Assembly: GCF_000243115.2 (NCBI RefSeq)
Contig: NZ_CP007035.1
Coordinates: 3,534,001-3,598,000, forward strand
From: Niabella soli DSM 19437
GTDB taxonomy: Bacteria > Bacteroidota > Bacteroidia > Chitinophagales > Chitinophagaceae
Length of the DNA stretch: 64,000 nt
Direction of reading: 5' to 3'
In this document: positions 1-64,000 of the stretch, piece by piece
How positions within the stretch are numbered: the first letter of the stretch is position 1
Layout of the letters: every line of letters starts with the position of its first letter
Translations under genes and position numbers: made by a program
Notes under the pieces: model-generated
What the model saw: only the letters and a program-made list of their open reading frames with translations
What the model was told of the DNA's origin: nothing
Databases searched by the model: none

Positions 1-3000
1 ATGTAATAACGCTTGATGCAGATACGCAATTGCCCCGGGAAGCCGCATGGAAACTGATTGCCGCCATGGCACATCCGCTGAACCGGCCCGAGATCAATAA
101 ACAGGGCCTGAGGGTTATTGACGGTTATGGCATTCTGCAACCGCGCGCATCGGTAAGTATCCCCAAAACCACCAGCAGTTATTATACAAAAATGCATAGT
201 AACGATTCTGGACTGGACCCTTATACCCAACTGGTGTCGGATGTTTACCAGGATCTTTTTTCGGAAGGGTCTTTTGTTGGAAAAGGTATTTACGATATTG
301 ATGTTTTTGAACAACTGTTGGGGGACACTTTTCCGGCCAACCGCATTTTAAGTCATGATCTTTTAGAGGGATCCTATGTGCGTTCTGGCTTATTAACCGA
401 TGTGGAGTTGTTTGAGGAATACCCGGAAACTTATTGGGCCGATGTAAAACGGCGGCACCGTTGGATAAGGGGCGATTGGCAGATTGCAAGCTGGGGAACG
501 CCTTTCGTTCCGGGAAAAGAGAACCGGGTACACAAAAATTTTATCTCAAGTCTTTCGCGCTGGAAGATTATGGATAACCTGCGGCGCAGCCTGATGCAGC
601 CGGCAACGGTATTGTTCCTCATCCTGGGCTGGGTATGGGCGCCGCAGCCTGCTTTCTGGACCCTGTTGCTTATTATAACCTGGCTGCTCCCGATTGCTAT
701 TACGGCCGTATGGCAACTGTTTCAACGGTCAGAAACAATCAGCCGCCGTGCGCATTTGGTAGAAGTGGCAGATACGGTTATTTCAGATCTGTCGCACCTG
801 CTGTTCACTATTGTTTGCCTGCCGTTTGAGGCGGTTAAAAACCTGGATGCGATCCTTCGTTCCAATTGGCGCATCCTGCTCTCGCACCGGCATTTATTAC
901 AATGGACCCCTTCAAAAGCAGCAGCAAACAAGCAAAAAGACCTTAGCGGGGCCTACCTGTACATGTGGCCTTCCGTTATCATTCCGGTAAGCTGTATTTT
1001 TCTTTTAAGCTTCTTTAGCCCTTCGTCTTTATTTATTGCGGCGCCGATCCTGATCGCCTGGCTGCTGGGACCGGCTATTGCCTGGTGGGTCAGCAAGCCC
1101 CGGGAAGCAAAAGCTGCAACGCTCCCTGCCAAAGCCATCCAGACCTTGCATCTTTACGCCCGGAAAACCTGGGCTTATTTTGAAGATTTTGTAGCATCGG
1201 AAGATAACTGGCTGGCACCGGATAATTTCCAGGAGCAGCCCATCACCTCATTGGCGCATCGTACTTCGCCAACAAATATCGGCCTGGCCCTTATTTCGAA
1301 CCTGGCAGCCTACGATTTTGGGTATTTATCCCTTAAAAAGCTAAAAGAGCGCGTTGCCAATACCTTTGGAACCCTTTCCTTATTGGAGCGCTACAAAGGG
1401 CATTTTTATAATTGGTACGATACAACAACCTTATTGCCGCTCAACCCAAAATACGTTTCTATGGTGGACAGCGGCAACTTCTTTGGCTGCCTGCTGGTAT
1501 TGCGGCAAGGCCTGCAGGAGCTGAGACAGGAACCCATATTTAAGCCACAGCAGGCATCAGGATTACAGGATGCCCTGTCTGTTTTAAAAAGTTATATCGA
1601 CAAAAAAAATCAGCCGGAGCTGCTGAAGGAGCTGGATGTGCTGATCGCCGATCTGAAAATACAGGATTCTCTTACCGCAATACTGCCATTGCTGCAAACC
1701 ATTCTTGAAAAAACGAAGGCACTTAAATTGGTTCCTGCCATTGCTCAAAATACTGCTGCAGCCGATTGGCAAAATCGACTGGAACTGCAACTGGAAGATT
1801 GTTTGGATGGCATCAATAGTTTTTTGGGGAATAGCGACGCTTCCTTATTGTCCGGAAAGATCCCCTCGCTTAATGAATTGATCGCTCTTGAAACAACGCC
1901 ATTGCCAGTTACTGTTGCAACCGCAAAAACATTTTTAACAGAACTGGAAGCGCTTGAAAAAAGCTGCCTGGAATACACGATCGTTGAGTATGATTTTTTC
2001 TATAATAAAGCGCAAAACCTTTTTCATATAGGCTATAATGTTACAGAAGATGCGGCTGATAAAGGGTATTACGACATGCTGGCCTCCGAAGCCCGTTTGG
2101 GGATTTACACGGCCATCGCCCAGGGAAAGATCCCGCAGGCAGCCTGGTTTTCTTTAGGCCGGCTGGTTACCAATATGGGCGGGCACCCGGTATTGCTTTC
2201 CTGGAGCGGCTCTATGTTCGAATACCTGATGCCCCAACTGCTGATGCCGGTTTATGAGAATACCCTGCTGGACCGTACCAGTAAAGGCGCGGTACGCAAC
2301 CAGATCAGCTATGGTAATAAGAATAATATCCCCTGGGGGATCTCCGAATCGGGCTATAATCTTGTTGACACCAGTTTGCATTACCAGTACCAGTCCTTCG
2401 GTGTGCCGGGTTTGGGACTAAAACGGGGGTTGGCAAATGATTTGGTTATTGCTCCTTACGCCACCATTATGGCGCTGGTGGTAGACCCTTTGGCCGCCTT
2501 TGATAATTTAAGCCTGCTGTCGCGCAATGGTTTCGAAGGCAAATACGGGTTTTACGAAGCAATAGACTATACGCCCTCAAGAATGCCTCGCGGACAATCA
2601 CAGGCCATTATAAAGTCGTTTATGGTGCATCATGAGGGAATGAGCCTGTTATCACTCGCCTCGGTATTATTAAATAAAAAAATGCAGGAACGTTTTGAAC
2701 GCGATCCGCAATTTCAATCGGCGTTGCTGCTGCTCCAGGAAAAGCCGCCCCGTACTACGAATTTCTATACGCATACTGAGGAAGAGGGCAGCCGTCAGGT
2801 CATTTCACAGGAATCGAACGTGCGGCTCATCACCACGCCGAACACACCGGTTCCGGAAGTGCAGTTATTGTCTAACGGAAAATATTTCCTTGTTGTTTCC
2901 AACAGCGGCGGCGGTTACAGCCGGTGGAAGGACATCGCGCTACACCGCTGGCGGGAAGACACGACCCTTGATAACTGGGGCGTATTTTGTTATATAAAAG

Positions 3001-6000
3001 ATCTTTCAGACGGGCAGTTCTGGTCCAATACCTATCATCCTACCCTGAAAAAAAGCACGTCCTATGAAGCGGTATTAGCAAAAGGCCACGTAGCATTCCG
3101 CAGGTTGGACAATAATATTGAGACCAAGACCGATATTGCCGTTTCTCCTGAAGACGACCTGGAGATCCGGCGTATTCTGATCACCAATCGTTCTTCATCA
3201 ACAAAAACACTGGAAATAACCAGCTATGGCGAAGTGGTTATTGCCAGTCAGCCTGCAGATGAAGCGCATCCTGCCTTCAGCAACCTGTTTGTACAAACAT
3301 CCATCGACGAAAAACAAAATGCCATTCTTTGCACCCGCCGCCCCAGGACAAAGGATGAACAGCCACCCTGGATGTTTCATACCCTCATTCTCCAGGGCAC
3401 AACGGCGGAAGCCATTTCTTATGAAACAGACCGGATGCAATTTATTGGTCGCGGCCAGTCTGTCATAAACCCCGCAGCCGTACAGACAGGAGGAAATTTG
3501 TCCGGCTCGCAGGGCTCTGTGCTGGATCCTATAATTGCCATACGTTATAAGATCAGTCTGAAACCCAGGCAACATGCCACTTTTGATTTGCTGCTCGGCA
3601 TTGCCGAATCAAAAGAGCTTTGCACGGCTCTGCTGACCAAATACCAGGACCGGTATATCCGTAGCCGCATTTTTGAACTGGCATGGACCCATAGCCAGGT
3701 GTTGTTGCGCCAGCTCAACGCTACGCAGGCAGATGCCCGGCTTTTCAATGCTATCGCGGGCTCGCTCATTTATGCCAACGGCAATTTCCGTGCGGAGCCT
3801 TCGGTTATTGAAAGTAATTTAAAGGGACAATCGGGATTATGGAGCTATGCCATTTCCGGAGACCTGCCTATTGTGCTGGTACGGGTAAAGAACAGTGAGA
3901 ATATTAACCTGGTAAAGCAATTGATACAGGCGCATTCCTACTGGGCCATAAAGGGGTTGAAAGTGGATCTGGTGATCTGGAATGATGACTTTGGTTCCTA
4001 CCGCCAGGTGTTCCAGGATCAGATCATCGGGTTTATTACGGCATCCGGCAGTAATGTATTGGATCAGCCCGGAGGTATTTTTGTGCGCCCGGGCGACCAG
4101 ATTTCCAATGAGGACCGGATATTATTTCAAACGGTGGCACGGTTGATTTTTGACGACGATAGGGGCACCCTGGCGGAACAGGTATTAAAGAAACGCACAT
4201 CAAAAGGATTACCGGAGGTCCTCATCCCCCAACAACAGGCATACAAGCCTGACCTGTCAAAAACAGTGGCGCTTCCCGAAGGATTATTATTTGCCAATGG
4301 AACGGGAGGGTTTACCCAGGACGGAAAAGAATATATATTACTTACAGGGCCGCAAAAACGGTCCCCGGCACCCTGGTGTAATGTGATCGCCAATAAAGAG
4401 GTGGGAGCAGTGGTTTCAGAAAGCGGTTCTGCTTATACCTGGGTTGATAATGCCCAGGCTTTCCGGCTAACTCCCTGGCAAAACGATCCGGTAACGGATA
4501 AATGCGGTGAAGCCTATTATATACGTGATGAAGAATCGGGCAGTTACTGGTCGCCCCTGCCGCTGCCCCGGCCGGGCAAGAACGCTTACCTTACACGCCA
4601 TGGCTTTGGTTATTCCGTTTATGAACATATTCATAACGATATCTATTCCCAGCTATGGATATATGCGGATGTGGCATTGCCTGTAAAATACACGGTGCTA
4701 AAGCTGCGTAATCTTTCCGGCCAGGTGCGCAAAGTATCCGTTACCGGATATGTAGAATGGGTATTGGGAGACACGGCTCAAAAGAATAAACTGTTTGTAG
4801 TAACCGGTAAGGATCCGCTCACCAATGTATTATTTGCCCGGAACCGCTATAACACCGCGTTTGCGGATAAGGTGGCTTTTTTTGATGTGGACGGTAGCGA
4901 AAAAACCTTTACCTGCGACCGTCTTGAATTTATAGGAAGAAATGGCGATTTGGCAAACCCCGACGCTTTGCAGCGTAAGCATCTTTCCGGCCGGGCGGGC
5001 GCGGGTTTTGATCCTTGTACGGCGTTACAGGTAGTCATCGAATTGCATCCGGATGAAGAACGCGAGCTTGTTTTTCGCCTCGGCGCCGGCAAAAATGAAG
5101 AAGAGACCCGCGAGCTGGTGGCAAAGATAAAAGGCAGTGCTTTTGCACACGATGCACAATCAAAAGTACATGATCAGTGGAATCATATCCTGGGGGCCGT
5201 AGCCGTAAAAACGCCCGACGAAGCACTGAACGTAATGGCCAATGGCTGGCTGGTATACCAAACGCTGGCCTGCCGGGTTTGGGGCCGGAGCGGGTACTAC
5301 CAGTCGGGCGGCGCCTATGGTTTCCGGGATCAATTGCAGGATGTATTAGCGTTATTGCATACCCGTCCGGATATTACCAGGGAACAGCTCCTGTTAGCGG
5401 CCTCCCGGCAGTTTCTCCAGGGCGATGTACAGCACTGGTGGCATCCGCCCACCGGCAGGGGCGTGCGTACTACCTGCTCCGACGATTATTTATGGCTACC
5501 CTATGTTGCTTCCCGGTACCTCTCCGCCACGGGCGATACAGCAGTGCTGAACGAATATGTTTCTTTTATAGATGGACGCCCTTTAAGACCTGGCGAGGAG
5601 TCTTATTATGATTTACCTGTTTTTCTCAATCACTGGGAAACCTTGTACAACCATTGTAAATATGCAATTCGTTATGGGTTGAAATTTGGAGAACACGGTT
5701 TGCCCCTGATCGGCTCCGGCGACTGGAATGATGGGATGGATAAGGTTGGGGCAGAAGGCAAAGGCGAAAGCGTTTGGCTGGCCTTCTTCCTATATGAGGT
5801 GCTTCGCCGGTTTGAAACGATTGCCGCCGATTATGGCGATGCCGATTTTAGTGAACTATGTAAAACAGAATCAGAAAAATTAAAGGAAAATATAAATAAA
5901 AATGCCTGGGATGGCGGCTGGTACCGGCGCGCCTATTTTGATGACGGCACTCCATTGGGAAGCAACAACAATGAAGAATGTAAGATTGATTCCATTTCAC

Positions 6001-6707
6001 AAAGCTGGTCATTGTTATCCGCCGCCGGCGATCCTGCCAAAAGTCTGCAGGGTATGAATGCGGTAAACGAATATTTAATCGACCGGAAGAATAAAGTGAT
6101 CAAATTACTTACCCCGCCTTTCGACAAATCGGATCTGTACCCCGGCTATATCAAGGGGTATGTGCCCGGCGTCCGGGAAAACGGAGGTCAATATACCCAT
6201 GCAGCAATATGGACTATAATGGCCTATGCTGCTTTACAGGACCGGGAGCGTGTTTGGGAATTATTTTCTATGGTTAACCCCGTTAACCATACACTGGCCC
6301 CCGGCCAGGTACAGCAGTACAAGGCAGAGCCCTATGTTATGGCCGCAGATGTGTACGGCGCCGCACCCCATGAAGGGCGTGGCGGGTGGACCTGGTACAC
6401 CGGTTCTGCGGGATGGACCTATCAGTTAACCATTAACAGTATTCTGGGGTTAAATAGGATCGGGGAGCGCTTGTACCTGAACCCTTGTATTCCGGATCAC
6501 TGGACGAATTATGAACTGCAGTATCGCTATGGGAATACTTTTTACAACATCAGGGTGATCAACCGCAAACGGGAGGGCGTGGCACTGCTCCGGGTGGACG
6601 GCAATGTATCAGGAGTGCCTTATGTTACGCTTGCAGACGATGGACAGCCTCATACCGTTGAGCTGGAAACGGGGGCAGCACCAATGGGGGAAACGAAAAA
6701 GGAGTAG
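1..6707 (+). CDS. Cyclic beta-1,2-glucan synthase-like protein (GT84-GH94), 5' end outside window
   Basis: Open from the window edge in the frame whose first whole codon is at base 3, so the true start lies upstream; about 2234 residues are visible of a family usually near 2800. The first visible residues VITLDADTQLP are the GT84 signature, and RRHRWIRGDWQ follows near base 450. Hydrophobic segments lie at about 570-720, 770-840 and 960-1090. A glycoamylase-like domain spans about 2050-2660 (DMLASEARL). Two GH94-type sugar-binding sandwich regions follow (about 2800-3650 and 4250-5160), then the alpha/alpha barrel with GDWND at 5718-5732, which in GH94 phosphorylases carries the general acid. 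Known family role: an inner-membrane enzyme that elongates, trims and cyclises beta-1,2-glucan. Whether this one makes cyclic product or acts as a phosphorylase is inference. Confidence 0.9.
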   Translation, partial: VITLDADTQLPREAAWKLIAAMAHPLNRPEINKQGLRVIDGYGILQPRASVSIPKTTSSYYTKMHSNDSGLDPYTQLVSDVYQDLFSEGSFVGKGIYDIDVFEQLLGDTFPANRILSHDLLEGSYVRSGLLTDVELFEEYPETYWADVKRRHRWIRGDWQIASWGTPFVPGKENRVHKNFISSLSRWKIMDNLRRSLMQPATVLFLILGWVWAPQPAFWTLLLIITWLLPIAITAVWQLFQRSETISRRAHLVEVADTVISDLSHLLFTIVCLPFEAVKNLDAILRSNWRILLSHRHLLQWTPSKAAANKQKDLSGAYLYMWPSVIIPVSCIFLLSFFSPSSLFIAAPILIAWLLGPAIAWWVSKPREAKAATLPAKAIQTLHLYARKTWAYFEDFVASEDNWLAPDNFQEQPITSLAHRTSPTNIGLALISNLAAYDFGYLSLKKLKERVANTFGTLSLLERYKGHFYNWYDTTTLLPLNPKYVSMVDSGNFFGCLLVLRQGLQELRQEPIFKPQQASGLQDALSVLKSYIDKKNQPELLKELDVLIADLKIQDSLTAILPLLQTILEKTKALKLVPAIAQNTAAADWQNRLELQLEDCLDGINSFLGNSDASLLSGKIPSLNELIALETTPLPVTVATAKTFLTELEALEKSCLEYTIVEYDFFYNKAQNLFHIGYNVTEDAADKGYYDMLASEARLGIYTAIAQGKIPQAAWFSLGRLVTNMGGHPVLLSWSGSMFEYLMPQLLMPVYENTLLDRTSKGAVRNQISYGNKNNIPWGISESGYNLVDTSLHYQYQSFGVPGLGLKRGLANDLVIAPYATIMALVVDPLAAFDNLSLLSRNGFEGKYGFYEAIDYTPSRMPRGQSQAIIKSFMVHHEGMSLLSLASVLLNKKMQERFERDPQFQSALLLLQEKPPRTTNFYTHTEEEGSRQVISQESNVRLITTPNTPVPEVQLLSNGKYFLVVSNSGGGYSRWKDIALHRWREDTTLDNWGVFCYIKDLSDGQFWSNTYHPTLKKSTSYEAVLAKGHVAFRRLDNNIETKTDIAVSPEDDLEIRRILITNRSSSTKTLEITSYGEVVIASQPADEAHPAFSNLFVQTSIDEKQNAILCTRRPRTKDEQPPWMFHTLILQGTTAEAISYETDRMQFIGRGQSVINPAAVQTGGNLSGSQGSVLDPIIAIRYKISLKPRQHATFDLLLGIAESKELCTALLTKYQDRYIRSRIFELAWTHSQVLLRQLNATQADARLFNAIAGSLIYANGNFRAEPSVIESNLKGQSGLWSYAISGDLPIVLVRVKNSENINLVKQLIQAHSYWAIKGLKVDLVIWNDDFGSYRQVFQDQIIGFITASGSNVLDQPGGIFVRPGDQISNEDRILFQTVARLIFDDDRGTLAEQVLKKRTSKGLPEVLIPQQQAYKPDLSKTVALPEGLLFANGTGGFTQDGKEYILLTGPQKRSPAPWCNVIANKEVGAVVSESGSAYTWVDNAQAFRLTPWQNDPVTDKCGEAYYIRDEESGSYWSPLPLPRPGKNAYLTRHGFGYSVYEHIHNDIYSQLWIYADVALPVKYTVLKLRNLSGQVRKVSVTGYVEWVLGDTAQKNKLFVVTGKDPLTNVLFARNRYNTAFADKVAFFDVDGSEKTFTCDRLEFIGRNGDLANPDALQRKHLSGRAGAGFDPCTALQVVIELHPDEERELVFRLGAGKNEEETRELVAKIKGSAFAHDAQSKVHDQWNHILGAVAVKTPDEALNVMANGWLVYQTLACRVWGRSGYYQSGGAYGFRDQLQDVLALLHTRPDITREQLLLAASRQFLQGDVQHWWHPPTGRGVRTTCSDDYLWLPYVASRYLSATGDTAVLNEYVSFIDGRPLRPGEESYYDLPVFLNHWETLYNHCKYAIRYGLKFGEHGLPLIGSGDWNDGMDKVGAEGKGESVWLAFFLYEVLRRFETIAADYGDADFSELCKTESEKLKENINKNAWDGGWYRRAYFDDGTPLGSNNNEECKIDSISQSWSLLSAAGDPAKSLQGMNAVNEYLIDRKNKVIKLLTPPFDKSDLYPGYIKGYVPGVRENGGQYTHAAIWTIMAYAALQDRERVWELFSMVNPVNHTLAPGQVQQYKAEPYVMAADVYGAAPHEGRGGWTWYTGSAGWTYQLTINSILGLNRIGERLYLNPCIPDHWTNYELQYRYGNTFYNIRVINRKREGVALLRVDGNVSGVPYVTLADDGQPHTVELETGAAPMGETKKE

Positions 6708-6936
6708 GCGCGTGGTAGAGCGTTTCTCCCGGTTGATTGCGCTGCAATGCAGGATAGGGGCCGTTTATAGCCTGTGCCTGTAAGGAAACACATTGATGAT
6801 TTTTGACCGGCGCCACTATTATTCATACTGGTGCATAGTCTGCTGCGTGTCGTCCAGTCTCCTGTATCCCGCCAGGCAACCAAAAACTGACGCCAGGTTT
6901 GTTTTATAATGAACCGGCATCAAAAATATTCCTCTT

Positions 6937-6993
6937 GCCGGGCAGTGAAGACACTGCCCGCGGCGTGGCAATGGTTTGTGTGCTCACAAACCA
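6937..6993. repeat. Two tandem perfect hairpins
   Basis: A 9-bp perfect stem (6939-6947 with 6952-6960, loop AAGA) is followed 11 bases later by a second 9-bp perfect stem (6972-6980 with 6985-6993, loop TGCT). They sit in the 468-base gap between the glucan synthase and the alpha-galactosidase. There is no T-run, so they look like an interspersed REP-type element rather than an intrinsic terminator. Apart from the promoter box at 7143, I see nothing else in this gap. Confidence 0.7.
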
Positions 6994-7142
6994 CTTACGA
7001 TTACGCATGTTAATAAAATTGATTCCGGCTCATTATTAATGCCCCATCTTAAAAAGACGATCGCCCAGGAAAAAATGTTATGCACTCATTCATACGGGTG
7101 TAGAATTGGTTTCATAAAAAAAGCCGAACTTTCACGCTGAAA

Positions 7143-7150
7143 TAACTTTG
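7143..7150 (+). promoter_or_regulatory. Bacteroidota -7 box (TAACTTTG)
   Basis: Exact match to the TAnnTTTG -7 consensus of the Bacteroidota primary sigma factor, 25 bases before the alpha-galactosidase ATG. No good TTTG -33 box is found at 19-base spacing. Confidence 0.5.
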
Positions 7151-7175
7151 CCTCCTTTTAAATAAAATAGTTGTA

Positions 7176-9383
7176 ATGAATTCTTTTAAACTGCTATTGC
7201 TTGCTGTAATCTGTAGCATCGCAATTGATCCGGTACTGCACGCCCAAACAACCGCTATTCCCATTGAAACAAAAAATGTAGCCATTGTTTTGCAAACGGA
7301 TAAAAACAATCATCTTAAAATTGTTCACACGGGCAGGGCATTGGCTTCGGCAACGGATTATGAAACAGCGGCGGCCGCTTACCGGCTTACCAGCCAGGGA
7401 GCCAACCTCAATAATGCGGCTTATACGGTGGCAGGCATTAATAATAATTTTGTGGAGCCTGCTATTGCAGTGGTACATGCCGATGGCAATAATTCGCTTG
7501 ACCTGGTTTATGAAAAACAGCGTATGACCACTACGCCCGAAGGCGCCACACTTACTGTTGTTACATTAAAAGATGCCGTATATCCCTTTTATGTAGACCT
7601 GTGTTTCAAAGCCTGGAAAAATGAAGATGTTATTGAACAATGGACGGAGATCCGGCATACCGAAAAGGGAAAGGTAACGCTGAACAAATATGCCTCCGCA
7701 AATGTGTACCTGTTTGATGACCGGTTTTATTTAACCAGTTACAACGGCAATTGGGCAAAAGAAATGCAGCCGGAACTAACGCAGTTAAAACAGGGGATGC
7801 ATACGATCGAATCCCGGTTGGGCACCCGGGAAAACCTCATCGGTACGCAAAACTTTATGCTGGCGATGGACCAGCCGGCTACGGAAACAACGGGCACCGT
7901 GCTAATGGGTCAGTTAGCCTGGAACGGCAATTATTCCATCCAGTTTGAAACAGATACTTACAAAAAAATGCACCTGGTAGCAGGCATCAACCCCTGGCAG
8001 TCTGCTTATGAGCTGAAACCCGGCTCCCGTTTTGAAACGCCAAAATTCATTTACACCATATCTTTTAACGGCACCGGAACGGGAAGCCGCAACCTGCAGC
8101 GCTGGCTCCGGAATTACCAGTTGCTGGACGGAAAAGGAGAGCGCCTTACTTTGCTGAATAACTGGGAAGCAACTTATTTTAATTTCGATCAGAACAAATT
8201 GGTCGACCTTTTTAAAGGGGCAAAAGACCTGGGGGTGGATCTGTTTTTACTGGATGACGGATGGTTTGGCAATAAATATCCCCGCAACAGCGATAATGCG
8301 GGTTTGGGCGACTGGCAGGAAAATAAAAAAAAGCTGCCCGACGGGATTCCTTACCTGGTAAATGAAGCCGGCAAGCAGGGAATAAAATTCGGTATCTGGA
8401 TAGAACCTGAAATGGTAAACCCCAAAAGCGAGTTATACGAAAAACATCTTGACTGGGTATTACGCGAAGAAAAAAGGCCCGAGATCTATTTCCGCAACCA
8501 GATGGTACTGGACCTGACCAACCCCGAGGCACAGGATTTTGTTTTTGGAGTAGTTGATAACCTGTTTAAGAAAAATCCGTCATTAGCTTTTATAAAATGG
8601 GATTGCAATGCTCCTATCTTTAACGGCCATTCAAAATACCTCGAAAAGAATAAACTACCACAATCACACTTATACGTAGAATATACGCGTGGCCTGGAGA
8701 AAGTGTTGCAGCGCATTCGTGCCAAATATCCAAAGGTGCCGATGATGCTTTGTTCGGGCGGCGGCGGCAGAACGGATTATACCTTGTTGAAATATTTTAC
8801 GGAATTCTGGCTGAGTGATGATACCGATCCGTTGGAACGGGTGTTTATCCAGTGGAACTATTCTTATTACTACCCTGCCATTGCTATGTGCAACCATGTT
8901 ACCGAATGGGGAAAGCAGCCGCTGAAATACAGGGTGGATGTGGCTTCTATGGGAAAGCTGGGCTTCGATATTAAAGCAAACGATTTAAAACCGGAAGACA
9001 AAGCCTTCTGTCAGCAGGCGATAAAAAATTACAATGGATTCAAAGACATTGTTTGGCATGGAGATCTGTACAGGTTGAAAAACCCCTACGAAAACGATAT
9101 GGCTTCACTGATGTTCGTAAATAAGGAACGGACAAAATCAGTGGTATTCAATTATCTTACTAACTGGCGTTACGTTGGGGATGCAGCATTGGACCCGGTA
9201 AAACTACAGGGGCTGGATCCGGCAAAAAAATATAAGATAAAAGAGCTGAACGTGTATGGTAACCAAAAACCAGGTTTTGATGAAAGCAAGGTTTACAGCG
9301 GCGATTATCTAATGAATATTGGGTTTAATCCTAATATTAACCTGCGCCGGCCAAGCGTGGTGCTGAGTGTGGAGGCTTTATGA
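7176..9383 (+). CDS. Alpha-galactosidase, GH36
   Basis: Secreted enzyme that removes terminal alpha-galactose from oligosaccharides; 735 residues, a normal GH36 length. A Sec signal peptide (residues 1-24, ending in HAQ) predicts export to the periplasm or beyond. An N-terminal beta-sandwich precedes the TIM barrel. The barrel carries LDDGWFG, the nucleophile motif KWDCN (Asp476) and the acid/base motif SDDTDP (Asp548-549). A short beta-domain ends the protein. It stands alone after a perfect -7 box and lies about 580 bases upstream of a GH35 beta-galactosidase on the same strand. The two could act on galactose-decorated plant glycans, although no SusC/SusD pair is adjacent. The family call is secure; the natural substrate is not known. 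Confidence 0.93.
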   Translation: MNSFKLLLLAVICSIAIDPVLHAQTTAIPIETKNVAIVLQTDKNNHLKIVHTGRALASATDYETAAAAYRLTSQGANLNNAAYTVAGINNNFVEPAIAVVHADGNNSLDLVYEKQRMTTTPEGATLTVVTLKDAVYPFYVDLCFKAWKNEDVIEQWTEIRHTEKGKVTLNKYASANVYLFDDRFYLTSYNGNWAKEMQPELTQLKQGMHTIESRLGTRENLIGTQNFMLAMDQPATETTGTVLMGQLAWNGNYSIQFETDTYKKMHLVAGINPWQSAYELKPGSRFETPKFIYTISFNGTGTGSRNLQRWLRNYQLLDGKGERLTLLNNWEATYFNFDQNKLVDLFKGAKDLGVDLFLLDDGWFGNKYPRNSDNAGLGDWQENKKKLPDGIPYLVNEAGKQGIKFGIWIEPEMVNPKSELYEKHLDWVLREEKRPEIYFRNQMVLDLTNPEAQDFVFGVVDNLFKKNPSLAFIKWDCNAPIFNGHSKYLEKNKLPQSHLYVEYTRGLEKVLQRIRAKYPKVPMMLCSGGGGRTDYTLLKYFTEFWLSDDTDPLERVFIQWNYSYYYPAIAMCNHVTEWGKQPLKYRVDVASMGKLGFDIKANDLKPEDKAFCQQAIKNYNGFKDIVWHGDLYRLKNPYENDMASLMFVNKERTKSVVFNYLTNWRYVGDAALDPVKLQGLDPAKKYKIKELNVYGNQKPGFDESKVYSGDYLMNIGFNPNINLRRPSVVLSVEAL

Positions 9384-9960
9384 GGATGTTTCAAAACTAG
9401 TATTCCGCCGGTAAGTTAAAAACAATACCATCCCTCATTTCCGGCTTCCCGGCATTGATTCACCTCCGTCTTTGATATAGCTGCGGCAACTTTTAACCCC
9501 TACCGGTTTGAAAATGCACTGTACGGTATTTGTCCACTGCCTCAATAGACTACCGTAAAAACACGATAAAAATCGGGTATTCTTCCGCTCCTTTCGGTGG
9601 GATCCTCTTATGAACTTTGTAACGGTTTTAACTCCTTTAAATCACTACAAAACCAATGTTATGTTACAAAAGAACACACCGGTTCCCGGCCGGATGGAAT
9701 TTCATACAAAAAATGAAAAAAACCGGTATCTGCGATTTTTAGGTACTTTTTTTATCTGCGGCACCATCGCTACGCTGGCCATCTTCGTTTGTGCCTTATT
9801 TAGGCTCATTTGAGGACCAATGATTATAGTCGTCCCAGGAGGTAGCTGCCTTACTTTGTAAAAGGCTCCGGTAAAAAATGAAGCCGCTATTTCTGTTTTA
9901 AGGTATACATTCGTTGTGTTCTGGCAGGCTGCCGGAACTTTAAAACAATTACATACAGGG
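9384..9960. other. Intergenic gap with one doubtful small ORF
   Basis: 577 bases between GH36 and GH35 genes. A near-consensus -7 box (TTACTTTG, 7 of 8) at 9851-9858 may serve the GH35 gene about 100 bases downstream. A GAACTTTG box at 9613-9620 precedes the possible 50-codon ORF at 9661. I recognise no structured RNA here. Confidence 0.4.
9661..9813 (+). CDS. Possible 50-residue single-pass membrane protein
   Basis: ATG-initiated ORF in the gap before the GH35 gene. The N-terminal half is polar and basic (K, N, R rich), and the last 22 residues form one hydrophobic segment (FFICGTIATLAIFVCALF). A weak -7-like box lies about 40 bases upstream. I do not recognise a family. It could be a chance ORF; the main support is the clean amphipathic layout. 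Confidence 0.3.
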   Translation: MLQKNTPVPGRMEFHTKNEKNRYLRFLGTFFICGTIATLAIFVCALFRLI

Positions 9961-11769
9961 ATGAAAAAAGTAGCGTTTCTTATCTTTTTTTTTATTAGCT
10001 GCATCGCAGGGCATGCGCAAGGTAGTAGACACATTTTCAGTTTGGGTAAATCCGATTTTTTAATGGATGGGAAACCCTTTCAGATCATCAGCGGGGAATT
10101 GCATCCGGCCCGCATTCCAAAAGAATACTGGAAACACCGCATCCAAATGACCAAAGCCATGGGATGCAATACCATAGCGGTTTATGTAATGTGGAACGAC
10201 CTGGAAACGGCTCCGGGTAAATTCGATTTTAAAACCGGCAATCACGATATTGCCGCCTTTATCCGTTTGTGTAAAGAGGAAGGTATGTGGGTGTTGCTGC
10301 GCCCCGGGCCCTATGTTTGCGCCGAATGGGATTTTGGCGGTCTTCCTGCTTCTTTGTTGAAAATTCCTGATCTGAAAATCCGTTGCCGGGACCCAAGATA
10401 TATGGCGGCCGTTACCGGCTATGTACAGCACCTGTCGGCCGAAGTGGCGTCTCTGCAGTGCACTAATGGCGGCCCCATTGTAATGGTGCAGGTAGAGAAC
10501 GAATACGGAAGTTATGGTAATGATAAGGAATATTTGGAAACCCTTCGGAATCTCTGGATAAAAAACGGTATCCGCGTGCCTTTTTATACGGCTGATGGCC
10601 CAACCCCCTACATGCTCGAAGCGGGAAATATAAAAGGCGCCGCCATCGGGATGGATAGCGGTGGCGATCAGCACGCCTTTGATGAAGCAAAAAAATGGAA
10701 CCCGGATGTGCCGGCTTTCAGCAGCGAAACCTATCCCGGCTGGCTCACCCATTGGGGCGAAAAATGGGCCCAGCCTGATAGTGCGGGTATAAAAAAGGAA
10801 CTGGAATTTTTGCTATCCCACAAAAAATCGTTCAATCTTTATGTCATACACGGCGGTACTAATTTTGGATTTACCGCAGGGGCCAATGCTTTTTCGCCCA
10901 CACAGTACCAGCCCGATGTAACCAGTTATGATTATGATGCGCCGATTAATGAGCAGGGCTTGCCCACGCCAAAATATTTTATGCTGCGCAATCTCATAAA
11001 AAAATATGTTGCCTATACCATACCCGAACCTCCGGCAGCAATACCCACTATTACGATCCCGGAGATTTCTATGAAAGCCTATTCCAGCATCTGGCAAAAC
11101 CTGGGACAGCCGGTTCATTCGCCGCAGCCCGTTCCTATGGAGGCATTGGATCAAAACCAGGGGTTATTATTATACCGCACAAAGCTGATCGGGCATAAAA
11201 GTGGTACGTTGAAGATCTGGGAGCCGCACGATTATGCACTCGTGTTTTTAAATGGTAAATTTATTGATACCGTTTACCGCGATGGGGGAAAATGGGAAGT
11301 AAAGCTGCCCAAAACCGATGTGGCTGATCCGCAACTGGATATCCTGGTGGAAGGTATGGGGCATATCAACTTTGCACAGTTTATGATCGACCGTAAGGGC
11401 ATTACCGACCGGGTAACCTTAAACGGAATGACCCTGATGAACTGGGATATTTATAAGGCTCCGTTAGATGCGTCGTATATAAAAAATCTAAATCCATCTG
11501 CGGGAACAACTTATGATGGCAAAGCCACTTTCTTCAAAGGTAGTTTTTCACTGGACCAAACCGGGGATACTTATTTTGACTTGTCGGGGTATAAAAAAGG
11601 TGTCGTATATGTTAACGGCCACAACCTGGGCCGGTACTGGTATATAGGGCCGCAATACCGCCTGTATTGCCCGGCTTCCTGGCTAAAAAAAGGACAAAAT
11701 GAAATCCTGGTGTTGGATCTGCTGCAAAACAACCCGGCGAATATTTCCACAGCAGCATCGCTTTATTAA
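9961..11769 (+). CDS. Beta-galactosidase, GH35
   Basis: Secreted exo-beta-galactosidase of 602 residues. The ATG at 9961 is chosen over an upstream in-frame GTG at 9916 because it begins directly with a signal peptide (MKKVAFLIFFFISC, cleavage near GHAQ). The TIM barrel starts with the substrate-binding stretch ISGELHPARIP. It carries the acid/base Glu181 in VENEYG and the nucleophile Glu256 in SSETYPGWL, followed by HGGTNFG. C-terminal jelly-roll domains end in the usual GRYWYIGPQ region. Together with the GH36 gene just upstream it forms a small galactoside-degrading neighbourhood. GH35 members of this type act on terminal beta-1,3 or beta-1,4 galactose; the linkage preference cannot be read from sequence. 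Confidence 0.95.
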   Translation: MKKVAFLIFFFISCIAGHAQGSRHIFSLGKSDFLMDGKPFQIISGELHPARIPKEYWKHRIQMTKAMGCNTIAVYVMWNDLETAPGKFDFKTGNHDIAAFIRLCKEEGMWVLLRPGPYVCAEWDFGGLPASLLKIPDLKIRCRDPRYMAAVTGYVQHLSAEVASLQCTNGGPIVMVQVENEYGSYGNDKEYLETLRNLWIKNGIRVPFYTADGPTPYMLEAGNIKGAAIGMDSGGDQHAFDEAKKWNPDVPAFSSETYPGWLTHWGEKWAQPDSAGIKKELEFLLSHKKSFNLYVIHGGTNFGFTAGANAFSPTQYQPDVTSYDYDAPINEQGLPTPKYFMLRNLIKKYVAYTIPEPPAAIPTITIPEISMKAYSSIWQNLGQPVHSPQPVPMEALDQNQGLLLYRTKLIGHKSGTLKIWEPHDYALVFLNGKFIDTVYRDGGKWEVKLPKTDVADPQLDILVEGMGHINFAQFMIDRKGITDRVTLNGMTLMNWDIYKAPLDASYIKNLNPSAGTTYDGKATFFKGSFSLDQTGDTYFDLSGYKKGVVYVNGHNLGRYWYIGPQYRLYCPASWLKKGQNEILVLDLLQNNPANISTAASLY

Positions 11770-11897
11770 AAGCAGCAGCGCTCATTCGTGTATTCGGTAC
11801 AACTAAGTCGTTTAAGCTGATTTTAAATTGCATAGGCACAGCAGAAATCACAGTGTCTAAAACAGCCTGAATTAGGGATAGGGATGATTAATTTTTT

Positions 11898-12018
11898 GGT
11901 CCGCAGATTTACGCAGACCCGCGCCATCGGCGCGGCGCGGATCACACTTCTTTCTTCTGCGAAAGTCTGCTTCCGATTTATCGGAACGCGGGAAACCTTT
12001 TTGACCGCAGACCTGCAG
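11898..12018. repeat. Interspersed repeat of the CCGCAGATTTACGCAGA type
   Basis: Part of the 427-base gap before the nucleoid-associated gene. It contains a hairpin CGCGCC/GGCGCG (11920-11934) and a perfect TTCCGA/TCGGAA hairpin (11971-11986), both flanked by degenerate copies of 'TCTGCG/CGCAGA' units. The same building blocks, including the CGATTTATCGGAA core, recur at 41464-41562 and partly at 15571-15603. The rest of this gap shows nothing I can support. Confidence 0.6.
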
Positions 12019-12196
12019 GGACCAGTTTCGTTGTATCCTTAAGTCATGCCGCAATGCAGAACGCTGGAATTCGTAGCATCGGCTACTATTTTGCCGGGGG
12101 GAGTAAAAAATTATGCGTTTATTCCGCAGGTAAGATGAAAGGGCCCCTATTTGCAACATTTTGTCTTATTTTGGGCGCCAAAATCAAAAGCAATCC

Positions 12197-13234
12197 ATGC
12201 AATATTTCGAAGGATCGGCAATCTCGCATATTTGTGTACATAAAGTAGGGAACCAGTCGGAAGACGAATATTTAACCATTTCAAAAAAAGAACTGGCAGT
12301 AGATGATACCGTCAAAGAGCTGCTGACCCGTTATTTTCTAAACCCTTTTAAATCGGAGGAATATTTCCAGTTCTTTAGTGATAACGAAGATCTGCACCGG
12401 AACGAAGTGTGGACCTATGTTTCCGCCATTTTTGACCGGCCGGAACAAACCCTGGCACAATCCAAAAATCTGGCCCAGCATCTTTATAATCAGGGCACTT
12501 TGCCGGAGATAAAAGGGGGCGAGTTTTATGTGGTGTATTTTAAGGAAGGATTGCTCAACGGCGAAACGGTGGACGCCATCGGACTTTTTAAATCGGAAAA
12601 TAAGGAACCTTTCCTGAAGGTATTTCCCATGGACGAGCATTTTGAAGTAGAAAGCGAAGAGGGTATCAATGTCAACAAACTGGATAAAGGTTGCATGATC
12701 TTTAATACTGATAAGGAGAACGGGTATATTGTTTCCGTGGTAGATGGTAAATCCAAAGCGGACGGGCGTTACTGGACCGATGCGTTCCTGCGCATCCGCC
12801 AGCGGCAGGACCAGTATTACAATACCGAAAGCACCATGGCCCTTTACAAAACCTATGTAACGGACCGGTTGCCGGAGGAATATAATGTGACCCGGGCGGA
12901 TCAGGCGGACCTTTTAAACCGGAGTCTGCAGTTTTTTAAAGAAAAACAGCATTTTGATAAGGAAACGTTTAACAGCGAGGTGTTGGGCCATAAGGAATAT
13001 ATTGAAAGTTTCGATCGGTACAAGCAGCATTATACAGCGGAACATGATATGGAAATAGCCGAAAATTTTTCCATTTCACCTGCCGCGGTCAAACGCCAGA
13101 ACCGGGCCTACAAAAGCGTTATCAAACTGGATAAGAATTTTCATATCTATATTCATGGCGACCGGAATATGATTGAGCATGGCGAGGATGATAAAGGCCG
13201 GTTTTATAAATTATATTTTCATAATGAGGAATAG
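12197..13234 (+). CDS. Nucleoid-associated protein (NdpA/YejK-like, PF04245)
   Basis: Cytoplasmic protein of 345 residues in the '37-kDa nucleoid-associated protein' family. The preferred start is the ATG at 12197 (MQYFEGSAI...); an upstream in-frame ATG at 12161 adds 12 residues with no family character. Features seen: the conserved N-terminal IxHxxVHKVGN segment, an acidic middle, and the C-terminal SISPAAVKRQNRAYKSVIKLD stretch that begins the last conserved block. Family members bind DNA or the nucleoid, but their cellular role in Bacteroidota is not defined. The gene stands alone between unrelated neighbours. Confidence 0.85.
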   Translation: MQYFEGSAISHICVHKVGNQSEDEYLTISKKELAVDDTVKELLTRYFLNPFKSEEYFQFFSDNEDLHRNEVWTYVSAIFDRPEQTLAQSKNLAQHLYNQGTLPEIKGGEFYVVYFKEGLLNGETVDAIGLFKSENKEPFLKVFPMDEHFEVESEEGINVNKLDKGCMIFNTDKENGYIVSVVDGKSKADGRYWTDAFLRIRQRQDQYYNTESTMALYKTYVTDRLPEEYNVTRADQADLLNRSLQFFKEKQHFDKETFNSEVLGHKEYIESFDRYKQHYTAEHDMEIAENFSISPAAVKRQNRAYKSVIKLDKNFHIYIHGDRNMIEHGEDDKGRFYKLYFHNEE

Positions 13235-13401
13235 GGCTCAGCTCTTCCGGAAGCAACCAGAAAATATTTTCCGGCCGGTAAGACGGTGAGGCGGTAAGCC
13301 CCGGGCTATTGACAACAAGATCTTTCCGTCTTCCCGCATTCCCGGCGAATAATTAAGAACCTTCCGCCAAAAAACAATAATTCTTTCCGCCGCTTTTCTT
13401 A

Positions 13402-13409
13402 TAAATTTG
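13402..13409 (+). promoter_or_regulatory. -7 box (TAAATTTG) almost abutting a start codon
   Basis: Exact TAnnTTTG match ending 4 bases before the ATG of the aldo/keto reductase at 13414. If used, the transcript would be leaderless or nearly so. Confidence 0.45.
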
Positions 13410-13413
13410 ACGC

Positions 13414-14433
13414 ATGCAAATAAACTTACCCGTCGTTTCTTCCGGCACCAGTTTGCTGGGGAACTTGTATAAGGAACTACCCTACGGGGAGAAACGGGCT
13501 ATCGTAAAAGAATACATTGATGCAACACCGGCGGGCAGTACGCCGCTTTTTGATTCCGCGGGTAAATATGGCGCCGGTTTGGCGTTGGAAGAGCTGGGGA
13601 AATGTCTGTCAGATCTGGGTGTTAATAAGGATGCCGTTTTGATCAGCAACAAACTGGCCTGGGTACGTAAGCCGCTGTTGACGCCGGAACCTACTTTTGA
13701 AAAAGGGATCTGGCACAACCTGAAGAATGATGCGGAACAGAAGATCAGTTATGACGGGATCCTGGAATGCTTTCGACAAGGAAATGAATTATTGGGTGAT
13801 TACCGGCCGCAATTGGTATCAGTGCACGATCCTGATGAATATCTTGCTGCTGCGATTGACGCCGGCGATTATCGAAAACGATATGAGGATATCCTAAGTG
13901 CCTACCAGGCATTATCCGATCTGAAATCAAAAGGCGAAGTAGCCGGGATTGGCATTGGTGCGAAAGATTGGCGGGCGATTGAAAAAATAGCAAAAGACGT
14001 GCAACTGGATTGGATCATGATCGCCAATAGCTATACTATTTACAGTCACCCCCCCGAGTTGATCGCATTCCTGGAGGAATTGCATAAAAAAGACATCACC
14101 ATCATCAACTCTGCCGTTTTCCACGGGGGATTTTTGATGGGCAGCGATTATTTTAATTATAACCTGCTGAGCAGGGAAAACCCGGAACATAGACCCTACT
14201 ATAAATGGAGGGGTGCGTACTATACTATTTGCGGGGAGTTCGGCATTGACCCCGCGGCAGCGGCCATTTACTTTGGCTTACACGTGCCAGGTGTAAAAAG
14301 TATTGCGCTGAACAGCAGCAACCCGGCCCGCGTGCGTAAAAATGTAGAAATGGGCCACCAGGAAATTCCTGCAAGCTTCTGGGCGCGGTTAAAAGCGGAA
14401 GGTTTGATTGCTGCAAACTATCCCTATCTATAA
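13414..14433 (+). CDS. Aldo/keto reductase (aldose 1-dehydrogenase-like)
   Basis: Cytoplasmic NAD(P)-dependent oxidoreductase of 339 residues with the full AKR catalytic tetrad: Asp47 and Tyr52 (FDSAGKYG), Lys80 (SNKLAW) and His138 (SVHDPDEY). The layout resembles bacterial D-threo-aldose/L-fucose dehydrogenases, which oxidise the sugar at C1; this subgroup assignment is from memory of the family. A zinc alcohol dehydrogenase starts 51 bases downstream on the same strand. The pair is likely co-transcribed as a sugar-oxidation unit (inference). No lactonase, dehydratase or sugar transporter is beside them, so the substrate stays open. Confidence 0.88.
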   Translation: MQINLPVVSSGTSLLGNLYKELPYGEKRAIVKEYIDATPAGSTPLFDSAGKYGAGLALEELGKCLSDLGVNKDAVLISNKLAWVRKPLLTPEPTFEKGIWHNLKNDAEQKISYDGILECFRQGNELLGDYRPQLVSVHDPDEYLAAAIDAGDYRKRYEDILSAYQALSDLKSKGEVAGIGIGAKDWRAIEKIAKDVQLDWIMIANSYTIYSHPPELIAFLEELHKKDITIINSAVFHGGFLMGSDYFNYNLLSRENPEHRPYYKWRGAYYTICGEFGIDPAAAAIYFGLHVPGVKSIALNSSNPARVRKNVEMGHQEIPASFWARLKAEGLIAANYPYL

Positions 14434-14484
14434 AAACCGGGCGATTTCGTTTTTTAATTGTTACTTTAACAATTATTACAAGCC

Positions 14485-15498
14485 ATGAAAAGTTTAATTT
14501 GCACAACACCCGGACATTTTGAATTCCGGGAAGACTCCCTGCCGGAACCACAGCAGGGAAAAGCTACAATACGCCTGAAACGGGTGGGGATCTGTGGTAC
14601 GGACTTGCACGCATTTGAAGGAACCCAACCTTTTTTTAATTATCCGCGTATTTTAGGGCATGAACTTTCAGGGGAGCTGGTGGATACCGGGGGTGCGGCA
14701 GGTTTTGAGCCGGACGAAGCGGTTACCGTCATGCCTTATTTTAATTGCGGCAATTGTATTGCCTGCCGCTCCGGCAAACCGAATTGTTGTGTGAACATCA
14801 ACGTCTTTGGCGTACATATTGATGGTGGTATGCGGGAATATATTACTATTCCGGTCGAATATCTTTTAAAAGGCGAAGGCTTAAGTTTTGATGAACTGGC
14901 ATTGGTGGAGCCGCTTGCAATTGGCGCGCATGGGGTGCAGCGGGCCGGCGTGCAACCAGGTGAATTTGTACTGGTCATTGGTGCAGGGCCCATTGGTTTG
15001 GGCACCATGGAACTGGCGCGCATAGCGGGTGGCAAAGTGATTGCGCTGGATATTAATGAAGACCGGCTGCGTTTTTGTAAAGACAAGCTAAAGGTGCACG
15101 CTACCGTAAATGGCCGTCAGGCGGATGCCGTGGAGCAGGTAAAGGCCATTACCAATGGCGATTTCCCGACGGTGGTTATGGATGCTACGGGCAACCTGAA
15201 GGCCATTAATAATGGGATACAGTACTTGGCCCATGGCGGCCGTTATGTGTTGATCGGACTGCAAAAAGAAGCTTTTTCTTTTAATCATCCTGAATTTCAT
15301 AAACGGGAAACGAGCTTGCTAAGCAGCCGCAACGCAGTAAAAGCAGACTTTGAGCACGTAATACAATCAATGCAGGCCGGCCGTATTCAGCCGCAGACCT
15401 ATATCACACACACCGTCGCTTTTGATGCCGTTCCCGATCATTTTGAGTCCTGGCTGGATCCCGCAACGGGAGTTATTAAAGCAATGGTGCAGTTTTAA
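14485..15498 (+). CDS. Zinc-dependent alcohol/sugar dehydrogenase (MDR superfamily)
   Basis: 337-residue medium-chain dehydrogenase. Catalytic zinc ligands are visible as Cys37 (GICGTD) and His59-Glu60 (GHE); structural zinc ligands are Cys88, Cys91, Cys94 and Cys102. The Rossmann motif GAGPIGLG begins the cofactor domain and is followed by an acidic residue at the end of the second strand (ALDIN), which suggests NAD preference. Related Bacteroidota enzymes are annotated as sorbitol, L-threonine or L-gulonate-type dehydrogenases. Downstream of the aldo/keto reductase and probably in one transcript, it may take the next oxidation step on the same sugar (inference). Confidence 0.9.
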   Translation: MKSLICTTPGHFEFREDSLPEPQQGKATIRLKRVGICGTDLHAFEGTQPFFNYPRILGHELSGELVDTGGAAGFEPDEAVTVMPYFNCGNCIACRSGKPNCCVNINVFGVHIDGGMREYITIPVEYLLKGEGLSFDELALVEPLAIGAHGVQRAGVQPGEFVLVIGAGPIGLGTMELARIAGGKVIALDINEDRLRFCKDKLKVHATVNGRQADAVEQVKAITNGDFPTVVMDATGNLKAINNGIQYLAHGGRYVLIGLQKEAFSFNHPEFHKRETSLLSSRNAVKADFEHVIQSMQAGRIQPQTYITHTVAFDAVPDHFESWLDPATGVIKAMVQF

Positions 15499-15525
15499 TG
15501 TTACGTTATTTGCATATCTGATTTC

Positions 15526-15680
15526 TTGCCACTGAAGCACAGAAGCACTGAGATATGCCTTGCACAAACGATCTGCGCTGATCCGCGAAAATCTGCGGGA
15601 AAAACCTATATCCAACGGGGTAAGCCTCTTGCTTCCGGAACGAGTTCCTTCACTTCACTGCGCTCCGTTCAGGATGACGT
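15526..15680. repeat. Mosaic of three short interspersed repeat fragments
   Basis: Three unrelated repeat-like pieces lie side by side in the 210-base gap: TTGCCACTGAAGCACAGAAG (15526-15545, continuing to 15553), shared with 22293-22317; a TCTGCGCTGATCCGCGAAAA unit (15572-15603), shared in style with 11898-12018 and 41464-41562; and a CTTCACTGCGCTCCGTTCAG unit (15653-15680). None encodes protein. Confidence 0.55.
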
Positions 15681-15708
15681 TCTACATTCCGTATTCAATA
15701 TTTTACAT

Positions 15709-16956
15709 TCAAGAAGGTTCCTTTAGCAGGGTATCGATCAACGCCTCAAATTCTTTTTTAAATTCTTCGTAATGTTTGCCGGTGCCCGGGCCGTTAAAAC
15801 CGGAATGGATTTTTCTTACTTCGCCTTTTTTATCGATAATAATTGAGGTAGGAAAAGCCTTTATACTTTCCAGTTGGGGCAATGTTTTTTCCGTACGCCG
15901 TTCATCCGTAACGCTTACGCCGGTTACAAGGAACGGGTAATGCACCTGGTATCTTTTCTGAAACGGGATCAGCGCCTTGCGCGAAGTTTCAAAATCGCCG
16001 GTACGCTCATACGCCAGTCCGATAATTTCTACGCCGCGGCTATGATTCTTATCGTAATAATTGCTCAGAAAGGCCGTTTCATCCATGCAATTGGGGCACC
16101 AGGACCCCAGGATCTGGATGATGACCACTTTATTTTTATAAGCGGCATCATCCAGCGAAACCATTTTGCCGGAAGTAGAACGGAACCGGAAATGCAGCCG
16201 GTTTTCGCCTTCTCTCATTTTTGTGTACGTATATTCATCAGGTAATTGTGCCGTATCATTCTTTTGCGCAGCCCATTGCATATGGCCTTTCAATCCGGAA
16301 TACATAGCGGCGTTGCGGATGCTGTCCTTGCCCTGCAACAATGCCGTAAATACAAAGGCATGGCCGCCGTCAAACCCCGACAAATGCAGGGAATCGCCGT
16401 TCACAGCGCCCTCTAAATACCGGTAATCGCCCGTTGGCGTTAAGAAGGTACCAGTGATCTTACCATTGGGCTCCTGGGCAAACTCCCCGATCGCCTGTTC
16501 TGTTTTTCCTTTATTTGTTCCAAAGGTTACCGCCCAACGACCGCTGATATCAACCGCCGGAGTTTGGTTTAAAGGGTAGCGTTCAGCATTGCCATGCGTT
16601 GCGAAAAAGGGAATATTCTCTTTTCTAACACCATAATCTTTTGTGTAAATGCCCTTCAGGTTGCCGTCTTTTTCCAGTTGCAACGCAAAGCCCGAGGCGA
16701 AAAAGGGCATTTGTATCCAAACAGAATCTCCTTTTTGTTTTAGGGCATCAACTAAAAGACGTTCACCGGCGTTCAATACATAGAGCACCTGTTTACCCTT
16801 CAGGGTTGCCGTCTCAAAATTAAAAACAATGTTGTTCCCGTCCGGCCGCTGCAGGACGCCCCTCCAGGTGCCGGGTTTCAAATGCGCTGTTTGTGCATTT
16901 ATAACGGGTACCAGCCCCAGCGTCAAACAAAAAGAGAATAAATATTTTTTAAGCAT
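15709..16956 (-). CDS. TlpA-family thioredoxin-fold protein
   Basis: Exported redox protein of 415 residues with a signal peptide (residues 1-21, ending in NAQ). The N-terminal ~270 residues form a beta-rich region of a type often seen in front of Bacteroidota TlpA domains. The C-terminal thioredoxin domain carries the active site WCPNC (Cys287, Cys290) and a cis-Pro region at FPTSIIID. It probably reduces or isomerises disulfides in the periplasm. It follows the SusC/SusD pair on the same strand, but a 138-base palindromic element lies in the 202-base gap, so co-transcription is uncertain. The client protein is unknown. Confidence 0.9.
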   Translation of the reverse strand: MLKKYLFSFCLTLGLVPVINAQTAHLKPGTWRGVLQRPDGNNIVFNFETATLKGKQVLYVLNAGERLLVDALKQKGDSVWIQMPFFASGFALQLEKDGNLKGIYTKDYGVRKENIPFFATHGNAERYPLNQTPAVDISGRWAVTFGTNKGKTEQAIGEFAQEPNGKITGTFLTPTGDYRYLEGAVNGDSLHLSGFDGGHAFVFTALLQGKDSIRNAAMYSGLKGHMQWAAQKNDTAQLPDEYTYTKMREGENRLHFRFRSTSGKMVSLDDAAYKNKVVIIQILGSWCPNCMDETAFLSNYYDKNHSRGVEIIGLAYERTGDFETSRKALIPFQKRYQVHYPFLVTGVSVTDERRTEKTLPQLESIKAFPTSIIIDKKGEVRKIHSGFNGPGTGKHYEEFKKEFEALIDTLLKEPS

Positions 16957-16976
16957 ACGTTTTCTTATTGTAGATG

Positions 16977-17114
16977 TTTCAATGATACGTCATTTCGATG
17001 AGCCTGCCAAAGCCTGGTCGGACGGGGAAGGCGAAGAGAAATCTTATTATTGAAACACAAGATTTGTCCTCGGTTTCTTTCAGAACCCTTCGTCGAAATG
17101 ACGCCATCATTGAG
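16977..17114. repeat. 138-bp element with long imperfect terminal inverted repeats
   Basis: Left end TTTCAATGATACGTCATTTC (from 16977) pairs with the right end at 17093-17114. An exact 11-bp core CGTCATTTCGA (16988-16998) matches TCGAAATGACG (17093-17103). Inner GAGAAATCTT and AAGATTTGTCC segments also partly pair. It has MITE-like form without a coding region and sits between the susD stop and the TlpA start. Confidence 0.65.
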
Positions 17115-17158
17115 ACTGTCATCTTAAAGAGCTTGATTTTTCAAAATTTAACTCTGTT

Positions 17159-18601
17159 TTAATTTACATCAAACCACAACTTGGTCAGTAAATTATCGGT
17201 TCCCTGTGCGGCTACGGCGGCTTTATAATTAGCACCATTCAGTGACTGCTCGGTGCCGGGGTAAATAAACCGCACAGGTATTTTTCCATCCAGTACACCC
17301 GCCTGACCTGACGTAAGCTGCGGATAATCCAACCGGCGCCATTCTGCAAAAGCTTCCAGCCCCTGGCCATACAAGGCGATCCATTTTTGCTCGCCGATCG
17401 ATTTTTTGAAATTTGATGGGTCATAACTTACCGCTGACTGCCCGAGGTAATTATTTATGACCGTGTTGTCGGTTATCTGATATTGATTAAAGGAGGCTGT
17501 TATTGCCTGCCGGTACAAGCTGTTTGCGTCGCCGTTTATGAATCCGCGGGCTACGGCTTCGGCACGGTCAAACAATACTTCGGCATAGCTCATGATCACG
17601 GCAGGATTCGCATCGGAGCGGAAGAAGGTAAGACCCGGTTTTGAGGTTTTGGCAAAGCCGAGGTTATTGGCATCGCTATTGGTAAGGCCGCTGGGAACGC
17701 CCACATATTTGGTGACCGATGGGTCAGTCGGCTTATCGGCATATACCGGCAGGCGCGGGTCATTCAATGCGTATAAACGATCAATAATAGTTTTGCCAAC
17801 CCTGTAATCATCACGGGTTGAAAACCAGGCTGCAACCGGGTTTTGCAGGGGCGACTGATCGTATTTCAATTGGGCGGCTTCTGTTGTGCTGTTGATCAGA
17901 GAGGAGGGATCGGCCGTTACCTCTGCAATTACAGCCTGGGCTTTTTGCGGCTCCCGGTCGGCAATGCGTAACGCGATGCGCAGCCGGAGCGCATTGGCGA
18001 ATTTTTTCCAATTACTTAAATTACCATTGTATAAAGGATCGCCTGCAATGCTTCCCGCAGCGGCATTCAGAGAAGCGGCTGCTGTTTTCAGCTCATCCAG
18101 TAACCCAAAATAGATGTCCTTTTGAGCATCATACACCGGCGTAAGGGTTTGATCGATCTTGCCGGATTCTTTATAGGGGACCGCACCATACGCATCTGTC
18201 AGCAACTGAAAGGTCCAGGAGCGTAGGATGGTGGCTACTGCTTTGTAATTGGCATTGGCCTTTTGATCGGGGAACTGGATGATCGTATTCAGGTTCGTGA
18301 GCACCTGGGCATAGGCCGTATTCCACAAAGAAGTAAAACTGCTGTTGCTGAAAATATACCGGTCGGGTTCCGTATACTGGATCTTGGCCCAATGCTGGAT
18401 AATGAGCAAGGTGGAGTTGAAATTGTTGTCGGCGCCCCAATAAGCATCGGCGCCCAGTTTTTCCGCCGCCGTTAAAAGATAGTCTGGCTGCGGGTCTTCC
18501 ACCGCATTGGGGTTGCGGTTAATTTCTGCCAGATTTTTTTTGCAGGCGGTTAAGGAAAATGCCAAAATGATTATGAAGAGTGTAAATATATTTTTAAACA
18601 T
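17159..18601 (-). CDS. SusD/RagB-family nutrient-binding outer-membrane lipoprotein
   Basis: 480-residue surface lipoprotein: a signal peptide with lipobox LTAC (Cys20) and charged residues right after it, then a helical TPR-like SusD fold. The N-terminal NRNPNAVEDPQPDYLL stretch is typical of the SusD-like_2 group rather than of classic starch SusD. It lies 11 bases after the SusC partner stop, so the two form one transcription unit. SusD proteins cap the SusC barrel and deliver substrate. The transcript appears to be governed by a SAM-I riboswitch upstream of susC, so the cargo is more likely a methionine-related nutrient or peptide than a glycan (inference). Confidence 0.92.
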   Translation of the reverse strand: MFKNIFTLFIIILAFSLTACKKNLAEINRNPNAVEDPQPDYLLTAAEKLGADAYWGADNNFNSTLLIIQHWAKIQYTEPDRYIFSNSSFTSLWNTAYAQVLTNLNTIIQFPDQKANANYKAVATILRSWTFQLLTDAYGAVPYKESGKIDQTLTPVYDAQKDIYFGLLDELKTAAASLNAAAGSIAGDPLYNGNLSNWKKFANALRLRIALRIADREPQKAQAVIAEVTADPSSLINSTTEAAQLKYDQSPLQNPVAAWFSTRDDYRVGKTIIDRLYALNDPRLPVYADKPTDPSVTKYVGVPSGLTNSDANNLGFAKTSKPGLTFFRSDANPAVIMSYAEVLFDRAEAVARGFINGDANSLYRQAITASFNQYQITDNTVINNYLGQSAVSYDPSNFKKSIGEQKWIALYGQGLEAFAEWRRLDYPQLTSGQAGVLDGKIPVRFIYPGTEQSLNGANYKAAVAAQGTDNLLTKLWFDVN

Positions 18602-18612
18602 AGCTGCCGCTT

Positions 18613-21600
18613 TTAAAATTTTAAGTTCAGGTTAAATCCAATATTTCTTACTGTGGGCAACGTAAGATCTTCCAGGCCCTGGGCATTGCCCGTGGTAAAA
18701 GCCACTTCCGGATCAATATTGGGCACTTCCTTATAAAGGATCCAAAGGTTACGCCCCACCACTGAGAAGGTGGCGCCAGTGAACCCGATCTTTTTTATCC
18801 ATGCCGCGGGCAGGTTATAGCCCAGTTTCGCTTCTCTTAGTTTTACATAAGAAGCGCTGTATACATATTCTTCCTCAATATTGCGCGAGGCTTTATAGTA
18901 TTGCGATGCGGGAATAATAGTAGTGTTTTTTTGTCCGTCGGCGGTAACGCCGTTAAAAATCATACCATCGTCATAAACTGTCTCACCATTGGGAGCGTTG
19001 GTGCCCGCCACTGTTCCGTTTGCTTTATTATTGCCGGGATAATAATAGCTTAATCCCCCGTGTGCCGCATCGCGTCCGGGCAAGGTCATGGCCAGTACGC
19101 CGGTATAGCTGCCGGTGGAATTGGTTCCGGCAAAGAGGGAGCCCCCGATATTAGCATCTACCAAAAATGAAAAGCTGAAGTTTTTGTAGGTAAAGCTGTT
19201 AGAAATACCGCCAACCCAGTCTGGCGTGAATTTGCCCAATACTTTTTTATTTGGGTCTGCCAGGGGTATACCGCCTTTGTTTACCACGATGTTGCCATTC
19301 GCATCCCGCAGGTAAGCGTTGCCAAAAAGGGTACCGTAAGCTTTACCCACGGCAGCGATCACTTGTACGTTGCGATAGGAGCCCAGTACATAGTTCTGCA
19401 GACGGCCCTCATAGTCCAGTACCAGCACGCGGCTCCTGTTGGCTGCATAGTTGAGATCTACATTCCACTGGAAGTCTTTATGCCTGATGGGTATCAGTCC
19501 TAATTGTATTTCCACGCCTTTATTGTTGATCTTACCGGCGTTCATCAGCTTTTGATTATACCCGGTTGACGCGGTTACATCTACTTTTAAGATCTGGTTG
19601 ATGCTGTTGGTATTGTATACGCTCAGGTCCAGTCGCACCCGGTTATTGAGGAAGGAAGCTTCGATGCCTGCTTCCGCCGAGTTGGTTGTTTCCGATTTCA
19701 AATCAGGATCCAGATCTACCCCCGAGGTCACCAGTTGGGGGTTACTTAAAAAGGGAGCATTAAAATTGAAGAGATTGATCAGTTGGTAGGGATCGGCTGC
19801 ACTTCCTACCTGCGACCAGCCGCCCCTTAACTTCAGATAATTTAAGGCAGTGCTTTTTATGTTCAATGCATCCGTAAGCACCAGGCTGGCATTTACGGAA
19901 GGATAGAAATAAGACAGGCTTTGCTCGGGCAGTGTGGAAGACCAGTCGTTACGCGCCGTAACGTTCACAAAAGCGAAATTTTTATACCCAACCTGTGCTG
20001 ATGCAAAGGCGCTGTAAGCTTTTAACCGGGAATAAAAATTGGAGGAGATCAGCGGATCTCTTGAATTGGCCAATGTGTATACGCCTGCAACGGCCAAACG
20101 GGGCGCCTGCTGTATATTTTCTTCGTAGGTTTTGGTGCGCTGGTTCCATCCGGCCAACGCATCCAGGCTAAAATCACTGCTTATATTTTTGTTATAGCGC
20201 AGGGTTGCTTCGGTGTTGTTTTCGTTTACCATGTAGGCATCTTCCTCATAAGAACCAAAGGGCGTACCGTTGGTGCCATAAGCTACCTTGAGCTTGCGGC
20301 GGTCATTATAGTAATCAGTACCGGTACGGAAGTTAGCGCTGAGGCCGTCCAGAATGGTATAGTTAACGTTCACATTTCCGATGATCCGGTTCCGTCGCTG
20401 GCTCACCGTATTTTCATAGGCCACCCAGAACGGATTGCTGTAATAGCTGTTGTTCCAGTTAAAGGTATTGCCATTGGCATCTTTATAGTTCCGGAGCTGG
20501 TTCACATCTACCTGCCGGCCGAACCAGGTAAACTGAAGCATGGTACTGGTTGCCCTTTTGCCGCCTGCGCCCGGAAGGTTGGGAGCATTATTGACAATAT
20601 AGTTTGCATTGATGCCTACTTTTAGTCGCTGGGTTACATTATAGTTGGCATTAACAGAAAAGTTATCTTTTTTTGCTTCGCTGTTGGGCACTACGCCCAG
20701 TTGTTTTTCATTGTTATAAGCAATGCGGTAATCGTAATTATCCCCTGCATTTGCCAATGCAATACCATTGCTGAAGGTGGCGCCTGTTCTGAAGTAGTCG
20801 CGCACATTATTCGGGTGCGCCACAAAAGGAACGGCTTGGCCTTTTGAAAAAAACTGCGGTATCAGCCGGCCATCCATTTTCGGGCCCCAGCTTTCATCCA
20901 CACCGTCATTAACCCCACCTCCTTTACCGTCTATGTAGCTAAACTTGCCTTCAGATCCTTGTCCGAATACATTCTGATAATCCGGCAGCAGCAGCAGTTT
21001 CGCGATGTTCACATTGGAATTCAGTGTTACGCCTAACCCGTTTTTTCTTTTACCCGTTTTTGTTTTTATTAAAATGACCCCCTGCGCCGCCCGCGACCCA
21101 TAAAGCGCCGCGGCATTGGGCCCTTTTAAAACGCTTATGGTTTCTATATCTTCCGGGTTCAGATCGGCAATAGCGTTCCTGAAATCGCGGGAGCCGCCGG
21201 CGCCCAATTGAGAGTTATCTACCGGCACTCCGTCTACCACAAAAAGCGGCTGGTTGTTCCCGGCAATAGAAGTCTCTCCCCGTATTACAATGCGCGAGGA
21301 ACCCATATCACCCTGTGTATTGGTGATACGCACTCCCGCTACTTTTCCTGCAAGCGCATTGACGATATTGGTTTCTTTGGCTTCGCCGATGTCCTTAGCT
21401 TTCAATTCCTGGGTAGCATAGCCCAATGATTTTTTTGCCTTGGAAACGCCCAGGGCCGTTACTACTACTTCGTCCAGGGCATTCTCTGCACTTTGCAGGG
21501 ATACCCGCAGCCGGGTTTTAACGCTATCGGTATTTACCTGCCGGTTGGCATACCCAACGTAGGAAAAAAGCAAGATACCGTGTACGCCGGCATCAATCGA

Positions 21601-21786
21601 AAAAGTACCGCGTTCATCGGAAACGGCGCGCCGGTTGGTGCCGGATACTTCTATGGTGACCCCGGTTAAGGGAGTCCCGGTTAACTGATCTGCTACGGTG
21701 CCGGAAATGGTCCGGGTTTGTGCGGCGCCCCATAAGGGTGCGAGAAAGAAAACTGCACAGGTAAGTCGTTTTAGAAATTGGTTCAT
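18613..21786 (-). CDS. SusC/RagA-family TonB-linked outer-membrane receptor
   Basis: 1057-residue TonB-dependent transporter. The ATG at 21786 (MNQFLKRLTC) is preferred to an ORF start 16 codons upstream because it begins the signal peptide (cleavage near GAAQ). Next come a carboxypeptidase-regulatory-like domain (about 25-110, TISGTVADQLTG), the DEVVVTALG TonB-box region, a plug (about 120-230, VVDGVPVDN) and a 22-strand-type beta-barrel ending in LNLKF. It pairs with the SusD lipoprotein downstream. Its leader of about 430 bases contains a SAM-I riboswitch. TonB-driven import of a sulfur amino acid or related compound is the simplest reading, but no transport substrate can be read from the protein itself. 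Confidence 0.94.
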   Translation of the reverse strand: MNQFLKRLTCAVFFLAPLWGAAQTRTISGTVADQLTGTPLTGVTIEVSGTNRRAVSDERGTFSIDAGVHGILLFSYVGYANRQVNTDSVKTRLRVSLQSAENALDEVVVTALGVSKAKKSLGYATQELKAKDIGEAKETNIVNALAGKVAGVRITNTQGDMGSSRIVIRGETSIAGNNQPLFVVDGVPVDNSQLGAGGSRDFRNAIADLNPEDIETISVLKGPNAAALYGSRAAQGVILIKTKTGKRKNGLGVTLNSNVNIAKLLLLPDYQNVFGQGSEGKFSYIDGKGGGVNDGVDESWGPKMDGRLIPQFFSKGQAVPFVAHPNNVRDYFRTGATFSNGIALANAGDNYDYRIAYNNEKQLGVVPNSEAKKDNFSVNANYNVTQRLKVGINANYIVNNAPNLPGAGGKRATSTMLQFTWFGRQVDVNQLRNYKDANGNTFNWNNSYYSNPFWVAYENTVSQRRNRIIGNVNVNYTILDGLSANFRTGTDYYNDRRKLKVAYGTNGTPFGSYEEDAYMVNENNTEATLRYNKNISSDFSLDALAGWNQRTKTYEENIQQAPRLAVAGVYTLANSRDPLISSNFYSRLKAYSAFASAQVGYKNFAFVNVTARNDWSSTLPEQSLSYFYPSVNASLVLTDALNIKSTALNYLKLRGGWSQVGSAADPYQLINLFNFNAPFLSNPQLVTSGVDLDPDLKSETTNSAEAGIEASFLNNRVRLDLSVYNTNSINQILKVDVTASTGYNQKLMNAGKINNKGVEIQLGLIPIRHKDFQWNVDLNYAANRSRVLVLDYEGRLQNYVLGSYRNVQVIAAVGKAYGTLFGNAYLRDANGNIVVNKGGIPLADPNKKVLGKFTPDWVGGISNSFTYKNFSFSFLVDANIGGSLFAGTNSTGSYTGVLAMTLPGRDAAHGGLSYYYPGNNKANGTVAGTNAPNGETVYDDGMIFNGVTADGQKNTTIIPASQYYKASRNIEEEYVYSASYVKLREAKLGYNLPAAWIKKIGFTGATFSVVGRNLWILYKEVPNIDPEVAFTTGNAQGLEDLTLPTVRNIGFNLNLKF

Positions 21787-22095
21787 TGTTCTATTTTGAT
21801 TTAAAATGTTATTGAATGGTTGATCTAAGGGCATAAGGGGGCCTTTCGGTTTTCACCGTTCTTTAAAAAAGAAATAAAATGTGGTATTATATCAGCAACA
21901 ACAAAGTTGCATTCGCGCAGTAAGCGATCCCGTTACTTTCGGTTTACAAAAATTCCCATACCTGTAGTTGGTTAATTCATTCCTTTTTCTCACTAATTGC
22001 ATTTTTGTGTTCATCTTCAAAAATTGCTTTACAAAAATTTGTTATGGAAAGAAAATCGTGAATGGGGGACAATGCACGCGGCACTGTTTGATTCA

Positions 22096-22195
22096 CTTAT
22101 CTTTCCGCCTGCTGGCAGATGGATGTAGCACCGTTTCCAATAGTGGCGGTTGCTAAGACTTCTACGGGCCATTTCCCTCCGTCTTTCTTGATAAG
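22096..22195 (-). promoter_or_regulatory. SAM-I (S-box) riboswitch in the susC leader
   Basis: Read on the minus strand, the 100 bases contain the S-box conserved blocks in order: CTTATCAAGA (P1 5' side), GGAGGGAAATGGCCC, AGCAACC, GGTGCTACATCC, and GGAAAGATAAG closing P1. This matches the S-box consensus block for block, with a short P3 arm. It starts about 25 bases after a canonical promoter -7 box and ends about 310 bases before the susC ATG. No clear terminator follows; a weak CGTG/CACG hairpin plus a short T-rich stretch near 22050-22085 is the only candidate expression platform. SAM binding is expected to lower expression of the SusC/SusD importer. Confidence 0.93.
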
Positions 22196-22220
22196 CTGCT
22201 CTTTTTTGTTAAAGGCAGGG

Positions 22221-22251
22221 CAAAGGTATATGTTAAAATAGTACTAACAAA
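22221..22251 (-). promoter_or_regulatory. Canonical Bacteroidota promoter of the susC/susD unit
   Basis: On the minus strand, TTTG (22251-22248) is followed by exactly 19 bases and then TACCTTTG (22228-22221). This is a full match to the TTTG-N19-TAnnTTTG consensus. It places transcription start near 22215, just before the SAM-I riboswitch. Confidence 0.8.
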
Positions 22252-22292
22252 ATAATTTTCTACAAAATAAGTAGACTAATATTAAGGACCGA

Positions 22293-22344
22293 TTGCCACT
22301 GGAACACAGAAGCACAGAAAGTATTGGTGTTTTCTGTGCTTCTG
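22293..22344. repeat. 14-bp perfect inverted repeat with interspersed-repeat sequence
   Basis: CAGAAGCACAGAAA (22307-22320) pairs perfectly with TTTCTGTGCTTCTG (22331-22344) around a 10-base loop. The left arm extends into TTGCCACTGGAACACAGAAG, shared with 15526-15545. It lies just downstream of the DUF3472 stop (minus strand) and could work as a terminator, though no T-run follows on that strand. Confidence 0.7.
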
Positions 22345-22393
22345 GGGCTAATTAACCTTATGTGTAGGTCCGGATATATTCTTTGCTGATTTT

Positions 22394-23674
22394 TTAAGGC
22401 AACTGGCTAAGATCAATTTGTGGTTTTTTATTGGTAGGCTTTCGCTCCAGCATGGTATCGTAAGGCTGGTAGTCATTAAAGAAACCGCAGTTCCTCAAAT
22501 AGAACTCCTGCCCTTTTACACCGCCATCATAATCTTTCCGGTAGCCCTTACGCGCCGTATTATCAGCCGTAAAGCGGGCCTTTGTCAATTCGTACCAGTT
22601 ACCAGCAGCATCTGCTACCCATTGATTGCCGAAAGCTACCCGGCGCTCAATATTACCCATATCCGGACTAAAATTTTCCAGGAAGGAATACGGGTGAGTT
22701 AAATAGGTGGCTAATTTGGGTCTTCTGAAACGGGCAATCAGCATCCATTGTTTATTGGTGTTATCATAAAAATAGGCCGTATAAATGGTATGACTATCGC
22801 CATCGGGTTGCACATGTAACAAAAATTTTTGTGTGACGCCCGTTTTCCAGTCGTACTTTAAAAAGCTCTGCCCACCGGATCCTTCATTACCAAATTCGCC
22901 TGCATGTACGGCTGTCCCTTTTTTAAGCAGTTTTATTTTTTGCTCTTCGGGTATTTCTTTTGGATTATTAGTTGCGTAAGGGCTCCATACGGAAAACAAA
23001 ATGCGGCGTTCTGTAGGGGAATTTACCTGCATTCCAAAATACCCTTCGCCAAAACCATCGGCCATAAAATAGGAGCCCACCACATCATTGCCCGGGGATA
23101 CTGTCACTTCATTATAAAACCATTCTGCTTTTATATCCTTTGGCAACTGGTAGTTCAGGTGCACCGAGGGCCCACGTCTTCCCCAATGGAAAAAACTCCC
23201 TTCGTTATTTTTTGTATAGCTGGCCTTGTCCGTAAGAGCCGTTCCCTCCAGCCTTAGCATTTTCACATCGGGAAAAGCGGAACCATTTAATGCTACGCCT
23301 TTGAAAACAATGGGCACATACCCGCTGTCCTTAACCGTCCATTCGCCTAAAAAAACCGGTGCCGGATCTGCCTGCAACGTGGTTTCTTTCCTGTTCCCGA
23401 AAACCGATACCGCAATAGTTGATCCGCCCCGGACATTGCCGGCATCCATCCAGATCTTAATGCTTCCCGGCCGGGCCACCCGTATAAAGGCCGTAAAACC
23501 TTCCCCGGGTTTGGTCCAGTTGGTAACGCCATTGTTATTAATTCGCAGCCCTTCCTTATTCCGGTCCAGTGACCATGCATTTCCTCCCAGGGGCAGCAGG
23601 ACCGATTGAGCATTACTGAATAATACAATACAGGTCAGGATCCCGGCAAACAATATTTTTTTTATAGCAATCAT
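22394..23674 (-). CDS. Secreted DUF3472/DUF5077-domain protein
   Basis: 426 residues with a signal peptide (residues 1-22, ending in NAQ). The first ~130 residues look like the DUF5077 beta-sandwich, and the rest matches the DUF3472 type (GSYFMADGFGEGYFGMQVN, YDWKTG, RRPKLATYLTHPYSFLENF blocks). The family is common in Bacteroidota near SusC/SusD genes, but no activity is established to my knowledge. A hairpin and a promoter separate it from the susC gene downstream, so it is probably its own unit. It is divergent from the PpiD-like gene. Carbohydrate binding is only a guess from the sandwich fold. Confidence 0.75.
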   Translation of the reverse strand: MIAIKKILFAGILTCIVLFSNAQSVLLPLGGNAWSLDRNKEGLRINNNGVTNWTKPGEGFTAFIRVARPGSIKIWMDAGNVRGGSTIAVSVFGNRKETTLQADPAPVFLGEWTVKDSGYVPIVFKGVALNGSAFPDVKMLRLEGTALTDKASYTKNNEGSFFHWGRRGPSVHLNYQLPKDIKAEWFYNEVTVSPGNDVVGSYFMADGFGEGYFGMQVNSPTERRILFSVWSPYATNNPKEIPEEQKIKLLKKGTAVHAGEFGNEGSGGQSFLKYDWKTGVTQKFLLHVQPDGDSHTIYTAYFYDNTNKQWMLIARFRRPKLATYLTHPYSFLENFSPDMGNIERRVAFGNQWVADAAGNWYELTKARFTADNTARKGYRKDYDGGVKGQEFYLRNCGFFNDYQPYDTMLERKPTNKKPQIDLSQLP

Positions 23675-23784
23675 ATCCTTTTTGTTTATGGTATTGCGAA
23701 TATATCATGAATAGCAGACAGACCATTGTTCAATCGGTTGCATCAACGCTCCCAAAAGACCGGTTGTTACCCTGTTTTCCACAG

Positions 23785-23815
23785 TTTGTTGATATCTTTA
23801 AAAACACTATTTTTG
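23785..23815 (+). promoter_or_regulatory. Canonical promoter of the PpiD-like gene
   Basis: TTTG (23785-23788), 19 bases, then TATTTTTG (23808-23815): full match to the Bacteroidota consensus. The leader would be about 30 bases long. Confidence 0.75.
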
Positions 23816-23849
23816 CCAACCTTATAAAATAATTATATATCATTTAACA

Positions 23850-25988
23850 ATGTCAGTAATACAGAAGATTCAGGATAAGTATGGCAAGGTGATGGCCATT
23901 ATCATTGGTATAGCCTTGGTCATATTTGTTGTGATGCTTGCTTTTGAGAACAAGGGAAGCCTTTTTAGCGGCGACACCAGAACCGTAGGAAAAGTTAATG
24001 GGGAAACTGTTGACTTACAACAGTTTAACAACATGGTTGAGCAAACGACCCAGACGATGCAATCCCGTGGAATGAGTGGGGGTGAAGGATCGGCGCAGCA
24101 GGCGAACGACCAGGCCTGGGGTCAGGAAGTCTCGCGCATCCTCCTGGACCAGGAAACAAAAAAACTGGGACTTGAGGTAGGAAGAAAAGAGTTAAACGAC
24201 ATGATGTTTGGCCCTAATCCTCCGCAGGAGATCATGCAAATGTTTGCCAACCCGCAAACCGGACAGTTCGACGGCGCGGCGGCACAGGCACAACTGAACC
24301 AGATCAAATCAAAAGGATCACCCGAACAAAAAGCGCAGTTGGGCGCCTTTTTAGACCAGCTTGCTTTTCAGCGGACTGCTGAAAAATATGATGCTTTGTT
24401 AACGACCAGCATTAATTTCCCCAAATGGATGCTGGAGAAACAGCAGGCGGATGATGCGTTGTTGTCGAAGGTTTCCTATGTAAGAGCACCTTATACCAGC
24501 ATTTCAGATTCTGCAGTAAGGGTTTCGGACGATGATATTCAGTCGTTTATCAATAAACATAAGAACGATTTTAAACAACAGGATAGCCGTAGCATCTCCT
24601 ATGTAGCTTTTGACGCGGACCCCAGCGCAGCCGACAGTGCAGCGGCAAAAAAACGGATACTGGAATTGAAACCGGGGTTTGATAGTGCGCATAATGTAAA
24701 AGACTATCTCGTGAGCCAGGGGGTTAATAATTATTATGATGGGTTCATCAGTGGCAGCCATATACAGGTGCCCATGAAGGATTCGATCCTTCGGGTTGGC
24801 GTAGGGAATATCTATGGTCCTTATATTGATGGCCCTAACTATCAGTTGGCAAAAGTTGTAGCCACTACCACCATGCCTGATACTGTAAAAGTGCGGCACA
24901 TCCTGATAGCAACGGTTACCCAGGATCCGCAAAGCGGACAGCAGGTGCCGATCAGGGATAGCGCTACTGCGCGTAAAATGGCTGATAGTGTGTTCCAGGT
25001 ATTACAAAAAGGGGAGTCGTTTGACAGCCTGGTAGCAAAGGTTTCTGATGATCCGGGTAAAACACAGAACGGCGGTACGTATGATAATGTTACTTCCGGA
25101 CAGATGATGCCGGAGTTCAATGATTTCATTTTTACACATCCTGCCGGCAGCAAAGGCATTGTAAAAACCAATTTTGGGTATCATATTATTGAAGTGCTTT
25201 CCACCAAAGGCAGCGGTACCGGTTATAAAATTGCTTATATAGGCAAGCCGATTGAAGCCAGCCAGGAGACCGATAATGCGGCAAATGCAGCCGCAACAAG
25301 ATTTGCGGCGCAGGCCACCGATCAGAAATCTTTTAACGCGGCAGCCGAAAAACTGCAGGGACAAAAAGGGATCAACAAATCTGTTGCAGCTAATATTCCG
25401 CCCACAGGGGCAAATATCCAGGGGCTGGGCGCTTCCCGCAGCTTTGTAAAAAGTATTTATAATGCCAAATTAGGTGAAGTGGTACAGCCTACCCGTGTAG
25501 GTTCTTATTATGTAGTGGGATTGGTGACTGAGATCAACAAGGAAGGTATCATGAGCCCGGCAAAAGCCCGCATGATGGTGGAGCCCCTGCTCGTAAACCA
25601 GAAAAAAGCAAAACTGCTCTCTGATAAAATAGGGAAGATCACTACCCTGGAAGCTGCCGCCAGCGTGCTGAAAGGCCAGATAGAAACAGCAGATAGCCTG
25701 CGTTTTAACGCTCAAACGCCTACAGCTCTGGGATTTGAGCCAAAAGTGATCGGCGCTTCTTTTAACAAAGAGAATTTAAATAAAGTTGTGCCGGAAGCCA
25801 TTGCAGGCACGCAAGGCGTATATGTGATCAAAGTGGATAACCTGATCAGTACGCCAACTGAGGCGCAAAATATTGATGCGATCCGCAAAATGCGCTATAT
25901 GCAGGCGAAACAGCAGGCCCAGTTTCAATCGCTGCAGGCCCTGCGTGAAGCGGCAACTATTAAAGATTACCGCAGCAAATTTTATTAA
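23850..25988 (+). CDS. PpiD/SurA-type peptidyl-prolyl isomerase, membrane-anchored
   Basis: 712-residue periplasmic folding helper. One N-terminal membrane anchor (about residues 14-35, MAIIIGIALVIFVVMLAF) is followed by a SurA_N-like chaperone region. A parvulin-type rotamase domain occupies about residues 345-455 (VRHILIA...SDDPGKTQNGG...FNDFIFTH...GYHIIEV). The C-terminal part has a second degenerate isomerase-like region. Known role of the family: assisting outer-membrane protein folding, which suits a genome rich in SusC barrels. It stands alone, with a canonical promoter before it and a strong terminator after it. Confidence 0.92.
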   Translation: MSVIQKIQDKYGKVMAIIIGIALVIFVVMLAFENKGSLFSGDTRTVGKVNGETVDLQQFNNMVEQTTQTMQSRGMSGGEGSAQQANDQAWGQEVSRILLDQETKKLGLEVGRKELNDMMFGPNPPQEIMQMFANPQTGQFDGAAAQAQLNQIKSKGSPEQKAQLGAFLDQLAFQRTAEKYDALLTTSINFPKWMLEKQQADDALLSKVSYVRAPYTSISDSAVRVSDDDIQSFINKHKNDFKQQDSRSISYVAFDADPSAADSAAAKKRILELKPGFDSAHNVKDYLVSQGVNNYYDGFISGSHIQVPMKDSILRVGVGNIYGPYIDGPNYQLAKVVATTTMPDTVKVRHILIATVTQDPQSGQQVPIRDSATARKMADSVFQVLQKGESFDSLVAKVSDDPGKTQNGGTYDNVTSGQMMPEFNDFIFTHPAGSKGIVKTNFGYHIIEVLSTKGSGTGYKIAYIGKPIEASQETDNAANAAATRFAAQATDQKSFNAAAEKLQGQKGINKSVAANIPPTGANIQGLGASRSFVKSIYNAKLGEVVQPTRVGSYYVVGLVTEINKEGIMSPAKARMMVEPLLVNQKKAKLLSDKIGKITTLEAAASVLKGQIETADSLRFNAQTPTALGFEPKVIGASFNKENLNKVVPEAIAGTQGVYVIKVDNLISTPTEAQNIDAIRKMRYMQAKQQAQFQSLQALREAATIKDYRSKFY

Positions 25989-26035
25989 TTTAATTTATTA
26001 TATTAGCGGGACCAACAACCGACACGTACTGCAAG

Positions 26036-26067
26036 CAGCCCACCTTACCGTGGGCTGTTTTCGTTTT
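26036..26067 (+). terminator. Intrinsic terminator after the PpiD-like gene
   Basis: CAGCCCAC (26036-26043) pairs perfectly with GTGGGCTG (26050-26057) around CTTACC and is followed by TTTTCGTTTT. It lies 48 bases after the stop codon. Confidence 0.9.
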
Positions 26068-26188
26068 AAGGACAGGTAAAAGGTTTTTATATTTTACGCA
26101 TAGCAATTTGAGAAATAAAACTTTCCCGCCTTTTAGATTTCCCGGCTATCTCATTTTTTGTTGAACGGACGCTAAACATAACTGTCCC

Positions 26189-26196
26189 TAACTTTG
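26189..26196 (+). promoter_or_regulatory. -7 box (TAACTTTG) before the DUF2480 gene
   Basis: Exact TAnnTTTG match 11 bases before the ATG, implying a leader of only a few bases. No -33 box at the standard spacing. Confidence 0.5.
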
Positions 26197-26207
26197 TAAT
26201 ATCAACT

Positions 26208-26714
26208 ATGGAGCCTGTTATCAGAAATAAAGTAGCCGAAAGTGGCATTATCACCTTAAACCTTGAGGATTATTACCCTAAAGAGCCGGTAGTAATTTTT
26301 GATATAAAAGACTTTCTTTTTATGGGACTGATCCTGAAGGAAAAAGAATTCAGGGCTGCCTTGAAAGAAGTGGACTGGACCCTGTATCAAAATAAAACGG
26401 TGGGGATCGTTTGCACCGCCGATGCTATTGTTCCGTTATGGGCCTATATGCTGATCGTAAGTTACCTGCAGCCGGTGGCAGCATTTATTGGCCTGGGGGA
26501 TGCTGCTGTTATAAAAAACAAGTTGCTGCTAAAAAATATCGAAGTTATAGCTGAAAATGAATTCACCGATGCACGGGTTGTGATCAAAGGCTGTGGGGAT
26601 ATTCCTGTTTCCGAAGAAGCTTATGCAGCCATCTCCGTAAAATTATTGCCGGTAGTAAAAAGCCTGATGTATGGCGAGCCCTGCAGTACGGTGCCGGTAT
26701 ACAAGAAAAAATAA
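26208..26714 (+). CDS. DUF2480 family protein
   Basis: 168-residue cytoplasmic protein recognised as DUF2480, a family largely confined to Bacteroidota and of unknown function. Visible hallmarks are NLEDYYP near the start, the FDIKDFLFMGLILKEK block (about residues 30-46), DWTLYQNKTV, IVPLWAYMLI, and the GCGDIPVSEEAY segment near the C-terminus. There is no signal peptide. It converges with corA on the opposite strand with only 15 bases between them. No functional inference can be drawn from the neighbours. Confidence 0.85.
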   Translation: MEPVIRNKVAESGIITLNLEDYYPKEPVVIFDIKDFLFMGLILKEKEFRAALKEVDWTLYQNKTVGIVCTADAIVPLWAYMLIVSYLQPVAAFIGLGDAAVIKNKLLLKNIEVIAENEFTDARVVIKGCGDIPVSEEAYAAISVKLLPVVKSLMYGEPCSTVPVYKKK

Positions 26715-26729
26715 AAGGACTAATGGCTT

Positions 26730-27839
26730 TTAAAACCATCTTTTTCTTCTGAAGATCGAAAGCATCCAGATCAGGATCAGGATCATAAACCCAATGGCGA
26801 TCCAAAATCCATTGTTGTTCTCGAGCAGGGGAATGGCTTTAAAGTTCATTCCAAAAATGCCGGTAATGATGGTGGCCGGCGCCAACAGGCAGGTTACCAC
26901 TGCCATTACCTTCATCACTTCATTCAATTTAAGATTCACGTTATTCAGGTAAAGATCCTGCATGCTCATGGCTACATCTTTATAATTGTCGACCAGGTCG
27001 ATCGCCTGTACAATATGATCCAGCACATCCTTATAATACCGCTCATTGCTTTCCTCGAGTAATTCACTTTCGCTTTTCAGCAGCCCGCTGATTACTTCCC
27101 TAACGGGATAGATCATACGTTTTAGCACAATAAGTTCCTTACGGATGGCATTAATATAAGCAAGGGTACGTTTACTGGTGTTTTTTATGATCTCGGCTTC
27201 CAGTCCTTCTATTTCCTTGCCCAGCTTTTCCATAACGATAAAATAGTTATCAACGATCGTATCCAGCAAGGTATAATACAGGTAATCAGCATCCCTGGTG
27301 CGGGTTTTACTGGCAGGCAGTTTTAATCTTTCGCGCAAGGCATTGAAGGGGTCGCGGGAAAGATCTTCCTGGAAAGTGATCACCATTCTTTTCCCCAAAA
27401 CCATCGAGATCTGTTCATGCTCCACCGCTTTTTTCTGCTCATTAAAATAGAGCGTGTTGATCAAACAGAAAAGGATCGAATCAATTTCATCCATCTTCGC
27501 CCGCTGATCGATGCTTAAGATGTCCTCCTGCAACAGAGGATTAATACCATAGCGCTCTCCCAATTTTTCAACATCCGCCTTGCGCAAGCCGTCCACATTG
27601 ATCCAAACGATCTTATTGGAGTTCCGAAGATCAAGCGCTTGCTCCAGGCTGATATTCTTATGTTCTTCAATAGCGTCTTTTGTATAACAGCAGGCGGTAA
27701 TGACAACCTGCTGTGCTTCTTCTCTTTTGGGAACAACCGTTGGGTTTACGGAAAGAATTTCACGGGTGCGCTGGGTACCAAATAACTCGGAGAGATTCGG
27801 CAACAGGTATTTCAGATATTTTTCCGGTTGAACTTTCAT
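26730..27839 (-). CDS. corA: CorA magnesium/cobalt transporter
   Basis: 369-residue inner-membrane channel. A long cytoplasmic N-terminal domain is followed by two C-terminal membrane helices. The first ends in the signature GMNF, and the loop continues into a hydrophobic second helix with the basic tail FRRKRWF. CorA proteins form pentamers that admit Mg2+ (also Co2+ or Ni2+). The kdsB gene ends 3 bases upstream, so the two are probably co-transcribed. The functional link between CorA and lipid A sugar activation is not obvious. Confidence 0.95.
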   Translation of the reverse strand: MKVQPEKYLKYLLPNLSELFGTQRTREILSVNPTVVPKREEAQQVVITACCYTKDAIEEHKNISLEQALDLRNSNKIVWINVDGLRKADVEKLGERYGINPLLQEDILSIDQRAKMDEIDSILFCLINTLYFNEQKKAVEHEQISMVLGKRMVITFQEDLSRDPFNALRERLKLPASKTRTRDADYLYYTLLDTIVDNYFIVMEKLGKEIEGLEAEIIKNTSKRTLAYINAIRKELIVLKRMIYPVREVISGLLKSESELLEESNERYYKDVLDHIVQAIDLVDNYKDVAMSMQDLYLNNVNLKLNEVMKVMAVVTCLLAPATIITGIFGMNFKAIPLLENNNGFWIAIGFMILILIWMLSIFRRKRWF

Positions 27840-27842
27840 GTG

Positions 27843-28571
27843 CTAACGATTTAAAAATGCAGTGGCCTTTTCCAGGTCTTCAGGCGTATCAATGGCGAGG
27901 GTTACGTAATCGGTTTCCGCCATGTAGATGGCTACATCATTTTCGAGGAAGCGCAACTGCTCCAGCTTCTCTGCCTTTTCCAGCTCTGTTTGCGGCCAGG
28001 TGGTAAAGTTGAGCAACGCCGCTTTTCTGAAGGCATAAACGCCAATATGTAAATAATAGGGAATAACAGCGTCTTCGTCTCTTTTAAAGGGGATGACACT
28101 TCTGCTGAAATATAATGCCTTTCCGTTTTTGGCAGTCACCACTTTTACGGCGTTGGGATTCTGCGCCGCTGTTGCATCCGGAAAAAGTCGCATCAATGAT
28201 CCTACCTGGACTTCCGGTTTGTCAAACAGCGCCACGATTTTTTGAAGCGGTTCCGTTTGTATAAAAGGCTCATCACCCTGTACATTTACGATCACGGCTG
28301 CGTCCATATCCCGCACCGCTTCTGCAATACGGTCGGTGCCGCTTTCATGCTGCCCAATGCTCATTATTGCCTTTCCGCCCCGGCCGGTAATTTCATCATA
28401 AATAATGGTGCTGTCGGTCACAACAAAAACGGCATCAAACAGCCCACTTTTCATAACCGCCTCGTAGGTGTGCACAATAACGGGTTTATCGCCCAGCAAC
28501 TGCATCAGCTTGGCCGGAAACCGGGTGGCAGCATACCGGGCTGGGATCACTGCAATTATTTTTTGCTTCAT
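27843..28571 (-). CDS. kdsB: 3-deoxy-manno-octulosonate cytidylyltransferase
   Basis: 242-residue cytoplasmic enzyme that activates Kdo as CMP-Kdo for lipopolysaccharide core synthesis. The nucleotide-binding start IPARYAATRFPAKLM, then VVTDS, SGTDR and NVQGDEP are all family hallmarks, and the length is standard. A TACTTTTG box (28576-28583) ends only 4 bases before the ATG, suggesting its own near-leaderless promoter. corA follows 3 bases after the stop. The toxin gene upstream ends 19 bases away. Confidence 0.96.
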   Translation of the reverse strand: MKQKIIAVIPARYAATRFPAKLMQLLGDKPVIVHTYEAVMKSGLFDAVFVVTDSTIIYDEITGRGGKAIMSIGQHESGTDRIAEAVRDMDAAVIVNVQGDEPFIQTEPLQKIVALFDKPEVQVGSLMRLFPDATAAQNPNAVKVVTAKNGKALYFSRSVIPFKRDEDAVIPYYLHIGVYAFRKAALLNFTTWPQTELEKAEKLEQLRFLENDVAIYMAETDYVTLAIDTPEDLEKATAFLNR

Positions 28572-28590
28572 TGCTCAAAAGTAGGAAAGA

Positions 28591-28890
28591 CTAATAATTC
28601 TTTGGATTCATACTTGTATGTCGCAACCGGATGATAAAAACTTCCCCCGGTTCAGCATAATAAACAACCCGGTATTTCAATACTTCAAAGTATAAATAGT
28701 GACCGTCGTTATCTTTTTTATAGGGATCTTTTCGATGGACAACTTTATCGTCGGCCAACGCTCCTACTTTTTCTAATATTTTTTCTTTTACCTTTTCTGC
28801 GTTATGAGGAGAATCCTGGCGGATGTATTCAATGGCTGCGTTAAATTGACGGATCGCACTTTTGGTCCAGGTTACTTTCCGTTTTATCAT
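28591..28890 (-). CDS. ParE/RelE-family toxin
   Basis: 99-residue basic protein of the RelE/ParE fold. It starts WTKSAIRQFNAAIEYIRQDS, the helical hairpin typical of ParE. The strands YRVVYYAEPGEVFIIRLRHT close the sheet, and the C-terminus is short. The start codon directly abuts the stop codon of the upstream antitoxin gene, the usual type II toxin-antitoxin arrangement. Whether it hits gyrase (ParE) or ribosome-bound mRNA (RelE) cannot be decided. The ParE-like N-terminus makes gyrase somewhat more likely. Confidence 0.85.
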   Translation of the reverse strand: MIKRKVTWTKSAIRQFNAAIEYIRQDSPHNAEKVKEKILEKVGALADDKVVHRKDPYKKDNDGHYLYFEVLKYRVVYYAEPGEVFIIRLRHTSMNPKNY

Positions 28891-29121
28891 TTACCAGCTT
28901 TTTGCCATTTTTATCACCTCCTCGTGACTGTGAACGGCCCCACCCTTAACGTCTGTCATTGCCTCCTCCAGTTCTTTATTATATTGTTCAATGCTGATAG
29001 GCTCAGGAGCGGGTTGGCGGCCCTTTAAAAAGGTTTTCAGCATTTGTACCACGGATTTCTTTTCCGCTTCATTCAACCGGGTGAAATAATTGAACATTTC
29101 TTTATCCAATACGCTTGCCAT
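28891..29121 (-). CDS. Antitoxin partner of the ParE-like toxin
   Basis: 76-residue acidic protein (ATG at 29121, MASVLDKEMF). It is helical in appearance, with LNEAEKKSVVQMLKTFL in the first half and EEVIKMAKSW at the end. It has no recognisable ribbon-helix-helix or HTH motif, but its place directly before the toxin with zero spacing supports the antitoxin role. An upstream in-frame TTG at 29139 would add six residues and overlap the -7 box, so ATG is preferred. Confidence 0.75.
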   Translation of the reverse strand: MASVLDKEMFNYFTRLNEAEKKSVVQMLKTFLKGRQPAPEPISIEQYNKELEEAMTDVKGGAVHSHEEVIKMAKSW

Positions 29122-29136
29122 AATATTCGCTTTATA

Positions 29137-29144
29137 CAAATTTA
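29137..29144 (-). promoter_or_regulatory. -7 box (TAAATTTG) of the toxin-antitoxin pair
   Basis: Exact TAnnTTTG on the minus strand, 15 bases before the antitoxin ATG. It lies in the 44-base gap after the hydroxylase gene. No clear -33 box. Confidence 0.4.
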
Positions 29145-29165
29145 ACTTTAATAGTTGAAATGACC

Positions 29166-30008
29166 TTATTGGTCGTTCAGGGTCGAATTGCTGTCTTTTT
29201 TAACAAAAGGATCCTTCAGCAGGGCCATAAAGTCTTCATCCTTAGCATTATCGTAATACCGATCCAGCCCATATTTTATCTGAGAGGGCGCTAATTCAGA
29301 ATAGGTGCCCAACATACGGTCCCAGAAGGAAAACACTGCGCCGTAGTTACTATCCGTATAGGGCTGTTTCCAGTGATGATGCACTTTGTGCATATTGGGC
29401 GAGATCAATATATAACTGATGGCTCTGTCTAATTTGGAATTTAAACTGATATTAGCATGTGTGAATGCTGTGGTAACCACTACCAGGGTTTGATAGATCA
29501 TAACACTGTACATCGGAGCGCCGCTGATGAAGATCAATAAAAGAAAAAAAAGACCGCGTAAAAAACTATCCCCCGGATGATGGCGCAGCCCGGTGGTTAC
29601 GTCAACCTTATTATCACTGTGGTGTACCAGATGGTATCGCCACAAATATGCCTGTTTATGCATGACCCAGTGTACCAGCCAACTGCTGAAATCCAATGCC
29701 AGTACCCCGATAACAACCGCACCCCACACCCCGGAATGCAACCAGTATACCAGGCCAAAACCGGTATTCCTGCACCAATCGGAGAGCAATACGATCAATA
29801 CCGCCAGCGCGGTGTGGATGATGAGGTGCATGACCGTAAATCCGAAATTGACCAATGCATGGGAAAACTTGGTTTTCCGGTATTTTAAATGAAATAAAGG
29901 AATGGCGCCTTCGATGATCCAGAAGAACAGGAGCCCTCCTGCCAGCAGGGCCATCCGCTCCAGCGGGCGTTGTTCCAGTGTTGAAAAATAGGTTATCATT
30001 CCATTCAT
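29166..30008 (-). CDS. Fatty acid hydroxylase/sterol desaturase-family membrane protein
   Basis: 280-residue integral membrane di-iron protein. It has four or more hydrophobic helices and the family's histidine clusters: HWVMHKQ, HLVHHSDNK, GLRHHPGD, and HKVHHHW with flanking NYG. The enzyme would hydroxylate or desaturate a lipid at the membrane. Its ATG overlaps the stop of the DUF2007 gene (ATGA type), so the two are translationally coupled. A second member of the family lies at 40569. True substrates in Bacteroidota are mostly untested; sterol is unlikely, and fatty acyl chains or sulfonolipid-type lipids are possible. Confidence 0.88.
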   Translation of the reverse strand: MNGMITYFSTLEQRPLERMALLAGGLLFFWIIEGAIPLFHLKYRKTKFSHALVNFGFTVMHLIIHTALAVLIVLLSDWCRNTGFGLVYWLHSGVWGAVVIGVLALDFSSWLVHWVMHKQAYLWRYHLVHHSDNKVDVTTGLRHHPGDSFLRGLFFLLLIFISGAPMYSVMIYQTLVVVTTAFTHANISLNSKLDRAISYILISPNMHKVHHHWKQPYTDSNYGAVFSFWDRMLGTYSELAPSQIKYGLDRYYDNAKDEDFMALLKDPFVKKDSNSTLNDQ

Positions 30009-30424
30009 GGGGCCTCCTTTTTCGTTTCGGGGTCTTCAAACTCGAACCCGCAATCAAAGCAATGGTATACTTTGTCAACAGCCATCTGTGCTCCTCCAAA
30101 CCGCACCATGCTTATAAAAGTTGCCAGCCAGGTGGATGATTTTCTGGGAGTGGTGATGTACTCCACGTTGGTGGATCCGCAATTGGGACAGGGGTTTTGT
30201 TCCTGGAATTGTTGTTTTGTGGTCCTTAGTATTTCCACTGCCCGCCCGATCTGCGGCGCAGCCACCATCAGTTTTATACCTCCTATGGCATTGATGAGGC
30301 CGGGATGAACAGCAATGGTGTTCTCGTCCTTCAGCCAGCAATTAATGTCTTCGCTCAGCAAATTTCCCAATGCCAGGTGGGCGTCAATATAATTGTCATA
30401 TGTAGCTGCAACAACAAAGTTCAT
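30005..30424 (-). CDS. DUF2007-domain protein with C-terminal zinc ribbon
   Basis: 139-residue cytoplasmic protein. The N-terminal ~70 residues match the DUF2007 (GlnB-like fold, putative signal transducer) pattern: a first strand VVAATYDN, then LLSEDINCWLKDE and GGIKLMVAAPQIGRAVEIL. A zinc ribbon follows, with CPNC (about residue 78) and CFDC (about residue 124). It overlaps the hydroxylase downstream by 4 bases, suggesting a shared function such as regulating that enzyme (inference). Confidence 0.82.
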   Translation of the reverse strand: MNFVVAATYDNYIDAHLALGNLLSEDINCWLKDENTIAVHPGLINAIGGIKLMVAAPQIGRAVEILRTTKQQFQEQNPCPNCGSTNVEYITTPRKSSTWLATFISMVRFGGAQMAVDKVYHCFDCGFEFEDPETKKEAP

Positions 30425-30467
30425 ATATTAAAGTTATTGCAGTATCTTAAATAAAAAATGTTTTAGT

Positions 30468-30475
30468 TACATTTG
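30468..30475 (+). promoter_or_regulatory. -7 box (TACATTTG) before the B12 riboswitch
   Basis: Exact TAnnTTTG match about 30 bases ahead of the cobalamin riboswitch core and divergent from the DUF2007 gene. No TTTG box at 19-base spacing. Confidence 0.5.
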
Positions 30476-30504
30476 CCTCCTAAGTTCTTTCATTTTTCAT
30501 CAAC

Positions 30505-30670
30505 CGGAAAGGGTCCTTAATGAAGATTAGGGATAATAGGGAATCGTGTTTCAATCACGAGCTGTCGCGCAACTGTAATCAGCCAAAGGCGTTGCCCATG
30601 TAATATCCACTGTCCTGTTAAAAGGGATGGGAAGGATGGTAAACGCCGCTGTAAGCCAGGAGACCTGCCT
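30505..30670 (+). promoter_or_regulatory. Cobalamin (B12) riboswitch controlling metE
   Basis: Conserved blocks appear in order: GGATAATAGGGAATC (30531-30545), a P5-type hairpin GAATCGTG...CACGAG, GCTGTCGCGCAACTGTAATC (30561-30580), CCACTG (30607-30612), GGGAAGGATGG (30629-30639), and the B12 box AGCCAGGAGACCTGCC (30654-30669). Outer boundaries are approximate. Adenosyl- or methylcobalamin binding is expected to repress metE, so that B12-dependent methionine synthase takes over when B12 is present. This is a well-established arrangement for metE. Confidence 0.95.
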
Positions 30671-30818
30671 TTTCCGTAGGAACAATGCTTTCGCGGTTTG
30701 AAGCAACGATCAGTATGGTGCCTGTTCTTTTGCAACGGAATATTCCTTGCCTATCTCCGTCGGCAGCATCAGCTATTTTTACTTTTACCATAGTACAGCA
30801 TTGCGAAATCTGCAAGGG

Positions 30819-30851
30819 CTTTTAACTTATCATTCATTTAAAAGTTAAAAG
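30819..30851 (+). promoter_or_regulatory. Hairpin directly before the metE start codon
   Basis: CTTTTAACTT (30819-30828) and AAGTTAAAAG (30842-30851) form a perfect 10-bp stem with a 13-base loop, ending 3 bases before the ATG at 30855. It lies about 150 bases after the B12 box. It may be part of the expression platform acting on translation initiation (inference). Confidence 0.55.
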
Positions 30852-30854
30852 AAA

Positions 30855-33182
30855 ATGCAAACGCACAACCTCGGCTACCCGCGTATTGGTAGCAACCGGG
30901 AACTAAAAAAAGCCTGCGAACAGTATTGGCAACGCAGGATCGACGGCCGCCAACTGGAACAAACAGCCAGAGCCATCCGCAACAACAACTGGCAACTTCA
31001 AAAAGACGCCGGCATTGATCTTATCCCGGTAAATGATTTTTCGTTCTACGACCAGGTGCTGGACACCTGCCTGATGACGGGCGCTATTCCTGAACGCTAC
31101 CATCCCCTGATGGAACGGGAGCGCTTAAACGATCTGGATCTGTTCTTTGCGATGGCAAGAGGGTATCAGCAAAACGGATATGATCTTACGGCAATGGAAA
31201 TGACTAAGTGGTTTGATACCAACTACCACTATATCGTACCTGAATTCAGGAAAGATCAAAAATTCTCTTTCTTTAATCAAACTGTAATACACCAGTTTAT
31301 CGAAGCAAAGAAAGCAGGTTATGCCGCAAAACCTGTGTTGATCGGACCGGTAACCTTTCTGCTGTCTGGAAAAGAAAAAGAAGCAGGCTTTCATCGTATT
31401 GATCTGCTAAAAAATCTGCTACCGGTATATATTGAAGTGCTGGAAAAACTGGATGCCTGCGGCGCTTTTTATGTGCAACTGGATGAACCTTGTTTGGCGC
31501 TGGATCTTTCCAGGGAAGAACAACAAGCGCTTATTATTGCATACACCACGCTTCAGAAGCGCGTACCGAATATTAAAATTATTTTGACCAATTACTTTGA
31601 TTGTTTTGGAAAGAACCTGGAAACGGCCCTCAGTCTTCCGGTACATACATTGCACGTCGACCTGGTGCGCTGCCCTTCGCAATTAGATGATATCCTGGCT
31701 ACCGGGTTCGTCAATGCCCGAACACATTTGTCTCTTGGAATTGTGGACGGCAGAAATATCTGGAAAAATAATTTTCAGCGATCCCTTACCCTTATTGAAA
31801 CCGCAAAACAAAAGATCGGAGCCGATCGGATCTGGCTGGCTCCTTCCTGCTCCCTTTTGCATGTGCCCTGCGATCTGGATATGGAAACAGAGGAAAAAAA
31901 TCTTACCGGGGAAATCAAACAGTGGGTGGCCTTTGCCAAACAAAAGCTGGCAGAAGTGGCAGTGCTGAAACAAATAGCAACAAGTCCGGACAAGCCCAAT
32001 TCAAAAGCACTCCTGGCAGAGAATACGCGCTGTATCGAGGCCCGCAACACCTCCTCATTGATCCATAATCAGCAGGTGAAAGCACGTGTAACGGCTATCA
32101 CCGCTTCGGATGCTGAAAGAAAAAGCTCTTTTCCCATAAGAAAAGAAAAACAACAGGAGCTGGATCTTCCGCTTTTTGCCACCACCACGATCGGTTCTTT
32201 TCCTCAGACAAAAGAGATACGTAACTGGCGGGCACAGTGGAAAAAGCAACAGCTTTCTGATACGGATTATAATCAACTGCTGCAAGAAGCGACCAATAAG
32301 GCCATTCAATGGCAGGAGACGATCGGGCTGGACGTGTTGGTACACGGGGAGTTTGAGCGTAATGACATGGTGGAATATTTTGGCGAACAGCTGGCGGGCT
32401 TTGCCTTTACCCAAAATGGCTGGGTACAGAGCTACGGCAGCCGCTGTGTAAAACCTCCTGTGCTCTACGGCGATGTATGCCGCCCCAGGCCCATGACCGT
32501 TGGATGGAGTGCCTACGCCCAATCACTGACCGGCAAGCCTGTAAAGGGAATGCTTACAGGGCCCGTCACTATTTTGCAGTGGAGCTTTGTACGCGATGAT
32601 CAGCCCCGCAGCGTTACCTGCAACCAGATTGCACTGGCCATCCGTGATGAAGTGTTGGATCTGGAAAAAGCGGGTATAAAAATCATCCAGATTGATGAGC
32701 CGGCGATAAGGGAAGGGTTACCTTTAAGAAAGGAACAACAGCCGGAGTACCTGAAGTGGGCAGTAACAGCCTTTCGCATTACATCTGCCGGTGTTCAGGA
32801 TAAAACACAGATCCATACACATATGTGTTATTCAGAATTCAATGATATTATTGATCATATTGCTGCAATGGATGCGGACGTGATCACGATAGAGACCTCG
32901 CGCTCCCAAATGGAGCTGCTGGATGCCTTTGCTTCATTTGAATATCCGAACGATATCGGGCCAGGCGTATATGATATTCACGCGCCCCGTGTTCCGTCAA
33001 AAGAAGAAATGATGGGACTGATGGAAAAGGCGTTAACTTATATTCCGGCGGAACGCCTGTGGGTAAATCCCGACTGTGGTTTAAAAACGCGCGGCTGGGA
33101 AGAGACTTCCCAGGCATTGATTGCAATGGTCCAAGCAGCAAAAACATTGCGTAAAAAAATAAACGCTCCTGTCCCGGAATAA
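30855..33182 (+). CDS. metE: Cobalamin-independent methionine synthase
   Basis: 775-residue cytoplasmic enzyme that transfers a methyl group from 5-methyltetrahydrofolate polyglutamate to homocysteine. Both MetE barrels are present. The N-terminal half opens with NLGYPRIGSNRELKKA, and the catalytic half holds TTIGSFPQT. Zinc ligands are His656, Cys658, Glu680 and Cys741, with exactly the 2-22-61 spacing of E. coli MetE. Expression is governed by the cobalamin riboswitch in the leader, which implies that the cell also has a B12-dependent enzyme (metH) elsewhere. A small CWC protein gene starts 2 bases after the stop. Confidence 0.98.
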   Translation: MQTHNLGYPRIGSNRELKKACEQYWQRRIDGRQLEQTARAIRNNNWQLQKDAGIDLIPVNDFSFYDQVLDTCLMTGAIPERYHPLMERERLNDLDLFFAMARGYQQNGYDLTAMEMTKWFDTNYHYIVPEFRKDQKFSFFNQTVIHQFIEAKKAGYAAKPVLIGPVTFLLSGKEKEAGFHRIDLLKNLLPVYIEVLEKLDACGAFYVQLDEPCLALDLSREEQQALIIAYTTLQKRVPNIKIILTNYFDCFGKNLETALSLPVHTLHVDLVRCPSQLDDILATGFVNARTHLSLGIVDGRNIWKNNFQRSLTLIETAKQKIGADRIWLAPSCSLLHVPCDLDMETEEKNLTGEIKQWVAFAKQKLAEVAVLKQIATSPDKPNSKALLAENTRCIEARNTSSLIHNQQVKARVTAITASDAERKSSFPIRKEKQQELDLPLFATTTIGSFPQTKEIRNWRAQWKKQQLSDTDYNQLLQEATNKAIQWQETIGLDVLVHGEFERNDMVEYFGEQLAGFAFTQNGWVQSYGSRCVKPPVLYGDVCRPRPMTVGWSAYAQSLTGKPVKGMLTGPVTILQWSFVRDDQPRSVTCNQIALAIRDEVLDLEKAGIKIIQIDEPAIREGLPLRKEQQPEYLKWAVTAFRITSAGVQDKTQIHTHMCYSEFNDIIDHIAAMDADVITIETSRSQMELLDAFASFEYPNDIGPGVYDIHAPRVPSKEEMMGLMEKALTYIPAERLWVNPDCGLKTRGWEETSQALIAMVQAAKTLRKKINAPVPE

Positions 33183-33184
33183 TT

Positions 33185-33430
33185 ATGTGTCAGCATGAAG
33201 ATAAATATTGCCCGTGCTGCAAACAACCCTTTGAATGCAAAGTGGGCAGTATTTTGCTTTGTCAGTGCAGCCAGATAAAGCTGACGGCTGCCGAAAGGGA
33301 TTTCATCGGTGAACAATATGATGATTGTCTTTGCAGTAAATGCATGCTTAAAATGAAAGAGCGCTATCATAAGAACCATTTTCAGGACCGACTGAAAAAG
33401 ATCCTGGGTATTTTTTACAGAGGAGACTAA
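33185..33430 (+). CDS. Cysteine-rich CWC family protein
   Basis: 81 residues with ten cysteines arranged as CPCC near residue 9, CKVG, CQC and CLCSKC, the pattern of the CWC family (PF14375). This is probably a small zinc-binding protein. It starts 2 bases after the metE stop and ends just before a strong terminator, so it is almost certainly on the B12-controlled metE transcript. No function is established for the family. The link to zinc-dependent MetE is suggestive only. Confidence 0.85.
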   Translation: MCQHEDKYCPCCKQPFECKVGSILLCQCSQIKLTAAERDFIGEQYDDCLCSKCMLKMKERYHKNHFQDRLKKILGIFYRGD

Positions 33431-33479
33431 GGTCCCCGCCGGTGGCGCAATTAGCTGGTCCGGGCAAAGGAGCTCAAAC

Positions 33480-33518
33480 AAAAAACGCAAAAGCAATTCA
33501 ACTGCTTTTGCGTTTTTT
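33480..33518. terminator. Strong bidirectional intrinsic terminator
   Basis: 16-bp perfect stem: AAAAAACGCAAAAGCA (33480-33495) with TGCTTTTGCGTTTTTT (33503-33518), loop ATTCAAC. The A-run and T-run let it serve both the metE-CWC transcript (plus) and the TPM lipoprotein gene (minus). Confidence 0.95.
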
Positions 33519-33535
33519 ATAACTATTACTGCAGG

Positions 33536-34111
33536 TTATATTTTAATATTCCGCCGGATCGCATCCATAAGGTCATTCAATCCCTTCCAGGCGCCATCAA
33601 AGGCTTGCCCACTGCTTAATACCGGCTGGATGTCCGTTGCAATGATCTGTTCGGCTTCGTTGCGGGGGAGCAGTTTCCCTACAAAAGGACCATAATCAAC
33701 AGCAACCTTTCCAAGGGATTTACTTATGGACAGGACCATGGCTTTATCTGTATTTCCATGAACGCCTTCCCATTCTTTTAAAAGCGCCTGGTTATTATTG
33801 TTAAAATTGCCCCCCGCCACATTATCTGCCGGAAGCGTTACCACCTTTATGGAGATCATATTGCTTCTTTCAAATATGCGCACCAGGCTATCTATTTTGC
33901 TGTTTTGAGCGGGGGTAAACAATTGCTCAAAGTCGTAAGACATATTAATATTCTGCGGTGTTGCGGTCTGCTGTTGGGGATATTTGATCTTTACCTCCCT
34001 GCCGTCAGCATCACGGGAATGAACCGACTCGCTTAACTTTTTACCAGAACTACAGGAGAAAATAGAAAGGGTCATCAATACAAATGCACCCAGAAAAATC
34101 TTTTTTTGCAT
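33536..34111 (-). CDS. TPM-domain lipoprotein
   Basis: 191-residue lipoprotein: signal peptide with lipobox IFSC (Cys20), a short polar linker, then a TPM domain (about residues 60-190). The linker is followed by FTPAQNSKIDSLV; later stretches are TDKAMVLSISKSLGKVAVDYG and LLPRNEAEQII. TPM domains occur in thylakoid and cell-envelope proteins, some with phosphatase activity; the activity here is untested. A TAATTTTG -7 box lies about 32 bases upstream, and the bidirectional terminator follows 18 bases after the stop, so it is a single-gene unit. Confidence 0.85.
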   Translation of the reverse strand: MQKKIFLGAFVLMTLSIFSCSSGKKLSESVHSRDADGREVKIKYPQQQTATPQNINMSYDFEQLFTPAQNSKIDSLVRIFERSNMISIKVVTLPADNVAGGNFNNNNQALLKEWEGVHGNTDKAMVLSISKSLGKVAVDYGPFVGKLLPRNEAEQIIATDIQPVLSSGQAFDGAWKGLNDLMDAIRRNIKI

Positions 34112-34142
34112 AAATCAATTTTTAGTTTGCCAAAGGCTGCCG

Positions 34143-34150
34143 CAAAATTA
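34143..34150 (-). promoter_or_regulatory. -7 box (TAATTTTG) of the TPM lipoprotein gene
   Basis: Exact TAnnTTTG on the minus strand, 31 bases before the ATG. No TTTG at the 19-base spacing. Confidence 0.45.
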
Positions 34151-34266
34151 ATGGAAATGAAAGGGCTGATTTATTTATTTAACAAAAGACCAATATAAAA
34201 AGAAAATCTTGTTAAAAATTTTGTGCGAGCCATTAATGCAGCTTAACAAAATGAAAACAGGGCGGT

Positions 34267-35436
34267 TTATTGCGCCTGCGTTAAGGCGGCATACTCCAGC
34301 AGTAACAAATTATCATAGGCCGGGCAATAGTAATAAAACACACCGATCTTTGTTGCACCCAATATGCTTTTGAACGGATTGGGGGCAATGGAGGTCATAT
34401 TTGCAATAAAAAAACTAAAAAGATCACTTTCTATTGGATCGATAGTGAAGCATTGCCCATTCAGCAGGTTTGCGGCCAGCTCGCCCCAACGTAAAAGTGC
34501 CGTACTTAAAATGACCTGGTCCTGGGTATTTTTTGATCGCCTCAGCAGCTTTTTTGCCGTTTTTACGAGCAGGGGTTTATACAATTCCAGTTCCGGAATA
34601 GGTTTTAATGCCATCAACCGCGCCAGGTGATAAAGAATAACCGGGGTTCGCTTATAATGGGGCGAGATATAAGCGGGCCTTGAAATGATGGCCTTACTTT
34701 TAATACTGTTTTCAAGTAGCCGCAGGCTGGCAGAGTCGGCAATTGTCCAGTTTAAATGATATCGCTGCACCATGTACAGCACATTGGCAAGCACGGATAC
34801 GTCAAAATCGATGGGCATTTTTTTACCATACCAGGTCGAATAGGCGGGCAGGTGGCGGTATCTTTTGAGGGTGTTCTTTATCTTTCCTGACCGGGTATTG
34901 ATATACTGCTGCATGGAATCATGCGCCTGCTTCGCCAGCGCAGGAGGAGCGTCAAGCGCCAGTAAGATAATGCTGGTATCGTCCAGATCATCCGGAATCG
35001 ATTCTGTTTGATCCATCCAGTTCAGCCAGCCGCCGTTGGGGAAAACTTTAACCGTATCTGTTGGCCAGAAATTGTAGGAGATCCGCCCCGTCCGGTTTAA
35101 AAACTTATTAAAAACAGGGCGGGTTTTTTCAATGATCGCCGTTGCCATCTGCTGCTGGTAAGGCGTTAAACGGGATTGTATCGTACGCAGCGTGAGCGCA
35201 ACCAGCCCGGTGAAAAAAGGATTTATATCTGCTTTCCACCTGGTTTTATTAAGGGCATACATGCGGTAGGAAGGAAAAGCGCCGGCAGGGAAAATGTCAT
35301 TTTCTTTTACCTGGAGGGCCGCTATTCGTTTCAGCAGCCGGTAGGAAGTTAATGTATCATTCGCCTTGCCGGCAATGGTCGCTGCAAGCAACGCCATACA
35401 AAAAATAGCAGTTTTTAAAATACGATATACACACAT
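34267..35436 (-). CDS. Exported protein with a DLDDTS motif, probable alpha/alpha toroid
   Basis: 389 residues, not recognised as a named family. A signal peptide (residues 1-25, TIAGKAN) predicts periplasmic location. The body is helix-rich with repeating aromatic and Leu patterns. Residues 148-155 read PDDLDDTS, which includes a DxDD triplet in the style of class II terpene cyclases and other alpha/alpha-toroid proteins. It also contains FPNGGWLNW just before that motif and HYKRTPVILYHLARL later on. It lies next to dnaN on the same strand (98 bases away). An enzyme of the toroid superfamily acting on an envelope lipid or glycan is possible, but the function is unknown. Confidence 0.75.
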   Translation of the reverse strand: MCVYRILKTAIFCMALLAATIAGKANDTLTSYRLLKRIAALQVKENDIFPAGAFPSYRMYALNKTRWKADINPFFTGLVALTLRTIQSRLTPYQQQMATAIIEKTRPVFNKFLNRTGRISYNFWPTDTVKVFPNGGWLNWMDQTESIPDDLDDTSIILLALDAPPALAKQAHDSMQQYINTRSGKIKNTLKRYRHLPAYSTWYGKKMPIDFDVSVLANVLYMVQRYHLNWTIADSASLRLLENSIKSKAIISRPAYISPHYKRTPVILYHLARLMALKPIPELELYKPLLVKTAKKLLRRSKNTQDQVILSTALLRWGELAANLLNGQCFTIDPIESDLFSFFIANMTSIAPNPFKSILGATKIGVFYYYCPAYDNLLLLEYAALTQAQ

Positions 35437-35534
35437 AAGGCGAACTCAGGCGCAATATGCACGGCGCTGTTTACGTATATAGCCTACGCTGGCTTGTGGA
35501 ATGGAATGTGGCGTTGCCGAAATGCTTCTTCTAA

Positions 35535-36650
35535 TTACTGGTTCAGCATCAGCGGCATTACCAGCATCAGCAGTTCTTCCGCTTCTTCCTGGTCCATTGG
35601 CTTTATCAGGCCCGCTTTGGTTGGCGTGCTTAATTCCATATATACTTCCTCGCTATCGGTTGCGTTCAGCATCTCGATAAGGAATTTGGCATTAAAAGCA
35701 ATTACCAGGTCTTCCCCGTTATACTGGCATTTCATACGCTCGTTCCCTTCAAAGCTAAAATCTACGTCCTGTGCAGCCAGTTGCAGTTCGCTGCCGCTAA
35801 TGTTCAGCGCCACCTGGTAGGTGCTTTTGTTACTAAAAACACTTACCCGCCGCAAGGCCCCCAGGAACTCCGTCCTGTTCACCGTCAACCGGTACGGGTT
35901 TTCTTTAGGAATTACTACTTTATAGTCCGGGAAACGGGCATCGATCAGCCGGCAGCTCATTTGCGTGGTTCCGTGTATTACAAAAAAATGGTTGCTGTTA
36001 TAGTTGATGGTGATTTCATCCTCGTTATCCGGCAACGCCGATTTTAGCAGGTTCAGAGGTTTGCGCGGGACAATAAATGTATCGGTATTCGGAGAACTTA
36101 CATCGGTTCTCTTATAACGTACCAGCCGGTGCGCATCTGTTGCTACAAACTGTATCCCATTTTTATCCAGCTCAAAAAACACGCCTGTCATAGCCGGCCG
36201 CAGATCATCGGTACTGGTCGCAAACAAGGTTTTATTAATTGCTGTAACCAGGGCAGTTGAGGTCATAGTAAAACTGGAGGCGTCGTCGGCAGTAGGCTCC
36301 TTCGGAAAATTGTCCGGGTTTTCGCCCATTACCTTGTATTTTCCGTTATCACTTGTAATTTCAACACTGTAGTTTTTATCGATATTGAACGTAAGCGGCT
36401 GCTCCGGGATATTTTTTAAAGAATCGATCAGGATCTTCGCCGGGATACAAACACGACCGTTGTCCTTGGCCTCTACGGGCATCTCCGTTTTCATCACCGT
36501 TTCAAGGTCTGTGGCCACAATGGTCAGCCGGTTTTTATCAATGTCAAACAAAATATCTTCCAGGATAGGTAACACATTGTTGGCGTTAATTACACCCGAG
36601 ATATTCTGAAGTTGCTTCAGTAATGCTGACGATGATACGATAAATTTCAT
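35535..36650 (-). CDS. dnaN: DNA polymerase III beta subunit (sliding clamp)
   Basis: 371-residue clamp of three similar ~120-residue domains that form the processivity ring. The N-terminus MKFIVSSSALLKQLQNI, the SDNGKYKV and GVFFELDKNGIQFVATDAHRL blocks and the LIDARFPDYKVVIP stretch are typical. The usual C-terminal LVMPL(M) end is present (LVMPLMLNQ). It stands apart from dnaA, as is common in Bacteroidota. The gene is preceded by an A/T-rich stretch without a perfect -7 box. Confidence 0.97.
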   Translation of the reverse strand: MKFIVSSSALLKQLQNISGVINANNVLPILEDILFDIDKNRLTIVATDLETVMKTEMPVEAKDNGRVCIPAKILIDSLKNIPEQPLTFNIDKNYSVEITSDNGKYKVMGENPDNFPKEPTADDASSFTMTSTALVTAINKTLFATSTDDLRPAMTGVFFELDKNGIQFVATDAHRLVRYKRTDVSSPNTDTFIVPRKPLNLLKSALPDNEDEITINYNSNHFFVIHGTTQMSCRLIDARFPDYKVVIPKENPYRLTVNRTEFLGALRRVSVFSNKSTYQVALNISGSELQLAAQDVDFSFEGNERMKCQYNGEDLVIAFNAKFLIEMLNATDSEEVYMELSTPTKAGLIKPMDQEEAEELLMLVMPLMLNQ

Positions 36651-36855
36651 CCGTATATTTTTTATGTTTTATATTTTCTTTGGCAAATAATAGCAGCGAA
36701 ACTACTATTTTATTGCCTACTATTTGAAAAAATCTGTCCCCATTTTCAGTAAAAATAGGGGGAAAAACACCAATTTTTATTACCGGTAACTATATAACAA
36801 GATTTTTTAGGTAGTTTAATAAGGTTTAGTAACTTCCCCATCTTAAACAGGCACA

Positions 36856-38187
36856 ATGCTTCATAAATTTTTGAACTGGGTGAGGGGGAAAGAGGAGCCC
36901 GCAGGTTTGGATAACCCTTCGCTCGACTTTGGCCGGTATTCCGATAATAACAAAGTGCCAGGTAAAGTGCGCCGCTGGAAAGAGGCAGATTCACTTTTTA
37001 AAGAAAAAAAATATGCAGAGTCGCTGGATGCTTTTTTTGATTATTTGAAAGATGACAGCGCGGAAAATGTGCGCTACAACCGTGAAGGGGAGCAGGCGCG
37101 CTTTGAGTTTTACCAGGGCTCCAAAATTGTGCGCGGGGAGATCAAAAACAATCATTTTTCCGCTGATGTGAAACTGGCCCGCATGGCCGAGCCCTCCGTT
37201 CCGGTGATGCGTCGCCTCCTGGAAATGAATTTCGGCCTTTATTACAGCCGCTTTGCCCTCGATAAAGAAGAGTTATGCATGCGTTTTGATACCGATCTTT
37301 CCACCGCAAATCCTAACAAATTATATTATGGGTTAAAAGAACTGGCCACCAAATCCGATAAACAGGACGACCTGCTTATTGGCGATTTTGCGCATCTTCA
37401 GAGCGTTGACCAGGACCATATTATTCCGTTGCCGGAAAACGAAAAGGAGATAAAATATCATTTCTTGCAGCAATGGATTGCGGAAACCCTGGAAAAAATA
37501 GCAGCGGCAGATGCCGATAAATTTTCGGGAGGCATTTCCTACCTGCTGCTGAGCCTCGTTTACCGCATAGATTTTCTGATCACGCCCGAAGGGCAACTGC
37601 TGAATGAACTGGAAAAAATAGGAGGTCTTTATTTTAAAAAAGATGAAAAACCCGTTGTTGACAAAAACCGGGAGATGATAGAAGCCTTTCGCCAGTTGCA
37701 GGCAAAACCCAAAGAAGAGGTATTTAAAAACCTGTTCCGCTCCAAATACACTTTTTCTATCGTAATGCCGCAGGTGCATAAGGTACTGGCAGACGCCGTT
37801 CACGAAGCAAATGAAAATATGCTTTGGTACCGGGATAATAATTACGATTATTTCGCCAATAAACTGATAGAGTACGGGTTATCCTACTGCCAGTATTCCT
37901 ACAGTTTACCCCGGCCCATCACACTGCTGGTGCGGCTTTTTATGCAGATCAATTACCCTGATTATTTTAAGGCGTTGGGCTACGCGGATACTTTTTATGA
38001 TCCAAACGCCAATCGCTTTAAAGAGGAAGCCATTATAAAGTATATGCGATCGGTGGAAGCGCAATGGAAAGACCGTTATCCTAAAATGAACCTAAAAACA
38101 GAAATGCTGAATTTTACAAACCTGCTGGCATTCAACTTCAGTTTTACTACAATAATTGAAACCTTAAACATGGATGTGCCGGCCTGA
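36856..38187 (+). CDS. Unknown cytoplasmic protein with TPR-like start and CesT/YbjN-like domain
   Basis: 443 residues, no signal peptide, family not recognised. Residues about 40-70 (RRWKEADSLFKEKKYAESLD) look like one TPR hairpin. Residues about 72-175 follow a strand-rich pattern (QGSKIVRGEI...FSADVKLARMAEPSVPVMRRLLEMN...) that resembles the CesT/YbjN chaperone-like fold. The same pattern is seen in the C-terminal domain of the protease encoded 21 bases downstream. The C-terminal half is helical and has no motif I know. Tight spacing and the shared domain imply that the two proteins work together (inference). Confidence 0.7.
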   Translation: MLHKFLNWVRGKEEPAGLDNPSLDFGRYSDNNKVPGKVRRWKEADSLFKEKKYAESLDAFFDYLKDDSAENVRYNREGEQARFEFYQGSKIVRGEIKNNHFSADVKLARMAEPSVPVMRRLLEMNFGLYYSRFALDKEELCMRFDTDLSTANPNKLYYGLKELATKSDKQDDLLIGDFAHLQSVDQDHIIPLPENEKEIKYHFLQQWIAETLEKIAAADADKFSGGISYLLLSLVYRIDFLITPEGQLLNELEKIGGLYFKKDEKPVVDKNREMIEAFRQLQAKPKEEVFKNLFRSKYTFSIVMPQVHKVLADAVHEANENMLWYRDNNYDYFANKLIEYGLSYCQYSYSLPRPITLLVRLFMQINYPDYFKALGYADTFYDPNANRFKEEAIIKYMRSVEAQWKDRYPKMNLKTEMLNFTNLLAFNFSFTTIIETLNMDVPA

Positions 38188-38208
38188 CGCCGCTTTTAAC
38201 TCATTAGC

Positions 38209-39309
38209 ATGAACGTACAGGAAATTATAAATAAATATCAGCACGCAGTTATCCAGATCGCCACGCAAACAGGCACGGGAACCGGCTTTTACCTGAAGGA
38301 TTACGATCTGATTATTACCAATAATCATGTGATCAATAATACGCCGGAAGTAACGATCCAGGGAAAAACATTCGAAAGACAACTGGCAAAAGTCTGGTAC
38401 ACCGATCAAAAGCACGACCTGGCGTTTGTACAGGCGCCTGCGGCTGCTGATCTGGCCGATGTGCATATCGGCACTTATGAAGCGCTCAACGACGGCGACA
38501 ATGTTATCGCTATCGGGCACCCCTATAATTTAAGTTATTCGGCTACCCAGGGCGTTATCTCAAAAGTGGATCGCATCCGGGAAGGGTTAAAATATATCCA
38601 GATCGATGCCGCTATCAATCCCGGCAATAGCGGCGGTCCGTTGGTTGACTATGCAGGCTTTGTAATCGGGGTAAACTCCTTTATTATCAAAGGCGGCGAT
38701 AACCTTGGTTTTGCCCTGCCATCGACTTATTTAAAGGAAGCCATTGATCTTTACCTGCCGTATAGAGGACAGGAAGCCACCCGGTGTTCCAGTTGTGATT
38801 CTTTGGTAACCGCAGCCAATATCGACAATAATAAATACTGTCCCAATTGCGGCGCTGAAGTAAAGCTGCTCCAGGTTCCGGAGAAAGAAGTAGAATTAAT
38901 GGGCGTAGCCAAACTGATCGAAGATATTTTGAAGGATTTGGGTAAAGATGTACGCCTGGCCCGCGACGGCGTTAACCAATGGAGCGTAAAAGAAGGCTCT
39001 GCAAAAATTAATATCAGCTATAACCCTGATAACTATTTTATTGCAGGGGATGCATTCCTGTGCCAGATGCCGCCGGAGCCCGCCAAAATAAAGCCTTTAT
39101 ACCAATTCCTTTTAGCCGAAAATAATAAACCCAGCGGCCTGGTGCTCAGTTGTCAAAAAAACAATATTGTGCTCAGCCGGTTGTTATACGACCTGGATAT
39201 GACGCGCGAATCAGGGCTGGAAGAGTTTAAAACCCTTTTTCAGCAGGCAGATCATTATGATGATTATCTGAAAAATGAATTTGGCTGCACGTCCCGGCTG
39301 GAAGAATAA
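38209..39309 (+). CDS. Cytosolic trypsin-like serine protease with zinc ribbon and CesT/YbjN-like domain
   Basis: 366 residues. The S1-type protease domain (about 1-185) has an intact triad: His40 (TNNHVI), Asp70 (KHDLAF) and Ser141 (NPGNSGGP). A zinc ribbon follows (Cys193, Cys196, Cys211, Cys214), then a C-terminal domain (about 225-366) with WSVKEGSAKINISY, LCQMPPEPAKI and LSRLLYDLDM, in CesT/YbjN style. There is no signal peptide, membrane helix or PDZ domain, so unlike DegP/HtrA it should act inside the cell. It sits 21 bases after the unknown gene at 36856. It may be a regulated intracellular protease; its target is unknown. Confidence 0.85.
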   Translation: MNVQEIINKYQHAVIQIATQTGTGTGFYLKDYDLIITNNHVINNTPEVTIQGKTFERQLAKVWYTDQKHDLAFVQAPAAADLADVHIGTYEALNDGDNVIAIGHPYNLSYSATQGVISKVDRIREGLKYIQIDAAINPGNSGGPLVDYAGFVIGVNSFIIKGGDNLGFALPSTYLKEAIDLYLPYRGQEATRCSSCDSLVTAANIDNNKYCPNCGAEVKLLQVPEKEVELMGVAKLIEDILKDLGKDVRLARDGVNQWSVKEGSAKINISYNPDNYFIAGDAFLCQMPPEPAKIKPLYQFLLAENNKPSGLVLSCQKNNIVLSRLLYDLDMTRESGLEEFKTLFQQADHYDDYLKNEFGCTSRLEE

Positions 39310-39460
39310 GATGTTGTTCCCGGCTGCGGTACAGATGGCATCCAGGTTGCCACGCTCGGTTCAGGGTTCGGGTTATATGGCAGCTTTTTATGCTTCGTTG
39401 GATACAATAAATAGTTCCCACGATGAAATCATTTAGACGGTTTGTCCTGATGATCGTATG

Positions 39461-39672
39461 ACAAATTTATCTTTTCAGCTCCGGCAGGAGCGGCGTGTTT
39501 ATAGAAAATTACGAAGAGGAGGTTGGGCTCCATAGGTGCCCCGTGTTTACGCGGCCTCCTACGGAGCCGATGCACCTCACGATGATACTACAAACACAGG
39601 GCTCCAGAGGAGCCATAGCCACTTCGTCTGAATTCAATGTTTCTTTAGTAAAGGGGAATTTATCATACACCC
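39461..39672 (+). repeat. Long interspersed repeat, copy A
   Basis: About 212 bases, from ACAAATTTATCTTTTCAGCT through CGTGTTTATAGAAAAT, CCGTGTTTACGCGG, ACAAACACAGGGCTCC and GAATTCAATGTTTCTTTA to ATACACCCC. An inverted copy at 56808-57030 matches along its whole length by eye. A chance 62-codon ORF in it should not be annotated. The rest of the 465-base gap (39310-39460) holds nothing I recognise. Confidence 0.85.
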
Positions 39673-39710
39673 CTCCTGATTGACTCAATTTAGGTCAGTT
39701 TGAAGTTTTG

Positions 39711-39718
39711 TATATTTG
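39711..39718 (+). promoter_or_regulatory. -7 box (TATATTTG) of the vapB-like remnant locus
   Basis: Exact TAnnTTTG match 56 bases before the ATG at 39775, directly after repeat copy A. No standard -33 box. Confidence 0.4.
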
Positions 39719-39774
39719 TAAAGATCATATTTATCGTTTCAAGGTAGAAATGTTGTTAACAAATAGGCAATAAA

Positions 39775-39984
39775 ATGATACGCGCCATAATCAGAGCTGA
39801 AAGAAAGCAAATCCGGCTGGATATCCCCAAAGAATACATAGGAAAGGATATTGAGGTTACTTATGTACCAGTTGAAGAAGTGAATAGGCATGTGCAACAG
39901 CCTTTAAAAGCAATGAAAGATTTTTGGGGCATCCTGTCTGATGACACGGCTATTAAATTGCATAATCATATCGCCAGGAGCTGA
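39775..39984 (+). CDS. VapB-type antitoxin, C-terminally clipped
   Basis: 69 residues with the layout of Bacteroidota antitoxins that precede PIN-domain toxins: a beta-rich DNA-binding start (AIIRAERKQIRLDIPKEYIGKDIEV), a linker, and the toxin-binding FWGILSDDTAIKLHNHI helix. Intact relatives, as I remember the family, continue for several residues after this helix (about SRxEWE). Here the frame stops right after HIARS, where a fragment of the toxin 3' end begins. It is probably a relic left by deletion of vapC, though it could still bind DNA. Confidence 0.65.
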   Translation: MIRAIIRAERKQIRLDIPKEYIGKDIEVTYVPVEEVNRHVQQPLKAMKDFWGILSDDTAIKLHNHIARS

Positions 39985-40054
39985 TGCTGTCTTACTGACC
40001 CGGAATATCTCTGATTTCAAAAATATTAAAGGGTTGCAATTGCAAAATCCCTGA
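39983..40054 (+). pseudogene. vapC remnant: last 23 codons of a PIN-domain toxin
   Basis: Immediately at the antitoxin stop, another frame reads DAVLLTRNISDFKNIKGLQL plus QNP and a stop (40052-40054). This is the characteristic C-terminal strand-helix of VapC/PIN toxins (TRN..DF..I.GL). The catalytic N-terminal ~110 residues and the start codon are missing, so the toxin is dead. The junction near 39981-39990 marks an internal deletion. Confidence 0.7.
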
Positions 40055-40086
40055 AACTTATAAACCGTCCCCTTAATTCGCTATCG

Positions 40087-40563
40087 ATGGCGCATCCCGG
40101 ATCCTTAACAGAAGCACAGGTCTTAAAAAAACTGCAGCAATATTGTGCGTACAGTGAGCGCTGCCATAGCGATGTGGTCAATAAACTTTATGAACTGGGC
40201 GTTTGGAAAAAAGAGCACGACACCATTATTGCTGCGCTGATAGAAGAGAATTACCTGAATGAAGAACGTTTTGCAAAAGCCTTTGCAGGCGGGCATTTCC
40301 GGCAAAAAAAATGGGGACGCAATAAAATAATAAAAGCACTGCAGCAAAAACAGGTCAGTCCTTATTGCATCAAAACAGGAATGAAGGAAATTGACGAAAT
40401 TGCATATACCGCCGTGCTCAGGGAATTATTTGAGCAGAAATGGAACAGCTTAAAGGGAGAAAAGAACCGGTTTATAAAAATGCGCAAAACCAGCGATTTT
40501 TTGATCCAAAAAGGGTTTGAACCGGAACTTTTTTCATCTTTGTTCAAAGAAACAGATCCATAG
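40087..40563 (+). CDS. recX: Regulatory protein RecX
   Basis: 158-residue cytoplasmic protein built of helical three-helix repeats, which binds RecA filaments and limits recombinase activity. Typical elements: KKLQQYCAYSERCHSDV (first repeat), LIEENYLNEERFAKAFAGGHFRQKKWGRNKI (the most conserved region, about 57-87), and a C-terminal repeat ending FLIQKGFEPEL. It is not next to recA. The hydroxylase gene begins 5 bases after its stop, so the two are likely in one transcript. Confidence 0.93.
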   Translation: MAHPGSLTEAQVLKKLQQYCAYSERCHSDVVNKLYELGVWKKEHDTIIAALIEENYLNEERFAKAFAGGHFRQKKWGRNKIIKALQQKQVSPYCIKTGMKEIDEIAYTAVLRELFEQKWNSLKGEKNRFIKMRKTSDFLIQKGFEPELFSSLFKETDP

Positions 40564-40568
40564 CAACC

Positions 40569-41567
40569 GTGTACAGTTATTACGAACAAATATTACTGCT
40601 TTTCTCGACCCCTTTTTATATTGTAATCATCGGGGCAGAAATTTTATTATCCAGCCTCCATTTTCACAAAAGAACTTATTCCTTTAGAGACACGCTCACC
40701 AATATTTACCTCACCATTGCAAACGGGTTGATTGATATGGCCTTTAAACTCGGCTATCTCTGGGTATTGGTTCAGGTGTTCAACCACAGCCCTTTTAAAA
40801 GCTGGCATCCGGGTTTTATTTATTGGACCGCATTACTGGTGGCGGAAGATTTTACCTATTACTGGCTGCACCGGTTCGATCATGAGCTGCGTTTCTTATG
40901 GGCCGTACATGTAACCCATCACAGCTCCCAAAAGTTTAATTTCAGCGTGGGGTTCCGTTCTTCTGTTTTTGAACCCTTGTACCGGTTTGTTTTTTTTATT
41001 CCGCTTGCCTGGGCCGGTTTTAAGCCTTTGGATATTCTTTTCATGTACTCCGCCACCCAGATCTGGGGCACCCTGGTGCATACGGAACTGGTAGGCAAAC
41101 TGGGCTGGCTGGAAAAAATTTTTGTTACTCCCTCGCATCACCGCGTGCACCATGGGTCCAATCCAAAATACCTGGATAAGAATATGGGAATGTTCCTGAT
41201 CGTTTGGGACAAGCTCTTTCACACGTTCCAAGAAGAATTGCCTGAAACAGAATATGCGCCTATTCAATACGGACTTACAAAGAATCTTGAAAATCCCAAT
41301 GCCTTCACCGTCATATTTCATGAATGGATACAGATCTACAGGGATATAATGCAAAAAGGGCTTACCCTGAAACAGAGAATCAATTATATCTTTGGACCGC
41401 CGGGATACAGTCATAACGGCAGCCGGAAAACCAGCCGGCAAATGGAACGGGAAGAGGCGGAGTGTTCCCGCAGATCAGCGCAGATTTGCGAAGAGATCAG
41501 CGCAAATCAGCGGGAATCCGAGAAAAAAAATCCGCTTTCGATTTATCGGAATGCGGAAAATCAATGA
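40569..41567 (+). CDS. Second fatty acid hydroxylase/sterol desaturase-family protein, with repeat-derived C-terminus
   Basis: 332-residue membrane protein with the family's histidine clusters (HRFDHE, HVTHHSS, HRVHHG). The start is a GTG 5 bases after recX; no ATG occurs before residue 57, inside the first conserved region, so GTG is chosen. The natural protein seems to end near residue 298: the last ~34 residues (SRRSAQICEEISANQRES and onward) are translated from an interspersed repeat at 41464-41562. The nitrilase gene starts 19 bases after the stop. Substrate unknown, as for the homolog at 29166. Confidence 0.88.
   Translation: MYSYYEQILLLFSTPFYIVIIGAEILLSSLHFHKRTYSFRDTLTNIYLTIANGLIDMAFKLGYLWVLVQVFNHSPFKSWHPGFIYWTALLVAEDFTYYWLHRFDHELRFLWAVHVTHHSSQKFNFSVGFRSSVFEPLYRFVFFIPLAWAGFKPLDILFMYSATQIWGTLVHTELVGKLGWLEKIFVTPSHHRVHHGSNPKYLDKNMGMFLIVWDKLFHTFQEELPETEYAPIQYGLTKNLENPNAFTVIFHEWIQIYRDIMQKGLTLKQRINYIFGPPGYSHNGSRKTSRQMEREEAECSRRSAQICEEISANQRESEKKNPLSIYRNAENQ
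41464..41562 (+). repeat. Interspersed repeat overlapping a gene end
   Basis: TTCCCGCAGATCAGCGCAGA on the left and GATCAGCGCAAATCAGCGGG on the right form an imperfect inverted pair. A CGATTTATCGGAATGCGG piece follows that is also found at 11974-11989. It is read through as the C-terminal coding sequence of the hydroxylase. Confidence 0.6.
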
Positions 41568-41586
41568 TCAGATTCACATTTGCATT

Positions 41587-42381
41587 ATGTCTTTACAAAT
41601 ATCGCTTATTCAAACAGACCTTCACTGGGAAGATAAAGCAGCCAACCGGGCGATGCTGGAACAAAAGATTGAAAGCATTCCTCATACACAGGTAGTGGTA
41701 TTGCCCGAAATGTTTTCCACGGGTTTTTCCATGCAGCCGGCGCTGCTCGCTGAAACGATGGAGGGTCCTACCGTTCAGTGGATGAAGGAAGTGGCTACAA
41801 AAAACAAGATCATTCTTACTGGTAGCCTCATCATCAAAGAGGCAGACGCTTATTATAATCGCCTCATCTGGATGCTGCCCAACGGGCAATACGGCACTTA
41901 TGATAAGCGCCATCTTTTTGCTTTTGCAAATGAGGATGCACAGTATACACCGGGAAATAAGCGGCTGATCACATCCGTAAACGGCTGGAAGCTGCATATG
42001 CAGGTATGTTATGATCTTCGCTTCCCCGTTTGGGCCCGTCAATCGCCACCCAAGGATGAGGATGCCCGTGAAACGGAATATGATGTACTCGTCAATGTGG
42101 CCAACTGGCCGCAACGTCGCAGTTTAGCCTGGAAAACCTTGCTACAGGCCCGCGCCATAGAGAACCAGTGTTTTGTGGTGGGCGTAAACCGGGTAGGAAC
42201 GGATGGTAAAGGCATTTATCACAGCGGGGATAGTATGGTAATTGACCCCTTAGGTGAAATTCTTTATCATAAAACAGATGAAGAAGATATTTTTACGATT
42301 ACGCTGCATAAAACAAAGCTGGACGAAGTACGGACGAAGTTTCCCTTTTTGAGGGATGCGGATGGGTTTGGGATTTATTAA
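41587..42381 (+). CDS. Nitrilase-family amidohydrolase (omega-amidase/YafV-like)
   Basis: 264-residue cytoplasmic C-N hydrolase starting at ATG 41587 (MSLQISLIQTDLHWEDK). The longer upstream ORF start is rejected because that part is repeat sequence and overlaps the previous gene. The catalytic triad is complete: Glu41 (LPEMFSTGF), Lys107 (YDKRHLF) and Cys141 (VCYDLRFP). The residues around the triad and the N-terminus fit the omega-amidase branch, which hydrolyses alpha-ketoglutaramate or alpha-ketosuccinamate and serves the methionine-salvage transamination route. That link would suit the methionine theme of the window but is inference. Confidence 0.92.
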   Translation: MSLQISLIQTDLHWEDKAANRAMLEQKIESIPHTQVVVLPEMFSTGFSMQPALLAETMEGPTVQWMKEVATKNKIILTGSLIIKEADAYYNRLIWMLPNGQYGTYDKRHLFAFANEDAQYTPGNKRLITSVNGWKLHMQVCYDLRFPVWARQSPPKDEDARETEYDVLVNVANWPQRRSLAWKTLLQARAIENQCFVVGVNRVGTDGKGIYHSGDSMVIDPLGEILYHKTDEEDIFTITLHKTKLDEVRTKFPFLRDADGFGIY

Positions 42382-42399
42382 CCTGTGGCTGATTTTTGC

Positions 42400-42650
42400 C
42401 ATTGAAACTGAACCGCCGTCAAAATTGATACCATTGACTTTTAATGGGTAGCCGCTACGCGGCACGGTCAATCTTTATACTATACGGTTCTAAAAACGGC
42501 AATGCCTCCGGCATTATCCAGGGGCTTGATACAATGTGTCCGGAAATCAGAATCGCTTCGTTTGTTTTGTTCCATCGGAACACCCTATTGGTAGCCCGGT
42601 TGCGGTGAGATCATTTGGTGTGCCATAGGTACACCCCTGCTTGCAATTAT
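42400..42650. repeat. Degenerate interspersed-repeat region with mini-palindromes
   Basis: The 282-base gap before padR contains several small palindromes (GTAGCCGCTACGCGGC near 42448, ATGCCTCCGGCAT near 42502, GTGCCATAGGTAC near 42620) and resembles decayed versions of the 39461/56808 element ('CCATAGGTGCCCC' against 'CCATAGGTACACCCC'). No gene is supported. Confidence 0.4.
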
Positions 42651-42708
42651 ACCTAATTTTCTTATGTATTATTTTTTTGCGTATCTTCATCAGGAGAAAA
42701 GAAATGCA

Positions 42709-43041
42709 GTGAACAAAGCCAATTTATACAAAGGGTGCCTGGAACCTATTATTTTAAAGCTGCTGGGCGACAATGGCCGGATGTATGGCTATGAGATCAC
42801 CCAAAGGGTAAAAAAGCTGACCGCCGGCGAATTAAAAATTACTGAGGGCGCGCTGTATCCGTTACTGCACCGGCTGGAAGCGGAGGGCGTATTGGAAGTG
42901 GAAACTGAAAATATGGGCAACCGGGTGCGCAAATATTACTCGCTTACAAAGGCGGGAAAAAAAGAGCAGGTAAGATCCTTATCTGAACTGGAGGCCTTTA
43001 AAAGCACGTTACAACTGATTTTTAATCCAAAACTCGCCTGA
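42709..43041 (+). CDS. PadR-family transcriptional regulator
   Basis: 110-residue winged-helix repressor. It shows the PadR sequence order LYKGCLEPIILKLLG, MYGYEITQRV, ITEGALYPLLHRLEAEG and RKYYSLTKAGK, plus a short dimerisation helix. The GTG start at 42709 is preferred to an ATG at 42664: it gives the normal PadR N-terminus and follows AGGAG at 42692-42696, one of the few Shine-Dalgarno-like sites in the window. The next gene, a membrane protein, starts 1 base after the stop, so the two form a coupled module, probably a regulator with its target. Confidence 0.87.
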   Translation: MNKANLYKGCLEPIILKLLGDNGRMYGYEITQRVKKLTAGELKITEGALYPLLHRLEAEGVLEVETENMGNRVRKYYSLTKAGKKEQVRSLSELEAFKSTLQLIFNPKLA

Positions 43042-43042
43042 T

Positions 43043-43738
43043 ATGTTAACTGCTGAACAAATAGAAACCCTTCGTAAATTCTGCCAGGAAAAAGGTGTTC
43101 CTTATTATGATCTTCAGATGGAACTGGTGGATCATTTTGCAACAGAAATTGAAGAAGAGCTTAAGAACAATCCCGCTGATATTTTTCAATCTACATTAGA
43201 CATTATTTATAAAAAGTTCGGGAAAAGCGGCTTCAATTCCATTGTGGCGGCCAAGGAAGAAAGCGTTGCCCAGGAATATGAAGAATGCCATCAGAACTAT
43301 TTCTGGTCTTTTTTCACTCTCCCAAAAATTATTCTAACGGTTTTGATTGGGAGTTGCCTTTTTTTGCCTTGCCTTTTCGGTTCGGAAGAAATAACCTTAC
43401 AATTAAACAGGATATACTATTGGTTCACGGTCAGCTTAAACGTGTTAACGATCCTGTGTATATGGGTTCAGCCTGGCCAAGCCCGCTTACCGTTGCTTTT
43501 GTTAAAAGGAATAAAAAGAAGATCATTCAATCGGAATATTGGGTTGTTGATTGTATTATTGGTAAATGCACATGTAGTTTTAAAAAACAATTTTTCCCAC
43601 GAGTTTATAATCCCCATCTTCATAATTACAGTCTGTGTAATGATAGGCTATTCATTAATTTTTATTGCCCGGTATCATGCTGTTTTAAAAATGTATGCAA
43701 AAGCAAGAAAAGAATATCCTTTAGCGTTTATGAAATAA
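43043..43738 (+). CDS. Membrane protein coupled to PadR
   Basis: 231 residues. A soluble N-terminal region (about 1-90, with the conserved-looking YYDLQMELVDHFATEIEEEL) is followed by about four hydrophobic helices, the last ending in a basic tail. Similar proteins often follow PadR genes in Bacteroidota; the N-terminal 'LxxELVDHxA' motif is typical of them. Function unknown. The gene converges with the sulfatase locus with 27 bases between. A 169-codon overlapping ORF in another frame is not real. Confidence 0.75.
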   Translation: MLTAEQIETLRKFCQEKGVPYYDLQMELVDHFATEIEEELKNNPADIFQSTLDIIYKKFGKSGFNSIVAAKEESVAQEYEECHQNYFWSFFTLPKIILTVLIGSCLFLPCLFGSEEITLQLNRIYYWFTVSLNVLTILCIWVQPGQARLPLLLLKGIKRRSFNRNIGLLIVLLVNAHVVLKNNFSHEFIIPIFIITVCVMIGYSLIFIARYHAVLKMYAKARKEYPLAFMK

Positions 43739-43765
43739 AAGGATTTCTAATCCGAATGGCTGGTT

Positions 43766-45241
43766 TTATTTTTTCATTATTTTGGGATCGATAAACTCCC
43801 AATCACGGATATGCGGATGGTTATGCTCTCTTTTTTCAATTACATCAAATTCTTTTATTATTTCCGGATAATTTGCCGCAAGATTATTCTGTTCGCTCCG
43901 GTCTTTCTCCAGGTCGTATAATTGCCAGGGCGCTTTCCTGTTGGCTTCCACGCCGGTACGCACGCCCTTCCATTTGCCCATACGGATAGCCACCTGGCCT
44001 CCTTTTTCAGGATATTCAAAATACAGATATTTATGCTGTTGCTGACCGGATTTTCCCAGTAATTCCGGTAAAATGGAAATTCCGTCGGTCACCACGGGTA
44101 TGGGCTGCGCCAGTAGTGCTGAAAAGGTCGGCATCATATCATATTGCACGGACAACAGATCGCTTATCCTGCCCGCAGGAATATGCCCGGGCCAGCGGGC
44201 AATAAAAGGTTCCCGGAACCCACCCTCATACACATCCATTTTCAGCCCCCGCAACCCCTGCTCGCTGTTAAAAAAACGGGCATTTACCCCGCCATTAAAG
44301 GTGGTGCCGTTATCGCTGGAAAACAGGATGATCGTGTTGCCGTCCAGCCCCAGGCTTTTTATGGTTTTCAGTACCAATCCTACCTGGTCATCCAGGCAGG
44401 TGATCATACCGGCATAAGCGGATAGCGGATATTTTGCAGGCGCATACCCGTTTTGACCATAATAGGGCTTCTCGTCAAACTGCCCTTTATAAAGATTAAT
44501 ATATTGCTGCGGCACCTGCAGCGATGCATGCGGAATGGTATAGGGCAGGTATAAAAAGAACGGCCGGTCCTTATTCTTTTTGATAAACGCCAATGCCTTT
44601 TCTGTCATCTTATCAATTGCATAAGTCTTGCCAATGTATTTTTCAAAATCCGCATCGGTTGCCGTTGCCGGGTTCAGCGGTATATGTACATTAATATAGG
44701 GATTATCCAGCGTATCCCATTTCCCGTTTTCCCATAAATGAGAGGGGTAATAATTATGCGCCTGTTTCTGATCCAGGTAGCCGTAAAAATAATCAAAGCC
44801 CTGCCGTTGCGGATCGCCGGTGGTTTGCGGCATCCCCAAACCCCATTTACCAATTGCTCCGGTGGTGTAGCCAGCTTTTTTAAACAGATGCCCTAACGTA
44901 AAGGATCCTTCCGGCAAAGGCATTTGCCCGCCCTCCAAACTGTCTGGAAAACCGCCCAGCTCATAATTTCCGCGTATATAGGAATGGCCGCCATTCTTTC
45001 CGGTAAGCAGCATGCACCGGGCAGGGGCACAAACCGGCGTACCCGAATAATGCCGGGTAAACCGGATGCCTTCACCTGCCATTTTATCCAGGTTGGGCGT
45101 TTTTATTTTTTGCTGCCCATAGCAACCCAGTTCTCCGTAACCAAGGTCATCGGCATAGATGTAAATTACATTCGGCCTTTGTTGTGCCGCAACAACAGCA
45201 CAACAGGAAATCAATAATGCGATCCAGCTAATTTTTTTCAT
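43766..45241 (-). CDS. Secreted S1-family sulfatase A
   Basis: 491-residue exported sulfatase with a signal peptide (residues 1-20). Calcium ligands are Asp31-Asp32 (ADDLGYGELGCYG). The formylglycine site is Cys71 in CAPAR, a variant with Ala in place of the commoner Ser, which still fits the C-x-A/S-x-R style motif. HASLQVP and SSDNGTTFNGG supply other active-site residues. Its start overlaps the stop of sulfatase B by 4 bases. It is the last gene of the ECF-FecR-SusC-SusD locus. The cysteine-type site needs an anaerobic maturase (anSME) or FGE encoded elsewhere. Confidence 0.94.
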   Translation of the reverse strand: MKKISWIALLISCCAVVAAQQRPNVIYIYADDLGYGELGCYGQQKIKTPNLDKMAGEGIRFTRHYSGTPVCAPARCMLLTGKNGGHSYIRGNYELGGFPDSLEGGQMPLPEGSFTLGHLFKKAGYTTGAIGKWGLGMPQTTGDPQRQGFDYFYGYLDQKQAHNYYPSHLWENGKWDTLDNPYINVHIPLNPATATDADFEKYIGKTYAIDKMTEKALAFIKKNKDRPFFLYLPYTIPHASLQVPQQYINLYKGQFDEKPYYGQNGYAPAKYPLSAYAGMITCLDDQVGLVLKTIKSLGLDGNTIILFSSDNGTTFNGGVNARFFNSEQGLRGLKMDVYEGGFREPFIARWPGHIPAGRISDLLSVQYDMMPTFSALLAQPIPVVTDGISILPELLGKSGQQQHKYLYFEYPEKGGQVAIRMGKWKGVRTGVEANRKAPWQLYDLEKDRSEQNNLAANYPEIIKEFDVIEKREHNHPHIRDWEFIDPKIMKK

Positions 45242-46764
45242 TTCTTTTTATTTCTGATCTCTTCAAGTGCTGCTACCATGGCTTTTACTTTTTCGGGATG
45301 TTTTGCTGCCAGATTATTTCTTTCAGAAGGATCTGCAGCAAGATCATAGAGCTGCGGATCGGGACTGTTACCGGTTTCTATATTTACCAGCCGGCTCAAA
45401 GGGGCTCCGGCATTGGGTTCGATATATTTCCAGTTACCCTGTACCAGTGCCAGGGAATTAACCCCCTGTTCCACCAATACCTTGCGGCCGGTTTTTGTTT
45501 TTCCCAAAAAAGCATTTAACAGGTCTTCGCTATCCTGCGCATCGCTTTTTGGTATGGATTGATTAAGCAGCGCGCCAAATGAAGCCAAAAAGTCTATTTG
45601 GGAAACCAGGGCACCGGATATCATCCGTTGCGCTTTTCCGGGCCATTTTATAATGAACGGAAGTCTTGTTCCCGCTTCAAAGGAACTGTACTTGCCACCC
45701 CGATAGATCCCCCAGGGTGTATGACCGTTTAGTTTGGTTACGGCCTCGTCCTGGTAACCATCGTCCAGTACCGGGCCGTTATCACTTGTAAAAATCACAA
45801 TGGTATTTTGTGCTATTCCCTGTAATTCCAGTTCTTTCATGATCTGTCCAACCGCCCAGTCCAGCTGCAAAATAGCGTCCCCACGATAGCCCAGTCCGCT
45901 TTTACCTTTAAACATCGTGGACGGCATCCGGGGCACATGCGGCTCGGTAAGGGTATAGTATAAGAAGAAAGGGCGGGCCTTGTTTTCATTGATGAACTGT
46001 TTTGCCTTTTCCAAAAAAGTAAGCGGCATTTCCTCATCGGTCCAGCGGGCTTTATAGCCGCCACTCATCCAGCCAATGCGGCCAATGCCATTCACAATCG
46101 TATTATCGTGCCCCTGACCCGGGGACGATTGCATCTTCAGCAATTCCGGGTGCTCTCTTCCGGTAGGATCATTACCTATTTTCTTTTTATAATCCACCAT
46201 AATCGGATCTGCTGCGTCGGCGGCCACCACCTTGCCGTTTTCTACAAAAATAGTAGGGACGCGGTCTGCCGTTGCCGGGAAAATAAAGGAATAGCCAAAG
46301 CCCACTTCATTGGGACCGGGTTTAATAGGGGCGTTCCAGTTCTTTTCAACTGTATTTCCCAGACCCAGGTGCCATTTACCCACCAATCCGGTTTGATAGC
46401 CGGCCTTTTCAAATAATAAGGGTAGCGTGGTGCGATCGGTAGGAATAATTAATGCTGCATCCCCGGGCAGAATATGCGTACCCTCCCGCCGCCAGGGATA
46501 GCGGCCCGTAAGCAATGCATAGCGCGATGGCGTACAGGTGGCAGACGTACTGTGCGCGTTCGTAAAACGAATGCCATCTGCCGCCAGCCTGTCAACATTA
46601 GGCGTTTGGATCTTTGTGGCGCCATAGCAGCTTAGATCACCATAGCCAAGATCATCGGCATTGATGATAATGACATTGGGACGCTGCGCCGTTCTTTTAT
46701 TTTGCGCGGCACCTGTCAAAAAACAGCCCAACACCAAAATGATAATGATCAGATTCTTTTTCAT
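45238..46764 (-). CDS. Secreted S1-family sulfatase B
   Basis: 508 residues with a signal peptide (1-21). Metal ligands are Asp37-Asp38 (ADDLGYGDLSCYG), and the formylglycine motif is Cys77 in CTPSR followed by LLTGRYPWR. Further motifs are GKWHLG (about residue 136) and TSDNGP. The layout is close to arylsulfatase A/N-acetylgalactosamine-6-sulfatase types. It starts 10 bases after susD and overlaps sulfatase A by 4 bases. Together the two enzymes should strip sulfate from a glycan or other sulfate ester delivered at the outer membrane. No glycoside hydrolase is encoded in the locus. Confidence 0.95.
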   Translation of the reverse strand: MKKNLIIIILVLGCFLTGAAQNKRTAQRPNVIIINADDLGYGDLSCYGATKIQTPNVDRLAADGIRFTNAHSTSATCTPSRYALLTGRYPWRREGTHILPGDAALIIPTDRTTLPLLFEKAGYQTGLVGKWHLGLGNTVEKNWNAPIKPGPNEVGFGYSFIFPATADRVPTIFVENGKVVAADAADPIMVDYKKKIGNDPTGREHPELLKMQSSPGQGHDNTIVNGIGRIGWMSGGYKARWTDEEMPLTFLEKAKQFINENKARPFFLYYTLTEPHVPRMPSTMFKGKSGLGYRGDAILQLDWAVGQIMKELELQGIAQNTIVIFTSDNGPVLDDGYQDEAVTKLNGHTPWGIYRGGKYSSFEAGTRLPFIIKWPGKAQRMISGALVSQIDFLASFGALLNQSIPKSDAQDSEDLLNAFLGKTKTGRKVLVEQGVNSLALVQGNWKYIEPNAGAPLSRLVNIETGNSPDPQLYDLAADPSERNNLAAKHPEKVKAMVAALEEIRNKKK

Positions 46765-46774
46765 CAGTTATTTT

Positions 46775-48433
46775 TTATTTCAGGTTAGGATTATTGTTTA
46801 CTTCCGATTGCGGGACAGGCCACGGATAATTAGCCGCTTTAAATGCTTTTGTGGTAACATACCATCTGCTGTTGGGGTCGGCGGCGCCAGCGGGTGCCTT
46901 ACGCAAGCTTTTTGCTCCGGGGAAAGACGCGCCGTAAAAATCGCCATTCAGCAAAGTAACGGCATCTTTCCAACGATACAAATCCCATAACCGGATACCT
47001 TCAAAGGCCAGTTCATTTCTTCTTTCTTTTTTAAGAATAGGTAATAAACCGCCAGCATTTGTTTCCTTAACCGGAGGCATTGCAACCGATGCCCGGCCGC
47101 GCACTTTGTTTATAGTGGCGTCCAGTAACGCCTGATCTATTGTTCCTAAATGAATTTCCGCTTCCAGGTAACTCAAAAGTACTTCTGAATAACGGATAAT
47201 AGGCAGATCAATACCTGAATTCTGCAGGTCGCCGCCGCTGAACCCGTCATAACTAAACTTTCGCATGCTGTACCCCGTTCTGGTGGCTTGCTTGCTTAAG
47301 GTAAGCTGGTCGGGGGATGCGGTACTGTCCGGATGACTGATATAAGGCTTTCCTTTGAAGAGCATATTATTGCACAGGATGTTATAGGCAAGCCGGGGAT
47401 CCCTGTTCGCCGTAAAATCTCCGGCTTTATATAGGGGGCTGCCGTAAGAAAAAGCAGAACCATCATTAAAATCGTAAGACTCGGCCAAACTGCCCAGGGG
47501 GCAAAAAATACCCCAACCGGCAGCCATTGCAGGATAAAAATGCTGTAACATTCCATTGGGCGCCAGGTCCACTACATATTGTGTAGCAAAAATAATTTCC
47601 TTGCTGCTTTCATTTGTTCCGTTGAAAAGACTTGCGTAATCGGGATCAATACTATTTTCGTTGAAGTCAATAATTGTTTTATAGGTAGTCGCTGCCTGCT
47701 GCCAGTTTTCCATGGTCAGGTACAGCCTTCCCAAAAAGGCCAGCGCGGCCTGCCGTGTAGCCCGGCCCCGTTCTGATGCAGGCAGCTTTGCCGCATTAGG
47801 AAGCCCTGCCGCCGCCGCTGTTAATTCAGTTTCCACAAAAGCTTGTACTTCGGCTAAAGGTGTCTTCGTTACCTGGTTGGCTTCTGCGGGTCGCAGCACT
47901 TTTGTTATCAGGGGTACTGCTCCAAAATACGTGCTCAAATATAAATATTGAGCGGCCCGTAAAAACCGGGCCTCCGATTTTGTACGCTCTTTGGTTGTTT
48001 CACTTACGGATACAGCTTTATCAATATTCTCAAGAAAATAATTACATCGCGCTATGCGGGAATAGCTGTTAACCCAGTAATTTGGATAGTCCCCTACATT
48101 GGAAGTAAGCGTACCATTGGTTAGTTTATTGAAATTGGAATTATCCCCTCTTCTGTCGTAAGCATTATCCGTGGCAAATTCCAGAAAAATTAACCCGTTA
48201 TAAGACCACCAATCAGTAGGGCTGAACTCTGCAGATTTCTGCATTTGAATATTTCCCTTATACAACGCCGTTAATGCAATATTTACATTTGCTTCGCTTG
48301 TCCAGAAAATATCATTTGCGTATTGGTCCAGGGGGTAAAGATCAAGTTTCTTTGCACAAGAGAACAGGGTAACACCGGCAACAAAAGCAACGATCAGTTT
48401 TGTTTTAAGGCCTTTGTATATATATTGTTTCAT
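46775..48433 (-). CDS. SusD/RagB-family outer-membrane lipoprotein (sulfatase locus)
   Basis: 552-residue surface lipoprotein. The ATG at 48433 (MKQYIYKGLK) is preferred because the upstream extension is not signal-like. Lipobox LFSC is followed by AKKLDLYPLDQYANDIFW, a typical SusD opening. The RAAQYLYLSTYFGAVPLIT segment and the C-terminal RRNELAFEGIRLWDLYRWKD block mark the classic SusD family (PF07980/PF14322). It pairs with the frameshifted SusC upstream and probably binds a sulfated substrate. Confidence 0.95.
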   Translation of the reverse strand: MKQYIYKGLKTKLIVAFVAGVTLFSCAKKLDLYPLDQYANDIFWTSEANVNIALTALYKGNIQMQKSAEFSPTDWWSYNGLIFLEFATDNAYDRRGDNSNFNKLTNGTLTSNVGDYPNYWVNSYSRIARCNYFLENIDKAVSVSETTKERTKSEARFLRAAQYLYLSTYFGAVPLITKVLRPAEANQVTKTPLAEVQAFVETELTAAAAGLPNAAKLPASERGRATRQAALAFLGRLYLTMENWQQAATTYKTIIDFNENSIDPDYASLFNGTNESSKEIIFATQYVVDLAPNGMLQHFYPAMAAGWGIFCPLGSLAESYDFNDGSAFSYGSPLYKAGDFTANRDPRLAYNILCNNMLFKGKPYISHPDSTASPDQLTLSKQATRTGYSMRKFSYDGFSGGDLQNSGIDLPIIRYSEVLLSYLEAEIHLGTIDQALLDATINKVRGRASVAMPPVKETNAGGLLPILKKERRNELAFEGIRLWDLYRWKDAVTLLNGDFYGASFPGAKSLRKAPAGAADPNSRWYVTTKAFKAANYPWPVPQSEVNNNPNLK

Positions 48434-48467
48434 TTTTATTGTTTTGATGTATATCAACTTCGGAAAT

Positions 48468-51400
48468 TTAAAAAACCACATTTACTCCTATGGTGTAATT
48501 GGCTAAAATGGGATAATAGCTTCCGCTGGTAATAATTTCGGGATCCCAGCCTTGCGGATAGTGACTAAAGGTTGCAAGGTTTTCCGCACTTGCGAAAATA
48601 CGGGCGGATGTTATTTTTAACCATTTTTGCTTATCCTTACTTAAAGTGTATCCTAATTGTATATTCTTAACCCGGACATAGTTGCCATTTAAGAGCCAGA
48701 AGTCAGACAATAATGTATTGGGTGATCCGGTATTGGCCAATTGTTCCATCCGGGGATATTTTGCATTCCGGTCAGGGTTTTCCGGGGTCCAGCGCCCATC
48801 CATTTGCCAGCGCTGTACGTTCCCATTGCCGTTGAGCGCATACCCGGCGTATCCATCCAGCCGCCCCTTGGCGCCGCCGATTCCCTGAAATAAAATATTA
48901 AAATCAAAACCGGCGTATCCTGCATTTAAGGAGAGCCCATAAGTATATTTCGGAATATTCGTTCCCAAAATAACACGGTCATAATTAGGATCTACTTTTC
49001 CATCGGGTTTACCGTCCGGTCCGCTTATATCTTTATAGCGAATATCTCCCGGCTTTGGTTTTGCATTTATGGTAGTTTGATTAGCATAACCATCAATATC
49101 CGCCTGGTTAATAAATAGCCCGTCTGAAACATACCCATAATAAAGATTAAGCGGGTAGCCAAGGAAACGGTCGGAACCATTTCCCTGTAATCCATTGGGC
49201 TGTGTAATATTAAGGCCCGGGCCCAGATCAAGCACCTTATTATTAATGATCGAAAAGTTAGCATTTCCGCCAAAAGAAAATCCGGCGATCCTGTCTCTGA
49301 AACCCAACTCAAATTCCCAGCCTTTATTGCTTAGTTTTCCGGCATTAATGGTGCCTATTCCAAAACCCAGCACTTTTGAAAAACTGCCACCGGGATTGGC
49401 AAGAATGTCATAGCCATAACGATCAAAGTAAGCAGCGCTAAAAGTGAGCCGGTTATTTAATGCGGAGCCCTCTAATGCAATATCTTTGGTACGGGTTGAT
49501 TCCCAGTGAAGGGCGGTATCTGTTAAGGTGGTCAGGATTGAGCCTGCTTTTATTACTCCTCCAATAGGATAATTATATGCTGAACCCAAGGCCAGCACCC
49601 GTTGCCAGGGATAATTCCCTATATTCTGATTTCCGAGTGTACCGTAAGAGGCTCTCAATTTCAGGTCATTAATCCATGAAATATTTTCCTTGAAGAAAGA
49701 CTCCTGGGATATACGCCAGCCCAACGCCACTCCTGGAAAATTGGCGTACCGCATGGAAGGCGGAAACCGCGAAGAGCCATCCCGGCGTACAGTGGCTTCT
49801 GCGAGATATTTTCCCGCATAATTATATTGCAGCCGTCCAAAATAAGAATCCATTGCCCACTCCACTTTTGTGCCATTGTTGGTTTGAGTGCCGGGGTCCC
49901 CTGCATTCAATTCAGTAAGGCTGTTGGACTGATACCCGTCTCTGAATGCTGCAGAGGTACGATCTCCGTTATATTCATAGGTATGACCCAACAATATTCC
50001 CAGGGTATGCTTTCCAAATGAACGCTTGTACTCCAGCAGTTCCTGAAGTGTTTTATATTCCACGACTTCATTGTTTTGAGTAAGATTTCCAGGTCCCAGC
50101 ATAACATTGGCATTCAACCGCTGATTGGAAAGGAATCTCCGTTCTAATTGAGCGTTGTTGGTATATCCCGCTATTCCGGAAAGCGTAAGGCCACGTATGA
50201 TCTGCCAGTCTAAACGTACATTTCCCTGTAAGTTGGTCCATTTTGATTTATAAAATGATTCATTATTAAGATAAGAATACGGGGTCCCTTTATTGGCCAG
50301 CCCGGTCCCTAAATCGCCATTGCTTAGCAGATATGGATATATGGCTGGTATGCGCACCACCTGACTAATGGATGTAAGCATATCGTTAAAATCCTGGGTA
50401 GCTGAAGGGGCCGGCTGGTCGTTCAATTCCTGGATCGCGCCAAGCCGGGTAGAGAGGGTCAGGTTTTTGGTGAGTTTATTCGTCATGTTCAAACGAATAT
50501 TATAACGCTGGTAGTCATTCTTAACAACGATCCCGTTTTGATATAAATATCCTAATGACAACAGGTAATCTGTGTTTTCTGTTTTATTGGAAACAGAAAG
50601 ATTATGTCCTGTTTGCAGGGTTCCTTTTTTAAAAATAAGATCGACATAATTAACATCAGGGTAATTGTCCGGATCTGACCCGTCTTTAAATTTTTGGATC
50701 TGTGCCGCAGTATAGGTTCCTGGTGTGGCTTCATTAACAGCCTCCGCATATTCCCAGGAGTGTACAAACTCAGGATATTCTGTAGCCCGCTGGGTTCCCA
50801 CATACCCATTATAGCCAATTTTTATTTTTCCGTTCTGACTTTGCCCGGATTTTGTTGTAACTAAAATAACCCCGTTAGCAGCCCTGGATCCATAAATGGC
50901 TGCGGATGCGGCGTCCTTTAAAACAGAAATACTGGCAATGTCATTAGGATCAATATTATTAAGCTGACCCGGCATTCCATCCACCAGCACCAAAGCATCG
51001 GGGCTGGCCCCAAAAGAAGCGACCCCCGCACCCGTATGGTTCCACCGCTGGCTCCACCCGGCTGACCTGAGCGCTGGGTAACAGTGATTCCCGGCATTTG
51101 TCCGGTAAGCGCCTGCGATGCCTGTGTTACAGCCCTGTTGTTTACATCTTTTGCGGTGATCTGGGAAATAGCGCCAATAACATTTCCTTTTTTCTGCGTT
51201 CCATAACCCACCACTACAACCTCATCAAGACTGTTCTTTTGCGGCTTCATTCTTATGAGCAATGCGCTGTTTTGTCCGGCCGCTATAACATAGTTATTGA
51301 TCTGCTCCGGCTGGTATCCGACAAACTCAAAAAGCAGGTTGTATTTGTCATTAACACTGAGCCCTGATAGCGTAAAAAGGCCCTTGTCATCGGTAATAAG

Positions 51401-51565
51401 GTGCTGTTGCGCGCCTTTGGTACTATTCTCGATTGTGATAGTGGCCCCGCCCAACGGTTCTCCGTTTTCAGATAAAACCTTTCCATTAATATCATTTAAA
51501 CGCTGCCCATAGGACAACAGGGACACTGATATACAAATTAATAGCATTAATAAATGCCTGTTCAT
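48468..51565 (-). pseudogene. SusC/RagA-family receptor interrupted by a single-base frameshift
   Basis: Two ORFs add up to one ~1032-residue SusC. The first part (from ATG 51565, MNRHLLMLLICISVS signal peptide) has the regulatory-like domain, [13 protein letters not shown] and the plug start, up to GGTIRVRG. The second part, in the next frame, continues with [19 protein letters not shown] and the barrel, ending in INVVF. Adding one G to the run of five (plus-strand C run 51023-51027) restores [20 protein letters not shown]. The remainder is undamaged, so this is either a recent mutation, a sequencing or assembly error in the run, or an on/off state. Confidence 0.88.
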
Positions 51566-51657
51566 ACATTTACTTATTAAAAGATTAAAATAAAAATGAT
51601 CCACTCCGGTAGCTTTTGCACCGGGTATTATGAGATAAATACTTTTGTTGGGGTATT

Positions 51658-52695
51658 CTATTCCTTCTTCAGGAAGATCGAATCATTACGTTGTTCATAC
51701 GACAAGTGATTTAATTGGCAAATCGATAGAATGATCACTGAAAGAGAATCGGTATAGAAGAGTTTACCTGTCAGCCTCCTATGCGCAATCGAGGAGTCCT
51801 GGTAAACAATAACCTTTCCATACCTTTTTTCCAGGTTTTTGAATATAGCGCCTAACGTGGCGTCTTTATATTCGATAGTTGTATTGGTCCACAAAATTGA
51901 ATTTGCATCGTCAGTTGAATGGCCGGCTTTCGGCATTTTTGCTCCGTTTATTGGTACGGCGTCCGGAATAGCCGTTACAAGCACCTGCCCGGAAAGTTTG
52001 TCGATATAACAGGTTTTGCCCGGGGTTAAGAAAACATCCTGCATGGCAAATTTTTGATCTTTGGAACGTAAAACTACTTTCCCCTCATGAAGCGCTACAC
52101 GTAGTGCGTAGCTATTATATCGCTGCACCCAAAACCGGGTTCCAAGCGCTGTTGTGGTAACACCGTTAACGGTTACGGTAAACGGGTTTGACGGGTTTTT
52201 TGTAACCTTAAAGAAAGCATCACCGGAAAGCAAAGCGACCTGCCTGGCCCTGGAAAAATCAGATTTATATGAAATCCGGGCTGAGGGCTGCAATAGCACT
52301 TCGCTGCCGTCGGGTAGCCAATATTTCTTCAGGGTCAGCGTTTCATTTTTTAAATATAGCACCACTGCTCCCGCGTTTTTCACTTCCTGTCTGTGTTTTA
52401 ATGGCATTAATTTCCATCCAGCCACAATCAATATTAAAATGGCAGCAGCAGTTAACCAGCGTTTCAGATGAACGATAACAGGCTTTTTCTTCCGAATAAT
52501 TTTTTCCAGCAGCTTTTGACGCTGCCCGTAGGAAAAATGAACTATTTCGGCTTCGGTCAGCGATTCAAGGCCATCCAACTCATCCAGCGCTGTTTCATTT
52601 TCATACAGGTAGGTATATACCCCCTCTGCCTCAGCATAACCTGCTTCGTTATTCAGAAATTTTTGAATCAGTAGTTTATCTATATGCTCCTGCAT
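51658..52695 (-). CDS. FecR-family anti-sigma factor
   Basis: 345-residue inner-membrane regulator: a cytoplasmic anti-sigma domain (about 1-85), one membrane helix (about 87-100, AAAILILIVAGWKLM), a periplasmic FecR domain (SGDAFFKVTKNPSNPFTVTV) and a C-terminal DUF4974-type domain (about 270-345). It senses occupancy of the SusC receptor through its N-terminal extension and releases the ECF sigma factor. It is encoded between the sigma gene and the frameshifted susC, the usual order of such loci. Confidence 0.95.
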   Translation of the reverse strand: MQEHIDKLLIQKFLNNEAGYAEAEGVYTYLYENETALDELDGLESLTEAEIVHFSYGQRQKLLEKIIRKKKPVIVHLKRWLTAAAILILIVAGWKLMPLKHRQEVKNAGAVVLYLKNETLTLKKYWLPDGSEVLLQPSARISYKSDFSRARQVALLSGDAFFKVTKNPSNPFTVTVNGVTTTALGTRFWVQRYNSYALRVALHEGKVVLRSKDQKFAMQDVFLTPGKTCYIDKLSGQVLVTAIPDAVPINGAKMPKAGHSTDDANSILWTNTTIEYKDATLGAIFKNLEKRYGKVIVYQDSSIAHRRLTGKLFYTDSLSVIILSICQLNHLSYEQRNDSIFLKKE

Positions 52696-52744
52696 TTACT
52701 ATATTGTACGTGCAAAAAGCAAAAATTACCTAAGCTGGTAAAAA

Positions 52745-53257
52745 TTATTTTGAAATAAAGCCCAAAATGGTCAAAAAAGCTAAATACTTCCTCAGGTCTT
52801 TTAAGGCATTCATGACATGTGCGTCAACGGTTTTTACGGATATACCTAATTTTGAAGCAATTTCTTTGTGTGAAAAACCTTCTACATAAGCCATCGAAAA
52901 AACTTTTTTGCGTGTAGGGGGAAGTCTTTCAAGACCCTTTTTGATTGTATCTGTTAGTTCCAGTTTAGTAATTGTTTCAGTTGTTGAGGTGGCTTTGATT
53001 TCCTCAGCCAGTTTTCGCAGATGTGCTTCTTTTCTCAGCCAGTCAATAAACACCTGCTTTGCCTTACGGTTTAGCTGGAGTAATTCGGGCAGCTCAAACG
53101 AAAAGCGCTCGCGGTATTCCCACAATTTAATAAATGTAAGCTGCGCCAAATCTTTCGCGGTATCCTCTGATCCTGTTTTTTTCAGAAACAGCGAGTACAC
53201 CTGATCGTAGAATTTATGAAACAGTGCTTCGAAATATATTTCATTAAATACAGTCAT
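52745..53257 (-). CDS. ECF-type RNA polymerase sigma-70 factor
   Basis: 170-residue sigma factor of the Bacteroidota FecI-like group. Region 2 spans about 8-75 (FHKFYDQVYSLFLKKTGSEDTAKDLAQLTFIKLWE), and region 4 about 105-160 (LPPTRKKVFSMAYVEGFSHKEIASKLGISVKTVDAH, an HTH). It is paired with the FecR gene 49 bases downstream and should switch on the SusC-SusD-sulfatase genes. A 127-base gap separates it from the S41 protease gene; no perfect -7 box is seen there, which may mean an autoregulated promoter. Confidence 0.95.
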   Translation of the reverse strand: MTVFNEIYFEALFHKFYDQVYSLFLKKTGSEDTAKDLAQLTFIKLWEYRERFSFELPELLQLNRKAKQVFIDWLRKEAHLRKLAEEIKATSTTETITKLELTDTIKKGLERLPPTRKKVFSMAYVEGFSHKEIASKLGISVKTVDAHVMNALKDLRKYLAFLTILGFISK

Positions 53258-53384
53258 TCGGAAAGATTCGTAAAATCGACGCCCCTATTTATAACGTATT
53301 ACAATAATATGAACGACAAATGAAAATAGCAAAAAATCAACACAGTAGTAAAGGATCGTTCCGTCAGGGGATTTCAGACAAAAA

Positions 53385-54893
53385 TCAGTCCTTTCGCTTT
53401 TCCAGGATCAGGTCTATTGCTTTATCCATTTTATAATCGCGCCCCAGGCGGATCGCCTCAATAGTTGGTCCTGCATAAATATCGGGCAGGATCCCCTCGC
53501 CGTCCCTGGGTACTTTTTTATCCATTACGAACCGGTAAGCGGGCAGGCGGAACCGGACCCCGGTGTGGGGCAGCACCACATCGGGTATCATAAAGGCAGA
53601 ATGGCCATAGGCGGCTCCACCCGTGGGTTCGCCCACAACCGTAACATTCTCCTGGCCTTTTAAGGTGTGCACCACCATGGTTGTGGCAGAAAAGGAGAAT
53701 CCCCCGGTAAGTAAATAAACAGCTCCGTCATAATGCAAGGACTTTTTGGGCTTAAACCGGTGCCGTTCGTAATAACTGAAATGATAATAGCCATCATTTT
53801 CCCTGTGAGTGAAGAAGCCCAATACCCATAAAGCCAGTTTATCTTTTCTTAAATACCGGTTATACCGGGCGCTTTTACGCAGTGTTAATAATGAATCGCC
53901 CAGCTTATAGGGCTTGTTAACCAGGTATCGGGTGAAAATATTGGCATTATGCACGGCGCCGCCGCCATTGGTGCGCAGGTCCACGATCAACTCTTTGATC
54001 TTTCTTTTTTTTAACTCTTTAAAGGATTGACGAAAAAAAGATTGAAGGTCCAGATGCGGGGAAAAACTGCCCAGGTCCATCACCGCAAAATTTCGAACGG
54101 TATCTATTTTCAGCGAGCGGATCTCCCCCAGCTTTTCCTCTCTGGTTTTTTGCGAAACAGCCTTCGGTGCGCTATCGCCTGTTTTGGCACTGGTATCCGG
54201 TTTAAAGAACTGCAGAAAGGTATATTGGAGCGGGCCTCCGGCATGCCGGTACCCGATCTTCAATGAATCGCTTTTGCCGAATATCGTCGTATACAAATTC
54301 CCGAAGGAGGCGCCGTTGCTCAACTGCTGGTCTTTTGCAACCGGGTTGTTTCCATCCGCCGGCAGGTATTGGTACATCGTGTCCAAAAGCTTTGTAACAG
54401 GTTTGTTGTTGAGCGATTCTATTATTGTGCCCCGTGTTAATGCCGTATCCTTTTTATCGAGGTTGTATACCACCACCGCAGTGTCTTTCCATATCTTCAG
54501 GTATACCGGAAACCGGGGTGGGCTTTTTAATGAATCTATATATTGCTCGTAGGCTTTCGAGCTGCGGATGGAGGTATGCCCGCAGCCAATTTTCGTGTTC
54601 ACTAAAGAAAGAATATTCCGGAACGCTGTTTCTGTAAGGCTATCATTCAATTTGGCTCTTCCTTCGGCAAAAGCCCGGTCCATCAAGGGTTTGGGCGTGT
54701 ACCAGTATAACCCGGGATGCCGTGTTTCCAGTATGTTGCGGTATAAATCGAAATCTGCCTGTAGCTGTTGGGGGCTGAATTTTTTATCAGGGCTATAGCC
54801 TTTTTTAGTTCCTGAACAGGCACTCAACAATCCCGCAATGATAAAGAGGGGCAACACTATTTTTGTAATACGGGAGTCTTTGGGTATGCGCAT
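53385..54893 (-). CDS. S41-family (C-terminal processing) peptidase, lipoprotein
   Basis: 502 residues with signal peptide and lipobox LLSAC (about Cys26). A helical N-terminal domain (about 40-120) is followed by a region with a short PDZ-like segment. The protease core holds DLRTNGGG and TGGFSFSATTM with likely catalytic Ser402, and then the family's EPTGGAAYGH stretch. S41 proteases cleave periplasmic or secreted proteins near the C-terminus. It starts 12 bases after thiL on the same strand, but there is no evident functional link. Confidence 0.9.
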   Translation of the reverse strand: MRIPKDSRITKIVLPLFIIAGLLSACSGTKKGYSPDKKFSPQQLQADFDLYRNILETRHPGLYWYTPKPLMDRAFAEGRAKLNDSLTETAFRNILSLVNTKIGCGHTSIRSSKAYEQYIDSLKSPPRFPVYLKIWKDTAVVVYNLDKKDTALTRGTIIESLNNKPVTKLLDTMYQYLPADGNNPVAKDQQLSNGASFGNLYTTIFGKSDSLKIGYRHAGGPLQYTFLQFFKPDTSAKTGDSAPKAVSQKTREEKLGEIRSLKIDTVRNFAVMDLGSFSPHLDLQSFFRQSFKELKKRKIKELIVDLRTNGGGAVHNANIFTRYLVNKPYKLGDSLLTLRKSARYNRYLRKDKLALWVLGFFTHRENDGYYHFSYYERHRFKPKKSLHYDGAVYLLTGGFSFSATTMVVHTLKGQENVTVVGEPTGGAAYGHSAFMIPDVVLPHTGVRFRLPAYRFVMDKKVPRDGEGILPDIYAGPTIEAIRLGRDYKMDKAIDLILEKRKD

Positions 54894-54905
54894 GCCGGTA
54901 CTTGT

Positions 54906-55940
54906 TTACTTACCGATCGGGTTCCAGCCCTGTGCCGTAATTTCATGCCGGCTGCCCCCTTTGGTGATAATATGCGCGCCTTCCTCAGGGGCTGTCATGT
55001 ATCCGATAATGCTGATCGCCGGGTTACCGTTTATTTTTTCATATTCGGATTGAGGGAGTGTAAACAGCAGCTCATAATCCTCGCCGCCGCTCAGGGCACA
55101 AGCCGTGGGGTCAATTTCGAATTTAAAGGCCGCCTGCCGGGTTTCTTCCGCAACGGGTATTTTATCTTCATATAATACACAGCCCACCTGGCTGTCTTTG
55201 CAGATATGCAGGATCTCCGAGCTCAACCCGTCGCTGATATCCATCATCGCCGAGGGCTGCACAGATTGCGCTGCGAAAAATTCAATAATATCTTTTCGTG
55301 CTTCGGGTTTTAATAACCGGCCAATTACATAAGATTCCCCTTCCAGGTCGGGTTGTACTTTGGGACTTTCCAGGAAAATTTTTTTCTCGCGTTCCAAAAA
55401 CAACAGCCCTACGTAAGCCGCACCCAGGTCGCCGCTAACACAGAGCAGGTCGCCCTTTTTAGCGGTGCTTCTTTTTACAAATTTGTCCGGCGTTACTTCT
55501 CCGATTGCGGTAACCGAGATCACAAATCCTTTTTGAGAGGTGGTGGTATCTCCGCCTACCAGGTCTACGCCATAATAATTACAGGCCGCATATACGCCTT
55601 CGTAAAATTCATTTAAGGCCTCCAGGCTGAACCGGTTGCTGATACCAATGCTTAGGGTCAACTGTGTTGGAGTGGCATTCATCGCATATACGTCGCTAAG
55701 GTTTACCACCACCGCTTTATAACCAAGGTGTTTCAGCGGCATATACATCAGGTCGAAGTGCACGCCCTCCAATAACAGGTCGGTAGTTATTACGGTTTGT
55801 TTCCCAAAATGATCAATAACTGCCGCATCATCGCCAACCCCAAGCAGGGTGGAGGCGTGATGCAGTTCAATATTTTTGGTGAGGTGGTCAATTAAACCAA
55901 ATTCACCCAGTTCGGATAGTTCTGTTCTTTCGTTATTCAT
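54906..55940 (-). CDS. thiL: Thiamine-monophosphate kinase
   Basis: 344-residue cytoplasmic enzyme that phosphorylates thiamine monophosphate to the diphosphate cofactor. The start at ATG 55940 (MNNERTELSELGEFGLIDHL) is chosen; a longer ORF from 56000 is translated from repeat sequence. ATP and metal-binding blocks are GVGDDAAVI, TTDLLLEGVHFD, NLSDVYAMNATP, VGGDTTTS, SGDLGAAYVG and MDISDGLSSE. No TPP riboswitch is visible upstream; instead an inverted-repeat element separates it from the inositol monophosphatase gene. Confidence 0.96.
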   Translation of the reverse strand: MNNERTELSELGEFGLIDHLTKNIELHHASTLLGVGDDAAVIDHFGKQTVITTDLLLEGVHFDLMYMPLKHLGYKAVVVNLSDVYAMNATPTQLTLSIGISNRFSLEALNEFYEGVYAACNYYGVDLVGGDTTTSQKGFVISVTAIGEVTPDKFVKRSTAKKGDLLCVSGDLGAAYVGLLFLEREKKIFLESPKVQPDLEGESYVIGRLLKPEARKDIIEFFAAQSVQPSAMMDISDGLSSEILHICKDSQVGCVLYEDKIPVAEETRQAAFKFEIDPTACALSGGEDYELLFTLPQSEYEKINGNPAISIIGYMTAPEEGAHIITKGGSRHEITAQGWNPIGK

Positions 55941-55961
55941 TTTTTTACGCGTAAGGCTAAA

Positions 55962-56012
55962 CGCGTAACGCATAACGTCAATGCATGAAGCATTGAGCAT
56001 TGCGCGTTACGC
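55962..56012. repeat. Nested inverted repeat between thiL and the monophosphatase gene
   Basis: GCGTAACGC (55963-55971) pairs with GCGTTACGC (56004-56012). Inside, TCAATGC (55978-55984) pairs with GCATTGA (55990-55996) around a 5-base loop. The plus-strand side continues as repeated GCGTAA/GCGTTA units. It is directly adjacent to the monophosphatase stop codon and could form a cruciform or terminator, though no T-run is present. Confidence 0.65.
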
Positions 56013-56013
56013 A

Positions 56014-56784
56014 TCAAGCGTTATTAATCACTTTCAGCATCTGTTCATGTATCAGCCCGTTGGTAGCCAGTATCCGGTGCTGGTAGGGAGAATATTTGTC
56101 ACCATTAAAATCGGTTACTTTACCTCCGGCCTCTTCTACAATCAAATACCCGGCGGCGCTGTCCCATGCCTGCAGCTTATGTTCATAAAAACCATCGAAC
56201 CGCCCGGCGGCAACCCAGCAAAGATCAATAGCCGCTGCCCCCAGCCGGCGCACGGGAACCCCTTCTTTTATAAAACGTTCAAATACCTGCAACGGGCCGT
56301 TTTCCGTATTAATATAAACATAGGGGAAACCCGTGGCTAAACAGGATTGCATCGCATTGGTTTCGCTGCTCACTTTTATGGGCTGCCCGTTGAGCGTGGC
56401 GCCTTTGCCTTTTTCCGCAAAAAATAATTCATCCATATGCGGGTTATAAACCATTCCCAAAATCATTTCGCCGTTGTACTCTACTCCAATAGAAACACAA
56501 TTGATCGGTAAGCCGTGGGCAAAGTTGATGGTGCCGTCCAAAGGGTCAATGATCCATTTGTATTCGGATCGGGTGGCCAGTTCGCCGCTTTCTTCTGTTA
56601 AAATAAAATGATCGGGGTAATGTGCGCGAATCATTTCTATGATCGCCTTTTCTGAGGCATGATCCGCATCCGTAACCAAATTATTTCTTCCTTCCTTATG
56701 CTCAATGGAAAAGGATTTTTGAAAATAGCGGGTAAGCTCCGCAGCGCCTGCCTTAACGGCCGCCGTTAATACGTCTTTTAACAT
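56014..56784 (-). CDS. suhB: Inositol-1-monophosphatase family protein
   Basis: 256-residue Mg-dependent phosphatase. The family motifs are complete: EESGE (metal ligand), DPLDGTINFAHG, and WDSAAGYLIVEEAGG near the C-terminus. The ATG at 56784 (MLKDVLTAAVKAG) is the real start. An in-frame extension to 56997 adds 71 residues encoded by interspersed repeat copy B and should not be annotated. Substrates of bacterial members vary (inositol phosphate, fructose-1,6-bisphosphate, PAP), so the gene symbol is by similarity only. Confidence 0.93.
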   Translation of the reverse strand: MLKDVLTAAVKAGAAELTRYFQKSFSIEHKEGRNNLVTDADHASEKAIIEMIRAHYPDHFILTEESGELATRSEYKWIIDPLDGTINFAHGLPINCVSIGVEYNGEMILGMVYNPHMDELFFAEKGKGATLNGQPIKVSSETNAMQSCLATGFPYVYINTENGPLQVFERFIKEGVPVRRLGAAAIDLCWVAAGRFDGFYEHKLQAWDSAAGYLIVEEAGGKVTDFNGDKYSPYQHRILATNGLIHEQMLKVINNA

Positions 56785-56807
56785 GAGGCAAAGATAGGAA
56801 AGCGGCC

Positions 56808-57030
56808 GGGTGTATAACAAATTCACCGTTAATAAAGAAACGTTGAATTCAGATGGAGCGCCTATGGCTCCAGGGGAGCCCTGTGTTTGTAGGATCATGG
56901 TCATAAGACGCACCGGCTCTCCCGCCTCAGCGGGACCGCGTAAACACGGGGCGTCCTGCGGAGCCCAATCCCCTCCTCGTATATTTTCTATAAACACGCC
57001 GCTCCTCCCGGAGCTGAAAAGACAAATTTG
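56808..57030 (-). repeat. Long interspersed repeat, copy B (inverted)
   Basis: Reverse complement of this stretch aligns end to end with 39461-39672. Shared blocks include CTTTTCAGCTCCGG, GGAGCGGCGTGTTTATAGAA, CCCCGTGTTTACGCGG, CTACAAACACAGGGCTCC and CTGAATTCAA. Copy B has extra bases in the middle (CCCGCTGAGGCGGGAGAG). It lies within 23 bases of the monophosphatase start, so it probably displaced or supplies that gene's promoter. Confidence 0.85.
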
Positions 57031-57138
57031 GCGTACACCCTTTTGGTTGGCTGGTCTTTTGCCACTTTTTGAAGAAATTTATAATCCGCCAAAACTTGTT
57101 TTTTTGGGGAGTAATGGCGGATTATAGATATTGAGGGC

Positions 57139-58119
57139 TTAAAAATTGGTCGTGGTGCCGGTACCCATGGGCGTTGACTCCTGCGTAATGGCTACACCTG
57201 ATGAGCGGGAGGTATTGGACACTGTAATATTTATGGTTGAAAGCATATTTCGTTGAAAGGTAATGTCCTTGGTGCCCAACGGAACCACGGTAGCATCGGA
57301 TTTAATCCAGGTGATGGTTACAGGTATTGTTTCAGTATATGTATCAGTTGCCCATGCCTGCTGCACCTGGTGAAAACTAAATATATCCTGAATAGTGGTT
57401 GCAGGAGTTGTAGTGGAAATGTATTGTGTAGGCCCGTCTTTCATTTCAATTTTGAGTTGCCCGTCTGTTAATCCAGAGGCTACAAACTTTGCCCCGAAGA
57501 CGGTTCTTTTGGTGTTAACGGTAACTGTGCCATTTTCGGAGGGCACATAGCCGGCAGTTTCTCCATAATACCGGTCAATGTTTGGCCTATAGTAATAACT
57601 GCTAGAAGACAAACCAGACGGCAGATAGCTGTAGCCATATTCAATATTTATGTAATACACGGTAGCCGAAGTAATAAAATTATTAGTGACATTGTTGGTG
57701 GTGAGGTTGCTTAGCGAAAACGGTGCGCCATATCCATTATAGGAATGATAAATTTTAGTTTTCCCATCAACTACAATATTTGCTACAAACTTATACTCGT
57801 ACCCTCCTAACAAACCTAATGAGATATTACCCGTATTGTCGAATAACGCGTAAGCGAATGGGTTATAAGTACCAGCGGTGCCCTGTACTCTTGAATACAC
57901 CTGGATGGCCATTAAATCATTGCTGGCCAATACCAGCGGTGTGGCGGTTGCCTGACTGGCAGAAAGAGACGATTTTACCTCGGTAATTTCCGCAGCTACG
58001 CCCAGCTTAACGGTGTAAGTTTTTGGGTGCTCTTCAGGAGCGGGAGTATCCGGATTGCTTTTTTTAGAGCAGCTAAATAATAAGCCTGCCAGTAAACAGC
58101 AAGTCAGCAATTTTCTCAT
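57139..58119 (-). CDS. Unrecognised beta-rich lipoprotein
   Basis: 326 residues with signal peptide and lipobox LFSC (Cys17), then a Pro/Glu-rich linker. The rest alternates short strands with Thr/Ser/Asn/Tyr-rich loops (for example SSSSYYYRPN), which suggests surface beta-sandwich domains. The general design recalls Bacteroidota fimbrillin-like lipoproteins, but I see no decisive motif. It is a single-gene unit with a TACATTTG box 57 bases upstream and lies between repeat copy B and the HEPN-like gene. Confidence 0.65.
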   Translation of the reverse strand: MRKLLTCCLLAGLLFSCSKKSNPDTPAPEEHPKTYTVKLGVAAEITEVKSSLSASQATATPLVLASNDLMAIQVYSRVQGTAGTYNPFAYALFDNTGNISLGLLGGYEYKFVANIVVDGKTKIYHSYNGYGAPFSLSNLTTNNVTNNFITSATVYYINIEYGYSYLPSGLSSSSYYYRPNIDRYYGETAGYVPSENGTVTVNTKRTVFGAKFVASGLTDGQLKIEMKDGPTQYISTTTPATTIQDIFSFHQVQQAWATDTYTETIPVTITWIKSDATVVPLGTKDITFQRNMLSTINITVSNTSRSSGVAITQESTPMGTGTTTNF

Positions 58120-58175
58120 ATTATAGTTTTTAAATTATTTGATTTGTCTCACGGTCAGCCGAAGCAGTGATTTTG

Positions 58176-58183
58176 CAAATGTA
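58176..58183 (-). promoter_or_regulatory. -7 box (TACATTTG) of the beta-rich lipoprotein gene
   Basis: Exact TAnnTTTG on the minus strand, 56 bases before the ATG. No -33 box at standard spacing. Confidence 0.4.
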
Positions 58184-58264
58184 TTTTTCTTCAGCATTGG
58201 GAAATTACGGGATTCCGTAATATGATCATCCGCGTATAAAATTCGATCTCTCCAGACATAACAC

Positions 58265-58714
58265 TCATTTGGAAACTTTCCTTAAATGCGATAGCTGTTT
58301 GTTTAGTTTTCGGAATAGAGCATCCCCTTCAATGGCAGTGTCTTGCGCCAGTTGCAAAAATTCATCCCAGGTTTTGATTTTGCCCTTTGCTATTTTAGCA
58401 GCCTCGTGTATAACTTCATTCCTTTTTTTTGCCCATTCCTGAGTCTCAATAAAAATTAATTTTAAGTTAGAATCTGTTTCCAGTAGCCTAAGATTTTTTA
58501 ATCCCGCTCCTATTGTGCCAAGGTTGACATCTTGTTTAGTTAATTCTGCAATCCGACTTTCCAGGCGATCACAAATCAGGCTTTCTGTTAGTGTAGTTGC
58601 TTCAAGAAAAAAGCCTTGTGAAATTGAATTTTTTAACTGCGATGCTGCAGATCTGATTTTCTTGTATCTCGCTTTATTTGACAATTCAGACGTATTGGCT
58701 CTGAGTTCTTTCAT
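58265..58714 (-). CDS. HEPN-like helical protein
   Basis: 149 residues, all helical in appearance. The block LEATTLTESLICDRLESRIAEL and the later KKRNEVIHEAAK contain the R-x4-H motif (RNEVIH) that marks many HEPN RNases and HEPN-fold proteins. The start is ATG 58714 (MKELRANTSEL); a TTG-started extension overlaps the upstream gene and is rejected. It follows the WYL regulator gene by 35 bases on the same strand. HEPN proteins occur in defence, toxin-antitoxin and RNA-processing systems; whether this one is catalytic is unknown. Confidence 0.65.
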   Translation of the reverse strand: MKELRANTSELSNKARYKKIRSAASQLKNSISQGFFLEATTLTESLICDRLESRIAELTKQDVNLGTIGAGLKNLRLLETDSNLKLIFIETQEWAKKRNEVIHEAAKIAKGKIKTWDEFLQLAQDTAIEGDALFRKLNKQLSHLRKVSK

Positions 58715-58749
58715 CCCGCAAACATACCCCTCCCCATTGTCAGCTACTG

Positions 58750-59829
58750 TCAAACGCCTTTTCTCTTCTTCAAAAAATTATTATAATAGGCGAAAGCAGG
58801 GGTGTTATAGGCCTCAATACATTGCCGGTGCAGGTCTACCACCATCCTTTGCAGCAGCAGGGGCTTTTGAACCTTTACATTGTTCATCCACTGAAAGATC
58901 CAGCCCACCAGTTCGCGGTTAATGCCACAGGTGAGGGTTAGCCGGGTGTTGCCGTTTTTCAAAAGGATAAACTGCTGGGTATTGTGCCAGAAGAACTGGC
59001 GCACAAAGCCGCCGGTACTATTTGCAAATTCCAGTGTTATTTTATAAATGTGGTTATCAATATTCGGACTGATGCCAAAATGGGTATTAAAGAACTGCTT
59101 CAGTAACGGAGCGTATTTCCGGGGATTAAAAACAATATTGGTTGCTGTAAAAGCGGCCAGCGTATCAAAGGCGATCACCGCTATTTTTTTTAGGTTTTCA
59201 TTATATGCGCATACATGCAATACGCCCCGGTGCTGCTGCAGGGAAAGTGGCAAAATGCTATGCCCTGTAGCTACGGGGTTAAAATGGGTATCTACATGGG
59301 TGCTTAATGATTCTATTACCAGCTTGCGTTTGTTCTGTATGGCCCAGATCAATTGATCAATGGTTTGCTGTTGCGCTTTCGTGTAATGTGCTTCATAAAA
59401 ATTGGAGTTTTGCAGTTTCAGGTTGAAGGTATCCGCAGCAAATTCAAATTTCCCTTTGCTTCCCTTTTCATAAAACCCGGCCTCCATTTTTTGAAAGGAT
59501 TTCCTTCGCTGCAACAAAATATCAGAAGGAATAAAAACCCGCGTAAGATAAAAAGTGTGGATGTCGGTCAGCGTAAAATCATGCACACTCTTATTGTATA
59601 CCAGCTTCCAGGTTTTCTTATTATACTCGCCGGTATACACTTCAATGCTTTCGCCTTTTATTTTTAAATTGGCAGCTAATTCATCCAGATAACGGTATAA
59701 CGACCGGCTGGAAAATGCAAAGCCGTTTTTTTCTTTCCAGTCTTCAAGGATAGCAATAGTACAGGGCGATTGTTTTAGCCTTGAATACAGCTTTAGAATA
59801 ATTTCAGATTTGGAAGGATTGGCCGCCAT
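58750..59829 (-). CDS. WYL-domain transcriptional regulator
   Basis: 359 residues. An N-terminal winged-HTH region (about 15-55, SRSLYRYLDELAANL) is followed by a helical linker and a WYL domain (about 155-250, HFNPVATGHSILPLSLQQHRG). The eponymous W-Y-L is degenerate here (L-H-V in RGVLHVCAY). A C-terminal WCX-like extension follows (about 270-345). WYL proteins bind nucleic acid or nucleotide ligands and often control defence or DNA-damage genes. It is divergent from the GH3 gene (261-base gap) and precedes the HEPN-like gene. Confidence 0.85.
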   Translation of the reverse strand: MAANPSKSEIILKLYSRLKQSPCTIAILEDWKEKNGFAFSSRSLYRYLDELAANLKIKGESIEVYTGEYNKKTWKLVYNKSVHDFTLTDIHTFYLTRVFIPSDILLQRRKSFQKMEAGFYEKGSKGKFEFAADTFNLKLQNSNFYEAHYTKAQQQTIDQLIWAIQNKRKLVIESLSTHVDTHFNPVATGHSILPLSLQQHRGVLHVCAYNENLKKIAVIAFDTLAAFTATNIVFNPRKYAPLLKQFFNTHFGISPNIDNHIYKITLEFANSTGGFVRQFFWHNTQQFILLKNGNTRLTLTCGINRELVGWIFQWMNNVKVQKPLLLQRMVVDLHRQCIEAYNTPAFAYYNNFLKKRKGV

Positions 59830-60060
59830 TCGTCATTAATTTTCCTGAAAAATAGGAAAGGTCCGTCATCTTTGCATTATAATAATTATTTGAATTCATT
59901 AAAGGATCTCATCATATTTGTCCGTTTTATAGTAACTTGTAGGGTTGGTAAATACAGGCAACGCCGGGCTACCCGTTTAAACGGAACACACGTTAAATAT
60001 TTATTTCATTGGTGTTGCCGTTTCTCATCATTATTAATTCCGGCGTGAGGCAAAAAACAA

Positions 60061-60068
60061 TATATTTG
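60061..60068 (+). promoter_or_regulatory. -7 box (TATATTTG) of the GH3 gene
   Basis: Exact TAnnTTTG match 22 bases before the GH3-family ATG. No TTTG at the 19-base spacing. Confidence 0.5.
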
Positions 60069-60090
60069 CCGGCCTGTGTAGTATGAAGAT

Positions 60091-61620
60091 ATGGCATCCA
60101 TAATAGATATTAAAATACCCCGTTCGATTGCCAGCGCACTGCGCCTTCCCAGACGCAATGCAAAATCGCAACAGCGAAAGGTGTTGAAAAAGCTATTAAA
60201 CAAGGCCAGATTTACTGAATTTGGCCAGAATTATCATTTTGATCAGATCGTTTTATCGAGAAATATCGAAAAGAACTTTCAGAAGAATGTTCCCATTTTT
60301 GATTATAACAAGATCTATAACGAATGGTGGATCAAAACCCTGGAAGGCAAGCCGGATATTACCTGGCCGGGGAAGATAAAATACTATGCCCTTAGCTCGG
60401 GCACTTCTGAGGCGGCCAGTAAATACATTCCCATAACAGAAGACCTGCTGAAAAGCAATACCATTAATTATATAAAACAGCTTATCAGCGTATTTGGGTA
60501 TAAACAAGCCAACAAAAGATCACTTACCAAGGATTTTTTGATCATTGGCGGAGCCACGAACCTGCAGAAAGGAGAGGCGGGGTGGTTTGCAGGCGACCTG
60601 AGCGGTATCCTGGCAAAAAAACGCCCGTTCTGGTTTCAGACCTTTTATAAACCGGGCGGCCGCATTGCGGCGATTGCCGACTGGAACCAGAAACTAAATG
60701 AAATTGTTGATAACGCCCATAAATGGGATATTGGCTATATCGTAGGCGTACCGGCCTGGTGCCAGATGTGCATGGAACTGGTTATTGAACGCTATAATCT
60801 GGCGAATATTCATGAAATATGGCCAAATTTCGGTGTTTTTGTCCACGGGGGCGTTGCCTTTGAGCCCTATAAAAAGTCCTTCGACAAATTGCTGGGCCGG
60901 CCCATTGTATACGTGGAGAACTACCTGTCGAGCGAAGGGTTTATCGGCTACAAAATGAAGGAAGAGCGTGGCATGCAGTTGGTGACCAATAATAATATCT
61001 TCTTTGAGTTCGTTCCCTTTGACAACTGTAATTTTGATGCAGAGGGTTCTATTATTGAAAATCCTGAGGCGTTGCTGATCGATGAGGTGGAAGAGGGAAA
61101 GGAATATGCCTTGCTGATGAGCACCAATGCGGGCTGCTGGCGCTACCTGATCGGGGATACGATCAAATTCCTCGACAAGGAGAAAGCCGAAGTAATTATT
61201 ACCGGCAGAACCAAACACTTTTTAAGTCTGGTAGGGGAGCACCTTAGCGTGGAAAATATGAACCGGGCGATCCAGGATGCGAATGATCATTTCAACATAA
61301 GCATACAGGAATATACCGTGGAGGGATTTCCCTATAAAAATTATTTTGCACATAAATGGTATGTTGCAACGGCTGACCCGGTGAATAAAGAACACCTGAT
61401 CACTTTTATCGATGACAAGCTAAAGGAGATCAATGATGACTACGCTACTGAAAGAACCAGTGCTTTAAAGGATGTTTCTATTGAAGTGCTGCCCCCGGAG
61501 ACCTTTATGAAATTTATGGAGCTGAAAGGGAAATTAGGCAGCCAGCACAAATTTCCGCGGGTTATGAAAGGTAAAATGCTATCCGAGTGGGAAAAATTTT
61601 TAGAAACCGGTCAACTTTAA
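60091..61620 (+). CDS. GH3-family (auxin-responsive-like) acyl-adenylating protein
   Basis: 509-residue cytoplasmic protein of the GH3 superfamily (adenylate-forming ANL fold), the group that in plants joins amino acids to jasmonate or auxin. The nucleotide motif YALSSGTSEAASKYIPIT (about residues 98-115) is clear. Further family blocks are YLSSEGFIGYK, YRYLIGDTIKF-like WRYLIGDTIKF, and TGRTKHFLSLVGEHLS. Members are common in Bacteroidota, but their acyl substrates are unknown. LysE-type exporter and mtgA genes follow at 41 and 29 bases on the same strand, a possible transcript. Confidence 0.9.
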   Translation: MASIIDIKIPRSIASALRLPRRNAKSQQRKVLKKLLNKARFTEFGQNYHFDQIVLSRNIEKNFQKNVPIFDYNKIYNEWWIKTLEGKPDITWPGKIKYYALSSGTSEAASKYIPITEDLLKSNTINYIKQLISVFGYKQANKRSLTKDFLIIGGATNLQKGEAGWFAGDLSGILAKKRPFWFQTFYKPGGRIAAIADWNQKLNEIVDNAHKWDIGYIVGVPAWCQMCMELVIERYNLANIHEIWPNFGVFVHGGVAFEPYKKSFDKLLGRPIVYVENYLSSEGFIGYKMKEERGMQLVTNNNIFFEFVPFDNCNFDAEGSIIENPEALLIDEVEEGKEYALLMSTNAGCWRYLIGDTIKFLDKEKAEVIITGRTKHFLSLVGEHLSVENMNRAIQDANDHFNISIQEYTVEGFPYKNYFAHKWYVATADPVNKEHLITFIDDKLKEINDDYATERTSALKDVSIEVLPPETFMKFMELKGKLGSQHKFPRVMKGKMLSEWEKFLETGQL

Positions 61621-61661
61621 TTTCCCGTTGTTGAAAACTTCCTTTATATTGTTTTTCAATT

Positions 61662-62282
61662 ATGATTGAGGCCTTTATAAAAGGATTGACCATGGGGGTG
61701 TTGCTCAGCCTTTCAGTAGGGCCGGTGCTTTTCTCAGTTATTAAACACAGCATTAATGTGGGACACCGGGGCGGCTTGGCCTTTGTGCTGGGGGTTTCCG
61801 CAAGCGATGCTTCCCTTGCTTTTATCAGCAACTTTTTTTCGCAGTTTTTTACTTCGCTCAGCTCGCACAAAGTTTTGATCAGTATTGCGGGCAGCACTTT
61901 TTTGGTTATACTGGGCGTATACTATGCTTTTTTTAAAAAAATAAGGATCCGCGACCGTATAAAAAAAACACCCCCGCTTTTTCGTAAACGGGACTACCTG
62001 CAACTGTTTCTTTCGGGTTTTCTTTTAAATACGCTGAACCCCGGGGTCTTTATTTTTTGGCTGACAGCTTCCACCACTTTTATCACACACACAATTAATG
62101 AGCGTATTGTGATTTTTGTAACGTGTTTATTATTTGTTTTGGGGACCGATATCGCTAAGGTGATGCTGGCTAATAATATCCGCAACCGGCTTACGCCGCG
62201 AAATATTCATCTGCTGAACCGCATCAACGGGTTTGTGCTGATGTGTTTCGGGGTAGCATTGGTGATTCGGTTATTGGTTTAA
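61662..62282 (+). CDS. LysE-family translocator
   Basis: 206-residue inner-membrane exporter with six predicted helices. The start IKGLTMGVLLSLSVGPVLFSVI contains the LysE/RhtB-type GP motif, and NTLNPGVFIFWL is the second signature. The family exports amino acids or derivatives. Its place directly after a GH3-type acyl-amino acid synthetase invites the idea that it exports that enzyme's product (inference). The ATG at 61662 fits the membrane start. Confidence 0.9.
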   Translation: MIEAFIKGLTMGVLLSLSVGPVLFSVIKHSINVGHRGGLAFVLGVSASDASLAFISNFFSQFFTSLSSHKVLISIAGSTFLVILGVYYAFFKKIRIRDRIKKTPPLFRKRDYLQLFLSGFLLNTLNPGVFIFWLTASTTFITHTINERIVIFVTCLLFVLGTDIAKVMLANNIRNRLTPRNIHLLNRINGFVLMCFGVALVIRLLV

Positions 62283-62311
62283 AAAAAAGCAACCGGCAGA
62301 TGATTTAAAAG

Positions 62312-63007
62312 ATGAAACTTATTAAACGGATATGGAAGTGGGGCCTTCGGTTATTTGTTGTTCTTTTTATTGGACAACTTATTTATATTGTTGTATTGAA
62401 GTGGGTAGCCCCTCCCATCACCCTGACCCAGATAGGAAGCGTTCTTTCCGGGAGAGGGTTCCACAATAAAAACATGCCCTCCTCGGCAGTATCAGAAAAT
62501 GCACGCCTGGCCGTAATTGCATCGGAAGACCAGTTGTTTCCGGATCATAACGGGTTCGACTGGAAGAGTATTCAAAAAGCGATGGAGTACAACAGGAAAA
62601 AGCCCGGCCGGGTGCGTGGGGCCAGTACGATCAGCCAGCAAACGGCAAAAAATGTTTTTTTATGGCAGGGCCGGAGCTGGATCCGGAAAGGGTTGGAAAC
62701 GTATTTTACTTTTATGATCGAAAACATCTGGGGAAAAAAAAGGATCCTGGAAGTGTACCTGAACGTAGCAGAAATGGGTAAGGGGATATTCGGGATCGAA
62801 ACAGCAGCGCAAACCTATTTTAATAAGCCGGCAAAGGAACTGACGCAATATGAAGCCGCAGCAATAGCCGCCATTCTTCCCAATCCTTTAAAACTCAATG
62901 TCAAACCCATGTCGCCCTATGTTTCTTCCCGGGCACGGGCTATTGTACAACAAATGAATTTTTTAAGACCCGACCGGGACATTCAGCGCATCATTCAGGC
63001 AAATTAA
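62312..63007 (+). CDS. mtgA: Monofunctional peptidoglycan glycosyltransferase
   Basis: 231-residue GT51 enzyme that polymerises lipid II. A single N-terminal membrane helix (about 9-32) is followed by the GT51 motifs: [13 protein letters not shown] (catalytic Glu), [26 protein letters not shown] and [11 protein letters not shown]. There is no transpeptidase domain, and the length is standard. It starts 29 bases after the LysE gene and converges with the HPt gene. Confidence 0.96.
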
Positions 63008-63026
63008 CTAAAGCGGTCTTTTATTT

Positions 63027-63428
63027 TCAGGTAGTTGCTACTTTTAAATCAGAAACCTCATTTTCCAGGTTAAGGATAAGGTCACTCCAAAAGCGCATAT
63101 CTACCCCGGCGGCTTCAACCGTCGGCATCATTTCAGCCGCATTGGCAATTTCTTTATACAACAGGTGGTCGGGGCCTAAGGGAGAAAAGGTCGACTTAAT
63201 GCGATGCAGCAGCCGTTTCATTTCTGCAATGTTTCTGCTCAGTACCGCGGCGGCCAATTCGCGGGCATCATCAGCCCACTGGTCTTTTATTTCCCGCACA
63301 ATATCCTGCATTGCCTGGGTATCATTACCTAATAAATCTCTCAGATAATCGAGATTGTTACACATTGGGTCCGGATTTTTGATAATCGGTTTTGCCATTG
63401 TTGTCAGCATTTTAGTTGCATTAATCAT
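63027..63428 (-). CDS. Histidine phosphotransfer (HPt) domain protein
   Basis: 133-residue helical protein. LLHRIKSTFSPLG carries the phospho-accepting His75 with the downstream Lys and Ser expected for HPt domains. The four-helix core covers about residues 24-125. The ATG at 63428 is used, although Met7 or Met11 are possible starts. It lies 58 bases downstream of a LytTR response regulator on the same strand, suggesting that both belong to one phosphorelay whose kinase is elsewhere. Confidence 0.88.
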   Translation of the reverse strand: MINATKMLTTMAKPIIKNPDPMCNNLDYLRDLLGNDTQAMQDIVREIKDQWADDARELAAAVLSRNIAEMKRLLHRIKSTFSPLGPDHLLYKEIANAAEMMPTVEAAGVDMRFWSDLILNLENEVSDLKVATT

Positions 63429-63486
63429 TTAAAGGGCTTCCTGCAAAGGGCGGCAGTATTTTCTTTTATAAATTGTTCAAAGGGCT

Positions 63487-64000
63487 TTATAAAAGATCCA
63501 ATTTCGAAAGTAATAAATCTTTATAACTCTCAGATACCGGTATGGGCTGATTTTTAATATACACCAAACGGTCTTCAATATATTCCACTTTGTCAATTGC
63601 AATAATATAACTGCGGTGTACGCGAATAAACTTATCCGACGAAAACTTATCCTCTATCGCTTTAAGACTTCCATGCACCATATACGATTTGCCGGGCAGG
63701 TTAAACTGTACATAGTCCCCTTTGGCTTCCATCCATAAAATATCATCCAGATTGATCTTCCGGATCACCTTGTTTTCCTTAATAAAAAGCTGCTGTGCGC
63801 TTATCGCTTTTGTTTGGTGCGATTGTTTAAATTTTATTAATTCCTGCACTTTATCCATCGCGGCCAGTACCCTGGACAATGTAAAGGGCTTTACCAGGTA
63901 ATCCACTACGTTCAGCTCAAATGCCTCAACTGCGTAACTTTTTTTTGCTGTGGTTAAAATGGTGTGCGGGCGCCGGGGTAATAACCGCAGCAATTCCAAA
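63487..64000 (-). CDS. LytTR-family response regulator, N-terminus outside window
   Basis: About 170 C-terminal residues are visible; the gene continues past the right edge. The end of the receiver domain is present (TILTTAKKSYAVEAFELNVV, then DYLVKPF with the conserved Lys-Pro). After a linker comes a full LytTR DNA-binding domain (about 80-165: ILWMEAKGDYVQF, FIRVHRSYIIAIDKV, IPVSESYKD). Most of the receiver, including the phosphorylated Asp, is outside the window. It is likely paired with the HPt protein downstream and an upstream histidine kinase not seen here. Confidence 0.93.
   Translation of the reverse strand, partial: LELLRLLPRRPHTILTTAKKSYAVEAFELNVVDYLVKPFTLSRVLAAMDKVQELIKFKQSHQTKAISAQQLFIKENKVIRKINLDDILWMEAKGDYVQFNLPGKSYMVHGSLKAIEDKFSSDKFIRVHRSYIIAIDKVEYIEDRLVYIKNQPIPVSESYKDLLLSKLDLL

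Follow-up and report, generated by a model that had tools for sequence, protein, structure and literature searches.

A SusC/SusD transporter pair of Niabella soli behind a SAM-I riboswitch and a cysteine-run leader peptide, a probable importer of sulfur nutrients

The analysis described here indicates that a SusC/SusD outer-membrane transporter pair of the soil bacterium Niabella soli is probably under S-box-type control and, judged from its sequence context, very likely takes up a sulfur nutrient, not a sugar. The pair is encoded in a stretch of 64,000 nucleotides (NZ_CP007035.1, positions 3534001–3598000 of a 4.70-Mb single-contig genome whose closest named relatives are Niabella; hereafter the window, numbered from its first letter). 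Bacteroidota have large numbers of SusC/SusD pairs, mostly assumed to be glycan importers, and to our knowledge few substrates have been assigned to members of the SusD-like_2 group. Beyond the aptamer noticed in a first-pass annotation of the same DNA, two more sulfur signals are observed at this locus, a candidate operator shared with sulfate assimilation and an upstream ORF (uORF) ending in a run of Cys codons; the presence, order, and conservation of these parts are matters of observation. We consider it probable that the pair is a sulfur-starvation importer with three stacked sulfur controls and with cyst(e)ine- or sulfur-rich peptides as its most likely substrates.

The SusC protein, encoded on the minus strand (18613..21786), matches the TonB-dependent transporter model TIGR04056 with 602 bits (cut-off 368), comprises plug and barrel domains, and adjoins its SusD partner (17159..18601, minus strand), a lipoprotein of the SusD-like_2 family (PF12771, E 3.2e-109; 366 bits versus a gathering threshold of 27), in agreement with the earlier assignment of a SusC/SusD pair 3′ of the aptamer on the same strand. 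For SusC, a start at 21786 is favored over the mechanical ORF start at 21834, because the sequence MNQFLKRL is conserved and the congeneric proteins have 1057 aa. SusD has no close paralog in the genome (1039 bits versus 215 for the next of 10 profile matches); its structure predicted from seven sequences had a mean pLDDT of 52, and no conclusions were drawn from it. After a gap of 202 nt follows a redoxin/TlpA-like protein (15709..16956, minus strand; PF08534/PF00578, ResA-like under the cut-off), possibly encoded by the third gene of the operon. Among solved structures, SusC best matches BT_2264 (E 2.6e-117; next 3.4e-44), whose pair with BT_2263 is described in excerpts of two papers as solved with a bound peptide (PMC7782687; PMC11817032); this match is weak evidence for peptides, because few SusC structures have been solved. 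The best solved match of SusD is 5j5u, with BT_2263 lower in the list (E 7.7e-28). As regards a glycan substrate, no CAZyme recurs beside the pair in most of 80 orthologous loci, a GH36 gene (c15) occurring in 5 of the 80 and a GH35 gene elsewhere in the window. At a distance of 8 kb from the SAM-I aptamer, a cobalamin riboswitch (30494–30686, plus strand, 108 bits) precedes the gene of the B12-independent methionine synthase MetE (30855–33182, plus strand), which is a classical arrangement; the metE leader contains one uORF, without a Cys run.

The aptamer (22094..22197, minus strand) matches the SAM-I model RF00162 with 76.6 bits (E 3.1e-16; gathering threshold 44.4), and the cmscan alignment spans model positions 1–108, that is, the full-length four-helix aptamer. 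The covariance model has thereby borne out the complete S-box aptamer proposed upstream of SusC/SusD, and an E-value-based Rfam scan of 21760–22330 gave a single extra match, on the opposite strand and far under the threshold of its family. In the minimum free energy (MFE) fold, a long hairpin, GGAAAGA...UCUUUCC (22046..22106, minus strand), forms a candidate expression platform, in which GGAAAGA comprises bases common to the 3′ strands of P4 and P1; a terminator-like hairpin is nested within it (22058–22096) and followed by GAUUUUCUUU. The MFE of 22035–22130 is −25.7 kcal/mol (z −3.9), equaled by none of 200 shuffled sequences. Nineteen pairs of the platform hairpin are kept in the eight Niabella leaders with none changed on both sides, and the compensatory changes that the alignment had suggested by eye found no support in these pair counts; no conservation of the hairpin was found in the leader of a Filimonas metagenome-assembled genome (MAG). 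This layout would suit a SAM-off terminator switch. The SusC aptamers of Niabella and the Filimonas MAG have GGTGCTACATCC at J3/4 where most others have GGTGCTAATTCC, a variant that could tune the affinity.

Upstream of the aptamer, TTTG-N19-TAccTTTG (22221..22251, minus strand) is an exact match to the Bacteroidota-type promoter consensus TTTG-N19-TAnnTTTG invoked in the first-pass annotation. The motif alone is not rare: the window has two exact matches, shuffled sequences average 0.48, and 6 of 100 shuffles reach two. Both boxes are identical in all nine aligned orthologous leaders (eight Niabella genomes and the Filimonas MAG), and the exact motif is absent from most SusC orthologs outside Niabella.

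The candidate operator, an inverted repeat found by pattern match 5′ of this promoter (TAGTCTAC-N7-GTAG; 22260..22278, minus strand), has one exact match in the window and none in 100 shuffles, four in the 4.7-Mb genome versus one for a reversed control, and 64 over 17 Niabella genomes versus three for that control, palindromes being counted twice. It stands at the SusC promoter in all eight Niabella genomes in which the SAM-I–SusCD locus was found and, with one base different, in the Filimonas MAG; outside Niabella, a loose regular expression detected an operator-like repeat in only four SusC leaders (L129, L149, L161, and L168). Besides the copy at the SusC promoter, one genomic copy precedes a sulfate-assimilation operon and two precede a TonB receptor gene adjoining that operon. 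The operon encodes an AhpC/TSA peroxiredoxin, CysH, CysD, CysN, a tetrapyrrole methylase, a flavoprotein reductase, a sulfite-reductase-like protein, a CysE-like protein, and a TauE/sirohaem protein, and lies directly 3′ of an Rrf2-family gene (PF02082; 118 bits in the superfamily test versus 73). At 30 operator loci examined in congeners, the adjoining genes are those of SusC, Prx-CysH-Rrf2, TauE, the TonB receptor, PhyH-like proteins, a second SusC (about 30% identity), and others.

Some of these neighboring genes deserve mention in their own right. The TonB receptor beside the sulfate operon (989 aa; L228:8382-11351, minus strand, corresponding to C1:3994381-3997350 of the N. soli genome) has, in addition to its two operator copies, a Cys-containing leader ORF (MDTVQFNNHHRIMCSGTMHPAAACCSSRS before the stop codon), and Cys-containing leader ORFs precede this receptor both here and in relatives (L228, L251, L257, and L249). 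It is a candidate for a second sulfur importer and, in the loci seen, does not form a SusC/SusD pair. A PhyH-like gene (PF05721) adjoins the operator in several Niabella genomes (L232, L235, L241, L243, and L259) and lies 3′ of a SAM-I-controlled cystathionine-type gene in L259, L094, and L087; its product is possibly an organosulfur oxygenase, and an Rfam scan of one PhyH locus gave no match.

The arrangement of SAM-I before SusC/SusD recurs widely. SAM-I was found in 16 of the 17 Niabella genomes, with 35 sites listed, eight of which (one of them in the window genome) precede SusC–SusD–redoxin orthologs with identities to the window proteins of 82–91% (SusC), 81–94% (SusD), and 74–94% (redoxin); this figure of eight genomes in 17 refers to the SAM-I sites examined, not to SusCD genes as such. 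The Filimonas MAG has the same SAM-I–SusCD arrangement at 73% and 72% identity. For the survey of orthologous pairs that the first-pass annotation had suggested, the best 80 of 139 SusD relatives were taken from named genomes, and two loci in which a contig end cuts the leader (L141 and L147) were left out of the leader counts, leaving 78 leaders. Within this sample of the best 80 of 139, a SAM-I match (by a model built from 28 sites) occurs in 47 of the 80 loci; in 45 of the 78 leaders it precedes SusC in the same orientation at a distance of at most 2.5 kb (at most 500 nt in 33 of those 45), and the other 33 leaders have none. The SAM-I–SusC loci span Chitinophagaceae, Sphingobacteriaceae, and Spirosomataceae, mainly in Pedobacter and Mucilaginibacter, and also in Niabella, Sediminibacterium, Flavihumibacter, Hufsiella, Arcticibacter, and Dyadobacter, the match in the last being weak (45 bits). 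Mapped on a SusD tree with 81 rows, the presence of SAM-I requires 10 changes against 25.4 when shuffled, indicating that it is clustered, yet gained or lost several times. A distant SusC/SusD pair of another genus (L115 in genome G102; 26% identity) is preceded by a SAM-I of its own and by a leader ORF ending in QRCCCCCCMG, apparently an independent recruitment.

Between the aptamer and SusC, the window contains a uORF of 40 codons (21892..22014, minus strand; MNTK...LTARMQLCCC), and a Cys-run uORF is present in all eight Niabella SusC leaders. Again in leaders from the best 80 of 139 relatives, a CCC-containing uORF occurs in 29 of 78 (shuffle mean 0.2, maximum 2), and a uORF with at least five Cys plus Met in its last 12 residues, a score defined after the window peptide had been seen, in 33 of 78 (shuffle mean 0.13, maximum 1). 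The same test applied to the leaders of other genes in these loci, taken at 300 nt and hence slightly shorter, was positive in 3 of 217. The Cys codons of the uORFs are mixed (TGT 73, TGC 64), which points to conservation of the amino acid and not of a DNA repeat. The signal is weaker in Pedobacter, because many of its uORFs have just one or two Cys (...MRMPC before the stop), and some orthologs, in Paraflavitalea, Niastella, Segetibacter, and one Mucilaginibacter, have a Cys run without SAM-I. When the window is included (79 leaders, the others from the best 80 of 139), 33 have both elements, 23 have neither, 13 have only SAM-I, and 10 have only the uORF, so that 13 of the 46 SAM-I leaders have no uORF scoring at least 4. 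On the SusD tree, SAM-I and the uORF do not co-vary beyond kinship (eight independent pairs, median p 0.69). Across the genome, the CCC-stop pattern has 59 matches, and among the 30 with loci examined only one (L199) is an ATG-started uORF outside long ORFs, with no gene 3′ of it on the same strand within 1.5 kb. The MQLCCC end of the window peptide places the regulatory codons near the end of a leader ORF, as in attenuators, but no structured terminator was found 3′ of it in the window leader, the only one folded (21786–21920, z −0.44), which leaves classical attenuation as no more than a possibility.

The two elements are also found in series before other genes. The genome of N. soli has exactly two SAM-I matches, and the one not at SusCD is upstream of genes for an OAH/OAS sulfhydrylase (metY; TIGR01326, 666 versus 495 bits), a MetX-like protein, and homoserine dehydrogenase. 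A separate set of 70 SAM-I sites outside this SusCD was sorted by the next gene, after L002, L046, and L051 (this SusCD or its orthologs) and L016 and L017 (short loci) had been left out. A Cys/Met-rich uORF precedes metY at 21 of the 24 sites of that class (15/16 in Niabella, which contributes 16 of the 24, and 6/8 in others), and is found at none of 30 sites before cystathionine synthase/lyase-type genes, none of five before homoserine dehydrogenase, and none of two before MetH; the counts are 1/2 for CysH-like, 1/2 for SusC-like, and 1/5 for other genes. A further SAM-I–CysH leader, L113, has a uORF ending in DACCCCCNSSCCMQ before the stop, giving two of three SAM-I–cysH leaders, L070 being the one without. 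Leaders without a uORF are generally shorter (medians of 166 and 135 versus 322 nt), a difference that bears on these counts. Among 20 SAM-I sites from other families, the metY class has the uORF in three of six (L303, L304, and L311; not L292, L300, and L306), and both SusC leaders score 4–5. From these sequence counts, the uORF appears to go with sulfur acquisition. The designation of the 30 uORF-free genes as cystathionine gamma-synthases was softened, the reference L008 being nearest to cystathionine lyase/synthase models, all under the cut-off. In genome G276, SAM-I precedes a gene of 332 aa with a uORF, MRRAGMGCCCCCWLA before the stop codon (L299).

The genes accompanying SusCD were compared in the best 80 of 139 relatives. 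Redoxin clusters adjoin the pair in 49 of these 80 loci (29 on the same strand, 20 divergent), and a cysteine-desulfurase-like gene is present in seven. Some members of the neighbor clusters were profiled, the desulfurase-like ones matching NifS models best, under the cut-off. In L160 and L180, SAM-I is followed by the desulfurase-like gene, a redoxin gene, SusC, and SusD, and in L197 by the desulfurase-like gene and SusC; SAM-I lies directly 5′ of the desulfurase-like gene in L161, L166, and L171, and likewise in a locus of another family (L305). In some Mucilaginibacter loci (L139, L169, L179, and L187), a gene of the PIG-L (GlcNAc-PI de-N-acetylase) family, which includes enzymes of low-molecular-weight thiol synthesis, is found 3′ of SusCD.

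In the predicted mechanism of control, the Rrf2-family regulator would act on SusC through the inverted repeat 5′ of the promoter, just as on the sulfate-assimilation operon. By analogy with the strongly matched riboswitch family, the SAM-I aptamer would fold when SAM is plentiful, and the terminator-like hairpin behind it would stop transcription, whereas, when SAM is lacking, the longer hairpin may form from the 3′ strands of P4 and P1 and absorb the U-tract. Ribosomes would then translate the uORF, and its codon content suggests that they stall at the terminal Cys codons when Cys-tRNA is short, allowing SusC to be expressed. The substrate is presumed to be a sulfur nutrient whose size prevents passive entry. 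Given the BT_2264 match together with the redoxin, the desulfurase, and the Cys control, peptides rich in cyst(e)ine or sulfur are the most economical guess. The TlpA-like redoxin may reduce disulfides of the imported substrate, and in relatives the cysteine-desulfurase-like enzymes may free sulfur that MetY would pass into homocysteine and onward to methionine and SAM. A wider reading is that Bacteroidota possess a serial sulfur switch, SAM-I followed by a Cys/Met leader peptide, that reads SAM and Cys-tRNA and serves metY, sulfate reduction, and SusCD, not cystathionine-type genes, with SusCD being a dedicated cyst(e)ine/sulfur-peptide importer whose sulfur reaches MetY via redoxin and desulfurase; taken as a whole, we regard this as tentative, its chances falling a little short of even.

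Several other readings have to be weighed against these. It is hardly credible that the aptamer is nonfunctional, either decayed or present by chance. Its Niabella versions do carry J3/4 GGTGCTACATCC in place of the commoner GGTGCTAATTCC or GGTGCCAATTCC, but the score is well above the cut-off (76.6 versus 44.4 bits), the aptamer is retained in eight Niabella genomes despite diverging flanks, and it is found in many other genera; a chance or artefactual origin was ruled out by the full-length model match and this conservation. As to the substrate, the first-pass annotation had expected methionine, methionine peptides, or another sulfur nutrient rather than a glycan. The sulfur nutrient is upheld by the agreement of the S-box-type control, the operator, the Cys-run leader peptide, and the thiol/desulfurase neighbors, and methionine in particular is not. 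An importer of methionine or its peptides, with SAM-I providing product feedback, would accord with the sensing by SAM-I of the product of methionine and with the Met codons also frequent near uORF ends (e.g., MRCCC and MRMPC before the stop); we nevertheless judge it unlikely, since the uORFs are marked mostly by Cys runs, sulfate assimilation uses the same operator, and the genes found alongside, disulfide redoxins and cysteine-desulfurase-like, act on cysteine chemistry. For these reasons cyst(e)ine- or general sulfur peptides fit better.

The pair might instead import peptides in general, or another nutrient that is not sulfur-rich, and merely have been placed under sulfur control. Regulation and substrate need not match, and the nearest solved relative of SusC is the peptide-bound BT_2264; on the other side, SAM-I is found repeatedly 5′ of orthologs from several families, and also 5′ of a distant SusCD, and three sulfur signals converge at the SusC promoter, leaving this a minority possibility in our estimation. 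A comparable, rather low probability is given to the idea that the Cys-rich uORF is a redox or metal sensor, or encodes a small protein with its own job, instead of an attenuator. Cys-rich uORFs sensing copper have been reported in Bordetella, and the lack of a terminator after the window uORF would be in keeping with such a role, but the leader peptides differ in length and sequence with little in common beyond the Cys/Met end, the Cys codons directly precede the stop, and the genes behind these uORFs are genes of sulfur metabolism.

With a sulfur-starvation importer as the preferred reading, the regulatory signature predicts a sulfur substrate for a group of SusCD pairs, which could be put to the test in growth assays with organic sulfur compounds. 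Should the riboswitch and the leader peptide work one after the other, signals from the SAM and cysteine branches of sulfur metabolism would be combined on a single mRNA leader, and the genes carrying both (metY, sulfate reduction, and import) would show how sulfur acquisition is separated from transsulfuration.

The aptamer, the transporter family, and the Cys leader peptides are each of known kinds, and searches of open-licence literature, which leaves most subscription journals outside, brought up no published description of their serial combination before SusCD, metY, and sulfate genes in Bacteroidota. The pair is worth comparing with BT_2263/BT_2264 of Bacteroides thetaiotaomicron (PDB 5fq6–5fq8), the nearest solved relative of the window SusC; the window SusD also matches BT_2263, although its best solved match is another protein. 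The sulfate-operon operator of N. soli is adjoined by a gene of the Rrf2 family, to which the sulfur regulator CymR also belongs, but its score of 67.2 against the cut-off of 195 of the CymR equivalog model NF047409 places it outside CymR by that test. Cys-run leader peptides are described upstream of the cys operons of Mycobacterium and P. acnes and of cbs of B. longum, with Rho-dependent termination proposed for the actinobacterial peptides (PMC1262725). Those peptides and the present ones share a short ORF with a Cys run near the stop, a position before sulfur genes, and the lack of an evident terminator, whereas the present ones occur in Bacteroidota, behind SAM-I, and before transporters and metY. 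The uORFC-8-2 motif before cysS of Rhodobacterales, for which an excerpt describes tandem Cys codons and predicted ribosome-mediated attenuation (PMC8632094), likewise has a uORF with tandem Cys codons; that motif has a terminator stem and two Cys codons, whereas here three to eight Cys/Met stand at the end and no terminator was found. Finally, the window aptamer has the sequence and fold of SAM-I (RF00162) over the whole model and the same position in a 5′ leader, but in place of the usual targets, genes of methionine and SAM synthesis, it precedes an outer-membrane SusC/SusD pair, in series with a Cys-run uORF.
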